Below the pieces are notes generated by a model. It worked only from the letters and a program-made list of their open reading frames with translations, did no database searches and was not told the origin of the DNA. Both the position numbers and the translations under genes were made by a program. From Bolinopsis microptera (Eukaryota > Ctenophora > Tentaculata > Lobata > Bolinopsidae): DNA of 64,000 bases. The DNA lies in assembly GCF_026151205.1 (NCBI RefSeq), contig NC_087074.1:20143240-20207239 (forward strand). Direction: 5' to 3'. Shown here piece by piece: positions 1 through 64,000 of this stretch (positions are counted from its first letter, which is position 1; each line of letters opens with the position of its first letter).

Positions 1-1390
1 AAATGTTCCCATATAAGCCATGTTTACATACATCTTGTGAAATAAAAATACTTACATTACGAGTTATAGATAGAAGATTAGAGGCAGAAACGGCGATATA
101 TTCCTTTGAAGCAAAATAATCTTTTTATTTCATACTTTCAACAGCCCCGTAGTTAATGACAGGAAACCATCTTGGTAGTGACTGTTAAAAGGTAACCAGA
201 CTGTCCTCGCCCGGGGCTCCGCTCATAGTATAGAGTGTATCATTTACTCAAGTAGCCCTGTTCGCTGTTTAGTCCTAATCGCGGTTGTCCGATCATTTGG
301 CTGAATGAAGCTTTGTGAGCTTTATAAACCAACAGATTACGTATCCCACAGCAAGGATTGACTATTGATATAATATATATTTATATTAGGACACTACAAA
401 CTACTTGAATATCCATACGAACTCTGTTGGGTTCTAAGCCAAATGATCGGGAAGTGCATCTCAGTCCGTGAGTCCGTAATACGGGTTAAATAAGAAGCTG
501 GTAGTGAGTAGCCTGAAGCGAATACGGTTTGGTTCTCACTATCTTAAACGTGCCTCGCATGATCCTCCGTCAGTTGCTTATGTACTGAATAGAAGAGCAT
601 AAACTAAAAATAATCATTTAATTCAAAGGTTTTGTCTGAGAAGGGGCAACACTTTTAAGAACTGAGTTTTTTCTTTCATTTACAAAAGTACAAAGTAACA
701 TGTGAAATGTTAGCCTCTCTGGAGTATATTTATCTCAGAACCTCTCAAAAAATAAGCCTTCGAGCCTCGAGGGCCTCAGTTAATTCAAATGTTGTATAGA
801 AATATATTGACCAATGTGAACACTTTGCACGTCTATCTTAAAACCTCGTAAAGTCGTAACCTAATTTACCACATGTATTTTTGTGGGAAGGGTATTGTAG
901 ATGAATTCAGAGAGTTATGCCCATGATATTGAACCTTATTGACCCAGAACTTTGGGCAGCAGTCCAGTGCGGAGAAACCGTAGCTGAATTATGCACAGAT
1001 GGTCATAGTAATTAATTCATTTTCCCTAACTGAAAGTCTGAAAGACAGAAAGTTCCAAATTTTTGCCTAGAAGCAGACTTTCATAACAATGGCCACGTAT
1101 GGTAACAGTATGTTTAAGTTTCTAAAGAGTATTATATCTCCACCTCTGTAGACTTGAGCAACAGGCATTGTGCTATAATACTATATAATATATACTGTAT
1201 TGTCCAATACTACTAGCAGTGGGCCCTGTTTTACATTACAATCCCCTGTAATGTAGAGTAACGACGTTACATTGCTCATTAGTAAACCTCCCCCCACCTC
1301 TGTACCTTCTGAATAACAAGGTACACGCGGCCATCAAAGGTTATTAAAACACTGTACTAAAACCAAGAATATACTGCCCCCTAAAACCCC
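1..1390. other. no gene recognised
   Basis: AT-rich sequence with stop codons in all frames. I see no coding exon with animal-protein similarity, no RNA gene and no tandem repeat. Confidence 0.5.
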
Positions 1391-1395
1391 TGAGT

Positions 1396-1507
1396 CACGT
1401 GCTGCTGCTCCCACGTGGTCCGCCCACACGTGCGCGGCTCACCGACTCTTATTGGCCCCTCTGTTCAACACCACCAGAGCACGTGCGCGGCTCCACCAGA
1501 GCACGTG
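1396..1507. promoter_or_regulatory. E-box cluster (5x CACGTG) with inverted CCAAT
   Basis: Five perfect CACGTG sites lie at 1396-1401, 1412-1417, 1427-1432, 1480-1485 and 1502-1507, with an ATTGG (inverted CCAAT) at 1451-1455. CACGTG is the canonical site of Myc/Max, USF and related bHLH factors; CCAAT is the NF-Y site. Five in 112 bp is far above chance in this AT-rich sequence, so a promoter or enhancer is plausible. No gene start is visible next to it. Confidence 0.4.
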
Positions 1508-3190
1508 CGCGATACGCGACAGTCCCGTGGTTTAAGAGAGCCATTATATGTGGTGAGCTGACTGGAAGTGTAGCGGGGGAAGCAGTGCAATTGTTTAACT
1601 AGTGTGTATACATGGCTCATGAGAGAGAGAGAGTTGGAGAGAGGGCAGCATGGGTGTAAGGCCCTTGTTCACCGCTCCTTGTTTTTTGTTGTACTCTTGT
1701 GGACTGTGGAGCTCACTTCTAGCATATTCTAAAGGAGTAAAACTCTCGTTTTGTAAGCCACTATTGTAGTAGTTAGATGTATTGTCGGATACTAAAGCTC
1801 TCTTCTCGTCAGTCATCTGACGAGCACAGTGCCAAATTGAACCAGGTCTTCTCAGATACTTAGTGCGTTGGCACATTGAATGGGTAGTTCTCTTCTGATC
1901 TGCCGTCATCTTACTACAGTATCTTGTTATCCCTGTCGTCCCGTGTTTGTGCGTTTCGTGTAGGTTGTGCAATTGTAAACATTTCAATCGCCTAATTTGA
2001 TGAGGCTTCGTTTACACTTTCACAGATCAGCTGGGATGTAAGCAATGTAACTCCGATACAGCAGGTCGTGACATAATAGTGTCCACTTCATATTTAGATG
2101 ATGGGGTCTTGAAGTGATTGGTCATGGAAATTTATTGTATGACGTGTTAGAATTTGAGAGCAGTAGGGCAGATATTAATAATCAAAAATATGTGTCTTGT
2201 CTTTTACAACCTTAATGTTGAACTCTTCAGAAAATACTTTTCATAACACAGAAGTATTATATAAAGTAAAATATACTTCAAGTGGATATTTGTAGTCCCC
2301 CACCCTACGCTTAATATGTAGTATTACATGTATAGTGTATAAACTATATGCATGTAATATGTAGTATTACATGTATAGTGTATAAATGTGAACTTTCAGC
2401 CAGTTACGTCTTTAGCTAGAATCAACATTTTTTGATGTGGTATAAAGCATCTTATTGTTATCAATCTCTTGTTTCAGGAGACATTTTGTACGTAATTTGT
2501 ATGATCCGGTATATCAATCACCCCCATCCCCGAAGCAGGGTACAGCTCCAATCAGGAAAGCATTTCAGCTCACTGAAAGGAGCTGCTTAGACCGTTTGTT
2601 ATCTCGCTCCATTTTATTTTTATCTAGTTACATCTTGTGCCGTTTATTGATTAACTTTTCTGCATACATTAATTATCCTTGCGCTTATCAAAGTTAACTC
2701 CGCATGAAACTTTTCCGCAGAATCAGAATTCCTGGCTTCAAACATATCTTCATTCAATCATTAAATCTGTTCAACCGAGCAAGCAGAGATCCTTTATCTG
2801 CACAGATTCTATTTTGGGAGAAGGGAAGTAGTTAGTTTTTAAGATTGAGAGCCAAATAATAGTTAAATTCTTTCACGTGGCGTTTGACGACTACTATTCA
2901 TCAACATCATTGTTTGAGCGCTGTGTGGAACCGTAATCTCCTCCTAGAATTTCACGTAATTATCACTTTTTTTCTGCTCTGTTAAGTGAATATTTAGAGC
3001 TATAGAATTTTCTATATTATAGTTCTCGGCTGTACGAACCATTAATATCTGTTAATTGTATTGTACGGCGAAAATATACGGCTTTGAGAAACGTCATGAG
3101 CTCAGACATTAGGCTCTTTTTACATCGTTTGGCTGAGTTCTGAGTGCGCAGTGTTTTTACATCGATTCATCATTTTCTGTCCTTTTTCTG
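1508..3190. other. no gene recognised; one short direct repeat
   Basis: No supported gene. A ~26-bp direct repeat (core TAGTATTACATGTATAGTG) occurs at about 2318 and again at about 2360. ORFs here are short and lack domain signals. Confidence 0.4.
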
Positions 3191-3197
3191 CTTTTAG

Positions 3198-3262
3198 ATA
3201 AACAATTAATGTGCGAACACTCTTGCATGGAGAATCTTGCTGGAACTGGAAGAACAACATTG
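3198..3262 (+). other. possible 65-bp exon (unidentified)
   Basis: The segment is bounded by a polypyrimidine-AG acceptor (TGCTTTTAG ending at 3197) and a strong donor (GTAAGT at 3263). One frame is open and contains an ATG followed by CEHSCMENLAGTGRTTL. No homology is recognised and there is no neighbouring exon, so this rests only on splice-site quality. Confidence 0.2.
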
Positions 3263-3543
3263 GTAAGTTCGTAGTTATTCAATCTATCGTATTTGGAAAT
3301 CGTGATTTATAATACTGCTGGCATTTGAGTTTGACAACCACTCAACGATGAAAGGAACAGAAGCTGACCATCCTTCCAACTTTAATCATATTGACATGTC
3401 TTTTTATCCCCTGATCATAGACACGCGATCCTGTTCGGCGAAACTTCATGTCGAGAATGTCGAAAAACTAATTACTTAAGGTCCACCTGGTCCTAATTAA
3501 TGTTTAATAATGTACATAAAAACCATCCTCTCACGACACATGG

Positions 3544-3585
3544 ACACACAGGTGCTCTGTGCTTCTCCACAGAGCACCTGTGTGT
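3544..3585. repeat. perfect hairpin, 18-bp arms
   Basis: The left arm 3544-3561 is the exact reverse complement of the right arm 3568-3585, with a 6-nt loop (cttctc). No coding feature accounts for it. Confidence 0.85.
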
Positions 3586-4050
3586 TATCATGTGCTTCTC
3601 CTACATTTCTCAGTATCATCAGCATTTCTTAGTATCATCAGTATTTCTCAGAATCATCAGCATGCGCTATAAGTTGTCATGCGGGCCGGGCTCTTCAATA
3701 ATTCACACTGCCAGTAAAATCATTGAGAATCAGAGTACACGTTATTAAAACTAGGGTTAACACATCACATCTTAAAAGAATCTCGACCGCAATTGAAAAA
3801 CTGGGAAGCTTTATGTCTGACTTCGGTTTACGGTCGCGTTATAATAATTATTATAATTATAATGGAAAATTGTAAATATTCAAACTTTTTAGTGTGTCAA
3901 AGAATTACAAATTATTCCATTCTGATGAGGTCGTTACTCATATGCAGTATTATTATTATTTTTAAATCGTCCTTATTTGGCAAAGGGCAAATATGAGTTC
4001 GCATTTAAAACAGTTTTTATTTCTACTCCCGTATTCCATATTTGCTACAA

Positions 4051-5230
4051 GAGAAACGCCATTTTCAGACGTGAGGAGAGTTAGGACTCCTCCGACTACA
4101 TTAAATTAATTCCTTCTGTAACGTCCTCAATAAATGTAATAGATTTGTAGTGTTGTAATTATAACGTCCAACCAGTTTACAGTTATCACCTTTGATTCTT
4201 TAGAATCTGTCAAATAACCATATTTATAAGTTGTCAAGATTTCAAAAAAATTATACCAGATTTGGCTATAAATGCCCGTAAATATAAATATCGCTTCGGT
4301 ATCTTAAATAACTTTTTGATTCTGTTGTTATATTTGATACAATATGAGAAACGCCATTTTCGGACTTGAGGAGAGTTAGGACTCCTCTGACTACATTAAA
4401 TTAATTCCTTCTGTAACGTCCTCAATAAATGTAATAGATTTGTAGTGTTGTAATTATAACGTCCAACCAGTTTACAGTTATCACCTTTGATTCTTTAGAA
4501 TCTGTCAAATAACCATATTTATAAGTTGTCAAGATTTCAAAAAAATTATACCAGATTTGGCTATAAATGCCCGTAAATATAAATATCGCTTCGGTATCTT
4601 AAATAACTTTTTGATTCTGTTGTTATATTTGATACAATATGAGAAACGCCATTTTCGGACTTGAGGAGAGTTAGGACTCCTCCGACTACATTAAATTAAT
4701 TCCTTCTGTAACGTCCCCAATAAATGTAATAGATTTGTAGTGTTGTAATTATAATATAACGTCCAACCAGTTTACAGTTATCACCTTTGTTTCTTTAGAA
4801 TCTGTCAAATAACCATATTTATAAGTTGTCAAGATTTCAAAAAAATTATACCAGATTTGGCTATAAATGCCCGTAAATATAAATATCGCTTCGGTATCTT
4901 AAATAACTTTTTGATTCTGTTGTTATATTTGATACAATATGAGACACGCCATTTTCGGACTTGAGGAGAGTTAGGACTCCTCCGACTACATTAAATTAAT
5001 TCCTTCTGTAACGTCCCCAATAAATGTAATAGATTTGTAGTGTTGTAATTATGATATAACGTCCAACCAGTTTACAGTTATCACCTTTGATTCTTTAGAA
5101 TCTGTCAAATAACCATATTTATAAGTATAAAGTTGTCAAGATTTCAAAAAAATTATGCCAGATTTGGCTATAAATACCCGTAAATATAAATATCGCTTCG
5201 ATATCTTAAATAACTTTTTGATTCTGTTGT
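4051..5230. repeat. ~295-bp satellite, four tandem copies
   Basis: Copies start at 4051, 4346, 4641 and 4941, each with GAGAAACGCCATTTT (GAGACACGCC in the fourth). Periods are 295, 295 and 300 bp. The 5-bp difference comes from an ATATA insertion before ACGTCC in copies 3 and 4. Copies are nearly identical, implying recent amplification. No open reading frame spans the unit. Confidence 0.9.
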
Positions 5231-5590
5231 GGAATAATATCATCTCTCCCTTTAATATATAACCAAGCTTAGACAGCTTGTTCGATCGATTATTTCTTAT
5301 TTGGACGCCACCAATAAAGTCCTGCGCCTCGAAATATTTCAGGTAAATACACACGCTTCATTTCAATATCCAAACAGTTTTGTGAGTACCCAGTCTATAT
5401 AAATATCCCCTTGATAATGGACGCTCTACGTTCAGCACGAAAGTTACATTTGATCTGGTGGATTTGTGGGATGTGTCGGGGAGAGTAGGCGGTTAGAGTT
5501 TGACTACCTCATATGGTCTGATTAGTGTTCAGTATGTGCTTTGTTTTTACATTAATCGTACGAGATATAAGCTGGGATTAGATCGGGGTG

Positions 5591-5757
5591 GCTCTTTGTT
5601 ATTGCTCTTTGTTATTGCTCTTTGTTATTGCTCTTTGTTATTGCTCTTTGTTATTGCTCTTTGTTATTGCTCTTTGTTATTGCTCTTTGTTATTGCTCTT
5701 TGTTATTGCTCTTTGTTAATGCTCTTTGTTATTGCTCTTTGTTATTGCTCTTTGTTA
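5591..5757. repeat. 13-bp minisatellite (GCTCTTTGTTATT)n
   Basis: About 12.8 copies with only a single T-to-A variant near 5719. Because 13 is not a multiple of 3 the translated repeat has a 13-residue period; the ORF it creates is an artefact. Confidence 0.9.
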
Positions 5758-5976
5758 GCGCTGCTTGTTTTGTTCGCACCGTTTGAGTACATATTCGGAT
5801 CTGCTAAATGCGAGTAAACTTCCCGATCCTAGTAAATAGTAACCAAACGTTTTGAAAGCAACAATGGTCCCAATTATTATAATTGTTTTAGTGTCGTGTA
5901 GTTGCCTTTGTTACCGAATATGGATTGGAATTGCCCAAAATCTGTATACATCTGGTGGAGAACCATATTTTTGTGA

Positions 5977-5999
5977 CACGTGTCACAGCGTCAACCAAT
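5977..5999. promoter_or_regulatory. E-box / CCAAT pair
   Basis: CACGTG at 5977-5982 is embedded in the dyad GACACGTGTC, with CCAAT at 5995-5999. This is the same pairing seen at 1396, 36145, 51404 and 56517. Confidence 0.3.
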
Positions 6000-6250
6000 C
6001 AGCTTCCAGCGTTAACCCATCACGACCCGGAATAAATTTCAGGTGTCAAAACAAATACGGTTCACCTCCCTACCCTGTACTGAGTGTACCCAGATCTATA
6101 ATCAATACTTGAAACCATAACGCAGTCTCACTAACTTGGTAATTGAGGCTCCACCATATGCAATGTGCTTACATAAGTGAAAGTAATCTGGAAGACATAG
6201 CTCTCTTGCGTCAAACTGTACTCTAAATAGTATTACCACATAGGTCTTGA

Positions 6251-6292
6251 CGTGAGAGAGAGAGAGAGTGAGAGAGAGTTCTCTCTCTCGAA
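6251..6292. repeat. GA/TC microsatellite with dyad
   Basis: An interrupted (GA)n run followed directly by TTCTCTCTCTC can fold back on itself. Confidence 0.6.
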
Positions 6293-6417
6293 ACTTGAGC
6301 TGATCTTGTACTCTTTGACTCAGTACTTGTCGTGTTTCTGACAAGTCTTCGTATGCTGCAGACGCATCGGCTAAATATTTGGTTTACATTCTGTTTTCGT
6401 AGATAAGACCCTGGGGA

Positions 6418-6537
6418 CAGGGACAAAAGGGAATCGCGATTTTTCCCATTCTTTGCGACAAATTTTATGTATAGTCTGTCAAAAATCGCGGTATCGCGAT
6501 TTTTGGGCAAAATAATCGCGATTTTCTTTTGTCCCTG
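6418..6537. mobile_element. hAT-type MITE, 120 bp, 8-bp TSD
   Basis: The termini are CAGGGACAAAAG...CTTTTGTCCCTG, inverted repeats beginning with CAGGG as is usual for hAT transposons. The element is flanked by perfect 8-bp duplications CCTGGGGA (6410-6417 and 6538-6545). Its interior holds several ATCGCGAT dyads, so most of it can fold. Too short to code; it must have been mobilised by a transposase elsewhere. Confidence 0.85.
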
Positions 6538-6670
6538 CCTGGGGAGATCGACTGCACTGTCGTGTCACACTGTCACAGCGCTGAGATAGACGACAGGAAA
6601 ATTTCTAATCTAGGACGGAATCTCCCGATAAGGTGCGACTTGAACCTGAAATGGTTTTACCATGATAATG

Positions 6671-8471
6671 CAGGTAATAGTGGGAAGGTAATAGCAGTTA
6701 ATAGTGGGAAGGTAATAGCGGGTAATAGTGGGAAGGTAATAGCGGGTAATAGTGGGAAGGTAATAGTGGGTAATAGTAGGAAGGTAATAGCGGGTAATAG
6801 TGGGAAGGTAATAGCGGGTAATAGTGGGAAGGTAATAGCAGGTAATAGTGGGAAGGTAATAGCGGGTAACAGTGGGAAGGTAATAGCGGGTAATAGTGGG
6901 AAGGTAATAGCAGGTAATAGTGGGAAGGTAATAGCGGGTAATAGTGGGAAGGCAATAGCAGGTAATAGTGGGAAGGTAATAGCAGTTAATAGTGGGAAGG
7001 TAATAGTGGGAAGGTAATAGTGGGAAGGTAATAGCGGGTAATAGTGGGAAGGTAATAGTGGGAAGGTAATAGCGGGTAATAGTGGGAAGGTAATAGCAGG
7101 TAATAGTGGGAAGGTAATAACGGGTAATAGCGGGAAGGTAATAGTGGGTAATAGTGGGAAGGTAATAGCGGGTAATAGCGGGAAGGTAATAGTGGGAAGG
7201 TAATAGCGGGTAATAGTGGGAAGGTAATAGCGGGTAATAGTGGGAAGGTAATAGCAGGTAATAGTGGGAAGGTAATAGCGGGTAATAGTGGGAAGGTAAT
7301 AACGGGTAATAGCGGGAAGGTAATAGTGGGTAATAGTGGGAAGGTAATAGCGGGTAATAGCGGGAAGGTAATAGTGGGAAGGTAATAGCGGGTAATAGTG
7401 GGAAGGTAATAACAGGTAATAGTATGAAGGTAATAGTGGGTAATAGTGGGAAGGTAATAGTGGGTAATAGTGGGAAGGTAATAGTGGGTAATAGTGGGAA
7501 GGTAATAGTGGGAAGGTAATAGCGGGTAATAGTGGGAAGGTAATAGCAGGTAATAGTGGGAAGGTAATAACGGGTAATAGCGGGAAGGTAATAGTGGGTA
7601 ATAGTGGGAAGGTAATAGCGGGTAATAGCGGGAAGGTAATAGTGGGAAGGTAATAGCGGGTAATAGTGGGAAGGTAATAGCAGGTAATAGTGGGAAGGTA
7701 ATAGCGGGTAATAGTGGGAAGGTAATAGCAGGTAATAGTGGGAAGGTAATAACGGGTAATAGCGGGAAGGTAATAGTGGGTAATAGTGGGAAGGTAATAA
7801 CAGATAATATTATGAAGGTAATAGTGGGTAATAGTGGGAAGGTAATAGTGGGTAATAGTGGGAAGGTAATAGTGGGAAGGTAATAGCGGGTAATAGTGGG
7901 AAGGTAATAGCAGGTAATAGTGGGAAGGTAATAACGGGTAATAGCGGGAAGGTAATAGTGGGTAATAGTGGGAAGGTAATAGCGGGTAATAGCGGGAAGG
8001 TAATAGTGGGAAGGTAATAGCGGGTAATAGTGGGAAGGTAATAGCAGGTAATAGTGGGAAGGTAATAGCGGGTAATAGTGGGAAGGTAATAACGGGTAAT
8101 AGCGGGAAGGTAATAGTGGGTAATAGTGGGAAGGTAATAGCGGGTAATAGCGGGAAGGTAATAGTGGGAAGGTAATAGCGGGTAATAGTGGGAAGGTAAT
8201 AGCAGGTAATAGTGGGAAGGTAATAGCAGGTAATAGTGGGAAGGTAATAACAGGTAATAGTATGAAGGTAATAGTGGGTAATAGTGGGAAGGTAATAGTG
8301 GGTAATAGTGGGAAGGTAATAGTGGGAAGGTAATAGCGGGTATAGTGGGAAGGTAATAGCAGGTAATAGTGGGAAGGTAATAGCAGGTAATAGTGGGAAG
8401 GTAATAGCGGGTAATAGTGGGAAGGTAATAGCGGGTAATAGCGGGAAGGTAATAGCGGGTAATAGCGGGAT
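6671..8471. repeat. 1.8-kb minisatellite of 13-bp and 11-bp modules
   Basis: The array alternates GGGAAGGTAATAG (13 bp) and YGGGTAATAGT (11 bp), giving a common 24-bp period, with modules sometimes doubled. A rare variant (AACAGGTAATAGTATGAAGG or close) recurs at 7411, 7799 and 8249, so there is a ~390-450-bp higher-order period. Long ORFs on both strands here are repeat artefacts. Confidence 0.9.
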
Positions 8472-8475
8472 GGTG

Positions 8476-9230
8476 ATGTAACCAGTGCACAATGACTAGC
8501 CGGGGTTATTGTTACAAAATACAATGAGTGATGGTGCTGGAGTTGGGACCAGGTCACAGTACATTACATTAGGGCTATCTGAATCACTTTACACTGATTG
8601 ACCAGTTCACTGGTATCATCAGCCAATTAAGTTGCAGAATCACTTTTACCTGCCCCGCCTCCGCATCATGAGTCATTCATGACCCTGGCTTCGTCGATTA
8701 TGTCTCCGAAGTGCAATCGTCAATATAAATTAAAATTGCGACATTACATCTAAATGCCCCTAAATGATTAGTCCTATTTTCGGAAATTTACAATATTTTG
8801 TGTCAATAAATAGAGTGAACCCTATCCTGCAAATAGTGCCAGCTGCTGAGCTGCAGGGCCATGGCCATTGGCCAATCGATTAATGAATATGAATCAAGTC
8901 ATGTCGTGGTTATGCCATAAATCATGATCATTATTATATGGCAAATTTTACCATTTAATTACAACTGGACTTGCTAGTGGCATCTGAGTTAAACGGTTCA
9001 TGTAACTTGCCGTATCAATTGCATATTCTTGGGGTATCAATGATTGCTTGTTCCTTGAACCATCATACTATTTCCAACATATTCTTGGGTTTGGTGAGGG
9101 ATAATTTTGTCATATATCACGCTGCGCGACAGTAATGATAGATCTTCCGACGAGACACAGTTGCTAAGGATTAACTTCATACTGAGCAGAGAATTCTCAG
9201 GCAGTTTCTCTGACAACGTTGTGTGGATTA
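8476..9230. other. no gene recognised
   Basis: Unique sequence with no supported gene. A small dyad (GGCCATGGCC, then TTGGCCAA) lies near 8860. Confidence 0.4.
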
Positions 9231-9238
9231 CTGTTCAG

Positions 9239-9276
9239 CAGGGACAAAAGGAAATCGCGAAATCCTTTTGTCCCTG
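9239..9276. mobile_element. 38-bp hAT end-to-end remnant, 8-bp TSD
   Basis: CAGGGACAAAAGGA and its exact reverse complement are separated by only 10 bp. Both sides carry CTGTTCAG (9231-9238 and 9277-9284). The terminus matches the 120-bp element at 6418, so both belong to one hAT-type family. Either the interior was lost, leaving fused ends, or the minimal palindrome itself moved. Confidence 0.8.
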
Positions 9277-9284
9277 CTGTTCAG

Positions 9285-9885
9285 TGTTCGTTCAATATTG
9301 TGCGAAGGCGAATTTTAACGCTTTGTAAAGTATGGTGGCGGCGAATTTTAATGCCTTTTACCTCCGTATTTGTACTCCATAGTTGTACTCCTTCTGTACC
9401 ATCCAATTAAATTTCCTCATTTCTCTACTCTCGAGATTATGCATGATGCACTCCGAATGCTTCACTCTCAGGTGTTTCAGATTTCATTATCATCTGATCA
9501 TCATTCCCTTTTCATAGATCGGATTAGTTGTTATGAATTATGATTTTATTGGATCTACGTGTTAAACCGCTATACTGTAGTCTCACAATATTAATTGTAA
9601 CCTGATGACCCCGCAGCTAAACCAACGTGTTCGAGACTCAAGTAGTCAAGTTCTCCTAACTATCTAACAGTAACACAGACTCGTTACAAACACACCGCCT
9701 GGTGTTTACACACTGATATAATCACGTGACAATGTGAACAGCTGTGTGTGTGAGCGGTGTACCATATGTCCCACATGCACGCGGTTAACAATTACTATCT
9801 GAACACAGGGGGTTGTAGTATCTGGCATCGTGTTCTAGAATGATCAGCAGGTGTCCTCACTTACATCCTAACTCTCCAAGCTCTC
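9285..9885. other. no gene recognised
   Basis: No supported gene. GTTTACACACTGATATAATCACGTG near 9710 carries a single CACGTG. Confidence 0.4.
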
Positions 9886-9890
9886 TCTAG

Positions 9891-9911
9891 CTCTCTCTCT
9901 CCCTCTCTCTC

Positions 9912-9990
<79 letters not shown>
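9891..9990. repeat. (CT)n microsatellite
   Basis: Nearly pure CT dinucleotides with two CCC interruptions; a second short (CT)n tract is at 10408-10431. Confidence 0.95.
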
Positions 9991-9992
<2 letters not shown>

Positions 9993-10465
9993 TCTGAGCG
10001 TCACACTCTCGCCGTCGCTCATAGTCGCTCTTTCTCTCTGGACTAGCTGGTCTCCATTCTGTACGTTTTATCATAATGACCCCGTATATTTGCTCTCTTG
10101 AGTGTAGGAGGTCAAGGTGCCCAGCTCTCTCCCCTATACCTGGCTCTCCATAGTGGGTGTTTGAAGGAGAGCTAATGGCTGGCCTGGTGTAATGGCTTAT
10201 TGCCGGTTATATAGTACTATCCACCCTCTCCCCCCCCTCTCTCTCTTTCTAAACCACAGTACACTAAACAGCTTTGTTCACACGTTTTGCCTGTACCCCC
10301 TGTTTAAGTACACTGGGTGCTGTGTGTGTTCCTGTAAATTGCAGGCCCCTACTCCCCCTACTACTACCTCTGGGTAATGTGACAGGTCATCGTATTAACT
10401 TTACTACTCTCTCTCTCTCTCTCTCTCTCTCTTGTTGGTGGTAGGAGTTGTTCATGTTCATGTTA

Positions 10466-13203
10466 TCCAAGCTCTGTTAATTGTTGTGATTCCTACTTCT
10501 TTCCTAACTCTGTTAATTGTTGTGGAACCTACTTCTTTCCTCACTCTGTTAATTGTTGTGGAACCTACTTCTTTCCTCACTCTGTTAATTGTTGTGGAAC
10601 CTACTTCTTTCCTCACTCTGTTAATTGTTGTGGAACCTACTTCTTTCCTCACTCTGTTAATTGTTGTGGAACCTACTTCTTTCCTCACTCTGTTAATTGT
10701 TGTGGAACCTACTTCTTTCCTCACTCTGTTAATTGTTGTGGAACCTACTTCTTTCCTCACTCTGTTAATTGTTGTGGAACCTACTTCTTTCCTCACTCTG
10801 TTAATTGTTGTGGAACCTACTTCTTTCCTCACTCTGTTAATTGTTGTGGAACCTACTTCTTTCCTCACTCTGTTAATTGTTGTGGAACCTACTTCTTTCC
10901 TCACTCTGTTAATTGTTGTGGAACCTACTTCTTTCCTCACTCTGTTAATTGTTGTGGAACCTACTTCTTTCCTCACTCTGTTAATTGTTGTGGAACCTAC
11001 TTCTTTCCTCACTCTGTTAATTGTTGTGGAACCTACTTCTTTCCTCACTCTGTTAATTGTTGTGGAACCTACTTCTTTCCTCACTCTGTTAATTGTTGTG
11101 GAACCTACTTCTTTCCTCACTTTGTTAATTGTTGTGGAACCTACTTCTTTCCTCACTCTGTTAATTGTTGTGGAACCTACTTCTTTCCTCACTCTGTTAA
11201 TTGTTGTGATTCCTACTTCTTTCCTCACTCTGTTAATTGTTGTGGAACCTACTTCTTTCCTCACTCTGTTAATTGTTGTGGAACCTACTTCTTTCCTCAC
11301 TCTGTTAATTGTTGTGGAACCTACTTCTTTCCTCACTCTGTTAATTGTTGTGGAACCTACTTCTTTCCTCACTCTGTTAATTGTTGTGGAACCTACTTCT
11401 TTCCTCACTCTGTTAATTGTTGTGGAACCTACTTCTTTCCTCACTCTGTTAATTGTTGTGGAACCTACTTCTTTCCTCACTCTGTTAATTGTTGTGGAAC
11501 CTACTTCTTTCCTCACTCTGTTAATTGTTATGGAACCTACTTCTTTCCTCACTCTGTTAATTGTTATGGAACCTACTTCTTTCCTCACTTTGTTAATTGT
11601 TGTTGAACCTACTTCTTTCCTCACTCTGTTAATTGTTGTGGATCCTACTTCTTTCCTCACTCTGTTAATTGTTGTGGAACCTACTTCTTTCCTCACTCTG
11701 TTAATTGTTGTGAACCTACTTCTTTCCTCACTCTGTTAATTGTTGTTGAACCTACTTCTTTCCTCACTCTGTTAATTGTTATGGAACCTACTTCTTTCCT
11801 CACTCTGTTAATTGTTGTGGAACCTACTTCTTTCCTCACTCTGTTAATTGTTGTGGAACCTACTTCTTTCCTCACTCTGTTAATTGTTGTGGAACCTACT
11901 TCTTTCCTCACTCTGTTAATTGTTGTGAACCTACTTCTTTCCTCACTCTGTTAATTGTTGTGATCCTACTTCTTTCCTCACTCTGTTAATTGTTGTGGAA
12001 CCTACTTCTTTCCTCACTCTGTTAATTGTTGTGGAACCTACTTCTTTCCTCACTCTGTTAATTGTTGTGGAACCTACTTCTTTCCTCACTCTGTTAATTG
12101 TTGTGGAACCTACTTCTTTCCTCACTCTGTTAATTGTTGTGGAACCTACTTCTTTCCTCACTCTGTTAATTGTTGTGGAACCTACTTCTTTCCTCACTCT
12201 GTTAATTGTTGTGGAACCTACTTCTTTCCTCACTCTGTTAATTGTTGTGGAACCTACTTCTTTCCTCACTCTGTTAATTGTTATGGAACCTACTTCTTTC
12301 CTCACTCTGTTAATTGTTATGGAACCTACTTCTTTCCTCACTTTGTTAATTGTTGTGGAACCTACTTCTTTCCTCACTCTGTTAATTGTTGTGATTCCTA
12401 CTTCTTTCCTCACTCTGTTAATTGTTGTGGAACCTACTTCTTTCCTCACTCTGTTAATTGTTGTGGAACCTACTTCTTTCCTCACTCTGTTAATTGTTAT
12501 GGAACCTACTTCTTTCCTCACTCTGTTAATTGTTGTGGAACCTACTTCTTTCCTCACTCTGTTAATTGTTATGGAACCTACTTCTTTCCTCACTCTGTTA
12601 ATTGTTGTGGAACCTACTTCTTTCCTCACTCTGTTAATTGTTATGGAACCTACTTCTTTCCTCACTCTGTTAATTGTTGTGGAACCTACTTCTTTCCTCA
12701 CTCTGTTAATTGTTGTGGAACCTACTTCTTTCCTCACTCTGTTAATTGTTATGGAACCTACTTCTTTCCTCACTCTGTTAATTGTTGTGGAACCTACTTC
12801 TTTCCTCACTCTGTTAATTGTTGTGATCCTACTTCTTTCCTCACTCTGTTAATTGTTGTGGAACCTACTTCTTTCCTCACTCTGTTAATTGTTGTGGAAC
12901 CTACTTCTTTCCTCACTCTGTTAATTGTTGTGGAACCTACTTCTTTCCTCACTCTGTTAATTGTTGTGGAACCTACTTCTTTCCTCACTCTGTTAATTGT
13001 TATGGAACCTACTTCTTTCCTCACTCTGTTAATTGTTGTGGAACCTACTTCTTTCCTCACTCTGTTAATTGTTGTGGAACCTACTTCTTTCCTCACTCTG
13101 TTAATTGTTGTTGAACCTACTTCTTTCCTCACTCTGTTAATTGTTTAAATGGAACCTACTTCTTTCCTCACTCTGTTAATTGTTGTGGAACCTACTTCTT
13201 TCT
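10466..13203. repeat. 36-bp minisatellite, about 75 copies
   Basis: The unit is CCTACTTCTTTCCTCACTCT followed by GTTAATTGTTGTGGAA. Variants are point changes (GTTATGGAA, GTGATTCC, GTTGAA) and a few 1-bp deletions that break frame at about 11710, 11930, 11960 and 12820. The unit is a multiple of 3 and stop-free in several frames, so long ORFs appear on both strands. They have no start context or domain and should not be read as proteins. Confidence 0.95.
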
Positions 13204-13351
13204 CGACTGATGATATTTTGCTATACGCTCATAATAGGTACCGTGTTTATGACGTGATAAGTGCCGTGTTTTTTTTTTTGTAAAACTAATTTCTGTAATA
13301 CTAATTAGTGTTTGTGATATCATAATAATATGTGCCTTTTATATAACTGTA

Positions 13352-13545
13352 TAGACGTGGATTCTGGCGGGGAGGCGAAGCAAAATTTGTTTCACCTCTT
13401 AAATTTGGTAATATTGTGTCGTCATAAAAGTTTGTTTCACCTCCCCAGAGGTTGCTAATGAGGTATGGATTGATCACATATTTGATTACGGGTTAACTTT
13501 AAGGTAAACAAATTTGCTTCACCTCACCACCAGAATCCACGTCTA
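13352..13545. mobile_element. TA-flanked MITE, ~194 bp
   Basis: Long imperfect inverted ends: TAGACGTGGATTCTGGCGG at the left matches the reverse complement of CCACCAGAATCCACGTCTA at the right, continuing inward through the AGGTGAAGCAAATTTGTTT block. TA at each end fits a TA-targeting (Tc1/mariner-like) element, though the TA could be part of the inverted repeat. No coding sequence. Confidence 0.75.
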
Positions 13546-14141
13546 AAAATACTGTTTTGATTACTTATTCTTCATCTTTCCGACTGATTATAATTAAAAC
13601 GATTAATCCTCAAATAGTTCCCTTCAGATTCTTATAATTATTTAAGGTAACCTGACACACGGGACCCCCCGGGTTTTAGTCTTGTTTTGGTGATTTTAAT
13701 GTCGTGCTTGGATTGGTAGGCCTAAGATTGAGGTTATGTTTTGGTAGGTTTGGAATAGAGTTTTAGATAGAGGTTAAGATCTGTAGGACCCCTTTTTGTC
13801 AAGATACTGTATTGGCCCCGCCCCCCCCCCCCCTCCTACACCCCTGGCATTGGGACTGTATTATATAAAATCACGCACACAAATGACACAATCGATTAAG
13901 GGTTGAGCAATAAATTCAGCTCCGACAATATTGTAATATTGTATACCTAACTACCTCACTAAAATGCTGATGATTTGCATGTATGATGTACCTTATCATT
14001 TGAGAGAGAGACAGCTGTGAATGTATTAATTGTTAGCATTTTTGTTTTATAGCAACACAGAATATTTGTTTCAAGTATCTTTTTTATTTATATTATATTA
14101 TGTCTGAAGTGGAGTAGAACATACTGTAAATTTACTATTAA
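13546..14141. other. no gene recognised; C-tract
   Basis: Non-coding, containing a C-rich run near 13817-13832 and otherwise AT-rich sequence. Confidence 0.4.
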
Positions 14142-14180
14142 GGGGGGGGGGGGGGGGGGGGTTGGGGGGGGGGGGGGGGG
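14142..14180. repeat. interrupted poly-G tract (G20-TT-G17)
   Basis: Twenty G, TT, then seventeen G. G-quadruplex-competent. Length may be unreliable because homopolymers are prone to sequencing error. Confidence 0.8.
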
Positions 14181-14199
14181 TGGCTAACACACGATGTGT

Positions 14200-14930
14200 T
14201 AGGCTCCCAAGGGTGCATGCACTGTGAAATCGGTTCGATATTTATCTAAAACTGGTATGGTCTCATTCTGAAGTATCGTTAGTCGACCAATTTATGGGCT
14301 ATCAAATTTGTTGGGCATGTTCTTATAAGGCCATATATTTTTGCTCATAATTCGGCTTTTTTTCTTAACTTCGTCCAATTTCGTAAAGATTTTGTTTAGG
14401 GCTATTTATTGTTGACGGTCCGCGTTCCCATCAGAATTTCGGGTCCTTTTTTCCTGATCAACGTAAATAAGATGTTTAACATGTTTACTGTGACCAGTGA
14501 CTAAAAAACAAGATGAAGTCGACGAAATAGTAATTTGTTGCGTTGGTTGTTTTGGGACAAGTCTCAAAGCAACCAGAAATAGGGCTCCGTAGAATCTTGC
14601 ATTTTAACCAGTGAGGTGAACGCATCCTATATCACGCGACATTCTCAAATTGTATAAACCACGGTCAACAATCATTCAAATCCGTAGCTTGTCAGAATGC
14701 GACATCTCTTTACCCACTTGAAGCATCCAACGTTCAGTAAAATATCTTTAGCTGCCACTTTTAATATCGTTATTACATCACTATCCATATTTTGTTTGTT
14801 GAGCTCAGCTTAGTTCGATTAATAAGGTCATTGTTGATGAAAATTCAACTATTTAAACTTAAATCATCGATTCCTAGAAAGTCTTCATATTTAATTCGTT
14901 TATTAAATAGTGATAACGTTTTACAAGATA
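14200..14930. other. no gene recognised
   Basis: No supported gene or repeat. Confidence 0.35.
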
Positions 14931-15286
<356 letters not shown>

Positions 15287-15289
15287 AGA

Positions 15290-16110
15290 GCATGTCGTTC
15301 AAATCAATCCCATTAGACTGCGCGGTGTACACGGCTATATAATATCTTTATATCTTTGTTATATATACCTACATTGAGATAGAGATTGCAGTTGATTAGA
15401 GCTTATATAGCAATGTACTCAGTGGTGGCGGCTTACCTGCGCACCTTAACTGCTAGCAGTTCTTTATGCTGCCATTTGTGGGTTCGGTTCTTTCATTTTA
15501 TGTTTAATGTTGTACTATGGGACTTATTGTCGACTTTCTCTTTACCGGTGATGTAGAAGAGTTTACTGTGGTGGAGGGTGTTGGATGCCACTCGCCATTC
15601 CGATAATATGTCAAATAACTCCCAATCATAACCTCGATATATCATTAAATTTAATAATATGTGTTGGGTATAATTTGACAGCTTAATGATTTTGTCAGGT
15701 TGCGCGGTGAATGGATATATCATGATAAATATCATCAAATGATTTTTCAAAATCATATTTTTACCAATTGTTGAATCTGCTTGTCTGACAGTTTATATTA
15801 TAGAAATGCCGTTCCTAAAAACAACATATAATCAGCTATCAAGTAATCGCATTATCACGTGATCCAAATTTTAGACGTTCTGTACTTAATGAGAGTTTTC
15901 ATATAGAAATCTTCAGGGTTTTTAAATTGCTGTTTGAATAGAGACAAATTGGCAGCGCAAGCATGTAAAGCTAGAAGCTTTGCATAAATTTATAAGCTTA
16001 AGTTTAATATTCGGAATGTGATAGATTGCAATATGTAAGTAAGAAAAATCTGAGCGTTAACTCTTCCTACCATATGCTAGGAGATCTAAATAGTTGGGAT
16101 AGCTAACGAT
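15290..16110. other. 5' flank of G-beta copy A
   Basis: No coding gene is supported. From about 15960 the sequence resembles the region upstream of copy B at 24945-25099 (shared GCATGTAAAGCTA and CTACCATATNCTAGGAGAT), so the duplicated block starts 5' of the start codon and probably includes the promoter/5'UTR. Confidence 0.5.
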
Positions 16111-19100
16111 ATGGGAGGTGACGACCTTGCAGCGGAAGCTGCAGCACTAAAACAGAAAATAAGGGATTGTAGAAAGGAAATGTGTGATACTCAGCTTATC
16201 AACGAGACGGGCGACATCGAGACCATCAAGTTGACTCTTCGTGTTAGGAAAACTCTGAGAGGTCATCTGTCAAAGGTTTGTAGTAAAGTTGATTATATTG
16301 GCGATTCTCTTCTTGACACAATGACAGATGATTAAGGCGTACTTAATTTTCGAGTCAAGCAGAGAATCGTATAATGAAATAGACATATGTGACGGGTTAT
16401 CCAAACGTAACACTTACACATGTTTAAAAAAAGGGTGACCAGTTTCAGTGACCCATATCTTGTTCAGGTGTACGCGATGGACTGGGCTGAGGACAGCCGA
16501 CACCTTGTCTCAGCTAGTCAGGATGGTAAACTCATAGTTTGGGACGCATACACCGCCAACAAGGTCCACGCTATTCCACTTCGTTCTTCGTGGGTCATGA
16601 CCTGCACCTACGCTCCTTCCGGTAGGGTAGTTTGGTGTTTGTGGCGATATACTACTTTAACTAACATCGACTATGGCCTACCTTTCAAATTTGCTTGCCT
16701 GCTGTTTTAGCTTAGTTATAATCTGAGCAATATCGTTGTTGTCACAATATTGGACGCACACGTTTATATGATATTATATAGAAAGATGCTTTAAGCATCG
16801 AAAAATACCTCTGATTCTACTCTGATTCATGAATCAAAATGTTGTTAAACTTTAAGGGCACGCGTGCGTACGTGTTGCTTTAACTTAAAGCAACACGTAC
16901 GCACGCGTGCCCTTTATTGATTTTTATTTTCTCAGGAAACTTCGTTGCGTGCGGTGGCTTGGACAATCTATGTTCTATATATAACTTGAAGACTAAAGAA
17001 GGCAACGTCAAAGTAAGCCTCATCTTCTTGAAGCCTTTAACGCGACATATTAGTGATTATGATTTTTGTACGAGGTTCGGAAAAATACACCTTTACATTA
17101 TCATATCTTCCAGGTAACAAGGGAGTTGGCGGGACACAATGGTTACTTATCATGTTGCAGGTTCATCTCATCATCACGTCATCATCACGTCATCATTACG
17201 TCATCATTACGTCATCATTAGTTTACATTATCATATCTTCCAGGTAACAAGGGAGTTGGCGGGACACAATGGTTACTTATCATGTTGCAGGTTCATCTCA
17301 TCATCACGTCATCATCACGTCATCATTACGTCATCATTACGTCATCATTAGTTTACATTATCATATCTTCCAGGTAACAAGGGAGTTGGCGGGACACAAT
17401 GGTTACTTATCATGTTGTAGGTTCATTTCTGATAAGCATCATCATTACGTCATCATCACGTCATCATCACGTCATCATCACGTCATCATTACGTCATCAT
17501 TCTTTACATTATCATATCTTCCAGGTAACAAGGGAGTTGGCGGGACACAATGGTTACTTATCATGTTGTAGGTTCATTTCTGATAAGCAGATTCTTACTT
17601 CCTCAGGTAGGCTCTCTATTCACTGTTACTTGTATTTTATATGTGTAACTAACAGTGACTCACCAATACCAATACTAATGAACTGAGTGCTGGTCCCAAG
17701 TCCAGACACCTTCATCTATTGCTTTTCGTTACTATGACCATGTCTAGTCTTTGACTAATGATTCGCACATTTCCTGGGACAATTTCTCACCTCAGAGGAG
17801 GGTATTCTTACGAGTGTTATCTCTCGATCAATGATAACACACATCACGTCATCATCACGTCATCATCACGTCATCACCACCGTCATCATCACGTCATCAT
17901 CACGTCATCACCACCGTCATCAACCTACGCCTAACCAGCCGTTTAGCTGTACACCAGGACCGAGGAAGAAGTGACATTACTACCTCCTTATATCAGCGCC
18001 ACACATCATTTAACATTACTACCTCCTTATATCAGCGCCACACAACATTTAACATTACTACCTCCTTATATCAGCGCCACACATCATTTAACATTACTAC
18101 CTCCTTATATCAGCGCCACACATCATTTAACATTACTACCTCCTTATAACAGCGCCACACATCATTTAACATTACTACCTCCTTATATCAGCGCCACACA
18201 TCATTTAACATTACTACCTCCTTATATCAGCGCCACACATCATTTAACATTACTACCTCCTTATATCAGCGCCACACATCATTTAACATTACTACCTCCT
18301 TATATCAGCGCCACACATCATTTAACATTACTACCTCCTTATATCAGCGCCACACATCATTTAACATTACTACCTCCTTATATCAGCGCCACACAACATT
18401 TAACATTACTACCTCCTTATATCAGCGCCACACATCATTTAACATTACTACCTCCTTATATCAGCGCCACACATCATTTAACATTACTACCTCCTTATAA
18501 CAGCGCCACACATCATTTAACATTACTACCTCCTTATATCAGCGCCACACATTATTTAACATTACTACCTCCTTATAACAGCGCCACACATCATTTAACA
18601 TTACTACCTCCTTATATCAGCGCCACACATCATTTAACATTACTACCTCCTTATATCAGCGCCACACATCATTTAACATTACTACCTCCTTATATCAGCG
18701 CCACACATCATTTAACATTACTACCTCCTTATAACAGCGCCACACATCATTTAACATTACTACCTCCTTATATCAGCGCCACACATCATTTAACATTACT
18801 ACCTCCTTATATCAGCGCCACACATCATTTAACATTACTACCTCCTTATATCAGCGCCACACATCATTTAACATTACTACCTCCTTATATCAGCGCCACA
18901 CATCATTTAACATTACTACCTCCTTATATCAGCGCCACACATCATTTAACATTACTACCTCCTTATATCAGCGCCACACATCATTTAACATTACTACCTC
19001 CTTATATCAGCGCCACACATCATTTAACATTACTACCTCCTTATATCAGCGCCACACATCATTTAACATTACTACCTCTTTATATCAGCGCCACACATCA

Positions 19101-21325
19101 TTTAACATTACTACCTCCTTATATCAGCGCCACACATCATTTAACATTACTACCTCCTTATATCAGCGCCACACATCATTTAACATTACTACCTCCTTAT
19201 ATCAGCGCCACACATCATTTAACATTACTACCTCCTTATATCAGCGCCACACATCATTTAACATTACTACCTCCTTATATCAGCGCCACACATCATTTAA
19301 CATTACTACCTCTTTATATCAGCGCCACACATCATTTAACATTACTACCTCCTTATATCAGCGCCACACATCATTTAACATTACTACCTCCTTATATCAG
19401 CGCCACACATCATTTAACATTACTACCTCCTTATATCAGCGCCACACATCATTTAACATTACTACCTCCTTATATCAGCGCCACACATCATTTAACATTA
19501 CTACCTCCTTATATCAGCGCCACACATCATTTAACATTACTACCTCCTTATATCAGCGCCACACATCATTTAACATTACTACCTCCTTATATCAGCGCCA
19601 CACATCATTTAACATTTAACACCGTCTCCTTCAGTTAATAACCTGTTTGATTTTCAGTTCTAGGACATCTCTAATCTCTATGTACCTAATCTAGGGGTAG
19701 GCAAAGAGCTAAACGCTATTATAATATTATTTCTTATCGTGGGCATTAAACTTGCTCCTCTTTTTCCATCTCCGATACGTATACTGTATGATCGGAGAAT
19801 AGCATGGGGATTATTTTTAATTTGTTTACTCCTGTTATCTTCTGCATAAGGTTAGTTATGCGGCGCGTATTTAATTTCATTATAACAATTTTCGGAGTTT
19901 TCTTTCCTTACATCTTTTCATTTTTCTGGCATCAATTATAGTCAATACAACTGTTTGCTACTGTCGAATACTCTCATTGCTAAATTTCATCCCCGATTTT
20001 TATCAAAAAAAACTTGTTTTGGCTAGTATTTAGGTCATTGCTAAATTTTTACATTAAGAGCCTATTTTTTCGCAATTTCCCATGCTAAGGCCCTTTTTCC
20101 AAATTTACATACATCTTTGCGAGGGCATACTTTCTCTACATACCCTTTTTGGAACAGCACTTGATCGCAAGCACAAGTGCTCATGCTTCTCCCAGCTGAT
20201 CTACAGGCTACTGCACGGCAATAGGGACGCAAAATGATGGCAATTAAATCACCCTGTTAAAAATAATCTTGAATGTTTAGCAGCGACTATTAGACTAACT
20301 AAACCTGATATGCATGTTCTTTATGTAGAAAGTAGATAATATGTAGTTTTTATATCATATTTTAGACTGATATACGGAACAGAGTGGAAACAAAGGATAA
20401 GGTAGTTTGAAAAATACACTACTAAAATATCAATAGTTAAAACTAAAAAACTAGTTTTGATTTATGATATTATACCATTATATTTTTCAAGCTGCCTTAT
20501 CTTTTGTCCGACCAGAATTACAGGATTAATATCTAAGCTGACATTACACCAGGTGACACGACGTGTGCCTTGTGGGATATAGAGACTGGACAGCAAACTA
20601 CCGCGCTGGTGGGACACGAGGGCGATGTCAACTGCATCTCTCTTGCTCCTGACGGCAACACATTCATATCAGGTCCGTAACCGGGACCGTTTCTTTCTAA
20701 ATAGTAAAGACGTTAATATTAGGAACATTGTTTTGTGATAGGTTAACTCTGTATTTCTTTTAGTTTTATGATTTGAAATAAATTTAATACAAATTTTGAT
20801 CGTTCATGGAGATGGCGTGGATGATGGATATGAAATTAAAAGAGAAATGTTAAATTTATGCCTGTCACGGCGATTTCTATCAAATCTGGTAACCTGTAAT
20901 TGGCAGGATCCTGTGATACATCGTCCAAACTATGGGATATTCGAGACGGTATGGCAAACCAGACCTTCTACGGGCACGAACTGGACATAAACGCTATTTC
21001 TTTCATGTCTAACGGACTAAACTTTGCGACGGGCAGTGACGATGCAACCTGTCGAATGTTCGACATCCGGTCAGACCAGGAAGTTGCCTGCTACGGAGGT
21101 GAACACATCATCTGTGGGATCACTTCCGTTGCTTTTAGCAAGAGTGGCAGGGTCCTCTTTGCTGGGTATGATGATTTTAATTGTCATGTCTGGGACGTGT
21201 TGAAATTGGAACGAGCCGCCCAATTGATGGGGCACGAGAACAGAGTAAGCTGCTTGGGGGTCAATGAGGAGGGTGTGGCTCTCTGTACTGGAAGCTGGGA
21301 TAGTTTCCTCAAAATCTGGAATTAG
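16111..21325 (+). CDS. GNB1: G-protein beta subunit, copy A (6 exons)
   Basis: Heterotrimeric G-protein beta subunit: the seven-bladed WD40 partner of G-gamma that binds G-alpha-GDP and signals to effectors at the plasma membrane. Exons: 16111-16275, 16468-16621, 16936-17012, 17525-17606, 20553-20672, 20907-21325, all with GT/AG borders and consistent phase, totalling 338 residues (usual 340). Residues 1-45 form the helix that coils with G-gamma ([15 protein letters not shown]...). Blade hallmarks follow: [65 protein letters not shown], and the canonical C-terminus [12 protein letters not shown]. It is the conventional GNB1-4 class, not the G-beta-5 type; the symbol denotes class only. Intron 4 (2.9 kb) holds a large minisatellite. 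An almost identical paralogue follows at 25100. Start chosen because it gives the family-typical N-terminus. Confidence 0.95.
16854..16914. repeat. 61-bp near-perfect palindrome, 30-bp arms
   Basis: Arms 16854-16883 and 16885-16914 are exact reverse complements with one base between. It lies in intron 2 of G-beta copy A just before the exon 3 acceptor. The corresponding intron of copy B lacks it. Confidence 0.9.
17092..17606 (+). repeat. tandem repeat that includes exon 4 of G-beta A
   Basis: Copies begin with TTTACATTATCATATCTTCCAG at 17092, 17222, 17352 and 17503 (periods 130, 130, 151). Each holds the 3' end of intron 3, its AG acceptor, and about 45-66 bp of exon 4 ([17 protein letters not shown]), followed in the first three by (CATCATCACGT)n. 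Only the fourth copy (exon 17525-17606) continues to the GTAGGC donor. Copy B has a single exon 4. Confidence 0.85.
17838..17926. repeat. CATCATCACGT minisatellite
   Basis: The same 9-11-bp CAT/CACGTCAT motif that fills the exon-4 array, now in intron 4. Confidence 0.7.
17973..19612. repeat. 39-bp minisatellite, about 42 copies
   Basis: The unit is ACATTACTACCTCCTTATAT then CAGCGCCACACATCATTTA. Variants are few (TATAACAG, ACAACATTT, CCTCTTT). It lies within intron 4 of G-beta copy A. The period is divisible by 3 and stop-free in one frame, giving a spurious 555-codon ORF. Confidence 0.95.
19640..20550. other. remainder of G-beta A intron 4
   Basis: AT-rich intronic sequence ending in ACATTACACCAG before exon 5. 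No other gene seen. Confidence 0.5.
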
Positions 21326-21486
21326 GGGGACTTTGTATGTCATAATATACACTGACTATCCCATATATATATCAGGCCCTGTAATACTTGTCTCTTAAAA
21401 CTGTAAGAATTCTGAAAGTGTAAAAGGTACAATAATAATCATTACTTATACTCACCTACTCTCAATGTATGAACTTAATGTATATC

Positions 21487-21562
21487 ATATCTTGGCAATT
21501 CGGTATTTGGTCATATCTTGGCAATTCGGTATTTGGTCATATCTTGGCAATTAGGCATTTGG
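21487..21562. repeat. 26-bp direct repeat, three copies
   Basis: ATATCTTGGCAATTCGGTAT with TTGGTC recurs three times; one further copy follows the next minisatellite at about 22157. Confidence 0.75.
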
Positions 21563-21644
21563 GAATTTGTAGATACTGTATTAAGTTAATTCATCATATC
21601 ATAGAGGTCATGTTCAGTATTCACAGTAGAATTAGCACCGTGGT

Positions 21645-22200
21645 GTACCTACCTACCTACCTATTGGTAGTGTGTTACCATGTTTACTTACTGGTGTGCC
21701 TACCTACCTATTGGTAGTGTGTTACCATGGTTACTTACTGGTGTGCCTACCTACCTATTGGTAGTGTGTTACCATGGTTACTTACTGGTGTGCCTACCTA
21801 CCTACCTATTGGTAGTGTGTTACCATGGTTACTTACTGGTGTGCCTACCTACCTATTGGTAGTGTGTTACCATGGTTACTTACTGGTGTGCCTACCTACC
21901 TACCTATTGGTAGTGTGTTACCATGGTTACTTACTGGTGTGCCTACCTACCTACCTATTGGTAGTGTGTTACCATGGTTACTTACTGGTGTGCCTACCTA
22001 CCTACCTATTGGTAGTGTGTTACCATGGTTACTTACTGGTGTGCCTACCTACCTATTGGTAGTGTGTTACCATGTTTACTTACTGGTGTGCCTACCTACC
22101 TATTGGTAGTGTGTTACCATGGTTACTTACTGGTGTGCCTACCTACCTTTTTGGTCATATCTTGGCAATTCGGTATTTACCATGGTTACTTACTGGTGTG
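21645..22200. repeat. 43-47-bp minisatellite downstream of G-beta A
   Basis: Roughly eleven copies of a unit containing ATTGGTAGTGTGTTACCATG and GTTACTTACTGGTGTG. Length varies in 4-bp CCTA steps. A single detached monomer is at 24688-24718. Confidence 0.9.
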
Positions 22201-24680
22201 CTGAACTTCCCAAGGTAACCTTTTGATCGGCGCTGCAAATTTTTTTTCAAAACTTCTAAAAATTCTTACAATTGTCTACAAAACATTACAAAATTTGTTT
22301 AACAATTTGTTACCATAAAAGTAAAAGGAATTTTAAAAATATCTAAGAAATTTTTTAGCAGAAGTATTTTTCTATTATAACTTTAAAGTTACTCTTTTTT
22401 GCTTGGAACAGGAAAGCGAGCCGCAACATAGGAGGCATATATCCCGGTTACCTAGATATTCCAAGAATATTCGTTCTACAACTAGTGTACATAGTTTTGA
22501 TGTTTGGATATTGGATCCCTGGCCCTGGTAATACAAAATCTGTTTTCCGAGGTGCGGTTTTTAATCTTATTTGATTGACAGTAGTGCGTTATCAGTAGTG
22601 CGTTATCGTAGTGCGTTATTATTGATAAGTAGATGAGAAACCAACCTTTATTAATTTATGCCATAATTATGTCTGCATCTGATTTAATGTGAACCTGAGG
22701 CACCAGTGAACAGTGCACACAAAACCCATTTGTTAGCCATTTTAATAGGATGACAGGGAACCATTACAGTCACTTCATGTCTAATCCTATAATATCTAGT
22801 ACATACTTTTTCAGCATTTTTCATCAAAAGTTTCTTAACTGAATCTTTTGTTTATTAGCCGGCTACTTCTTAGTTTGAACAATACAGCCTTGTGGTTACT
22901 GTGAAGGGTATTTGAAGGGCAATACATTTTAATTTTATTCAACACTGATCGACAAGCTTTTAAGTTTTTAATTGGAGTAAGGAGAATCAACTATTTATTT
23001 GATATTTGATTGTTGTATTTGATTGTAAATGAAATATTCTGTAGTTGATCTTGAGCTCATGTTTTAAATCTAAGGGTTGACAATATTAACTTAATTCTTA
23101 CAATGCCTTGAAATAATATGACAAGTTTTTATGAGATTATCGTTAAACAGCTCCTCAGAACCTGCTGACCCACGAATTTATTGCAATCTTCGTCAGGTTA
23201 TATTGTTCGTATAACTATATAAACAATAGTTTGTTTATGTCTTATAACGATCGTAGATTTACTCGCTGAATAAGCCAAAACGTTTTTTTCACAACCATGT
23301 GGGGCATTTTGTATTATTGTAAGGTTAAAGATTAAGCAATTTATCGCGAGATATTTAAGTGTAACTATTCCGTGAAACGAACTTATTTTGACATGCTACA
23401 TCTGTCTTGAATTTGATTGGTTGAAATTGCCAGCTGATTGTACGATAGCTGTCTTTCGTGACAGTATGATATGCCAAAACAGGTGTGTTTCTTCTGTCAG
23501 TCTAAAGTGAAGTTTATAAATCCTGATGTCGGCCCTTAGATAAAACAAGGGGTTTATTATACAGTGCTTTCCTGATATTTAAGATTTAAGGTACTATACT
23601 TAGTGTTTAAGTTTATTTAGGCAATGAATTTAACCTGGTAAACTGAAATTTCACTGAATTTCAACCACCCTTTTCTTTGGTGCTCATTTTGAGCATTCCA
23701 TTTCTGTTCAGTCAAGTCTCACCTAAACTTTTCAATTATATATATCTTGAAAAGGTATTGAAATTTGATGGTCATATTGATTAAATCTAAGATAAGGGAT
23801 CGTTTACATATCTGAAATCTTCAAGTTTTTGCTGACGTAATAATATGTAATCGGTACCTTCTCATGATGGCAGTGCCTTAATTTTAGTGTTAAGAAGTGA
23901 TATAATAAATGTTATATTAATAATGAATTGGTTATTGTATTCTGAGCATAGATACTAGCATCATTCTAAGTGTACACACCGTATATTTTACTATTGGATG
24001 GGGAAGCAGACTTGTTGTGAACGTACTGTGTACAAGACACGATATTTTCAAGTCAGTGTTAAAACGAGCTAGCTCGGCTCCCTAGTTGTGTACACTGTGT
24101 GTATATATTGGGCTATCGCTTAGATTAATTGGGTTGGAGAATCGACCATGCATACATGCAGATATATTAACGGACGCTATTTTCACTGATAAGCGATTGG
24201 GAAAATGTATCTAGGTCGACATAATGCCGAGTTAGGTATTATCCGAAAACTTTCGGTTTTCATGATAGATGCTCAAATTCGATCGAGCTACCGGCTCCAT
24301 GCTTACAAGCTCATCAGTGAGAAATTGTTTGTTATCTAGCAGTTTATTCTTATTTCCGGGTGGTCAGTGAACTGTACCAGGACACGATATTATCAGGCAT
24401 TATTATAACGAGCTAGCTCGGCCCCCAAGGTGTGGACACTTTGTGTTGAACATGGATTAATTGAGTTTTGTGTACTACAATAGATACGACGCAATACTGA
24501 AGCAGTCGCTATCTAAAATTTGATTGAAATCTCTTCGCTGACTTAAACATTCACCACTGCTAACCCATTTTAAAAGATCACAAGTTCTCCCTAGCTTGAT
24601 ATGTTAGATTAGCTGCATGACCCAAAGTAGACGGAGAACCTTTTAAGATGACTTTTGAGGCGCCAATACAAAAGCTGCTT
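22200..24680. other. 3' flank of G-beta A, duplicated downstream of copy B
   Basis: No gene recognised. Blocks at about 22560-23060 and 23230-23950 have clear counterparts at 28700-29350 and 30440-30850. An imperfect ~344-bp direct repeat is also present (GACACGATATT at 24037 and 24381, with ACGAGCTAGCTCGG in both). Confidence 0.55.
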
Positions 24681-24687
24681 ACGCTAT

Positions 24688-24718
24688 CTACCTATTGGTA
24701 GTGTGTTACCATGGTTAC
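24688..24718. repeat. isolated minisatellite monomer between 11-bp direct repeats
   Basis: The CTACCTATTGGTAGTGTG... unit of the 21645-22200 array occurs once here. TTACGCTATCT lies on both sides (24679-24689 and 24715-24725). Confidence 0.7.
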
Positions 24719-25099
24719 GCTATCTTGCGGATGATGAGTAATCACTCCACGCTCTACGCTCGCTATCTTTAATTCGTTATGAAGGTACCTTTAATTCATA
24801 ATGAAGGTAGCTTTGATGGATATTCCAACGTCATTTCTAAGCTGTAACATTTTTAGAAGTTCTTTAATTTATTACCTGATAGTTGACAGGCAATCAGCTA
24901 AAATTATTCCTAGTTTTTATTTATTGTTAGTTAACTAAAGTTAAGCATGTAAAGCTAAAAACTGGTCCTTAATTTATTAGCATTAAAATTAAGATCGCTA
25001 TGCATCTGCACGCTTAAATCAGCACGTAGCTGAACTCAAAGCATTAACTCTTTCTACCATATACTAGGAGATATATAAATAGTTGAGATTGTTGACGAT

Positions 25100-26586
25100 A
25101 TGGGAGGTGACGACCTTGCAGCGGAAGCCGCTGCCTTGAAACAGAAAATAAGGGATAGTAGAAAAGAGATGTGTGATACTCAGCTTATCAACGAAACGGG
25201 CGACATCGAGTCCATCAAGTTGACTCTTCGTGTTAGGAAAACTCTGAGAGGTCATCTGTCCAAGGTTTGTAATAAAGTTTATAAGGACGTCAAAACGTGG
25301 TTGCACATTGAGTCAAGAGAAGTTTCGTCCATAAAATCGTGTTCGTAATCATAGAAAACTATCATATCGTTTAATTTCAAACATTATTGATACGACTGGT
25401 TAGAAATAAGAATTCCTCATTATTAATATTCAAATATCATCATTATTAAATTGATTTGAGTATTCAACATTTTTCATTTCCTTATACATCGAGGTAAGTA
25501 AGTTTCTTTTTTCTGCCTATATCAATAGTTACCTGTGTTAGTGACACATTTCAAGTGTACCCAAATTCCAACTGTTCTTTCCCACTATGGAGATCGGAGA
25601 ATGGTCAGACGAAGTCACAATTCTTGTTTAGGTGCGTTTACATTTTTGCTCACAAAAAAGGGTGAACAGTCTCAGTAACTCATTTTTTCCTCAGGTTTTT
25701 GCGATGGACTGGGCTGAGGACAGCCGACATCTTGTCTCAGCTAGTCAGGATGGTAAACTCATAGTTTGGGACGCATACACCGCCAACAAGGTCAACGCTA
25801 TTCCACTTCGTTCTTCATGGGTCATGACTTGCACCTACGCTGCCTCAGGTATGGCAAAATAGATCACTTGGTACTGGGCGGTGTGGTATTTCTTTGTTAG
25901 AAATCACATCTTGATACTTTCTAATTCCGTATGACGTGTGTTACAAGACTTTTGTTTGTTGATCCCCCAATATCTGCCCCCTCCCCCTCCGCCTACAATG
26001 TCTGCCGTTAAAGTTTGCAGATAGTTTTCAGTTCGTGAACCAAATGTACTGCTTTTTTAGTTTCGAGCTTAACAATATCGATGTCGTTACAACTTATGTA
26101 TTATGTATAGAAACATAATTTAAGCGCCCCGCCCAAAGCCTGTAATGCTATTCTAATATCTGAAACAAAATGTTGTCGGAGCAACCTGAGCCTTTTATTT
26201 ATGTTTCTTTTTCAGGAAACTTTGTTGCATGTGGTGGACTGGACAATCTGTGTTCTATATATAACTTGAAGACAAAAGAAGGAAACGTCAAAGTAAGTCT
26301 CACCTCCTTGAAGCCTTTAATGTGACATATCAATTGTAATTGTTGTAGTTAACAAAACGCAGAAAGATGGGTAAAATATATATCTATTTCCCTTAATGAG
26401 TAATAACCTAACAGGTAACGAGAGAGTTGGCGGGGCACGATGGTTACTTATCATGTTGCAGGTTCATCAACGATGAGCAGATCTTAACCTCCTCGGGTAG
26501 GCTCTCTAGTCTCTAATCTCTATTCAATACCAAATCTTGTTACCCGTGACTCACCAGTACTAATAGTACCTAATAGTACTATATAT

Positions 26587-26634
<48 letters not shown>

Positions 26635-28354
26635 AACCATATTTCAGTATATTAAAGTATATCCCCGGGTCAAAATCGGAAAAAATCCTACATTTTAATA
26701 TACTTTAATATACCTACAATTAGAAGATTTATATTCTTCGTTAAGATTTACATGATGAACTATATTTTTCACTCAGATTCGCAATATAAGCCTGTTTTAG
26801 GACTAGTACATGAATTTCCATCCAGATTGGTCAAAAATTGGCTGAGCTATGAGCTTTAAAAAATATGCCCATATTTGGGCATACGCTTTTGTCCAAATTC
26901 GCTTTTGCCCAAATTCGATAAAATTTCAATATTTTTTAATGAGACTAACTCTATGTGAAATATATAACTCAGTGTTTGTTGGATATAGTGGATACTAAGT
27001 AAAAAGACCTCCATGAACAAAATTGGGAAAATTGCACATAATATCTCGGTTCAGAATACTAGCCAAAATAACTTCATTAAAATTGAAATAACTCCATCAG
27101 TTTTCAATATTTTTTCAAGAACTTTTTGGAATCGATTAAGGATTGCATTTCAAGCTTATTTTGGGCAACAATTTTTGATGTAGGCCTCCAAGGAGATAGG
27201 GATATATTAAAGTATATTAAAGTATATTAAAGTATATTAAAGTATATCCCCGGGTCAAAATCGGGAAAATCCTACATTTTAATATACTTTAATATGGTTG
27301 GCCCCCCCCCACCCCCCCCCCCCCATATATAGTACTACCTAATAGTAGTCCAGTACTAATGTACTAATCCCGAGTTCAGACGCCATCGTTTATTGTTTTT
27401 CATGTCCTTAACCGTGACTATAGAGTCACAGCTTGGATGTGAACCCCATTTTTCTCAAAATTCGACTTTTTGGAACAGAGCCAAAAAGATTAACAAAGTT
27501 GAATCGTTGGAACAAATGAGCTTAATAAATTAAATTTGTAAGCTTTATGAACTAATGGCAACCGATAATGGGCATTTTGCTCCTTTATAAAATGTTTTTT
27601 TGTTTTTCAAAATCAGGACATTATTTTTGAAACACCCTGTATATACCAGGTGACACGACGTGTGCCTTGTGGGATATAGAAACCGGACAACAAACAACCT
27701 CTCTAGTGGGACATGGGGGTGATGTCAACTGTATCTCTCTAGCCCCTGATGGCAACACATTCATTTCAGGTTTGTGACCGGCACTCTTTGTATTGCCATC
27801 AAATAACATGTTACTCTCATAGGTATATCGCTTAAGATTAATTGGATAAGAAAAATCGAATCGATCATGGATAATACTTCATTTAATATGAACATATTAT
27901 AACCCCTATCAAATCTGGTAACCTTCATTTGGCAGGATCTTGTGATACCACCTCCAAACTGTGGGATATCAGAGACGGGTTGGCAAACCAAACGTTCGAG
28001 GGACACGAACTAGACATAAATGCTATATCCTTTATGTCTAACGGACTAAACTTTGCGACGGGAAGTGAAGACGCAACCTGTCGAATGTTTGACATCCGGT
28101 CAGACCAGGAGATGGCGGTTTACGGAGGGGAGCACATCATCTGTGGGATCACTTCCGTTGCTTTTAGCAAGAGTGGCAGGGTCCTGTTTGCTGGGTATGA
28201 TGATTTCAATTGTCGCGTGTGGGATTTGTTGAAGATGGAACAAACCGCAGCACTTATGGGGCACGAGAACAGGGTGAGTTGCTTGGGGGTCAACGAGGAG
28301 GGACTAGCCCTCTGTACTGGTAGCTGGGATAGTTTCCTCAAAATCTGGAATTAG
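25100..28354 (+). CDS. GNB1: G-protein beta subunit, copy B (6 exons)
   Basis: Tandem paralogue of the gene at 16111 with the same role: WD40 G-beta, obligate partner of G-gamma. Exons: 25100-25264, 25695-25848, 26216-26292, 26415-26496, 27650-27769, 27936-28354. Every exon length equals that of copy A (165, 154, 77, 82, 120, 419), phases agree, no stops or frameshifts are seen, and the product is 338 residues. Replacements against A are scattered and mild (for example VFAMDW for VYAMDW, TALMGH for AQLMGH), while WD/GH motifs and the SFLKIWN end are kept. Both copies therefore look functional. Intron 4 carries a poly-G-ended inverted-repeat element absent from A; B lacks A's exon-4 and 39-bp arrays. 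Start chosen by identity with A. Confidence 0.95.
26565..27349. mobile_element. poly-G-tipped inverted-repeat element in G-beta B intron 4
   Basis: Left end AGTACTATATAT then G46 (26587-26632) then GGCCAACCATATT; the right end is the inverse (AATATGGTTGGC, C9-A-C13, ATATATAGTACT). Inside each end, in direct orientation, is a block TATCCCCGGGTCAAAATCGG flanked by AGTATATTAAAG arrays. CCAGTACTAAT occurs on both sides (26554-26564 and 27350-27360), a possible target duplication. The matching intron of copy A lacks it. No protein-coding potential seen. Confidence 0.75.
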
Positions 28355-29512
28355 GGGGACTTTGTATGTCTGGATATTCACTAACGCTCCCATATCAGGT
28401 CATATACTTTCAAAACTACGGGAGCTCTGCTTTTCCCAGAGTAAAAGGGACAATTCTCGTTATTCTCATGTCTACACCAAACATTAACACAAACGTTAAC
28501 AACATTCTACAGCAAATTTCTTTCAAAAAATAGGAACTATAGAAACATCTTTATCATATTTTGGCAATTGGGTATTCAAAAATTTTATCGTAGCCACCGT
28601 TCAAAATAAAACTCTTAGTTTCTCCTCAGAATCTTCAAATAAGTATACACATTTTCTCCCCACATTTTTGTTTGTTTAATTATTGGATTCCTGGTATGAT
28701 AAAATCTGTTTTATCTAATTTGATTCTCGCAGTAATGTGTTATCATAGAGATTTAGTTATAAATCAACCTTTATTATTTTATGCCATCATATGTTATGTC
28801 TGCATCTAAGTTGGATTTTTATGCGAACCTGATGTATCAATACAGTTTACACAGCAGCACACCGTTTTTAGCCATTTTATTATGATGACAGTGAAAATGC
28901 ATATATTGCATGTTCATATTATGGAGTAGATATTTTAATACAACTTTTTGCCTTTCTGCTCCCATTTTTAATGATGATCCGTCATATTTCAAAAATAACC
29001 GAACTTTAATTTGATTTTTTGAATTCCCGGTAACTCGTTATGTTGAGATAAGTTTGAAATATTATATAAACTATAATTATACAAATCCTGGCATGTACTT
29101 TTTTCTTGGAAAGTTTCTTAACCGAATCAGATACTGCGAGTGTTATAAATGATGTGGCCGGCTACTTCTTAAGTTGCAGAGTAAAGCATGGTAGACAGTA
29201 GTTGCTGTTAAGGGTACATGGAGCTCAAGACATTTTAATTTTATTCAACACTGATCGATAAGCTTTTAAGTTTTTATTTGATATTTGATCGTTGTATTTG
29301 ATTGTAAATGATATATTCTGTAGTTGTTCTTGAGCTCCTGTTTTAAATCTAAGGGTTGACAATATTTACTTAATACAACACCTTGAGATAATACGATATG
29401 TTTTTATGAGATTTAATTATCGTATAACAGAATTTCTTCGCAAAACATGCTATCTGATTACAATCTTGATTAATTTTAATCTTCGTCAAGTTATTACACG
29501 CAATAGTTTGTT
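28355..29512. other. 3' flank of G-beta B
   Basis: No gene. Alignable with the flank of copy A (22200-23230), e.g. CAACCTTTATTA...TATGTCTGCATCT. Confidence 0.5.
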
Positions 29513-29514
29513 TA

Positions 29515-30438
29515 CCTTATCGGACCTTATTTGGACGGACATTACTTGAACGCTGGAGGCCCTAGCGTTCATCTTAATGTCCGTTCAAATAAAGTCCGTT
29601 CAATTAATGTCCGTCCAAGTTAAAGTCCGTCGAAATTTTAAAAAAATTTTTTCTATTTCGAACTTTTTGCCCAGAATATGACAACTTTGAGAACTTTATT
29701 GTGCCGCAAGTTAACGACGGAAAGGTTCTCCTTGGTCTGCCGGAGGCACAGAAAACTCTACTACTACTACTACTAGTATATGATGTTTTCAAGGGTCACT
29801 TGACGGAAAAAAGTCAACAAAATTATGGCACTCAACAACATAGTTCATGAACTAGTCCCCGCCAACATGACAAACTTGTTCCAGCCTAGCTCTAGATATT
29901 ATATGGGTAAATCGTGTTGCCAAGGACATTGTCCGACGTTTTTATAGTTCATATTAATAATGAAACAGTGCTAGGAAAGCTCCACGTGATGTCAAGGTTA
30001 ACCTTAAGTTGTCTAAGATAAAACCACTTCACGCCGAATGGCTTGTAAAAGTTAACACTGAAATGTAGGACCGGGGTAGTTTGATAAAAAAAGGTTTCCA
30101 TAAAGCTAGAAATCACTGATGCTTTAAGCATGGACTATTTCATGCACGAAAACCCATTTGATGAAGATGATATGTGATATTAGACACTGATCATGTACAC
30201 ATTTTTAAACATTTTTACTGCTTAAAGACTGCTTTTCTTACTAACTGTATAAAAAATGGATTTAAAAATCATTTGCTGAAATTTAAAAAACGTCAAAAAA
30301 ACGCCAAAAAAACGTCAAAAAAACGTCAAACAAAATTCGGATTTTTGATGGTTTTGAATGCCTTCGAGCGTTCATATTAATGTCCGTTCATAAATATGTC
30401 CGTTCATGTAATGTCCGTCCAAATAAGGTCCGATAAGG
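29515..30438. mobile_element. 924-bp DNA transposon derivative, TA target duplication
   Basis: Terminal inverted repeats of about 38 bp: CCTTATCGGACCTTATTTGG... and its reverse complement at the right end, with several subterminal ATGTCCGTTCA/GTCCGTCCAA repeats. TA flanks both ends (29513-29514, 30439-30440). The paralogous site downstream of G-beta A (about 23230-23240, GTTTGTTTATGTC) has the uninterrupted sequence with a single TA, a natural empty site. TA duplication points to Tc1/mariner-like transposition. No intact transposase; the interior is AT-rich with only short ORFs. Confidence 0.85.
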
Positions 30439-30884
30439 TATGTCTTTTTATGATGGTAGATGTGCTCACTGAATAAGTCAAAACTTGTTTCACGTTCACT
30501 TGGCACATTTTGTATTGTTCTCAGGATAAAGATCGAGCAATTTATCTCGAGATGTGTAAGTGTAAATAGTCCGCGAAACAATTATCCTGTGTCAGCAATT
30601 TAATGGTCTGTCAAAACGGACAGACCATGTTAAAATGAAATTATCTGATTAATGATTATGCATTATGTCAGTTCTAAATAAGCCGCTTAATTTTGTCTTT
30701 TTATCATCATTTGCAGACGTAATATGTGTCATGTGAACGGTCCCTTATTATGATGGCATTGTCTTTTAGTTTTAATGTTAGTGTTAAGAAGTTATATTAT
30801 AGATGTTATAAATGATGAATTGGTTATTGTATTCCTAGTATAGATCCCAGAGTAATTTTTTGTTTGCTGCTAGATACTACCAAT

Positions 30885-30943
30885 GGGTCCGGGACTCTAC
30901 GGCGTAAGACTCTAACCCTAACCCGCCGTAGAGTCCCGGACCC
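30885..30943. repeat. hairpin, perfect 20-bp arms, loop with TAACCC repeats
   Basis: Arms 30885-30904 and 30924-30943 are exact reverse complements. The 19-nt loop contains CTAACCCTAACC, like the telomeric C-strand. Confidence 0.85.
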
Positions 30944-30949
30944 CACTAC

Positions 30950-32250
30950 TAATATCACAGGGCAGAGGATACTATGTCGCGACAAATATAATAGAGCAGT
31001 CTGGTGGTGAATTGGACCTATCCGTGTATAACAGTGTAGGTGCATATAGGGCCCTGCGATGATATCAAAGTGACCCAAATTGCAAATCGATGTATCTTGG
31101 ACACTGATTCCAAATCTGAAATCACTCCATAACATTGCTTCCCTAATGGTTTATTTCATTATTTTTTATTGTTAATTAACAAAAAAACTGCTATTTTCTT
31201 ATTTTGGACACGTGAATACCAGTTAAACGCAAACAGCAAATTCTACTGTTTATGGTCAGAGTTTGGAGTAATACGGTTTAAGTTTATAGTTACCTAGCTT
31301 GCTAGTCTTTCTTGCTGAGAAGCGAGCAAGAGACCAGAAAGCTTGAAGCTAGCCTAGATAACCTTATTTTTAAAAATTTAAAAAAATAAATATGCAACCT
31401 ACTAAAACCAATGGGGCCCTCCCCGGGGTCATTACATTTACTCTCGCATTTGCGAGAGTCGTCCCAAAGGTGTGAAAGTAGGTCAAGATTTGTTCACACC
31501 AAGCTCTAGCATCGCTATTAGTATTTGTTGACCATCTGCCTTCACTGAAGTATGTTTTTAGAGAGTGGAGGCCGACCGTCAGCTTGGGAAGCAGGGCCAA
31601 GTGGTAAACAACGTCAAGGCTCCCTTCCACATGGACCATGTTGGTTTTGGCAGATACTGTGGTAATAAGATATGAAGTGAATGAGTGAAATGAAGTGAGT
31701 GAAAAGGGTGTAAAAGAGGAAGAGCTTGTAAGGTAGTTTAGGAATGGAAGGAAGCAGGGCATGTACTACAAAAAACAGCTAGTAGTACTGTAAGATAGTA
31801 ACAATAACCATTGATAATTAAGTAACAAAGACAGCAATATAAATGGGGTGGACAATTTGCCCTTATCGGCCAATAGAACTTTTGTGACCTATTTTGTCTC
31901 CTGTAAGTGAAAGTTTAAGAAGTTTGATATACCCCTGCCAGATCGGCATGTCCCCTGCCTGAAATCTTTTGCTAATGTACCATTTGGCAACAATATTAAA
32001 GATAACCTAGATAACCTTAACAATAAAAGCTGAACTCAACACATAACAGAGTATATGAACTTACACTTAAATGTTTATAACATGCTGAGAATGAGATGCG
32101 TCTCGTTGCCGGTTCTAATTTCTGAAACATGAACAATTAAAACAAATATTAACCATTTTTATTACGGGTTACCTGGGGACCCCAGGCTATTATATTTATG
32201 TTCATAATCATAGAGATTCGGCGGAAAGACAAGCTGAGCGCCGCCCAGTA
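30950..32250. other. no gene recognised
   Basis: No supported gene. The block TTACCTGGGGACCCCAGGC at 32169-32187 matches the end of the inverted-repeat element at 59186-59451, so a fragment of that repeat is probably present. Confidence 0.4.
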
Positions 32251-32251
32251 A

Positions 32252-32809
32252 GATTATGGATTACGGGTACCATCCGTTGATGGGTATAATACTCTGATCG
32301 TCCCGGTCTGGAACCCCAGCAAAATCACCGATATAGAAGCAATTGAAAATGTTCAGAGGAACTACACTCGCCGTATCTTAGGTTGTCAGCAATTGGACTA
32401 TTGGGACCGTCTTAAGAAGCTGGACCTGCTCTCCCTGCAGAGGCGGAGAGAGCGATACATCCTGATCCATACATGGAAGATGGCAAACGACCTTGCTCCA
32501 AATGACATCAACATGGTATTCAAGGAAAACGCTCGACATGGCATAAAAGCCATAGTCCCACCACTGAACAACAAATCGCAACGATCAATGGCCACTCATT
32601 ACGAGAATTCCTTTGGAGTGAATGCAGCGAGACTATGGAACCTCCTCCCACGACAAGTGAACAGTTTAACTGCTCTAGGACTCTTCAAGGTATCACTTGC
32701 TCGATTTTTGGAGACTCTTCCCGATACCCCGCCAACCAAAGGATACACCGCCATCACCAACAACTCACTCCTGGAATGGAATCTACAGAAAGATCTGAAC
32801 CAGGAATGA
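32252..32809 (+). pseudogene. LINE reverse transcriptase, C-terminal fragment
   Basis: An open frame of ~185 codons without its own ATG. It reads like the post-RT C-terminal region of Jockey/CR1-group LINEs: PVWNPSKITDIEAIENVQR, then YTRRILGC, LDLLSLQRRRERY, the SQRSMATHYENSFGV stretch and AARLWNLLPRQV. This is a 5'-truncated, dead-on-arrival copy with no catalytic motifs. It is followed by AAGTACCTAAAGTAAGTAAG, a typical short-repeat LINE tail, directly before a GPCR fragment at 32884. Confidence 0.75.
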
Positions 32810-32883
32810 ATGGAGGACGTACTAGTTACTGTTGTCCAGAAGCACTCCCTGCCAAACCAACCTAAAGTACCTAAAGTAAGTAA

Positions 32884-33470
32884 GTCCATGGTAAATCTGA
32901 TTTCAATGCCAAACTTGCTGTTTGCTCTTTTATATACGGGCAATACATTTCCAACCTTGTTACTAATATTGTGAGTCTTCTCACCCTGGTCCCCTTTACT
33001 GTAATCACCGTGATTAACATAGTCCCGTCACCCTGGTCCCCTTTACTGTAATCACCGTGATTAACATAGTCTTCTCACCCTGGTCCCCTTTACTGTAATC
33101 ACCGTGATTAACATTGTCCCGTGGGCCTATGTGGGTACGTATTTTAAGTCACATACGGACACTTCATTCAGACCACCATGACAGCCCTGGTATGGTCACA
33201 ACCGCGGCGGTTACAGGTCTCTTCTGGGTGATGTGGAGTCCTACTGTGGTACGGTTACACCTCTCTGCTATAAAAGGAGAAGACTTGATACCGGCATGGC
33301 TGGAAAAAATGCGGTATCTCTACATGTTGGGAGCGTACTTAAACCCGCTTATCTATACCTTGACATATTTTCATCGCCTCAATCAATTTTTAAAAGTATA
33401 TGATGCAATGCCCGGGGCTGCAGCAGTAGCCGCAACAGCAACTGCAGACACCACGATAAAAATTTATTAA
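32884..33470 (+). pseudogene. rhodopsin-class GPCR fragment (ECL2-TM7), frame-broken
   Basis: Frame 1 from 32884 encodes an extracellular-loop-2-like stretch with a cysteine (AKLAVCSFIYGQYISN), then TM5 (VSLLTLVPFTVITVINI). TM6 and TM7 are in another frame: VTTAAVTGLFWVMWSPTVV, where WSP stands for CWxP, and YMLGAYLNPLIYT, the NPxxY motif. The TM5 coding stretch is repeated three times with a 47-bp period, which is not a multiple of 3, so frames cannot join without a shift. TM1-TM4 and the DRY motif are not found here; they may lie upstream beyond the LINE fragment or be lost. The stop codon falls inside a MITE terminus. Ligand unknown; no retinal-binding lysine in TM7, so not an opsin. Confidence 0.6.
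32981..33121. repeat. 47-bp repeat, three copies, inside GPCR TM5
   Basis: TCACCCTGGTCCCCTTTACT starts at 32981, 33028 and 33075. Copies differ only at CTTCTC versus CCCG before the block. Confidence 0.9.
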
Positions 33471-33715
33471 ATACAGAATAAATGTTTATTAATCCACGAA
33501 TCAACGCTCGCGGATCGCGCTTTCTCGCAAATCAACGCTCTCTTACTGATCAGGATTTTATTTTTAGTGCTTAGTCTTACAAATTCATTTTTCGATACAG
33601 CATCAAACATGGAATAATTGATATTGATCAAATTATATTATTTTGCTGGTTTCTTAAAAATAATATCTTTAAGAACGCGAGCGTTGATTCGTGTATTTAT
33701 TCGGTATTTAATAAA
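33463..33715. mobile_element. MITE, ~250 bp with ~40-bp inverted ends
   Basis: The left end TTTATTAAATAC...CACGAATCAACGCTCGCG matches the reverse complement of the right end CGCGAGCGTTGATTCGTG...GTATTTAATAAA with a 5-bp length difference. The GPCR fragment's last codons and TAA (33468-33470) lie within the left end. Confidence 0.7.
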
Positions 33716-33820
33716 CTATCTTAGATATAGGGCAGTCGAGTTTTCTTCTTCTTTCTTTCAACGTTGGACAGCTGCACTCGTGCATACCGAATTTTTTGGC
33801 AGTCCTTGAAAATTAGTGCC

Positions 33821-34330
33821 ATGACAAGAAGGAGCCATTTAATGATAGGTATATTAATTCAAGTTTTCATCCTTGACCTCGTCCTCGGCTCCAATGACCC
33901 ACGAGAACCTTTGTCTAAAGAAAAGGTAATTATAACCAAGGATGTGTACGAAATTCCACCTCTTTACTCGATAGAACCTGCAGATTTTCCGATAATAAAA
34001 ATATGCAGAGATGAAGTTGACGATTTCCTTCTTCGGAATGACACCTCATTTACATACAATAGACCATTTTATAACAAAAAAATGAAGAAAAGGGACAGAT
34101 TACTTCTATCGCCTGAAGACATTTATGCTTGTCCCATGTCGATGCACGGATATCCAGTATTGGACACAACAAATTGGACGTGTTTGATCCCTGTAAAAAA
34201 GGTCTGTGATGGTTTCTCTAGTTGCCTAACTGACGAGTGTGGTTGCGGAGAGGAGACTACCGAGCAGTCAGTAACCCAGACTCCGGTCTTCTACTGTGCT
34301 CAACAGCCTGGATGTGTCTCATTTCCACAG
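33821..34330 (+). CDS. first exon: signal peptide plus LDL-receptor-A-like module
   Basis: ATG at 33821 opens MTRRSHLMIGILIQVFILDL, a good signal peptide (the upstream in-frame start at 33764 would bury it). After ~100 residues of acidic, unrecognised sequence comes a Cys-rich module near residues 112-155: CPMSMHGYP, WTCLIPVKKVCDGFSSC, LTDECGC. The xCIxxxxVCDGxxDC pattern is that of LDL-receptor class A repeats, although the acidic DGSDE calcium box is degenerate (TDE). The exon ends TTTCCACAG followed by GTAACA at 34331, phase 0, a plausible donor. It is probably the 5' exon of a secreted or type I membrane protein; downstream exons were not found in this window. Confidence 0.6.
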
Positions 34331-34496
34331 GTAACAAAAACATAAGACAATATTTTTCTTTATCAATACAATAGTGCGAATGATCACTAATGGCGACATT
34401 CCCATATATATGGATGATGATTAATCACTCTACACTCGACTGTCACGTGACTTTTTCAACCCGTTCTCCAGCTGGTTCTAAACGACTTTTCGAAAC

Positions 34497-34578
34497 CCTA
34501 ACCCTCTAATCTGATCCCAACCCTAACCCTAACCCAATCCTTAACAAAAACATATGCTGAAACCCTAACCCTAACGAG
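34497..34578. repeat. degenerate interstitial CCCTAA repeats
   Basis: Several CCCTAACCCTAACCC blocks interspersed with unrelated bases. This matches the metazoan telomeric hexamer (C strand) and may mark an old repair or insertion event. Confidence 0.6.
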
Positions 34579-34778
34579 AAATAAGACTAATTTCCTTATA
34601 CGGTCATATCACGTGATCGAGACAGTATTTCGCCAATATCTCGTCAGGGGAGCATTTTAACCCTATGTCATGTGGGGTGATTCGGAATCAGCGTCCGAAA
34701 ATACATCGATTGAAGTTGGTTACAACCGTCGGGGGCCCTTTTAGAACAATCTCGAAGATCGACTGTAGAGTGATTTAG

Positions 34779-35060
34779 CACGCTCGCATATATATATATA
34801 TCCACGCAGTCTAGCGGGCGGAAATTTTTATCGCCCGCGTCCTCGCGGCGATATAATATATGTCCTCGAGGGCACACAGCCCGAGGACGACATATCTCCG
34901 TATAGCCCGGAGGGCCCGTAATTGGGCCCGAGTGCTATACGGAATTCCGCCTGCAAGGCGAGTAGGATATGTATTATATCCACCAGCGGGCGCTTGTAAT
35001 TGTATAAAAGTCAACTATAGACAAGATCGCCACTATAAATTGTTGTATCCATGGAATTAA
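34779..35060. mobile_element. hairpin element, partial copy 1
   Basis: Contains the modules described in full at 56000: an ATATGTC...GACATAT hairpin with inner GGGC/GCCC stem (34856-34893), a CGTATAGC...GCTATACG hairpin with inner GGGCCC stem (about 34900-34942), the end block TATATCCACCAGCGGGCG (34976-34993), then GTATAAAAGTCAACTATAG and GTCGCCACT. Loop sequences differ from the 56-kb copy while stems are kept. Confidence 0.8.
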
Positions 35061-35180
35061 ACAGGAATTAAACAAACAGGAATGAAACAAACAGGAATTA
35101 AACGAACAGGAATTAAACAAACAGGAATTAAACAAACAGGAATTAAACAAACAGGAATTAAACAAACAGGAATTAAACAT
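35053..35180. repeat. 15-bp minisatellite (AGGAATTAAACAAAC)n
   Basis: About eight copies with rare changes (ATGAAAC, AACGAAC), directly after the hairpin element. Confidence 0.9.
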
Positions 35181-35361
35181 GAAATTACCAAGGAGAACAC
35201 TAACGAACTCGTTTTGGCTATACATCAATTCATAAATACGTTCAGATATAAAACAAAAGCCGAATAAAAGTATGAAAATAAAATCTTAAAATTTAACCGC
35301 GTTACAATATCACGAAGTGGAAATAAAATCAAATATAATAACATAAACCCGCCACGCAAAG

Positions 35362-35490
35362 GGTTTATATAACAGATCATCCCGCGCTAGCGGGATGATC
35401 TGATAAACCATAAACACATACGAGTGCGCGCAGCGCACGAGTTTTGTGTTAATATGTAATCCCGAAGCGCCAGCTGAGGGATTACATTTA
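35362..35490. repeat. cluster of three short hairpins
   Basis: CAGATCATCCCGC / GCGGGATGATCTG with GCTA loop (35373-35402), enclosed by GGTTTAT...ATAAACC; then GTGCGCGCAGCGCAC; then GTAATCCC...GGGATTAC (about 35455-35487). Confidence 0.75.
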
Positions 35491-35748
35491 TTTTAATTTA
35501 GCCCTGAGCGTGAAGTGTTTATGGATTATAATTATCTCCGGCGATTTCGACAAGGGATTTATACTTTAGAAGAGAGTGATAAAATAGTTTTTATTTCGGA
35601 ATACGGGTCTGATTTTAGTAATATTTTCATTTCTATTTGTGATGGTGATAACAAGTGATACGATAACGTACTAACAGTAGTAAATTAAGAATAAGATTAA
35701 GTAGCACAATTGAAGTTATACCGGTTAAACAAGCAATAGAAAATATAT

Positions 35749-35937
35749 TTACGATGAAAAGCAAGCTATATCAAAATGTAAAATTGTATTGATACTGTTA
35801 GTGTTAGTCAGAGCAAATCTGGATGACTGAAGCCAAGAATTAAATTTGTTTAGAGCCCAGTTGTTGACTCTAACTGTACTGTCCGGAACACGATTGGAAA
35901 GCAGTTCATCAATCTGAATGTCAAACCGATCTGTCAT
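35749..35937 (-). CDS. possible N-terminal exon of Crypton-like tyrosine recombinase
   Basis: A 62-codon ORF with RFDIQIDELLSNRVPDSTV then NNWALNKFNSWLQ. This resembles the SAM-like N-terminal (core-binding) start of Crypton-type tyrosine recombinases and DUF3504 host proteins, where a block of that shape precedes the catalytic domain. The catalytic R-H-R-Y domain is not in this ORF. A GTAAAT just before the stop could be a splice donor. A four-E-box/CCAAT cluster lies 208 bp upstream of the ATG. Similarity is judged by eye and is weak. Confidence 0.3.
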   Translation of the reverse strand: MTDRFDIQIDELLSNRVPDSTVRVNNWALNKFNSWLQSSRFALTNTNSINTILHFDIACFSS

Positions 35938-36144
35938 AGTGGAGCAATAGCTTGAACGTTAGCAGGAACAAGAGCTGGAAGGAGAGCAAGCATAACAATA
36001 CTATTTTTAGGGCACGGACAAGGGTAACTGGCTAGTCGCCAACTTCTCACGCCACGCGTTGGAGAAATTCCAAGAATTAGCTGCTTTGGCAACGTTCCCA
36101 GGAATTTGCGTGTAAAAGAAGTGGACGGTTACGATGTTTCATAT

Positions 36145-36228
36145 CACGTGGTGCGCTTTCGTGTCACGTGGTATAGACTCGGCGTATGCTATTGGTGGCA
36201 CGTGGTACGCATGTGACGCGCCCACGTG
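36145..36228. promoter_or_regulatory. E-box cluster (4x CACGTG) with inverted CCAAT
   Basis: CACGTG at 36145-36150, 36165-36170, 36199-36204 and 36223-36228, with ATTGG at 36191-36195. The organisation is like the cluster at 1396. It lies upstream of the minus-strand ORF at 35749-35937. Beyond it (36330-36440) are two copies of AGCGGGCCGGG and further GC-rich dyads. Confidence 0.45.
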
Positions 36229-36586
36229 ATCGCGCGTCTAACTGTTCTACTATTATCGTGTTCTAATCAGCAGTATCATTGATTATTGTAAGTCGGAGAA
36301 TTGAATGATAAACATCAGTTACGACTAAAAAGCGGGCCGGGTTTATACAAATTTCCGGGGCGGGATGATATCACCTTGAGATGTTTATCTAACAGCGGGC
36401 CGGGCTGAGTGATAATATGATCCCGCGTCGAAATCCCGGAGATATTTATAATAATTTAAATGCTAATAAAAATTCTGGATGTGTGCATAAAAGCAAGTCC
36501 AAGGAGATAGGTTAGACTTAGAAACTACGATAAGTTGATAGGACGATCAAGGAGATGAGTAGGGGACGTGAAGCGTCAAGCGAGGA

Positions 36587-36862
36587 TTAGGACTTATTCT
36601 TAGGATTTCGAAGGTTTGAAGAGTCTGTTAGGTATTTCCCGAATTCTTTTGTGTGACAAGAGTTCATTATGATCCTATACTCTTTTAGCATTACAAGGCT
36701 TTTCAGGTTATCAGAAAGCTTTGAGCGGCGGGAGTGGTACTCAGTGCATTCGGTTATGACATGGTCCTCAGTTTCTAGGATAGGTGTTTCAAAGAAAGGT
36801 AGCTCTTCGAAAAAGCGAATGACGTCTGTGTCTGGAGAGCAGCAAAAACGACACGTTTTCAA
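36587..36862 (-). pseudogene. LINE family Y ORF2, C-terminal zinc-knuckle region
   Basis: Encodes CRFCCSPDTD...EDHVITECTEYHSRR, a CCHC-like zinc-binding signature seen at the C-terminus of many Jockey/CR1-group LINEs. It is separated from the RT by stops and a frame change near 36880, so this copy is dead. Confidence 0.7.
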
Positions 36863-36881
36863 TGCTGTGGTGTATCGATCA

Positions 36882-37976
36882 CTAGTATATGATATATCGA
36901 CCTTTCTCTACCCTCAGATCATGACTGCTAGAGCGAAGTTTAGCAATATTAGCTCTCTTAAGCCTGCACGGAATCTGTAAGTACTGTTCTTCACCAAACT
37001 CAGATTTGACCGCGGTGTAGAATGACATCTTCGGCTGGTTGTGAAGATCCTTTTTCCAGTGGTTCACAAAGGTTTCGTGTATGTGCTCACGTGCTGCAAG
37101 AGCGGGGTGTAAGTTTGGTTTAGCGGAGGTGCTCATCTTGATGATAGTGGACCAAGTGTCATACCAGGTAAGGTTCAATTGTTTCTGCTCCTGAAATGTA
37201 TGGTGCAGAAGTGTGTTCACGTTACCTACTACCGCTTGTGATGCTCTATAGAAGTAGGCAATACATTGAGGGAGGACGGTCACTGTCCAGGGGGTTCTTC
37301 CTGTGTCGCCGTAACAGAAGTTGTTATTTGCCTTTTTGTGGACACCCAATATCCATTTAAGAATTTTTAGGTAAGTAGTTTCAAGAGCATCTTTTGCTGC
37401 TGCTTTGGGGAGACTCACTTCTTGGTTTTTTGAGAGAATGGCTTTCACGATGTTGGTTGATGGCAGCCAAACAGGGCATCCGTATGTAGCTGCTGGCTTG
37501 ACTAAGCTATCGATGAGTTTTAGCATCGTGCTAGTGGAGAGTGCTCTCGTGTCAATAATTCGTCTCATAGAGAAGAACGAGCGTAGAGCTTTTTTCCTAA
37601 GCTCATCGATTGCTTGTTTGAAGGAACCGTTCAGAGAGAATTGGATTCCAAGGTAGCAGTATTTTCTTACTGGTGCGATGTCCAAGTTTCCTAGTTTAAA
37701 GCCGTAAGCACATTTGAGTATTCGTGAGCTTGTGTTAAATACCATCACACTGGTTTTGTTGATATTCACAGACAACTCCCACTTTACGGCATAGTCATGC
37801 AAGCAGTTCAGCAGTTTCTGTAAGCTGTCTGCATCCAGCGCTAAGAGGACCAGGTCATCTGCCCAAAGGAGGTGGCTTACTTTAACACCGTTTAGAAGAG
37901 GTACATCCAATTCCTCAATTTGTTCCAGCCTGATGGAGAGCTCGTGGATATAAAGTTTGAAGAGCTCAGGGGACAT
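36882..37976 (-). pseudogene. LINE family Y reverse transcriptase, second half
   Basis: Begins at RT motif B (EQGHPMSPELFKLYIHEL) and contains the catalytic motif C as LLWADDLVLLA (WADD for the usual FADD/YADD), then the connection region (ELSVNINKTSVMVF, YCYLGIQFS, YGCPVWLP). It is frame-shifted relative to the first half at about 38030: the frame carrying TIGTEQGHPMSP only opens there. 364 codons. Confidence 0.85.
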
Positions 37977-38857
37977 TGGATGCCCTTGTTCTGTACCGAT
38001 CGTGACGTCAATGGCTGCGGAGAGCTTCGGGTTGAAGAGTTATTGTACATATGGCTGATGCATTCGAAGAGTTTGCCTGTTATGCCCATGTTGCCCAGCT
38101 TGAACAGGAGTGCTTCCCTGCATACGCTATCGAAAGCTTTGCGGTAGTCGACAAAGCAGGCGAAAAGTCGCTTCTTCTCTTTCTTGGCGTATTTCTCAAT
38201 GATTGTATTTAGGGTGAGTATGTGGTCATTACATTGGGCTCCACTCCTGAATCCAAGTTGATAGGGTCGGTCAGGACAGGCTCTTTCTCTGAATTCGATT
38301 AGCCGTTTGAGGAGTAGATTCGAAAAGAGTTTACCGAGACAGCTCCCAATTGTTATGGCCCGATAGTTATCAGGGTTTTGCCGGTCACCCTTCTTATGGA
38401 GGGGAGTTGTGATGGAGTTGTTCCAGGGGTAGGTTCCATGCTGGAGGCAGGAGTTAAAGAGTTTTACCACGACGAGTTGGAGTTTCTCGTTGAAGTTTTT
38501 CAACATTTCGTTGGATATCAGATCATCGGACACACTCTTATTGTTTTTGAGTTTTTTAGTTGTATCTTTGATTTCCTGTAACGTGAAGTCGCGATTCAGT
38601 TCATTGACCAGTTCATTGGTGAGCTGCGAATTGTTGTACAATGGAGTAGAGGTGACATCGTCCCTTGAGTGATCGTTCCTACCACACTTCCGGTTGTAGA
38701 GATCATTAAAGAATTTGTGGAAGAGGATGAGATCGTAAATGTCGAATGGTTCTTCATCTTTGTACTGGTCAGATAGCCGTTTGAGTGCTGCCCAGTTTAC
38801 CTCTCCACATTCGTTTATCTTCTGGTTCATCTTATACAGGAATTTCCCCTTTTTCAT
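37977..38857 (-). pseudogene. LINE family Y reverse transcriptase, first half
   Basis: Holds the RT entry region (NSITTPLHKKGDRQNPDNYR, ITIGSCLGKLFSNLLLKRL), motif 2 (YQLGFRSGAQCNDHI) and motif A with its catalytic aspartate (FACFVDYRKAFDSV). The reading frame runs on past the frameshift to 37892 as nonsense. It is joined to the endonuclease by another frame change near 38855-38870. Confidence 0.85.
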
Positions 38858-39480
38858 CCTCTTATAATAGCTCGGTATTCCTTTTTTCTGAGGAAGTGCT
38901 GGTCACGAAGGAAGTTGCTGTGTGGGTTACTGTTGGCATTTCTGTCGGCTCTGTTGGCCACCCTTTTAGCATGTCTACAGCTTTGGTCAAACCACTTTTT
39001 CTTACTGGTGCGTTTGCCACTTTTGGTCGTAGTAACAAAATTCGCAAGATTGTGGTATGTTGCAACCACGTCTTCATTAAGCTGAGCAGCTACGTTTGCC
39101 GTGTTCACTGGTTGATCAAGGAGGCAGTCCATTTTGTCTTTGAATGACTGATCATTCTGTGCCAGCCAGAACTTAGTTGCTGTGTCTGCAGAGAGGTTCC
39201 CTGATAAGTTCCATTTGAAAGCTTTAGGTGCATCTTGGATATTTGGCGATTCAAGACAGTTAGAAATCCGTCTTAAAGGGTTTGTCGATATTGACATTGA
39301 CAGCGCTCTGTGATCGGAGTATTGAGAGATGCTCTCAATTTTCAGGTGGCGGACTCTGTCATGAAGACTCGTCGAGACGCAAATGTAATCAACTGTGCTG
39401 ACACCATGCCGCTGAATACAGGTGGGTTCACCGAATATGTCGCCGAGAGTTCTGCCATTTAGGATGACTAGGCCTGTCAT
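38858..39480 (-). pseudogene. LINE family Y endonuclease, second half
   Basis: APE-type endonuclease C-terminal half: LVILNGRTLGDIFGEPTCIQ, STVDYICVS and the catalytic SDHR. It is separated from the first half only by one in-frame TAG (39481-39483), because codons on both sides are in the same frame. Followed by the EN-RT linker with basic NRADRNANSN. Confidence 0.85.
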
Positions 39481-40173
39481 CTAAAGGAGTTCGATGAAGG
39501 GTCGCCCATTCGTGTTTAGCTTTGGGTCTGAGTTATTGCGTTTAGCCAACTTTTTAAAGAAATGAGCGTCGAGCTCTGTATCCTTCATTAGACAATGGTC
39601 CGACAACATGTCGTCCAGAGTGCCAGTTCTAGCATTGAAATCCCCGAGAAGAATGATATCCTCGTTCAGAGGAACTCCAGCCAGGAATTTTTGAAGATAC
39701 TCTAGAGTTGACATACTGTCTTCAGTTTCCAGACCTTTTCTTCGCTTCTTGTAGGATCTATTTTTGGGTGAGTCATAGACATTGATAATATAGGTGTTTC
39801 GGTCTAGGTCGAAGTAGTTAGCTTTAAGCTTAACTACAACGATATCTTCCGTGGAATTCATACGAACGTTGGTTACACCGGCTTTTAAGCTTTTGTGAAC
39901 TCCGATACATACTCCACCTGAATTTGATCCCTTCCTGTTAGAGTTAAAGCAACAGTAGTTACTTAAGTTGATCTCCCCTTTTGTTTCTTGCAGAGCAAAA
40001 ATATCGTGGGTGTCAAGTAGTTCACGAATTTCGGTTATATCAACCTTGGCTCCTTCAATTTTGTCCCGAGAGTGGTTGATATTCCAGCACAGAAACTTAA
40101 GGGAGTGGCGGGACCTCGTTGGTGTGGGTTTAGTCATTGCTAAACCTGTTGGTGCTGCGTCTTGTTTTATCAT
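39481..40173 (-). pseudogene. LINE family Y endonuclease, first half
   Basis: APE-type endonuclease N-terminal half: LKFLCWNINHSRDK, FALQETKG (metal-binding glutamate), YIINVYDSP, LLGDFNARTG. Ends at an in-frame TAG. The ATG at 40171-40173 overlaps the TGA of a small upstream ORF (ATGA), and the ORF1 stop is at 40285-40287. With the ORF1 segment next to it this suggests a two-ORF CR1/L2-type LINE. Confidence 0.85.
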
Positions 40174-40284
40174 TGTCGTGGTAGCTTATTCGGGGGAGTC
40201 GCAGGGTCTTCCGCAGACCCTCCTGGAGGCGAAGCCAAAGCATCTTTTGACCTCTCTGCCTTAGCTCGAATCCAGTGTTGCGAA

Positions 40285-40620
40285 CTAATAAGAATTTTGG
40301 TCGCCAATTTTATCGTTTGAAATGGTGAAGATCCTATCTTTGACATCCGGCCTGTGTTTGTGGAGCCAGCTAACATGGTTTCTAGTCTCCTCATTGACGA
40401 CTTGTATTCTTTCATTGATGCTAGAGTTGTTGGAGGAGGGTATCAGCGCTGAAAAGCATATTTGAGCCTTTGTGGTGTTCAGTAGAGTTCCTTCACATTG
40501 CTTACAAGACTTGATTTCTTTTTAAGGAAATCATTGCTCCCTGTGTGAATGTAAATGCACTCAGGTCTTAGTCGTTTTATAGTGTTGTTGAGCTTCTTTG
40601 ATTTGTTCAGCATATCTTTT
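40285..40620 (-). pseudogene. LINE family Y ORF1, SGNH-esterase-like C-terminus
   Basis: In two frames the minus strand encodes KRLRPECIYIHTGSNDFL, then TTKAQICFSALIPSSNN and INERIQVVNEETRNHVSWL, ending GDQNSY and a stop. The GSND block and the following SALIP...VN pattern are those of the SGNH/GDSL-like esterase domain found in ORF1 of CR1/L2-group LINEs. One frameshift sits near 40497. The upstream part of ORF1 is at 45.5-51.0 kb, cut off by the family X insertion. Confidence 0.6.
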
Positions 40621-40892
40621 TCTTTTTTTAATTTTTATGTTGGTGGCAAGAGATTTTTATAATCTCAGGAAATAGTGATCGTGTAACTTATAACCTCTCC
40701 TATTTCAATGATCATAGTACACCCATTACGAGGTGCCACTATTAAGTACAGTAATCTGTTCTGGGTGATTCCAGTTTAAACAGATGAGGTGCAACAAAAA
40801 ACTATGGATCTAGACCAGTAAAGGTCGATAAATAACTACCAGGTTCGAGGGGCCAGCTACCCTTCAACCTTAAAATAGCTACTGAAACATCA

Positions 40893-43607
40893 ATGAATAA
40901 CCAAAAGTGGAGTGACTCTCGGAGTTCAAGGAGGGGTGTAGCCAGGATGAAGTACTCTGGGCAAAGCCGCAAGGACCCCAGTGTGCAGATGAGAACAAAG
41001 AAGTCGCCTTATTTCAACAGTGTTATTAGTTCACAGCATATCACTCATGTGGACCCGGAGAAGGGGAGAGCACTCCCATGCAACTTTATCAAACACAGCA
41101 TTAATGTGGGAACGTGGAATGTGTTATCATTGGAGAGCAGTTCCTCAAAGCTGTATGAATTGTCACAGAATATGTCAGCATATAAAATGGATGTCTTGGG
41201 GCTGACTGAGACGCACAGACCCGGCACTGGTGAGGTTACCTTGGATGATGGGTCCCTCTTTATTAACTCAGGAAGAAGTGATGGGTACAGACGACAAGGG
41301 GTAGGTTTAGTCCTCTCGAAGAAGACTAAAAATTCATTGATTTCATACAGTCCGATATCAGAACGTATTCTTGCAGCGAGGCTGCACAGTCGACATATCA
41401 ACATTTCGATTGTGATAGCTTATGCTCCAACTGAGGATGCAGCAGTCGGGGTAAAGGATGACTTTTATCAGCAGCTATCTGGGGCATTTGATGAACTACC
41501 AGCTCATGACGTGAAGTTTTTACTTGGAGATCTAAATGCTCGCATTGGCCAAGATAACTCAGCTTGGTCCGGTGTGATTGGTAAGCATTCCCTTCACGTT
41601 TCATCAAATGACAACGGCCTTCGACTATTAGATTTCTGTGCATTGCATCAACTGACAATCGGTGGGACGCTTTTCCAGCATCGTGATATTCATAAAGGAA
41701 GTTGGAAGTCTCCAGATGGCCGCACAGTAAATCAGATTGACCATGTCTGTATTTCTACCAAGTGGAGTCACTCTCTACTTGACGTAAGATCATGCAGGGG
41801 TGCAGACATTGGCTCCGATCATTATTTGGTTCGGGGTCAATTTAGAGTCAAACTTATGGCAGTTCAAAAAATGAACGCCTCTCGTAGGAAATCTCCAGCA
41901 ATTGAGAATCTTAGAGATCAGTCCAAGGTTGAAGAGTACTGCATTGCTCTTCAAAATCGTTTTAGCTGCCTACCAATGGAGGAGAATCTTGATGGAGAAT
42001 GGACATTAGTTAAGGATACTATTAAAGAAGTGTCTATGGAGGTACTGGGTGAGCGCCCCCGGCGCAGAAAGCAGCAGCATTTGTCTCAGGAGACAAAAAG
42101 CCTTATTGCAGAACGCAGTAAGATTAAACAGATGGCGCCTAGTGACAAAAACAATAGGAGCGAGTATTCTCGGGCCAACAAACTTGTCAAAAAGAGCTGC
42201 AGGAAAGACGACGAGAATTGGGCTCTTAGAGTTGCAGCAGATCTGGAAACAGCTGCTGTCCATGGCCGGCAAAGGGAAGTCTGGCAACGGATAAAAACAC
42301 TGTCCGGTAAGAAGAATCGAAAATCAACTGCTGTAAGAGACAAATCCGGGAAGTTGATTGCTGATCCCTCTGCTCAGAGAGAGAGATGGGGAGAACATTT
42401 TTCGGAGCTATTAAACCCTCCTCCCACGAATGCGGATCTGTCTGACCTGGACCATCTTGAAGTGGTTCCATGCTTTCCGTATCTTGGTGATGGTGATGGT
42501 CCCCCCACTAGACTTGAGATTTTAAACTGTCTCAAAAAATTGAAGAACCACAAAAGTGCTGGGATTGACGAAATCTCTAATGAGCAGTTAAAGTATGGGG
42601 CAAGTGGTCTTGTGGATAGGATGGAGAAATTGTTCTCTAAAGTTTGGAATTCAGAAGCAGTGCCTGACGACTGGTTGAAAGGCATCGTGATAATTGTACC
42701 AAAGAAGGGTGATACCTCTCATTGCTCCAATAATAGGGGGATCACTTTAAGATCTACAGCATCGAAACTGTATCAAATCATCATTTTACAACGCATGAGT
42801 GACGGTTTAGAAAGTTTGCTACGAGACAATCAGTGTGGGTTCAGAAAGAACAGATCATGCATTGATCAGATTTATTCACTCCGCACTATTATACATAACT
42901 GCATTGAATATAATCTCCCCCTGTATGTAAATTTTGTGGACTTCAAGGCAGCTTTTGATTCTATCGACAGGAATTATATTTGGAAAGCTTTCAGTCATTA
43001 TGGCCTGCCATGTAAATACATTCGAATAATACAGGCATTTTTTAATGGAACTGTCAGTGCTGTTAGACACAATGGTGAACTATCAGAATGGTTTGAAGTA
43101 AGTTCAGGCAGTGGCCAAGGAGACATTCAGGGTCCCCCACTTTTTAATGTCTGCCTCAATGTGGCTGCTGAGAGAACAGAAAGCAACAAAGTGGTGTCTC
43201 ACGGAGCGGTTCTTCAAAGATCTATCAGTCCGCTTGTTGATGATATCACTGTGTTAGATACAGACTATGCAGATGACATGGCTGTACTGGATAACAGCGA
43301 GGAAGGTCTTCAAGAAACAACTGACCTTTTGTGTATGTATGGTGCCCAGGGAGGTCTCAGAATCAATGGTAAAAAGACTGAGGCTATGGTCATTGGTAAA
43401 GCAACCTCTCAACGGCCATACACGAAAGAAGCCACAGTGAACATCACTGTTGAAGACACGCCAGTGCAGCAAGTTAGTGACTTTACGTACTTAGGTACAA
43501 TTATTTCCAGCGACGGTACTATCGACCGTGAGCTGTCAGCTAGGATTCAGAAAGCTTCCGGAGCCTTCAATCAACTGAGTAATATATGGAAAAACCGCAA
43601 CATCTAG
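40893..43607 (+). CDS. LINE family X endonuclease/reverse transcriptase
   Basis: 904 residues. Endonuclease residues ~70-315: GTWNVLS (75), LTETH with catalytic Glu (104-108), AYAPTEDA, LLGDLNARIG (~210), IDHVCIS, SDHY (308-311). RT follows: IVIIVPKKGDT, NQCGFRKNRSCIDQI, motif A FVDFKAAFDSID (Asp ~683), GSGQGDIQGPP, catalytic YADD at 792-795. It nicks target DNA and primes reverse transcription of its own RNA. It ends at TAG 43605-43607, where the sister copy at 48640 has CAG; the frame continues after it to 44099. A single C-to-T nonsense change therefore removes the last ~165 residues here. Homologues are often mis-annotated as craniofacial development protein 2. Confidence 0.9.
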   Translation: MNNQKWSDSRSSRRGVARMKYSGQSRKDPSVQMRTKKSPYFNSVISSQHITHVDPEKGRALPCNFIKHSINVGTWNVLSLESSSSKLYELSQNMSAYKMDVLGLTETHRPGTGEVTLDDGSLFINSGRSDGYRRQGVGLVLSKKTKNSLISYSPISERILAARLHSRHINISIVIAYAPTEDAAVGVKDDFYQQLSGAFDELPAHDVKFLLGDLNARIGQDNSAWSGVIGKHSLHVSSNDNGLRLLDFCALHQLTIGGTLFQHRDIHKGSWKSPDGRTVNQIDHVCISTKWSHSLLDVRSCRGADIGSDHYLVRGQFRVKLMAVQKMNASRRKSPAIENLRDQSKVEEYCIALQNRFSCLPMEENLDGEWTLVKDTIKEVSMEVLGERPRRRKQQHLSQETKSLIAERSKIKQMAPSDKNNRSEYSRANKLVKKSCRKDDENWALRVAADLETAAVHGRQREVWQRIKTLSGKKNRKSTAVRDKSGKLIADPSAQRERWGEHFSELLNPPPTNADLSDLDHLEVVPCFPYLGDGDGPPTRLEILNCLKKLKNHKSAGIDEISNEQLKYGASGLVDRMEKLFSKVWNSEAVPDDWLKGIVIIVPKKGDTSHCSNNRGITLRSTASKLYQIIILQRMSDGLESLLRDNQCGFRKNRSCIDQIYSLRTIIHNCIEYNLPLYVNFVDFKAAFDSIDRNYIWKAFSHYGLPCKYIRIIQAFFNGTVSAVRHNGELSEWFEVSSGSGQGDIQGPPLFNVCLNVAAERTESNKVVSHGAVLQRSISPLVDDITVLDTDYADDMAVLDNSEEGLQETTDLLCMYGAQGGLRINGKKTEAMVIGKATSQRPYTKEATVNITVEDTPVQQVSDFTYLGTIISSDGTIDRELSARIQKASGAFNQLSNIWKNRNI

Positions 43608-44099
43608 TCTTATACAAAGATCAGGATTTATAAGGCAGCGGTTTTGACAATATTGTTATATGGTAGTGAGGTTTGGAACACAACCAAAAAGCAGCTACAT
43701 CGCTTTGAGGTGTTCCATCAGCGTTGCTTGAGGAGAATACTTAGGATAAGATGGCTCGATCGGGTTAGAAACACTGAAGTGCTGGAGCGTGCAAAGATAA
43801 ATCCAGTAGAGACGTTCATAGGAGCAAACCGCCTGCGTTGGTTTGGCCATGTCACCAGAATGCCAGACACTAGGCTTCCTAAGTACCTGCTTAACTGGAC
43901 CCCTGCGCATGGGAGAAGATCTAGGGGCCGTCCAAGAAAGAACTGGATGAAATGTTTGCTGGAAGATGCTGCAGCGTTTACAGGAAACACTGACATAGAC
44001 CTAGAAGGAGCGAGCGAGATGGCTAGTGACCGAAAACTTTGGAGGGAGATGATACGTCACAAACGGGAGTTCATTGGTGCAGGCCACTCGAATGATTGA
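43608..44099 (+). pseudogene. LINE family X ORF C-terminus after nonsense codon
   Basis: Same frame as the preceding ORF. Encodes YGSEVWNTTKKQLHRFEVFH, RCLRRILRIRW, RLRWFGHVTRMPDTRLPKY and GRRSRGRPRKNWM, the characteristic C-terminal region of RTE-like LINEs. The ATG at 43644 is probably not a real start. Confidence 0.85.
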
Positions 44100-44138
44100 G
44101 GAGACCTAATCAAGTACAAGTACAAGTAAGTATGTTGG

Positions 44139-45538
44139 GGCACCCACTTTACCTCCCTATTGGGAGGCTACGTCCGTCATTAGTGACTTACGTCTATTGG
44201 GGTTCCTCTGGTTGTAGGTGTCAGTAGGTTTGGGTCACTTGGCATGGGCTAGTGATCCCGCCCCTCCAGAGGATAAAGCCTGGTGAGCGACGTTTCCCGT
44301 TAGGGAAACTGTCATAATGCTCGATCACGGGAGAACACCACCCATGCCTAGATGTTCTCCCGGGTACTCGATAGAACAGGCTGCCCCCTGTCATTCTAGT
44401 GGGCTGACAGGAACCTACCAGGCATGCCTGAGCCTCTGATGGAATTCACCCATCTCATTTGTTGTTTTTGTGTTATTTCTTTGTCTTTGCCATGCGCGGC
44501 TCAATTTCCGCGCTGTACTAAAGTGCTGACTCACGAATTTACATTCGAAATTTGTATTTTGAGTAGACCCTTTTTTTGTCGCAATTTGGCAATTTCTTTG
44601 TTCACGTAATTATTGCTAATTTACGTTTGCTGGAAATAATCTAAGTGCTATATCGCCAATAGCTGGCAGTTTGTCTGATTGTTAGATCCCCTCTAACTGG
44701 TAGCGGCCCTAAGGCTGGCAGTTTGTCTGATTGTTAGATCCCCTCTAACTGGTAGCGGCCCTAAGGCGGCATGTGAGTGAATGAGTGAGTAATAAAGTGA
44801 GGTGTAGGAGAAGTGGGGAAGAGAACATGAATATGATAGTATGGTACACTGTTGCCAGCTGACTCGCCAGCAACAATGCAAGTCCAAGAAGAAAGAAGGA
44901 GAGACACTGTCCGTTATCTGGGTGAGTCACCACCGACAGTGCTCCCACTTCTGTGGGGCTGAGGGTGTTGGCTCCAAGAACCAGCCGTGAGGGAACAGCG
45001 CCTGACCCCCTCTATGGTTAACTTGAGAATACCAGGACTATGCCTTTCTCCAGGCCAATCCGTTCAGTAACCAGCTGACCCAGCACCACCTCTGATGGAA
45101 GATGTGGTTCGGATTGGACTTCGCTAGGATTTGTCAGTTTTTCTGTAGACACTAATGCTCCCTCGAGGAAAGACATGAGCCCCGGCGAAACTGACCAAAA
45201 AACGTGGCAGGGATTCTCAGGGAATGCGCGTGCACGTTCAGCATATCTGAGTAACTATTTGCTTTATAGCAGTGAACATTGAACTGACTGTTAAAGCGCC
45301 TCGGGTCAAACTCGTCAAAGCTCTCATCATGGATGAGAAGAACTGTGTGACGCCTTTATCTAACCTTAGCTTCAGCGGCAGAGTTTGTTTCACTAGAACC
45401 CCGATCGGGGGGGGGAGGGGGGGGGGGGGGGTTAGTATGTTCTATTCGGCTTCCGAGGTCATATTGGCGGCTTCTACTGTTGAAGTTCTCCCGACTTCGC
45501 CTCATTTCGCTAGAGGGTCGATTGCCTCTAGAGCCCCT
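44139..45538. other. LINE Y interior or unassigned; 52-bp tandem duplication; G-tract
   Basis: No gene supported. It contains a perfect 52-bp tandem duplication (44662-44713 and 44714-44765, core CTGGCAGTTTGTCTGATTGT) and an interrupted G-tract G9-A-G15 at 45407-45431. By position it should be the part of family Y ORF1 between the coiled coil and the SGNH block, but I cannot read it convincingly as such. Confidence 0.4.
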
Positions 45539-46894
45539 TTAATTGTGGTTTTTCATGTTCTGCTTGTTTGCCACTGTGAATGGTGTCTTGTTGCTTTGAT
45601 CAACCCTCTCTGCACAGGACATCTCTGCTTGCTTAAGCTCGCTTTCACCTGAACGTGCTGTGGCATCGCTGGAGCTGTTACGGTGTACTCTGGATTTTTT
45701 GCGATTGAGTGTTGGCTTGGAGTTCCCTGTGGAAGGACTATCGAGTGCCGCTGGTATATTATTCGCTGCGGGTTGTTCAGCAGCGTTTAGAGCTTGTATC
45801 GTGTCCTCTAAGTTGATCTCCAGGGTTTCAATTCTGAAACTGTTCGATGCGCTTGTGGTTTCAATTGCCTCGACGATGGGGCGAAGCTCGTGTTTAAGTT
45901 CTTGGGTTGAGGCATGTGATTGATTGAGTGCAGACTTGAAAATTCCTTTCGTGGCTTTCGTCAAGTTTTCTTGGCCGATCTTGAGGGTCTCGATCCTCTG
46001 TTTGTTAGCGGAATTGGCAGATGACAATACTTTCAGAGTCGTACTTTGTATCATGTTTAGTTCGTCCGAGAACTGAGCTTTGAAGTTGATCAGACTCTCG
46101 AGAATTAAGTTCTGCTCGTCTACTGCTGATCTAAGTTGGTCGAGGTCAGCCCGAATTCCATTAAGCTTGGTCTCTATTGGGCCAACTTTATTTTTAAAGA
46201 TGGATGACACACTTTTTTCAGATGTGGTTGGGGATGATAGGATGAGGTCAGAGAATGCTTTTTGTTGAAGCAACTCTTCTTTGAGTTCGAGTAGACTGTC
46301 TTGAAGTACAGACATCGAATGTTTCAGGTCTGAGCAGTTATTGCAACCGTTCAGGGTCAAGTGATCCTCAGGGTTATCATCACGAGTTGGTTGGTTTTCA
46401 TCGCTGGCTTCCGTAGTTAGCTCATTGGTGATAATCATAGCATCATGTGTAACAGAGGCATCAGAAGTATTTCGGTGAGATTTCTGAGTGTCACCTGAAA
46501 TGGATAAGCTTTGATCATCGGTGCGTTTCCCCCTCTTTTTCTTTTTGTTGCTCTTCCCCTTTTTCTTTTTCAAAATTTTAGGGCATTGTTGTGCCTGGGG
46601 TGTTAAGAAATCAAATTTTGTGTCGGAGCTGCCGGATAACGGTCCACCAGGGGTTATGTAATCGCCCGGATCGTGGGGACTTGGCTCGCTATCAAAATGT
46701 TCCGTATTCTGCGACTGTATGACATTAACACAAATCGAGTTTCCAGGTGCTTCCTCATTTGGACTATCAAACACTAGCCTAGTAATTTCGCTGCTTACGT
46801 GTCGGTTTGTGCAGAACGTAACCAGGTCAGTTTTCCTTTCCCTGGCTGAATTGCTCAGTGGGAGGCTGTTTGCTAGGAGCTCAAATTTGATCAC
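45539..46894 (-). pseudogene. LINE family Y ORF1, coiled-coil segment
   Basis: 451 codons, no catalytic motif. An acidic/Ser-rich N-terminal third with a strongly basic patch (KILKKKKGKSNKKKKRGKR), then a CNNCSDLKHSMSVLQDSLLE start to a long heptad-rich coiled coil (about residues 185-370). Such basic plus coiled-coil proteins are typical of LINE ORF1, which binds the element RNA and trimerises. Same strand and order as the Y ORF2, upstream of it. Confidence 0.55.
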
Positions 46895-46926
46895 GGTGTC
46901 TTCCAGTTTGTTTATAAGGTGTGTGA

Positions 46927-47676
46927 CTAGTTTTGCGGTTTCCTTAGAACCAGTGGTCTCACAGGTTTCGAGAAGGTCACAGAGCTTCTTTTTGTTGGCG
47001 GTGACATTATTGGAGCATTATTAGTGTTTGATGAAAGAAGGGTCAGGAGGAGGTGGAACGCTGTTTGAGATATGGTGAGCTGTTTCCTTGGTAAACGCAG
47101 GTAGGCTGTTTCTTTAGCTGATGCTGGTGTGGTTACGTCGGCAGCAGGAGGCTCAGTTTCGTCCGGTTGCGATTCCGTTGCTTGTAGAGTTTCTGGTTCA
47201 TCAATAGCTTCTACTACGTTTTCGACATACGGGATGATCAGGACTTGTTCGTCACCGCCCTCATTTTTCTTTAGCTCAGGAGAGAAATAACAGTGTAGAT
47301 GTTTGATGGAATCTGGGAATAGAGTAACGAGGCTAAAGTTACCTAGACTGACATCAAAGACTTCGGTGTCTTCTACGGCTGGGTTAAACCTAAGAGGGGT
47401 GATACTGAGGTCTCTAGGTTTTCCTATATGTAGAATTACAAGAGGCATATTGTCATCTTTATGGGTGTTCTTCAGAGGCATTCTGGAGGTCCTGTCAAAT
47501 GAATATATAATTCTGAGCCCGTTGAACAGGGTATTTTTGTTTGTTAGAGCTCCAACGCGGTTATTTATGGTTGCGAGCAAGGTTTTAAGGGAGTTTTTGT
47601 CCTCAGGGTGTCCAGGACCAGTCCTGGCAGGACTGGGTGTATTTGGCGGTAGACCTGAAGTAAGATCATTGCACAA
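46927..47676 (-). pseudogene. LINE family Y ORF1, middle segment
   Basis: 249 codons with no sure domain. A conserved-looking stretch (MPLVILHIGKPRDLSITPLR, then FSLVTLFPDSIKHLHCYFSP) has a rough resemblance to LINE-associated 2OG-Fe(II)-like folds, but I cannot support that assignment. Probably part of the same broken ORF1. Confidence 0.35.
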
Positions 47677-47681
47677 TGCTT

Positions 47682-48602
47682 TTACAACTCTGGGCGCCAG
47701 AACAATTCGGTGCAGCTTGATTTGGCTTGACCCGGCGTGATTTCTGGTGAAACTTCACGAAGGGCAACTTTGATTTCTGACTGCACGGAATCAATTGAGA
47801 TTTCGGAACCTTCACTCAGTTCAAAGGAATGACCGTCACATTTATGGAGGCCTTGGCCCTGGATCTGATACCTTTCGTACTGAAGTAACCTCCCATCGGT
47901 GTTGCTCGCTTTCAAGGATGCTACATCACCTTCCGATATGTGACGTGTTATATTCTGGGCTTTTATGTCCTCATCGGTGACCTTCGGCGCGGCCGCAGTG
48001 ATACGGTTCGAGAAGGAGTGTCTCCTGGTACGATGCTTCTCCTGTATTAGCTGGCGCGGGGACAGCGATGGTGTGTGCAGCAGTGTTTTTAGTGTCTGCT
48101 GCATGCCTCTCGATTTGATTCGGGGCACTGGAGTGATTATTGGGTCGCCGAATCCAGTGAAGTAGGCGTCCTTGGAGGGTTCTGAGCCTTTGGGTGGTGC
48201 AAGGTTGTCAGAGTGCCGATCATACGTAGAGTTGTTAAGTTTATTCTCCTTCGGTGAGTGGACTGTTATTTCTGGGATCTGAGTTGTCATTTTGGTGTTA
48301 AGTGGTGATGGGGACAGGTCGAGATTGTTGTTTGTCATAGGCGTGCCTAAGCCTTGACTGGGGCAAACTCTGTTGTCCTCATTGATGGTGCCGTTGGGGT
48401 TTGGACCCACAATCCAGCTTCTTGCGAATGATCCAATTATCCCAAAAAAGGATGTTTCTGACATCATGCTGGTGTTAGGCTTGTCAGTAACAACTTGGGT
48501 TGCGTTAAGCTCATCGTTACCCTTGATTTCAATCCTACAGGGAAGACTGGCCCGCTTCTTTTGTTTGGCTGTCTTACTATCTAACGTTGGCTCTTTGCTG
48601 TC
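47682..48602 (-). pseudogene. LINE family Y ORF1, N-terminal segment after family X insertion
   Basis: Low-complexity, polar ORF (first ATG at 48467). The frame is open further upstream to 48602, where it meets the family X 3' end. The codon frame on the far side of X (50788 and up) is in register with it, and the target duplication CTGTGAACTT is shared. X therefore interrupted one continuous ORF. Function unknown. Confidence 0.5.
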
Positions 48603-48612
48603 AAGTTCACAG

Positions 48613-50787
48613 TACTTACCTGTACTTGATTAGGTCTCCTCAATCATTCGAGTGGCCTGCACCAATGAACTCCCGTTTGTGACGTATCATCTCCCTCCAA
48701 AGTTTTCGGTCACTAGCCATCTCGCTCGCTCCTTCTAGGTCTATGTCAGTGTTTCCTGTAAACGCTGCAGAATCTTCCAGCAAACATTTCATCCAGTTCT
48801 TTCTTGGACGGCCCCTAGATCTTCTCCCATGCGCAGGGGTCCAGTTAAGCAGGTACTTAGGAAGCCTAGTGTCTGGCATTCTGGTGACATGGCCAAACCA
48901 ACGCAGGCGGTTTGCTCCTATGAACGTCTCTACTGGATTTATCTTTGCACGCTCTAGCACTTCAGTGTTTCTAACCCGATTGAGCCATCTTATCCTAAGT
49001 ATTCTCCTCAAGCAACGCTGATGGAACACCTCAAAGCGATGTAGCTGCTTTTTGGTTGTGTTCCAAACCTCACTACCATATAACAATATTGTCAAAACCG
49101 CTGCCTTATAAATCCTGATCTTTGTATAAGACTGGATGTTGCGGTTTTTCCATATATTACTCAGTTGATTGAAGGCTCCGGAAGCTTTCTGAATCCTAGC
49201 TGACAGCTCACGGTCGATAGTACCGTCGCTGGAAATAATTGTACCTAAGTACGTAAAGTCACTAACTTGCTGCACTGGCGTGTCTTCAACAGTGATGTTC
49301 ACTGTGGCTTCTTTCGTGTATGGCCGTTGAGAGGTTGCTTTACCAATGACCATAGCCTCAGTCTTTTTACCATTGATTCTGAGACCTCCCTGGGCACCAT
49401 ACATACACAAAAGGTCAGTTGTTTCTTGAAGACCTTCCTCGCTGTTATCCAGTACAGCCATGTCATCTGCATAGTCTGTATCTAACACAGTGATATCATC
49501 AACAAGCGGACTGATAGATCTTTGAAGAACCGCTCCGTGAGACACCACTTTGTTGCTTTCTGTTCTCTCAGCAGCCACATTGAGGCAGACATTAAAAAGT
49601 GGGGGACCCTGAATGTCTCCTTGGCCACTGCCTGAACTTACTTCAAACCATTCTGATAGTTCACCATTGTGTCTAACAGCACTGACAGTTCCATTAAAAA
49701 ATGCCTGTATTATTCGAATGTATTTACATGGCAGGCCATAATGACTGAAAGCTTTCCAAATATAATTCCTGTCGATAGAATCAAAAGCTGCCTTGAAGTC
49801 CACAAAATTTACATACAGGGGGAGATTATATTCAATGCAGTTATGTATAATAGTGCGGAGTGAATAAATCTGATCAATGCATGATCTGTTCTTTCTGAAC
49901 CCACACTGATTGTCTCGTAGCAAACTTTCTAAACCGTCACTCATGCGTTGTAAAATGATGATTTGATACAGTTTCGATGCTGTAGATCTTAAAGTGATCC
50001 CCCTATTATTGGAGCAATGAGAGGTATCACCCTTCTTTGGTACAATTATCACGATGCCTTTCAACCAGTCGTCAGGCACTGCTTCTGAATTCCAAACTTT
50101 AGAGAACAATTTCTCCATCCTATCCACAAGACCACTTGCCCCATACTTTAACTGCTCATTAGAGATTTCGTCAATCCCAGCACTTTTGTGGTTCTTCAAT
50201 TTTTTGAGACAGTTTAAAATCTCAAGTCTAGTGGGGGGACCATCACCATCACCAAGATACGGAAAGCATGGAACCACTTCAAGATGGTCCAGGTCAGACA
50301 GATCCGCATTCGTGGGAGGAGGGTTTAATAGCTCCGAAAAATGTTCTCCCCATCTCTCTCTCTGAGCAGAGGGATCAGCAATCAACTTCCCGGATTTGTC
50401 TCTTACAGCAGTTGATTTTCGATTCTTCTTACCGGACAGTGTTTTTATCCGTTGCCAGACTTCCCTTTGCCGGCCATGGACAGCAGCTGTTTCCAGATCT
50501 GCTGCAACTCTAAGAGCCCAATTCTCGTCGTCTTTCCTGCAGCTCTTTTTGACAAGTTTGTTGGCCCGAGAATACTCGCTCCTATTGTTTTTGTCACTAG
50601 GCGCCATCTGTTTAATATTACTGCGTTCTGCAATAAGGCTTTTTGTCTCCTGAGACAAATGCTGCTGCTTTCTGCGCCGGGGGCGCTCACCCAGTACCTC
50701 CATAGACACTTCTTTAATAGTATCCTTAACTAATGTCCATTCTCCATCAAGATTCTCCTCCATTGGTAGGCAGCTAAAACGATTTTG
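48613..50787 (-). mobile_element. LINE family X, minus-strand 5'-truncated copy
   Basis: 2175 bp, flanked by the 10-bp duplication AAGTTCACAG (48603-48612 and 50788-50797; CTGTGAACTT on the element strand). 5' truncation begins inside the endonuclease-RT linker, as expected for target-primed reverse transcription. Tail AAGTACAGGTAAGTA. Confidence 0.9.
48640..50787 (-). CDS. LINE family X reverse transcriptase, intact but 5'-truncated
   Basis: About 715 codons with no stop: RT domain with FVDFKAAFDSID and YADD, and the full C-terminal RLRWFGHVTRMPD...RGRPRKNWM region. Compared by eye with the plus copy at 41947-44099 I found only four base differences in coding sequence (giving K/N, stop/Q, D/N, A/S), so the two copies are very recent relatives. 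It lacks the endonuclease, so cannot be autonomous. Upstream it reads in frame into LINE Y ORF1 sequence, which is a fusion by insertion, not a native N-terminus. Confidence 0.85.
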   Translation of the reverse strand, partial: QNRFSCLPMEENLDGEWTLVKDTIKEVSMEVLGERPRRRKQQHLSQETKSLIAERSNIKQMAPSDKNNRSEYSRANKLVKKSCRKDDENWALRVAADLETAAVHGRQREVWQRIKTLSGKKNRKSTAVRDKSGKLIADPSAQRERWGEHFSELLNPPPTNADLSDLDHLEVVPCFPYLGDGDGPPTRLEILNCLKKLKNHKSAGIDEISNEQLKYGASGLVDRMEKLFSKVWNSEAVPDDWLKGIVIIVPKKGDTSHCSNNRGITLRSTASKLYQIIILQRMSDGLESLLRDNQCGFRKNRSCIDQIYSLRTIIHNCIEYNLPLYVNFVDFKAAFDSIDRNYIWKAFSHYGLPCKYIRIIQAFFNGTVSAVRHNGELSEWFEVSSGSGQGDIQGPPLFNVCLNVAAERTESNKVVSHGAVLQRSISPLVDDITVLDTDYADDMAVLDNSEEGLQETTDLLCMYGAQGGLRINGKKTEAMVIGKATSQRPYTKEATVNITVEDTPVQQVSDFTYLGTIISSDGTIDRELSARIQKASGAFNQLSNIWKNRNIQSYTKIRIYKAAVLTILLYGSEVWNTTKKQLHRFEVFHQRCLRRILRIRWLNRVRNTEVLERAKINPVETFIGANRLRWFGHVTRMPDTRLPKYLLNWTPAHGRRSRGRPRKNWMKCLLEDSAAFTGNTDIDLEGASEMASDRKLWREMIRHKREFIGAGHSND

Positions 50788-50797
50788 AAGTTCACAG

Positions 50798-51050
50798 CGG
50801 CTAGGAATTTTGTTTCTGGATGGGTCCTCATCGTCCTCTTCATCGTCACCATTGCTGTTGGATATCATGTAGGGATGGTGACGGTTTGCTAGGGGTTTCC
50901 TCCCATGTATCTTGGACCTTTGAGAGCCGGTTGAACTGGTCGAATCAGATGACCGCTGTCTCCCAGCACCACCCGAGGTCTCCTCACCGTCTTGTGGGTG
51001 ACAAGTGTTGGCAAGTGATGAGGGAGGCATGTGCTGCCGGGTACGAACTC
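50798..51050 (-). pseudogene. interrupted ORF upstream of family X (LINE Y ORF1 5' part)
   Basis: Encodes polar, Ser/Gly-rich then acidic sequence (SNGDDEEDDEDPSRNKIPS). It is in frame across the family X insertion with the ORF at 47682-48602. Possibly the N-terminus of the Y ORF1. No domain recognised. Confidence 0.4.
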
Positions 51051-51064
51051 TGCTCTCATCCAAT

Positions 51065-51500
51065 GTATAGAAATGTGATGTACGTGTATATATCCACCAG
51101 CGGGCTATATTTTGTCTTCTGACCTCTCGCAGCCCGATGTAACAAGACACAGTGCGCGTCCAGCCCGCTTAAAATACAGCACGCGAGCAGACGACAGTTA
51201 ACGTGACAAGTAACAATACAGCCCGGAGCACTTTCACTTTCAAACAAATTTTTGGGGCCTAAACTATTAAACTTTAACTATTACAAGACACGTACACCAT
51301 ATTTATGTCACTGACACTACATCTTAATGGTTCCCACGGCTCAAGGAATGCACTACCTATATCACTTATCGGCCTCAGTCCCTATACCACGCAGTGCAAT
51401 ATGATTGGCTGACATTGAACACGTGACGTGTTACCATGGTTGCAACAATTAGTGGCGACTTTAAGTCTAGAGTTGATGTTTATACAGTATACACCATACA
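51065..51500 (-). mobile_element. hairpin element, copy 2 (minus strand)
   Basis: Read on the minus strand, 51500 to 51065 matches the interior and right end of the element at 56440-57793: GTATAAACATCAACTCTAGA, GTCGCCACT, ACCATGGTAACACGTCACGT, GCCAATCAT, GCATTCCTTGAGCCGTG, GCTCCGGGCTGTATTG, AGCGGGCTGG, CCGCTGGTGGATATAT. It lacks the hAT insertion found in the 56-kb copy and so gives the empty site. It lies just 5' of the LINE Y ORF1 remnant and could have served as its promoter. Confidence 0.75.
51404..51425. promoter_or_regulatory. E-box / CCAAT pair in hairpin element
   Basis: ATTGG (inverted CCAAT) at 51404-51408 and CACGTG at 51420-51425, preserved in the 56-kb copy. Confidence 0.4.
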
Positions 51501-51742
51501 CGCTCCATTGTTTATTTCAACTGATTTACATTTCCATAATTGCTCAATACAAGCTATTTCGAGTAATAATTCTTAAACTTTTAGGCCGGAATTTTACGTG
51601 TAATTCTATTGTGTTCCCGAAAGAAATTTTGCCCTGTTTTTTGTTTTGAAACTATACCGTCTACCACTAATATTGATGTTATGAATTTGATCTTTTACTC
51701 AACGTAAAATATATATTTATTCCTAAAGGGATTGCAGATCAG

Positions 51743-54598
51743 ATGAAGTACGTTTCCCCTATACATGACATTACACTCCAGGATTCCATCCAGAATCTCA
51801 TGTACTATACTGGTTCAAGGATCCTAGACCTCCTCATACTCTACTACACCACATGGACTGGAAAACAAAGTTCTATGTATTATTCCAATCTTGCTAAGTT
51901 GGAAAAGCACTGCTCACAGGTTGAACTTCAATCTTACAGAAGATTACTCAACATCCAACTTGCCAGAGAACAGGATAGAGCCAATCTAACAAAAGCATCC
52001 AAGCTCCATAGAGATCAGCATGTTGTCAACTGCAGTTACACAAGTTGCTCCCAAACACCACCCTTACCACAATCCCATGCAGAAAAAAGGAGTTTCAATC
52101 GCAGAAAGAAGATGAACAGGGCCAACACAAATAGAAGAATACACAGGAAGAGCAAGCATGCTCAGCTACACGGACAAGTCCCATCTATTGAGACAATAGA
52201 TCCTAACAAACTGAGCCACGCAGTCATCAACCTATCAACCAAGATCCAAGAGGTAACACCACACCAACTCTTCCTCTTCTATCTAGGGAAATCTTTTGCA
52301 CCAACACCTGCATTACCAGATTATTCCAAGTTCAGACTGAACATTCTTCAGTTCGCCTACAAGCTTAGATGGGCATGGTTTTGGCACACACAACCCCAGC
52401 CAAAAGCAACACCTCCGACCATTGCAGCGATAAAAAGTATGGAAAGAACCCTCATTAAGTCGGATGAAACTAAGCCTTTAAAAGTATGCAATAACCACTG
52501 TTTAGAGCTTTACATAGAGAGAGTAACAAAAGACCTGTTACAAACAAACAGCTCTACCAGATCTAAGCTTCCTGACAATATCCCAGTAGAATCCAGAAAA
52601 GCCTTATCAGATATGGCAAAGTGGAAAGATGTTGTCATCAGACCAGCTGACAAAGGTTCACAATACTTCTTTTTAGACCGAGAAGACTACATCAAGAGGG
52701 TTAAAGAACACCTAGATGCAGAAACCTTTGACACTGTTCAGAAAGAAGAAGCCGAGCATGCTACAAAGCTAGCAATTTCAGATTGGATAGCAAAGTATCA
52801 AGAAGAACCTGGTTTAACGGAAAAGGTCTACCAATGGGTTACACCTGATGACTTTTGTAAGCCCGGGAACAACTATGTCAACCCCAAAGCACACAAGCCA
52901 GAGAAGAACTACCCTGGTCGTATGATTAGCACAGGATGCGCATCAGCAATCAAGAATCTCTCTGCACTTACAGCGTATGAGCTTACTAAGGTTGATCTAA
53001 AATATGCCATCCAGGACAATAATCATATACTAAGAAAACTCGATGACTTGAATAACTCTAAATCCCTTGAGGGCAAGACAGTTATTCACGCATCCTTTGA
53101 CATAGAGGCTATGTTCCCGAGTATCCAAAAGGAGGTAGGATTGGAACAATGTAGGCTCCATTTAGACAAGAGAGAGGACCCAATACTCTCTACAGATTGT
53201 ATAATAGATGCCTTAGAGACAACTCTAGACAACAACATAACAGAGTTTGAAGGTGTCATATACAAGCAGAAAAAAGGAACTGCAATGGGACCAAAGAACG
53301 CTTGTGCTTATGCAGATACAGCCATCGACAAGATAGACAGAGATGTCATGGAAGGGACTTGGAGCCACCCTCCTCTCCTATGGGCCAGATACCGCGATGA
53401 TGTGTATGTCCCTTGGACCCATGGACAGGAAATGCTCGAGGAATTCCACTTGTGGCTCAATTCTAGAATGCCAGGCATAAAATTCACGTTAAAAGCTTCA
53501 TTAGAGGGCACTGAATTCTTAGACACTTTTATATACATGAAAGCAGGCCAACTACATACCAAACCTTACAGTAAGCCATGTGATGACCATGCCTTCCTAG
53601 TTCCCACCTCTTGCCATCCTACACATACCATAAAAAACATACCTTATAGCACTGCACTTAGAATCTTTAAACTTACTTCTGAGCATGATGAGTACATACA
53701 AGCACGAGCACAATACACAAGCTATCTTGTGGCAAGAGGTTATAGCAATAGCTTAATTAACCAGGCCTTTAATAAAGTGGAAACCAAGAGCAGGCTCTCC
53801 TACTATCAACAACAGAGACATAAGGAGGATGACAGTAGCAAAGGGAGACTCATTCCCCTTGTAACAGATTTCAACCCAGGTCTCCCCAACATAGGACGGA
53901 TACTTAACTCCCACAAGCACATCCTCCGTCTAGATCTCGAGCTTTGCAAGGTGATTGACCCTGATGGTATTTTCACCTCTTTTAGAGGGACAAAAACACT
54001 TCATGAGATTCTTATTCATAGCAAACTCCCTCCTGTTGAAGAGCCAGCTGTAGAAGATCCAGGCCACGCCTCTCCAGACACAGCTGAGGATTCTGATTCT
54101 GGAGGTTGCTTCCCTTGTGCTAAGAAATGTGATCTCTGCAAAAACTTCCTGAAACCATCAACCACAATCGGCAGTTTCCACACCAACCAAGTATTCAGTA
54201 TCAAAGGACGATTGGACTGTGATACCAAAAATGTTGTGTACATAGTTAATGATAATATTTGTAAGTTAAGTTATATAGGATGTACTTCAGACTCTTTAAA
54301 GGTTAGATTTAGGAACCATAAATCCCACATTAAAACTCAAAGAAGGACATGTGAACTTTCCTGCCATTTTATAGATAATGAGATTTTGCACAATCTTGAC
54401 CGTACAACCACTAAGTTGTTTACCAGTACTTTAAGTAAGGACATTAATGTTTCTATTATAGAGCAAGTTGACGTTGGGAATTTTGAGCAATGTGCCCAGG
54501 ATAGACTAAGTATTTGTAAACAAAGGGAGAACTTTTGGCAAAACCAGCTTAAAACTTTAAAGCACTTTGGAGGGATGAACGTTAGAGAAGAAAGATGA
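51743..54598 (+). CDS. Penelope-like element reverse transcriptase with GIY-YIG endonuclease
   Basis: 951 residues, uninterrupted. Region before RT: FYLGKSFAPTPALPDYSKF, then WKDVVIRPADKGSQ (the DKG block). RT: NYVNPKAHKPEKNYPGRMIS, motif A FDIEAMFPSI, motif B KKGTAMGPKNACAYAD, catalytic YRDD at ~550-553, and EFLDTFIYM / SCHPTHTIKNIPY. A Cx2Cx3Cx2C zinc motif at ~789-799 (CFPCAKKCDLC) precedes the GIY-YIG endonuclease: VYIV (~832), YIG (~844), RFRNHKS, and catalytic Glu in QRENFWQNQL. This is the canonical endonuclease-bearing Penelope-like architecture. PLE proteins nick target DNA and reverse transcribe in situ. Intactness suggests a young copy. I saw no clear flanking pseudo-LTRs; start chosen as the first ATG. 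Confidence 0.95.
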   Translation: MKYVSPIHDITLQDSIQNLMYYTGSRILDLLILYYTTWTGKQSSMYYSNLAKLEKHCSQVELQSYRRLLNIQLAREQDRANLTKASKLHRDQHVVNCSYTSCSQTPPLPQSHAEKRSFNRRKKMNRANTNRRIHRKSKHAQLHGQVPSIETIDPNKLSHAVINLSTKIQEVTPHQLFLFYLGKSFAPTPALPDYSKFRLNILQFAYKLRWAWFWHTQPQPKATPPTIAAIKSMERTLIKSDETKPLKVCNNHCLELYIERVTKDLLQTNSSTRSKLPDNIPVESRKALSDMAKWKDVVIRPADKGSQYFFLDREDYIKRVKEHLDAETFDTVQKEEAEHATKLAISDWIAKYQEEPGLTEKVYQWVTPDDFCKPGNNYVNPKAHKPEKNYPGRMISTGCASAIKNLSALTAYELTKVDLKYAIQDNNHILRKLDDLNNSKSLEGKTVIHASFDIEAMFPSIQKEVGLEQCRLHLDKREDPILSTDCIIDALETTLDNNITEFEGVIYKQKKGTAMGPKNACAYADTAIDKIDRDVMEGTWSHPPLLWARYRDDVYVPWTHGQEMLEEFHLWLNSRMPGIKFTLKASLEGTEFLDTFIYMKAGQLHTKPYSKPCDDHAFLVPTSCHPTHTIKNIPYSTALRIFKLTSEHDEYIQARAQYTSYLVARGYSNSLINQAFNKVETKSRLSYYQQQRHKEDDSSKGRLIPLVTDFNPGLPNIGRILNSHKHILRLDLELCKVIDPDGIFTSFRGTKTLHEILIHSKLPPVEEPAVEDPGHASPDTAEDSDSGGCFPCAKKCDLCKNFLKPSTTIGSFHTNQVFSIKGRLDCDTKNVVYIVNDNICKLSYIGCTSDSLKVRFRNHKSHIKTQRRTCELSCHFIDNEILHNLDRTTTKLFTSTLSKDINVSIIEQVDVGNFEQCAQDRLSICKQRENFWQNQLKTLKHFGGMNVREER

Positions 54599-54860
54599 TT
54601 TTCTTCTTGCATATTCTATTTTCTCACCTCTACCACTCATTTGGGATTTCAACCCACCATAACTTGAATTGCTGAGTTACAAAAATTTCTAAATTTTAAA
54701 TTTCTTTTATTTGATTGATTGATGGATTGATATGTTGAATAAATTTACTAACATGTCTTTATATCAGGATGACTGTAAAGGTACATTTTACCGACATTTG
54801 AAGTCAAGGCGTTGTTTTACTGATAGTTGTGGCTAACTAATAATATATATATATATTTTT

Positions 54861-55007
54861 CAGTTTATTCAGATTTTTCGTTTTCGATATTGCAAATTTT
54901 TAATAAATCATGTTCAGATTATGGTGATAATGGATGTAAAGGTACTTCAACCGAATTAACAATCCAACCGTGTGTATGACGTGTCCCAGTAGCCAATCAT
55001 AATATAT
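54861..55007. repeat. 147-bp direct repeat, copy 1
   Basis: Starts CAGTTTATTCAGATTTTTCG and ends GTAGCCAATCATAATATAT. I find it identical base for base to 55398-55544, 537 bp away. Contains GACGTG and CCAAT. No coding potential. Confidence 0.9.
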
Positions 55008-55397
55008 GTATTTCTACCGGTGGCACATACTGGATGGCGGTTAGTTGAGTACACTACTCTCACAAGCATCTCGAGTCTCTCGGTGATCCTGCCTCCACAC
55101 CACACTCAGTCTGGACTCCCTTCCGGCCGACCGAACTATTTTCCTAATATCTCCTAATATAACTTTGATCGAACAAGCCTAAATTCATGATGCACTATAA
55201 ACTTGATTTGAGACAGAAATTTTAGACAATTTATCTGCTTACGTGTAATTTCAAACTCTTATCAGTTACCATGTCTTTTATCTAATTTTTATCAGCAGAT
55301 TTATAAATCTGCTGTTCATTTGTAGTTATTACCTTGCTAGTTATGAGTAAATTTTTGCCTTCCATCAATTGAGTGCAGCTTTCAGTTTTAAAATTTT

Positions 55398-55544
55398 CAG
55401 TTTATTCAGATTTTTCGTTTTCGATATTGCAAATTTTTAATAAATCATGTTCAGATTATGGTGATAATGGATGTAAAGGTACTTCAACCGAATTAACAAT
55501 CCAACCGTGTGTATGACGTGTCCCAGTAGCCAATCATAATATAT
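55398..55544. repeat. 147-bp direct repeat, copy 2
   Basis: Second copy of the repeat at 54861-55007, followed by an (AT)n tract. The intervening 390 bp has no gene. The pair lies 0.26-0.95 kb 3' of the Penelope-like ORF and may be part of its terminal repeats. Confidence 0.9.
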
Positions 55545-55549
55545 ATATA

Positions 55550-55999
55550 TATATATTCAATGTCCCTTCGTGCTTAGTTATCTTGAGCTCTCTTGGTAAC
55601 TGCAGATGGCATTCAGTTTATAGTTACACAGTTGTTAAAGTTATGGCGAGCACTCTTTTTGATAGTTACACACTGTGTACTGATTAACTCTCATTGTACA
55701 TCTGACGTGTTGTCATGGTAACAGGAATTCTGTGTTACTCGTAGTATGGATTGACGGAGATACACAATTTGTAATCTATGTTAATGATTAACATCCCGTT
55801 GACTGTTCATCAATATGGTTGGTGTGTAATACCATTATAGTACGTGGGATTTCAATTCTTCTATTGTGTTATATCATGTGTATATAATCAGTAATGTTGC
55901 CCTGTTCTGCATCTTACACCAAAAGCTAAAGCATGATTTTCTATTAAATTTGCAGCTTTAGTTCGAAATCTTTTACTTCTATTTGCTATGATTGTTGAA
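55550..55999. other. no gene recognised
   Basis: AT-rich, without tandem repeats or supported ORFs. Confidence 0.4.
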
Positions 56000-56006
56000 A
56001 ACTGTT

Positions 56007-56410
56007 AAGCGCCCGCTCATGGATATACACGATATCATTCCTCGCCATGAGGGCGGAACTATCGTATAGCACTCGGGCCCGTTGGGCCCTCCGTGCTATA
56101 CGAAAATATCTCCGCCTCGGGCTAGCGCCCTCGTGGAGATATAAAATATTGCACGCGCGTGCGCGTGCAATATTTAGTACCGCCCTCAAGGCTGCGGTGA
56201 TATCTATATATATACATATCACCGGAGACTCCCAGGCGGAACAAAATATTGCACGCGCACGCGCGTGCAATATTTCATATGTCCCCGAGGGCGCTAGCCC
56301 GAGGAGGACATATTTTCGTATAGCACGGAGGGCCCATCGGGCCCGAGTGCTATACGATTTTTCCGCCCGCGGGTCGAGGTGATGTGGATTATATCCACCA
56401 GCGGGCGTTT
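56007..56410. repeat. palindrome made of palindromes
   Basis: The two ~200-bp halves are near-perfect reverse complements (centre about 56210), and each half is a row of smaller hairpins. CGTATAGCAC/GTGCTATACG with an inner GGGCCC stem (56063-56102 and 56317-56356); ATATCTCC/GGAGATAT (56106-56142) and its counterpart ATATGTCC/GGACATAT (56277-56313), both with inner GGGC/GCCC; AAATATTGCACGC/GCGTGCAATATTT in each half (about 56145-56176 and 56244-56275). The outer arms are CGCCCGCT..TGGATATA and its inverse. Confidence 0.9.
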
Positions 56411-56456
56411 TACAGTTAATATATAATCTTATAAATAAACAATGGAGCTTGTACTC

Positions 56457-56545
56457 TTGTATAAAAGTCAACTCTAGAAAAGGTCGCCACTTATTATTGT
56501 AACCATGGTAACACGTCACGTGTTCAATGTAAGCCAATCATAAAG
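56457..56545 (+). promoter_or_regulatory. TATA box, E-box and CCAAT block of the hairpin element
   Basis: TTGTATAAAAGTC at about 56457, ACCATGGTAACACGTCACGTG with CACGTG at 56517-56522, and CCAAT at 56534-56538. The same order is kept in the 51-kb copy, and the TATA part in the 34.8-kb copy. Conservation among copies suggests a real pol II promoter, but no transcript can be shown. Confidence 0.4.
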
Positions 56546-56603
56546 GGCTGTGTCGTATATAGGGGCTGGAGATAAGAGATCCATACTGGCACTGCATTCC
56601 TGG

Positions 56604-57405
56604 CAGGCTTGTCCGCCGTGGCTAAATGGATCGGCGGCGGCGTTTCACTAAAATTACACCGGCGGCGGCGGCGTACGCCGGCGTGAGCCGTGAAATCAAG
56701 GCCAACTAAATTGAGGTCTATGAAATATGAATATGATCATGTACTTAATTTGGGTAATTTAGACTTAACTTCAACAATTAATGATGTTGGTATATTGTTA
56801 TGGTATTATCTACTATCAAATAAAAGTTGAGACAAATTGATACAATTATTTTATTTAAGGTAAAATAAATAAACAATAAATTATTGCTGAAATCAATCTC
56901 TCAATCTTTTTTGTTGGAAACAAAATCATAGTTTTTAGAACAAAACAGTGTATATTTGAAATTCTTAACATTCATCCTAGATCGCTGACTAGAAAGAATT
57001 AAACCTGCAGCCGACCAGGTTCTTTCAATTTCCGCACTACTGGCAGGTATACAATGCACTATTCTTACTATGTTTGAGAGTATTGGGAAAGTTTTTTGCC
57101 TATCGGCCCAAAATCTTAAAAGTTCGAATTGTAAAATTTCTTCTTCAGTCAAACTTATGAGTAGGTATCTGCTCAGTTCTTCTGATAATCAATATTGTTA
57201 AGTTAGCTAAAGGTGTGTATCATGTGTGTGTTGCCCCTAGCCGCTAATCGCTATCAGTAACTCTGATATCTTCAAATGAAGACAGAATTATTTTGAAGTC
57301 AGAAAATGCACGCCGTACGCCGATGTACGCCGGGGTGTATCGGCGGCGTTCGGCGTGGCAAAATCACCCGGCGGCGGCGGCGTTCGGCGGCGGCGGACAA
57401 GCCTG
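56604..57405 (-). mobile_element. hAT transposon remnant, 802 bp
   Basis: Terminal inverted repeats CAGGCTTGTCCGCCG (15 bp perfect) with GC-rich CGG-repeat subterminal regions. Flanks ATTCCTGG (56596-56603) and ATTCCTCG (57406-57413) match at 7 of 8 positions. The uninterrupted target (GCATTCCTTGAGCCGTG) exists in the hairpin element copy at 51.3 kb, read on the minus strand. An internal deletion left only the transposase C-terminus. Confidence 0.85.
56901..57152 (-). pseudogene. hAT transposase C-terminal dimerisation domain
   Basis: 83 codons: LLRFWADRQKTFPILSNIVR, then CIPASSAEIERTWSAAG and LSSQRSRMNVKNFKYTLFC. This is the hATC dimerisation signature (FW...FP.L, IPxSSAxxER.WS..G, R..L/M). 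The DDE catalytic core and BED zinc finger are missing, so it is not functional as a transposase. Confidence 0.85.
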
Positions 57406-57741
57406 ATTCCTCGGCCGTGAGAATAATGAATGTAATGTCAGTGACGATGAATATCAATAATAGGGGGATTATTATAGTGCTGATGTGTATTGTATGTAGT
57501 GTGTTATAATAACTTTGATATAAATCAAAGTATCATGTCATCTGCTCACGAGCTGCATGAGCAGCCCTACCAGACACAAAAATAAAATATACATATCTCC
57601 GTGCTATGAAAATATTTTAAAGAACTCCGGGCTATATTGCTACTGGTCAAATTAAATGTCACTTGTTAGCGGGCTATATCATGAGCGGGCTGTAGAGATA
57701 TCGGGCCCTGTGACAGCGGGCTGGTGAGAGCCCGCTATGCG

Positions 57742-57793
57742 AAAAAGCGCACGCTGGTGGATATATAATTATATCCACCAGCGTGAGCTTTTT
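57742..57793. repeat. hairpin, 24-bp arms, 1 mismatch
   Basis: Arms 57742-57765 and 57770-57793 (AAAAAGCGCACGCTGGTGGA... and its inverse), loop TAAT. Right end of the hairpin element. Confidence 0.85.
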
Positions 57794-57799
57794 CTTACA

Positions 57800-58840
57800 G
57801 ATATTAGTTTTTACTTTAGTTTCTTCAAGAGATCCGTTTTTAATTTAGTTTCACTTTTACTTTCAACATGTTTCTAATGAAATTGAACGAACAAATAAAA
57901 CAGGGGTTACAGTTGATCGAAATTAGAATTTAGAAATTCTCAAGTGTAGTTGTAATGCCACTAATTAGATGATCATTTACTAAGTTTTTATAAATGTAAA
58001 TATATCAACAATGTAATATATCCACAAGTGGGCGTTTATCACGAAGCTTCAGTTTCCAACAATCACAGCAAATTAATGTACAAGATTTCAGAAATTTTAC
58101 GAGAAAATCATGTTGCTTTTAGTTTAAGTAGGTAGTGCGCCATCGACAGTGAGCCGCGCGTGCCGACTGTAGGATGGTTTTTTAGCGCTAATTTCGGCCA
58201 GCACAATTTTCTTCAAACAAATAGATATTGAGTATCCTTCCCGACCTCCAATTGCAACAAAAATTGGTGAGCTTACTCATAGACTTACAAGGAAAGTGTC
58301 CGAAAAGTTTAAAGCATATCCAACCATCAAACATAATGTTACAGCTAAAAGCAGCGTATTTTGCCCCATTTTGATTACTATGTCAACCCCGATATCCACC
58401 AAATTTTTCGGACAGTTGTGAAAGCCCTATTGAAAGGTCGTCGCCAATTTCCAGAATGATCTCATTTAAGGAACTGGAGATATATCCGAATAATACGACA
58501 AAAATGGTCAAATTTGGACGAATTTGGTCAAATTTCGCGACTTTTACAGCTACTTTTGCTCCAAAAGCCGCGCACCATCAAATATGGCACTTAGGCGAAA
58601 CTCACTGACCTTTCCAAAAAGGTATGACAAATTTGGTTTTGTGAAAATTCTCACAGTCTCTAGAAAACAGTGGTACAAAAATTTTTAAAATCCGAGCAAG
58701 TTTATTTTTATCGTGCACCCCCTAGTTTAAGTTGTAGAGCAGGCCAAAATGACTGACTATAAAACGAAAAACCGGCCGCTATCAAACAATGTTTCAGCTC
58801 ATTGTTTTATGTACATATAATTTTATTGTAAACGATCAAA
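57800..58840. other. no gene recognised
   Basis: Unique AT-rich sequence. ATATATCCACAAGTGGGCG at about 58015 resembles the hairpin-element end and may be another fragment of it. Confidence 0.4.
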
Positions 58841-58845
58841 ATATA

Positions 58846-59062
58846 GGCCCTCTCTCCCTCTCTCCCTCATCTCCTTATCTCCTTCTCACCCTCTCTCACT
58901 CTCTCACTCTCTCCCTATCTTCCTTTCTCCTTCTCCCACTCTCCTTACCTCCCTCTCTCCCTCTATCACTCTCTCTTTATCTCCCTCTTTCCTCATCTCC
59001 CTCTCTCCTCCTCTCCCTCTCTTTCTCTCCCTCTCTACTTCTCTACCTCTCTCCCTCCCTGA
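58846..59062. repeat. CT-rich low-complexity tract
   Basis: Degenerate (CTCTCC)n pyrimidine run. It gives Ser/Leu/Pro-rich ORFs that I do not accept as genes. Confidence 0.8.
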
Positions 59063-59185
59063 AACCAGAACCGCCAGTCGCCACAGAGCAGTTGCTACTA
59101 CCACGTGAGTTGTCATTATCAGTTACTGGGCCGCGCTCAGCCTGTCATTCCGCCTAATCTCTATTCTATGTTTATGAACATAATA

Positions 59186-59451
59186 GCCTGAGGTCCCCAG
59201 GTAAATTATCAGTTATTATAGAGGGCTATAATTAGAGCAACACATCGCGCCACAAGCCAAATATTTATCAACATCTTGACTAGCTACGCGGTGCTTTTCC
59301 GCATCACGCATGCGCTCGCGCTTTGCTCGAAAAATTGTGAATTGACGTCGTCAATCAATCAACATCAAGATTTTAGTTTTACATTTGACCTTTATGTCAA
59401 AAAATCTCTGAATTTTCAATCGGTGGTCGACGTTACCTGAGGACCTCAGGC
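59186..59451. mobile_element. 266-bp inverted-repeat element
   Basis: GCCTGAGGTCCCCAGGTAA (59186-59204) and TTACCTGAGGACCTCAGGC (59433-59451) are inverted repeats with one mismatch, themselves partly palindromic. A similar end occurs at 32169-32187, so the sequence is dispersed. No coding content. Confidence 0.5.
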
Positions 59452-59499
59452 TTCGTCCTTACTTCGTCACAGGACGATCGGAGCTCAAAGAGCGTAGAG

Positions 59500-59880
59500 A
59501 GTGCTGGCGTCGTCCTGTAATGGTCGACATATTTTTGCTTGCTGGGATCCGGCCGAATGACGCCACATGCAACGTGTAGGGTAAAACTAAAAACGCTTCC
59601 CTATATCAATATGATATCAGATAATATGACAAAAATTATTTTGGTCACGTGACCAGCCAATGACATTGATATTTCGCTGCTGACGGTTTGGTGGAGGGTT
59701 AGGGTCAACGTTTATACATTAAAGGGTCAAAGTTAGGATTAGAGTTGTACACTATTGACAATGACATTGTGAGGGTAATGGTTAAGGTTTATCACTAGCG
59801 ACCTTTTCATCTGGCCACAATATCGCAAAATGCTATGTTGTATGTCACGTGACAAATTTAGCCGAGGGTCGGAAGTCGGA
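59500..59880. other. no gene recognised
   Basis: No supported feature. Confidence 0.35.
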
Positions 59881-59888
59881 AGTCAGTG

Positions 59889-60020
59889 GACTTTGTTGGA
59901 AGCCGGCGGACTCCGAGCGGACTCCGCGCGCCCGGTGGACTCCGCCGAGCTCCGCCGGACTCCGCCGGATTCAAGTCCGCGGTGGAGTCCGCGGCGGAGC
60001 CGCCGACCTCTCCGCGGTGC
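59889..60020. repeat. GC-rich GGACTCCGCCG repeat
   Basis: Irregular repeats of GGACTCCGCC(G/G) in both orientations, making a GC-rich island in AT-rich surroundings. Short ORFs across it in three frames are not credible genes. Confidence 0.6.
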
Positions 60021-60044
60021 CCAAAAATATATCGCTACTGGACA

Positions 60045-60112
60045 AATTTAGAAATTAGAATTTATAAATTAGAATTTAGAAATTAGAATTTAGAAATTAG
60101 AATTTAGAAACA
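60045..60112. repeat. 14-bp AT-rich repeat (TTTAGAAATTAGAA)n
   Basis: About five copies. Confidence 0.85.
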
Positions 60113-60261
60113 GAAACTACAGTTAGTGTTACACTAATTAGCACACTGTACGATTATTGCAATTGAATTCATCGTTAATGAATTAAACCGGTTTCAACTA
60201 TAGTTCTAAGTAACTTTTAAGTTGTTGTCTTATGGAATTTCACATGGAGACGATACAAAAA

Positions 60262-60485
60262 CTGAAAATATTTTAGAGAACTCCGGGCTATCATATTGCT
60301 GCTGGTCAAATTAAATGTCACTTGTTAGCGGGCTATATCATGAGCGGGCTGTAGAGATATCGGGCCCTTTGACAGCGGGCTGGTGAGAGCCCGCTATGCG
60401 AAAAAGCGCACGCTGGTGGATATAATCCACATCACCTCGACGCGCGGGCGGAAAAATCGTATAGCACTCGGGCCCTCCGTGCTAA
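60262..60485. mobile_element. hairpin element, rearranged partial copy 3
   Basis: 60262-60424 closely matches 57608-57766 (GAGAACTCCGGGCTAT, AGCGGGCTATATCATGAGCG, GCGCACGCTGGTGGATATA). It then runs directly into an inverted piece of the left module (ATCCACATCACCTCGACG, CGGAAAAATCGTATAGCAC...), in which the inner GGGCCC stem-loop has been shortened. The end lies next to a LINE fragment. Confidence 0.8.
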
Positions 60486-60495
60486 TATATTTATC

Positions 60496-61534
60496 ACTGG
60501 ACCGTCCAAAGAATCAACATACTTGAAGGCCAATAAAGTTCTTGATTTCGTATGCAAATTCATGAGAAGTAATCTCTTACATATAAATATGTCTAAATGC
60601 TGCTACATACATTTTCTACCTGCATACGAATCTGATGAAACCTGCGCCAGAGTTAGGCCGTATGCCAATGAATATGACAAATCACAAGGAATATTTATAA
60701 ATGGACACAAAATTGTCAAGGTTAGTAACACCAAATTTCTTGGTGTAGTAATTGATGAAAAACTTAGCTGGGGCCCACATATAGAATATCTAAGAAAAAA
60801 AATGAGATCCACTACAGGAGCACTTAACAGGATTAAACATTCAGTTCCAGGGGAACACTACCAAAAAATATACTCTGCATTATTGGAATCACATCTTGCT
60901 TACGGAATAAGTGTTTGGGGCTCAGCCCTCAAAGACCAACCAAACGATAAGCTGTTCATAACTCAGAAACGTTGTATAAGAATCCTTTTTGGAGACCTAA
61001 ATGCATACCTTGACAAACATGCCACTTGTGCACGAGCCAGACCTTATACAAAACAGAGGTTAGGAGCTGCTTTTTTTCGAAAAGGAGCACACCAAGCCCA
61101 TTTTTAATCGACTAAAATTGCTTACTGTTCAAAACTTGTACAAATACCACTGTATATCTGAGATATTTCGAATTATGAAATTTCGCACTCCATACTCGTT
61201 GTATTGTACTATAGACTTATCAAAACGTGATACAAGTAATGTCATAATCCTCCCAAGAAAAACCAACACGTTTCTTTATATAGCCTCCAAATTGTGGAAT
61301 AGCATACATAAACGGATTCTAAATGAGAATGGGGAAATCCTCACTACTTCTGTATCTTTGGTTAAATTACGCTGTAAAAGTATCATCCTGGGATCCCAAT
61401 CCATCAACAATAATAACACCTGGACTTACCACAACTTTCACATCGCCCCTCACTCAGTCACAGACCAAACCAGTTCATCACTCACCCACCAAATTGCCGA
61501 CCCAATAACTATTGAAGTGGCGAAAATTTTCTAG
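60496..61534 (+). pseudogene. LINE reverse transcriptase C-terminal fragment
   Basis: Two frames. 60523-61107 encodes LLHINMSKCCYIHF, NTKFLGVVIDEKLSWGPHIE, RSTTGALNRIKHSVPGEHY and YGISVWGSALKDQ, the region after RT motif C of CR1/Jockey-group LINEs. The second frame (KEHTKPIFNRLKLLTVQNLY ... NTFLYIASKLWNSI) continues to 61534. The shift occurs in or near a T7 run at about 61071-61077. Catalytic motifs are absent; 5'-truncated and dead. Its family differs from both X and Y. Confidence 0.8.
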
Positions 61535-61539
61535 ACAAA

Positions 61540-62060
61540 TGACATATCGATATTATTGCTGCAGCAGATACAAATACCAACATTATTATATTCCCAAAAG
61601 TTTGAACCATTAAATTAACTAGGAAATTCAATCCTCAACTTAACATTTACTGTTTTAAACTGATATGATGATATTAACTTAACTTATTTATTATTATTTT
61701 TTTTTACATAATCCTTCTTAGTGTGGTGACTGGGGTCCATAAATATAACAATACAAGCTGATAAACCAAAAAGAACAACTGGGGTAGGTAGGTAGCCCTG
61801 GTGGGTGCGTAAACTTTACGGTCTGCTCTCTCCAAGATCAGCATGCTTCTCCATTTTACCGTGAAGCCTAATTTCTAGTTTTTATAAATACAATGCAAGT
61901 GCAGGTTTACTAATCTTAATCTACTTAACAACTCAATAGCCCAAGTCACCATACCCGTAGTATATTCCATGGTAATAGAAGAAGTTTAAAGTTTGCTATA
62001 ATTGATTTAAATAAAAAATTGTTGTTTTCTTGAAAAAATTGTTGTTTTCTTGCTATACGA
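61540..62060. other. no gene recognised
   Basis: AT-rich sequence after the LINE fragment. No feature supported. Confidence 0.4.
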
Positions 62061-62149
62061 AAATATGTCCTCTATGGCGGCCGAGATGGCTCACCAAAAT
62101 TTTCACTGAAAATTTTGAATTAAAAAATTAATCATACAATTAATCGCAA

Positions 62150-62460
62150 AATAAAAACGATTTTGAATTTGATTTGTAAAATGATTTTAAAATTTAAATA
62201 AAAAACGATTTTCATATTGAAATTGAAAACGATTCTCATTTTTAAAACGATTTTGAGTTTGATTTTGAAAACGATATTGATTTTGATTTTGATTTTGAAA
62301 ACGATATGGTTTTGATTTTAAAAACGATATTGATTTTGATTTTAAAAACGATATTGATTTTGATTTTGAAAACGAAATTGATTTTGATTTCGAAAACGAT
62401 ATTGATTTTGAAAACCATTTTGATTTTGATTTTGAAAACCATTTTGATTTTGAACATTGA
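62150..62460. repeat. (GATTTTGATTTTGAAAAC)n low-complexity array
   Basis: Short GATTTT and GAAAACGAT modules in variable order. The same modules recur in inverse orientation at 62872-62925, outside the other arm of the foldback. Confidence 0.8.
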
Positions 62461-62478
62461 AAATGTTTTTGTTTTTTT

Positions 62479-62855
62479 GTGGCGGCCGAGATGGCTCAGC
62501 TAGCTAATTATCCGTATGGGATTTATGTTCCGGGGTATTTGGAACAAGTTTAGGGGTTTAAATAGTTAGTACCTGTCCCAAACCATCAGAAAAATCAAGT
62601 TTCGACCCGGCCTCCCAACCCACTCAGGCTACTCACAGGGGCCACGCCCATCTAACTATCTGGATTTCAGCTATTTTGGGATGGGCGTGGCCCCTGGGAG
62701 TGGCCTGAGTGAGTTGGGAGGTCGAAACTTGATTTTTCTGATGGTTTGGGACAGGTACTAACTATTTAAACCCATAAACCTGTTCCAAATACCCCGGAAC
62801 ATAAATCCCATACGGCCAATTAGCTAGCTGTAAGCTGAGCCATCTCGGCCGCCAC
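62479..62855. mobile_element. foldback-like inverted repeat, ~180-bp arms
   Basis: The left arm starts GTGGCGGCCGAGATGGCTCA and runs to about 62660; the right arm is its near-perfect reverse complement, ending TGAGCCATCTCGGCCGCCAC at 62855. Centre near 62667. The arm tip GGCGGCCGAGATGGCTCA also occurs alone at about 62075. GCCGAGATGGCTCAGCTAG resembles a tRNA D-arm/A-box (TGGCTCAGYNGG), so a tRNA-derived SINE head may have formed the arms. No B box was found. Confidence 0.75.
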
Positions 62856-62939
62856 CAAAAAAAAAAAAAAAACCATTTTGAAAATCAAAATGGTTTTCAA
62901 AATCAAAATCAAAATGGTTTTCATTTTTTGAACATTTAA

Positions 62940-63580
62940 AATATAATTTGGAACATTACAGTAACGTTATTCAAATCTCAGCTCAAACAGAAAAAAGTAT
63001 ATTTCAAAGCTTTGTGTTTTGATCATATTATGATTATGGGTGTATAGTGATTTTGATTGCATAAATTTGATTGGGCAGTGATGGTGAGTGAGAAGATGAT
63101 GGGAGTGCCAGCCAGTAACTCTGTCAAATGAACAGCCCACTGAGGAGTGGGTGAGCGCAAGCGCGAGAACGGCAGAGAGGGTGGCATAAAACGGAATACA
63201 CGGCCACAGAAAAGACACAGAAACTAAACCGTGCGCGGTAAGTTAGCCAGTGTCTGAGAGCTAGTGTTGCCCGGCAGGAGGCATCCAAAAGAGGTGCCGT
63301 GGTGAACTGTGGAGGCAAAGTTCAAATGCAAGGCGAAGCAACTCAAACTGATGATGAAGACGTAGACTGAGCGGGAAGTAAAGAAAAAGGAAAAATCCAG
63401 CTGAGGTCTGGCTCATGTCAGGAAGTGATGAAAAGCTCACAGACAAAATCATCCGTGGCTGTCTACCCCGTACGTAGGCAGTGTCCGAGATTTCAGGCAT
63501 CAGGATACACTGAAACAGTGCAGAGCTGATTACGACCAGGGTCCTCACGGATACCCCGCCTCGGAGGTCGAGCCAATGCC
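62940..63580. other. no gene recognised
   Basis: ORFs of 61-95 codons overlap on the minus strand but none shows a domain. Confidence 0.35.
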
Positions 63581-63805
63581 ATGCTTTCGATACTTATGTC
63601 TACTGGTGGAACCTTCATATTTTCTCTACTAGCAGTCACTGTAACCCTATCACTCGGAAGGCCCCACAGCTCCTACATGGACGCACGGCCGGGAGCCCAT
63701 GTAGGGATAAAAGTGAACGCAAGCCTTCCATCACATCCATCACAGATACAAAGCTGGGAGGAAAAAAGGGAGGAGAGGAAAAAAGAAGAAAGAATACAAA
63801 AATAG
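63581..63805 (+). CDS. small ORF with hydrophobic N-terminus (unidentified)
   Basis: 74 codons. MLSILMSTGGTFIFSLLAVT could be a signal peptide or membrane anchor; the C-terminus is highly charged (EEKREERKKEERIQK). No family recognised and no supporting splice or promoter signal; it may be chance. Confidence 0.2.
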   Translation: MLSILMSTGGTFIFSLLAVTVTLSLGRPHSSYMDARPGAHVGIKVNASLPSHPSQIQSWEEKREERKKEERIQK

Positions 63806-63822
63806 AAAACTGAGAAAGGAAA

Positions 63823-63999
63823 CTAATTATCTGCTTTCAGACTGTCTTTGAAGTTGAGGGTTAGTCTGTAGATCTTGTAAATGGTGCTGGTTGAGAGTTT
63901 GATCAAACTTACGTCCTCATCACTGAGAGTATTCTTGCAATCAGACTGCGACATGAACGTGGAGGCAAGATTGAAGCTACCATTACCAACATTGTTGAG
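63823..63999 (-). CDS. partial ORF open to the window edge (unidentified)
   Basis: 58 codons on the minus strand without stop up to the edge: STFMSQSDCKNTLSDEDV, IKLSTSTIYKIYRLTLNF, ending KADN and TAG. An internal GTAAGT after SDED could be a splice donor, so this may be an exon. No homology recognised. Confidence 0.3.
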   Translation of the reverse strand, partial: LNNVGNGSFNLASTFMSQSDCKNTLSDEDVSLIKLSTSTIYKIYRLTLNFKDSLKADN

Positions 64000-64000
64000 T

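Follow-up and report, generated by a model that had tools for sequence, protein, structure and literature searches.

The 404-bp nested palindrome at positions 56007 to 56410 of a 64,000-nucleotide stretch of the Bolinopsis microptera genome (the window) is probably where two non-autonomous Crypton derivatives, inserted in a TA run, meet tail to tail. Its halves are the 3' ends of two non-coding mobile elements, each with a closing stem and three arms, and the palindrome is nested because two inversely oriented elements meet at TATATATA. The large palindrome of the window is accounted for in this way as an element junction. We also consider it likely, on the comparisons below, that the halves are Crypton 3' ends whose fold would serve as a cis-acting folded-DNA end for the recombinase.

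Two elements joined at a TA run

The arms of the palindrome, 56040-56209 and 56210-56379, are 88% complementary with a spacer of 0. With RNA parameters, the 404 nt fold at -317.6 kcal/mol, compared to -139 +/- 6 kcal/mol for 100 shuffles (z -28), and the best structure at this value is the two halves pairing with each other. When the right half was folded alone with DNA parameters, the separate arms formed (z -8.7), and 0 of 200 shuffles were as good. An earlier note on this DNA had described an inverted repeat of about 400 bp whose halves are chains of hairpins. The complementarity and the fold scores confirm this, and the hairpins it placed at 56106-56142 and 56277-56313 agree with P3 of the left and right half. 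It had treated the 404 bp as one unit; solo halves exist, which makes the palindrome a junction and rules out a single element. The features of the junction and its surroundings are as follows.

51089..51716, plus strand: 5' part of element B, a non-autonomous Crypton, with 5' terminus TATATCCACCAGCGGGC (from the L009 comparison)
51717..55537, plus strand: later insertions within B, foreign to the element (a Penelope-like retroelement and a further repeat at 54857-55537)
55538..56208, plus strand: 3' part of element B (from the L009 comparison)
56007..56208, plus strand: 3'-terminal cloverleaf of B (P1, 56047-56056 with 56180-56188; P2, 56063-56102; P3, 56106-56142; P4, 56144-56175)
56205..56214, no strand: TA run common to both 3' termini, the tail-to-tail junction, TATATATA
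56210..56410, minus strand: 3'-terminal cloverleaf of A (P4, 56244-56275; P3, 56277-56313; P2, 56317-56356; P1, 56363-56371 with 56231-56239)
56205..56573, minus strand: 3' portion of element A (95.9% to the L015 unit)
56604..57405, no strand: hAT-like insertion within A, foreign to the element, with CAGGCTTGTCCGCCG inverted at both ends
57406..57774, minus strand: 5' portion of element A, ending at TATATCCACCAGCGTGCGC (86.9% to the L015 unit)

Element B was delimited by comparison with a copy elsewhere, L009, where the counterparts of 51089-51716 (97%) and 55538-56212 (93%) are directly continuous and the TA tract is uninterrupted. L009 has a unit of 1306 bp; the B copy in the window is a unit of this type, interrupted. 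The Penelope-like open reading frame at 51743-54598 is nested in B, and its reverse transcriptase and GIY-YIG parts do not belong inside the element's own ends. Ownership of the hairpins by the Penelope-like element was rejected, since its copies elsewhere stop at about 54856 and the frame is missing from L009. The frame encodes 951 aa with RVT_1 and GIY-YIG matches below the cut-offs; its near-identical copies have various start residues and most reach the end of the frame, as if 5'-truncated. Elsewhere in the window, 41949-44122 and 48617-50790 form a 2174-nt inverted repeat (100%, rounded) within two reverse transcriptase reading frames, and this repeat looks recent.

Type A units are about 740-795 bp long. 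The insertion at 56604-57405 that interrupts the window's copy has an 8-bp near-duplicate, ATTCCTGG/ATTCCTCG, and we take it to be a member of the hAT superfamily. In the window's A cloverleaf, the final part of P1 is altered. Solo copies of this cloverleaf are 98-99% identical to the window's A end. At 60231-60475, A fragments are joined at an inverted copy of the 17-bp A terminus to a remnant of an A cloverleaf, which looks as if the 5' end had recombined with the subterminal repeat.

The earlier note's reading would have suffered from a lack of further copies, but such copies are numerous. With 40 of 231 candidates scored, a search of the source genome (264.65 Mb) with the 404-bp query gave at least 87 matches; in many cases a single place was hit on both strands. 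The 16-mer ATATCCACCAGCGGGC, which sits at 5' ends and inside 3' ends, has 203 exact copies in the genome compared to 0 for the reversed control, and the core of P3 has 201. The same-orientation matches listed are mostly single halves at 98-99% identity. On the terminal side of these halves there is a TA run and then unrelated sequence; on the other side is a common body. Near-identical solo copies sit in TA runs, and copies in TATATA runs occur singly as well as in head-to-tail and tail-to-tail arrangements. In L080 and L085, a B copy has a Crypton in its TA tract.

We counted what follows each 3' terminus by scanning all fetched sequence and merging identical contexts into one. Other sequence follows 31 termini, an inverted 3' end follows 6 and CCACCAGCG follows 5; because of the merging, these counts do not cover the tandem copies L017 and L019 or another A-A join, which lies on C11. 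The 6 termini with an inverted neighbor come from three loci (the window, L002 and L003), two per locus. Since L002 (C4:9140057) has the window's interruption of A, it seems to duplicate the window locus, and we did not treat it as an independent junction. Of the 5 termini before CCACCAGCG, 4 are followed by a 5' end and 1 (L004) by an inverted subterminal copy.

A Crypton recombinase between matching ends

An autonomous element of about 3.2 kb with B-type 5' and 3' ends was found on the minus strand of L080. B and this element have in common only the first 154 bp (96%) and the last 206 bp (97.6%, measured between the B end of L009 and the autonomous copy), so that the non-autonomous B keeps only the two ends. 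The corresponding values for A are 69% over 146 bp at the 5' end and 84% over 205 bp at the 3' end. L080 has three open frames of at least 120 codons, all on the recombinase strand. The first has no Pfam match. The other two gave a Phage_integrase match (E 1e-6, 29.1 bits, above the cut-off of 27.1) and a weak DUF3504 match below the cut-off (E 0.0024), and no reverse transcriptase or DDE transposase was present among them. The tyrosine recombinase is split over several open frames, from which introns were deduced.

A query with the last exon gave 12 matches, and 6 loci were fetched. Of the tyrosine recombinase signature R...HxxR...H/W...Y, the residues RxxR...GH...Y are present in all 6 recombinase loci; where HxxR normally has histidine, the residue is arginine, and the distal R, in another exon, was placed by eye. 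Four loci are near-identical copies, and each has a B-type end (4/4); one of them has a stop, apparently upstream of the exon start. A copy with 62% identity has an A-type end, 98% identical to A; its frame has stops, and no 5' end was found in the sequence read. For the remaining copy, at 60% identity, there is no cloverleaf within 1500 bp. In the two comparable types, a different recombinase comes with a different end. Since this recombinase lies between matching ends, the elements are Cryptons and their non-autonomous derivatives. The earlier note had suggested a transposase or Rep recognition structure; a transposase recognition structure is close, as the enzyme found is a Crypton tyrosine recombinase and not a Rep.

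The stretch upstream of the last exon, stops included, is kept in all 4 near-identical copies. Therefore, these autonomous copies did not move as spliced RNA.

Another identity weighed was that of Helentron or Helitron2 relatives (HINEs), which have subterminal inverted repeats. No ordinary terminal inverted repeat was seen in the elements here, but A carries its 17-bp 5' terminus inverted about 200 bp inside its 3' end, as such a relative might; the 3' hairpins and tandem copies also fit. However, the enzyme between the ends is a tyrosine recombinase and not Rep/Hel, the target is TATATA and not TT, and the inverted repeat is about 200 bp from the end instead of 38-60 bp. On C2 to C6, no Helitron_like_N hit was within 50 kb of any of the terminus matches listed, and no Rep/Hel copy with these ends was seen. 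Given the recombinase between the ends and the lack of co-location with PF14214 among the listed places, this identity was rejected as extremely improbable. Separately, three Helitron_like_N hits of equal score lie 10-12 kb apart in the same orientation (G000:C11:3834408, 3846209 and 3856595) and are possibly tandem Helitrons. No phage record matched the 404-bp sequence.

At the 5' ends of the A/B group, AGCCCG/CGGGCT words number 3-5, compared to about 0.05 in shuffles, and the 5' and 3' ends may therefore be read differently. A tandem repeat of Crypton-type 5' end units, without a cloverleaf in the stretch read, was noticed at L082 (G000:C1:10736200-10739700). In this region of C1, six Crypton-type 5' end matches are about 1513-1520 bp apart, and L082 seems to be a satellite grown from a Crypton end.

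The fold within and between Crypton families

P3 reads ATATCTCC/GGAGATAT in the left half (B, 56106-56142) and ATATGTCC/GGACATAT in the right half (A, 56277-56313). Covariation was scored on 17 aligned A/B/C ends. These remained from 19 ends of fetched loci after L052 (P4 deleted) and L054 (truncated) were dropped; the near-identical A copies were represented by L015, with L012 and L055 left out. In the alignment, 91.2% of cells pair, compared to at most 57.2% when slid. The covariation score was 0.085 versus 0.035 +/- 0.005 in shuffles, with 0 of 500 as high, and cells with a two-sided change numbered 24 versus 8.2 +/- 2.2. Of the 53 pairs, 7 contain such changes, and the long-range closing stem accounts for 2 of the 7. 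The count of pairs with two-sided change, 7 compared to 5.2 +/- 1.3 shuffled, is unexceptional (68 of 500 as high). The number of further pair types, 15 compared to 13.6, is also unexceptional (114 of 500). That counterpart hairpins stay paired while their sequence changes, as the earlier note had it, is borne out by the two-sided changes. Taken alone, covariation in A/B/C appears moderate, because the changes mostly separate three subfamilies and so stand for few independent events; the comparison between families carries the weight.

The fold could act as RNA, for example as a 3' untranslated structure of the recombinase messenger, and the earlier note had likewise proposed a structured transcript end. 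The fold does lie downstream of the gene in those autonomous copies read that have it. Yet it is kept in the non-coding A and B, and the 4 near-identical copies keep the stretch with stops, with its deduced introns, upstream of the last exon. No Rfam family matched in the window at the gathering score, and a known RNA family was rejected on this ground. The stems have G.T in 9 cells and A.C in 17, 9 of the latter at one mis-specified pair that subfamily C pairs differently, so in these small numbers there is no excess of G.T over A.C and no bias toward an RNA strand. We give a role as RNA little probability.

Five of the last-exon matches are 32-34% identical to the query and adjoin DUF3504 hits (two on C3 and one each on C12, C1 and C4). 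L091 (C3) and L092 (C12) are one family, D, 98% alike in the downstream part, and L094 (C1) is family E. A closing stem and three arms are predicted in L091 (z -10.5) and in L094 (z -8.5), compared to z -7.8 for the L080 cloverleaf, and L092 folds like L091. L093 (C4, 34% identical to the query exon) has one unrelated palindrome and no cloverleaf in 1.1 kb. BLAST of the A/B/C group against D and E gave nothing better than an E value of about 0.1, while D and E are about 71% identical over about 80 nt. Two further cloverleaves are in the window itself.

34789..34995, minus strand: cloverleaf of subfamily C (77% to the right half)
35329..35543, minus strand: cloverleaf of family E (P2, 35454-35487; P3, 35413-35450; P4, 35373-35402; 93% over 207 nt to L094)

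The first of these shows that the partial copy seen earlier at 34.86 kb is real and is a third subfamily, C, for which no autonomous copy was found. Because distant families have the same architecture with no detectable sequence similarity, it is the fold, and not the sequence, that is conserved across these Crypton families. The earlier suggestion that the folded form is selected, as part of a mobile element end, is supported, as pairing survives two-sided changes and the architecture recurs without sequence similarity.

The genome has 14 DUF3504 hits, some of which may be Crypton-derived host genes, and 8 of the 14 were read downstream in part. A cloverleaf was found in 3 (L091, L092 and L094, two of one family), a single hairpin of the same core in 1 (L096) and an unrelated palindrome in 1 (L093), and the 450-700 bp downstream of L095, L097 and L098 showed nothing. 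At a hit outside these 8, C1:14643638, the core pattern is 1,073 bp downstream. L096 (G000:C7:11499350-11500050) is one long hairpin with tip CTCGTGCC...GGCACTCG and the TC layout described below, without the three-arm end. In counts of the P3 core, which are not counts of whole folds, CTCGTGC...GCACTCG occurs 341 times in the genome and CTCGGGC...GCCCTCG 201 times, compared to 1 for each reversed control.

The arms also have unpaired bases at fixed places. On the plus strand of the right half, GA faces GA in a 2x2 loop in P3 and in a GGA/GA (3x2) loop in P2, just as had been noted for two hairpin types; on the gene-sense strand of the elements, these loops read TC/TC (P3) and TC/TCC (P2). Representatives of all five families have TC on both sides of the inner stem in arms 1 and 2, immediately preceding the stem on one side and following it with no gap or a gap of one base on the other. 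No pairing of this TC is predicted in A, B, D and E, while the best predicted fold of subfamily C shifts the register of P3 so that its TC pairs. The representatives of every family lack such a TC in arm 3, which is a perfect stem in A, D and E and in L009, a B copy; a single mismatch interrupts it in L080, and in C it has a bulge of one base. Several C copies are without the tip of P2.

Hairpin arms are homogenized by quasi-palindrome correction and template switching, and pairing could be kept by mutation in this way. The loss of P2 tips in L048, L049 and L050 shows that these hairpins are prone to copying errors. Homogenization should erase mismatches, yet the representatives of all five families have TC in matching positions of arms 1 and 2 and none in arm 3. 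The closing stem is long-range, and non-coding elements retain complete ends, which also argue against this explanation. We consider it quite improbable.

A different reading is that the arms are ordinary double-stranded binding sites, inverted repeats with arms of about 10-15 bp and a short spacer of the kind that tyrosine recombinases bind. Pairing would then be a by-product of dimer sites. Recombinase sites described so far consist of a pair of inverted repeats, each 11-13 bp, around 6-8 bp, according to an excerpt of PMC3212892. GGGC/GCCC cores recur in the arms of A, B and C, and the 5' ends of this group have the AGCCCG/CGGGCT words noted above (3-5 versus about 0.05 shuffled), all as this reading would have it. 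However, within one element the three arms have different sequences; between the two family groups the outer stems diverge while pairing is retained; and the closing stem joins segments that lie about 130 nt from each other. TC is unpaired beside the inner stems of A, B, D and E even though the stems differ. Taken together, these points make double-stranded sites rather unlikely.

A proposed mechanism and known systems

We propose that the recombinase excises a Crypton as a DNA circle, with an expected junction of GGTGATAT(G/C)TATATATCCACC, and that this circle would then recombine into TATATA. TA runs at both ends, an uninterrupted copy and head-to-tail joins are seen in the sequence. A second copy could join the end of the first in either orientation, because the TATATA crossover is its own reverse complement, and a tail-to-tail join would give the nested palindrome. 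The fold would be a cis-acting DNA structure, either extruded hairpins or a single strand, and the recombinase or its assembly would most likely recognize it. The TC loops (GA on the other strand), present in two arms and lacking in the third, may give the end its polarity. That Crypton tyrosine recombinases act on a folded DNA cloverleaf, single-stranded or extruded, as an attC-like site outside bacteria that is kept across Crypton families while its sequence turns over, is a broader and more doubtful proposal, which we put forward tentatively. The conserved fold is a concrete candidate site for how Cryptons recognize their ends. It also offers a structure-based way to find Crypton boundaries and non-autonomous copies, and it enables a test of shape-reading by tyrosine recombinases outside bacteria.

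In the literature searched, which comprised titles, the starts of abstracts and an excerpt of PMC3212892, no Crypton 3' fold is described. Like animal Cryptons (CryptonA and CryptonI), these elements have a tyrosine recombinase, with DUF3504-type relatives in the same genome, and non-autonomous copies that keep only the two ends. An example is the non-autonomous CryptonI-1N1_RPro, which keeps 438 bp at the 5' end and 260 bp at the 3' end in the account of Kojima and Jurka (2011; excerpt of PMC3212892). In contrast to the animal Cryptons of that excerpt, which are said there to have no terminal repeats, the elements here have a 3' cloverleaf of about 200 nt across families with unrelated sequence, and their target is a TA run.

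Helentron/HINE and DINE-1 elements, as described in excerpts of PMC4067079 and PMC5148889, resemble the elements here in their asymmetric inverted terminal segments, 3' hairpin and abundant non-coding copies; they differ in their Rep/Hel enzyme, a 3' repeat 38-60 bp from the end and a TT target. AT-rich targets and tandem copies are likewise found with Penelope-like elements (excerpt of PMC11167929); the one in the window's B is a later insertion whose copies end before the hairpins.

A further comparison is with the attC sites of integrons, whose shape is recognized by the tyrosine recombinase IntI and whose folded stem-loop has unpaired bases that set the choice of strand (excerpt of PMC2727003). 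attC belongs to bacterial gene cassettes and is a stem-loop, whereas the site here has a closing stem and three arms and is a candidate for such recognition and strand choice. As in attC and IntI, there is a tyrosine recombinase, poor conservation of the site sequence and a folded structure. That structure is kept without its sequence, with unpaired bases at fixed places: TC in arms 1 and 2 of five families, with P3 re-paired in C.
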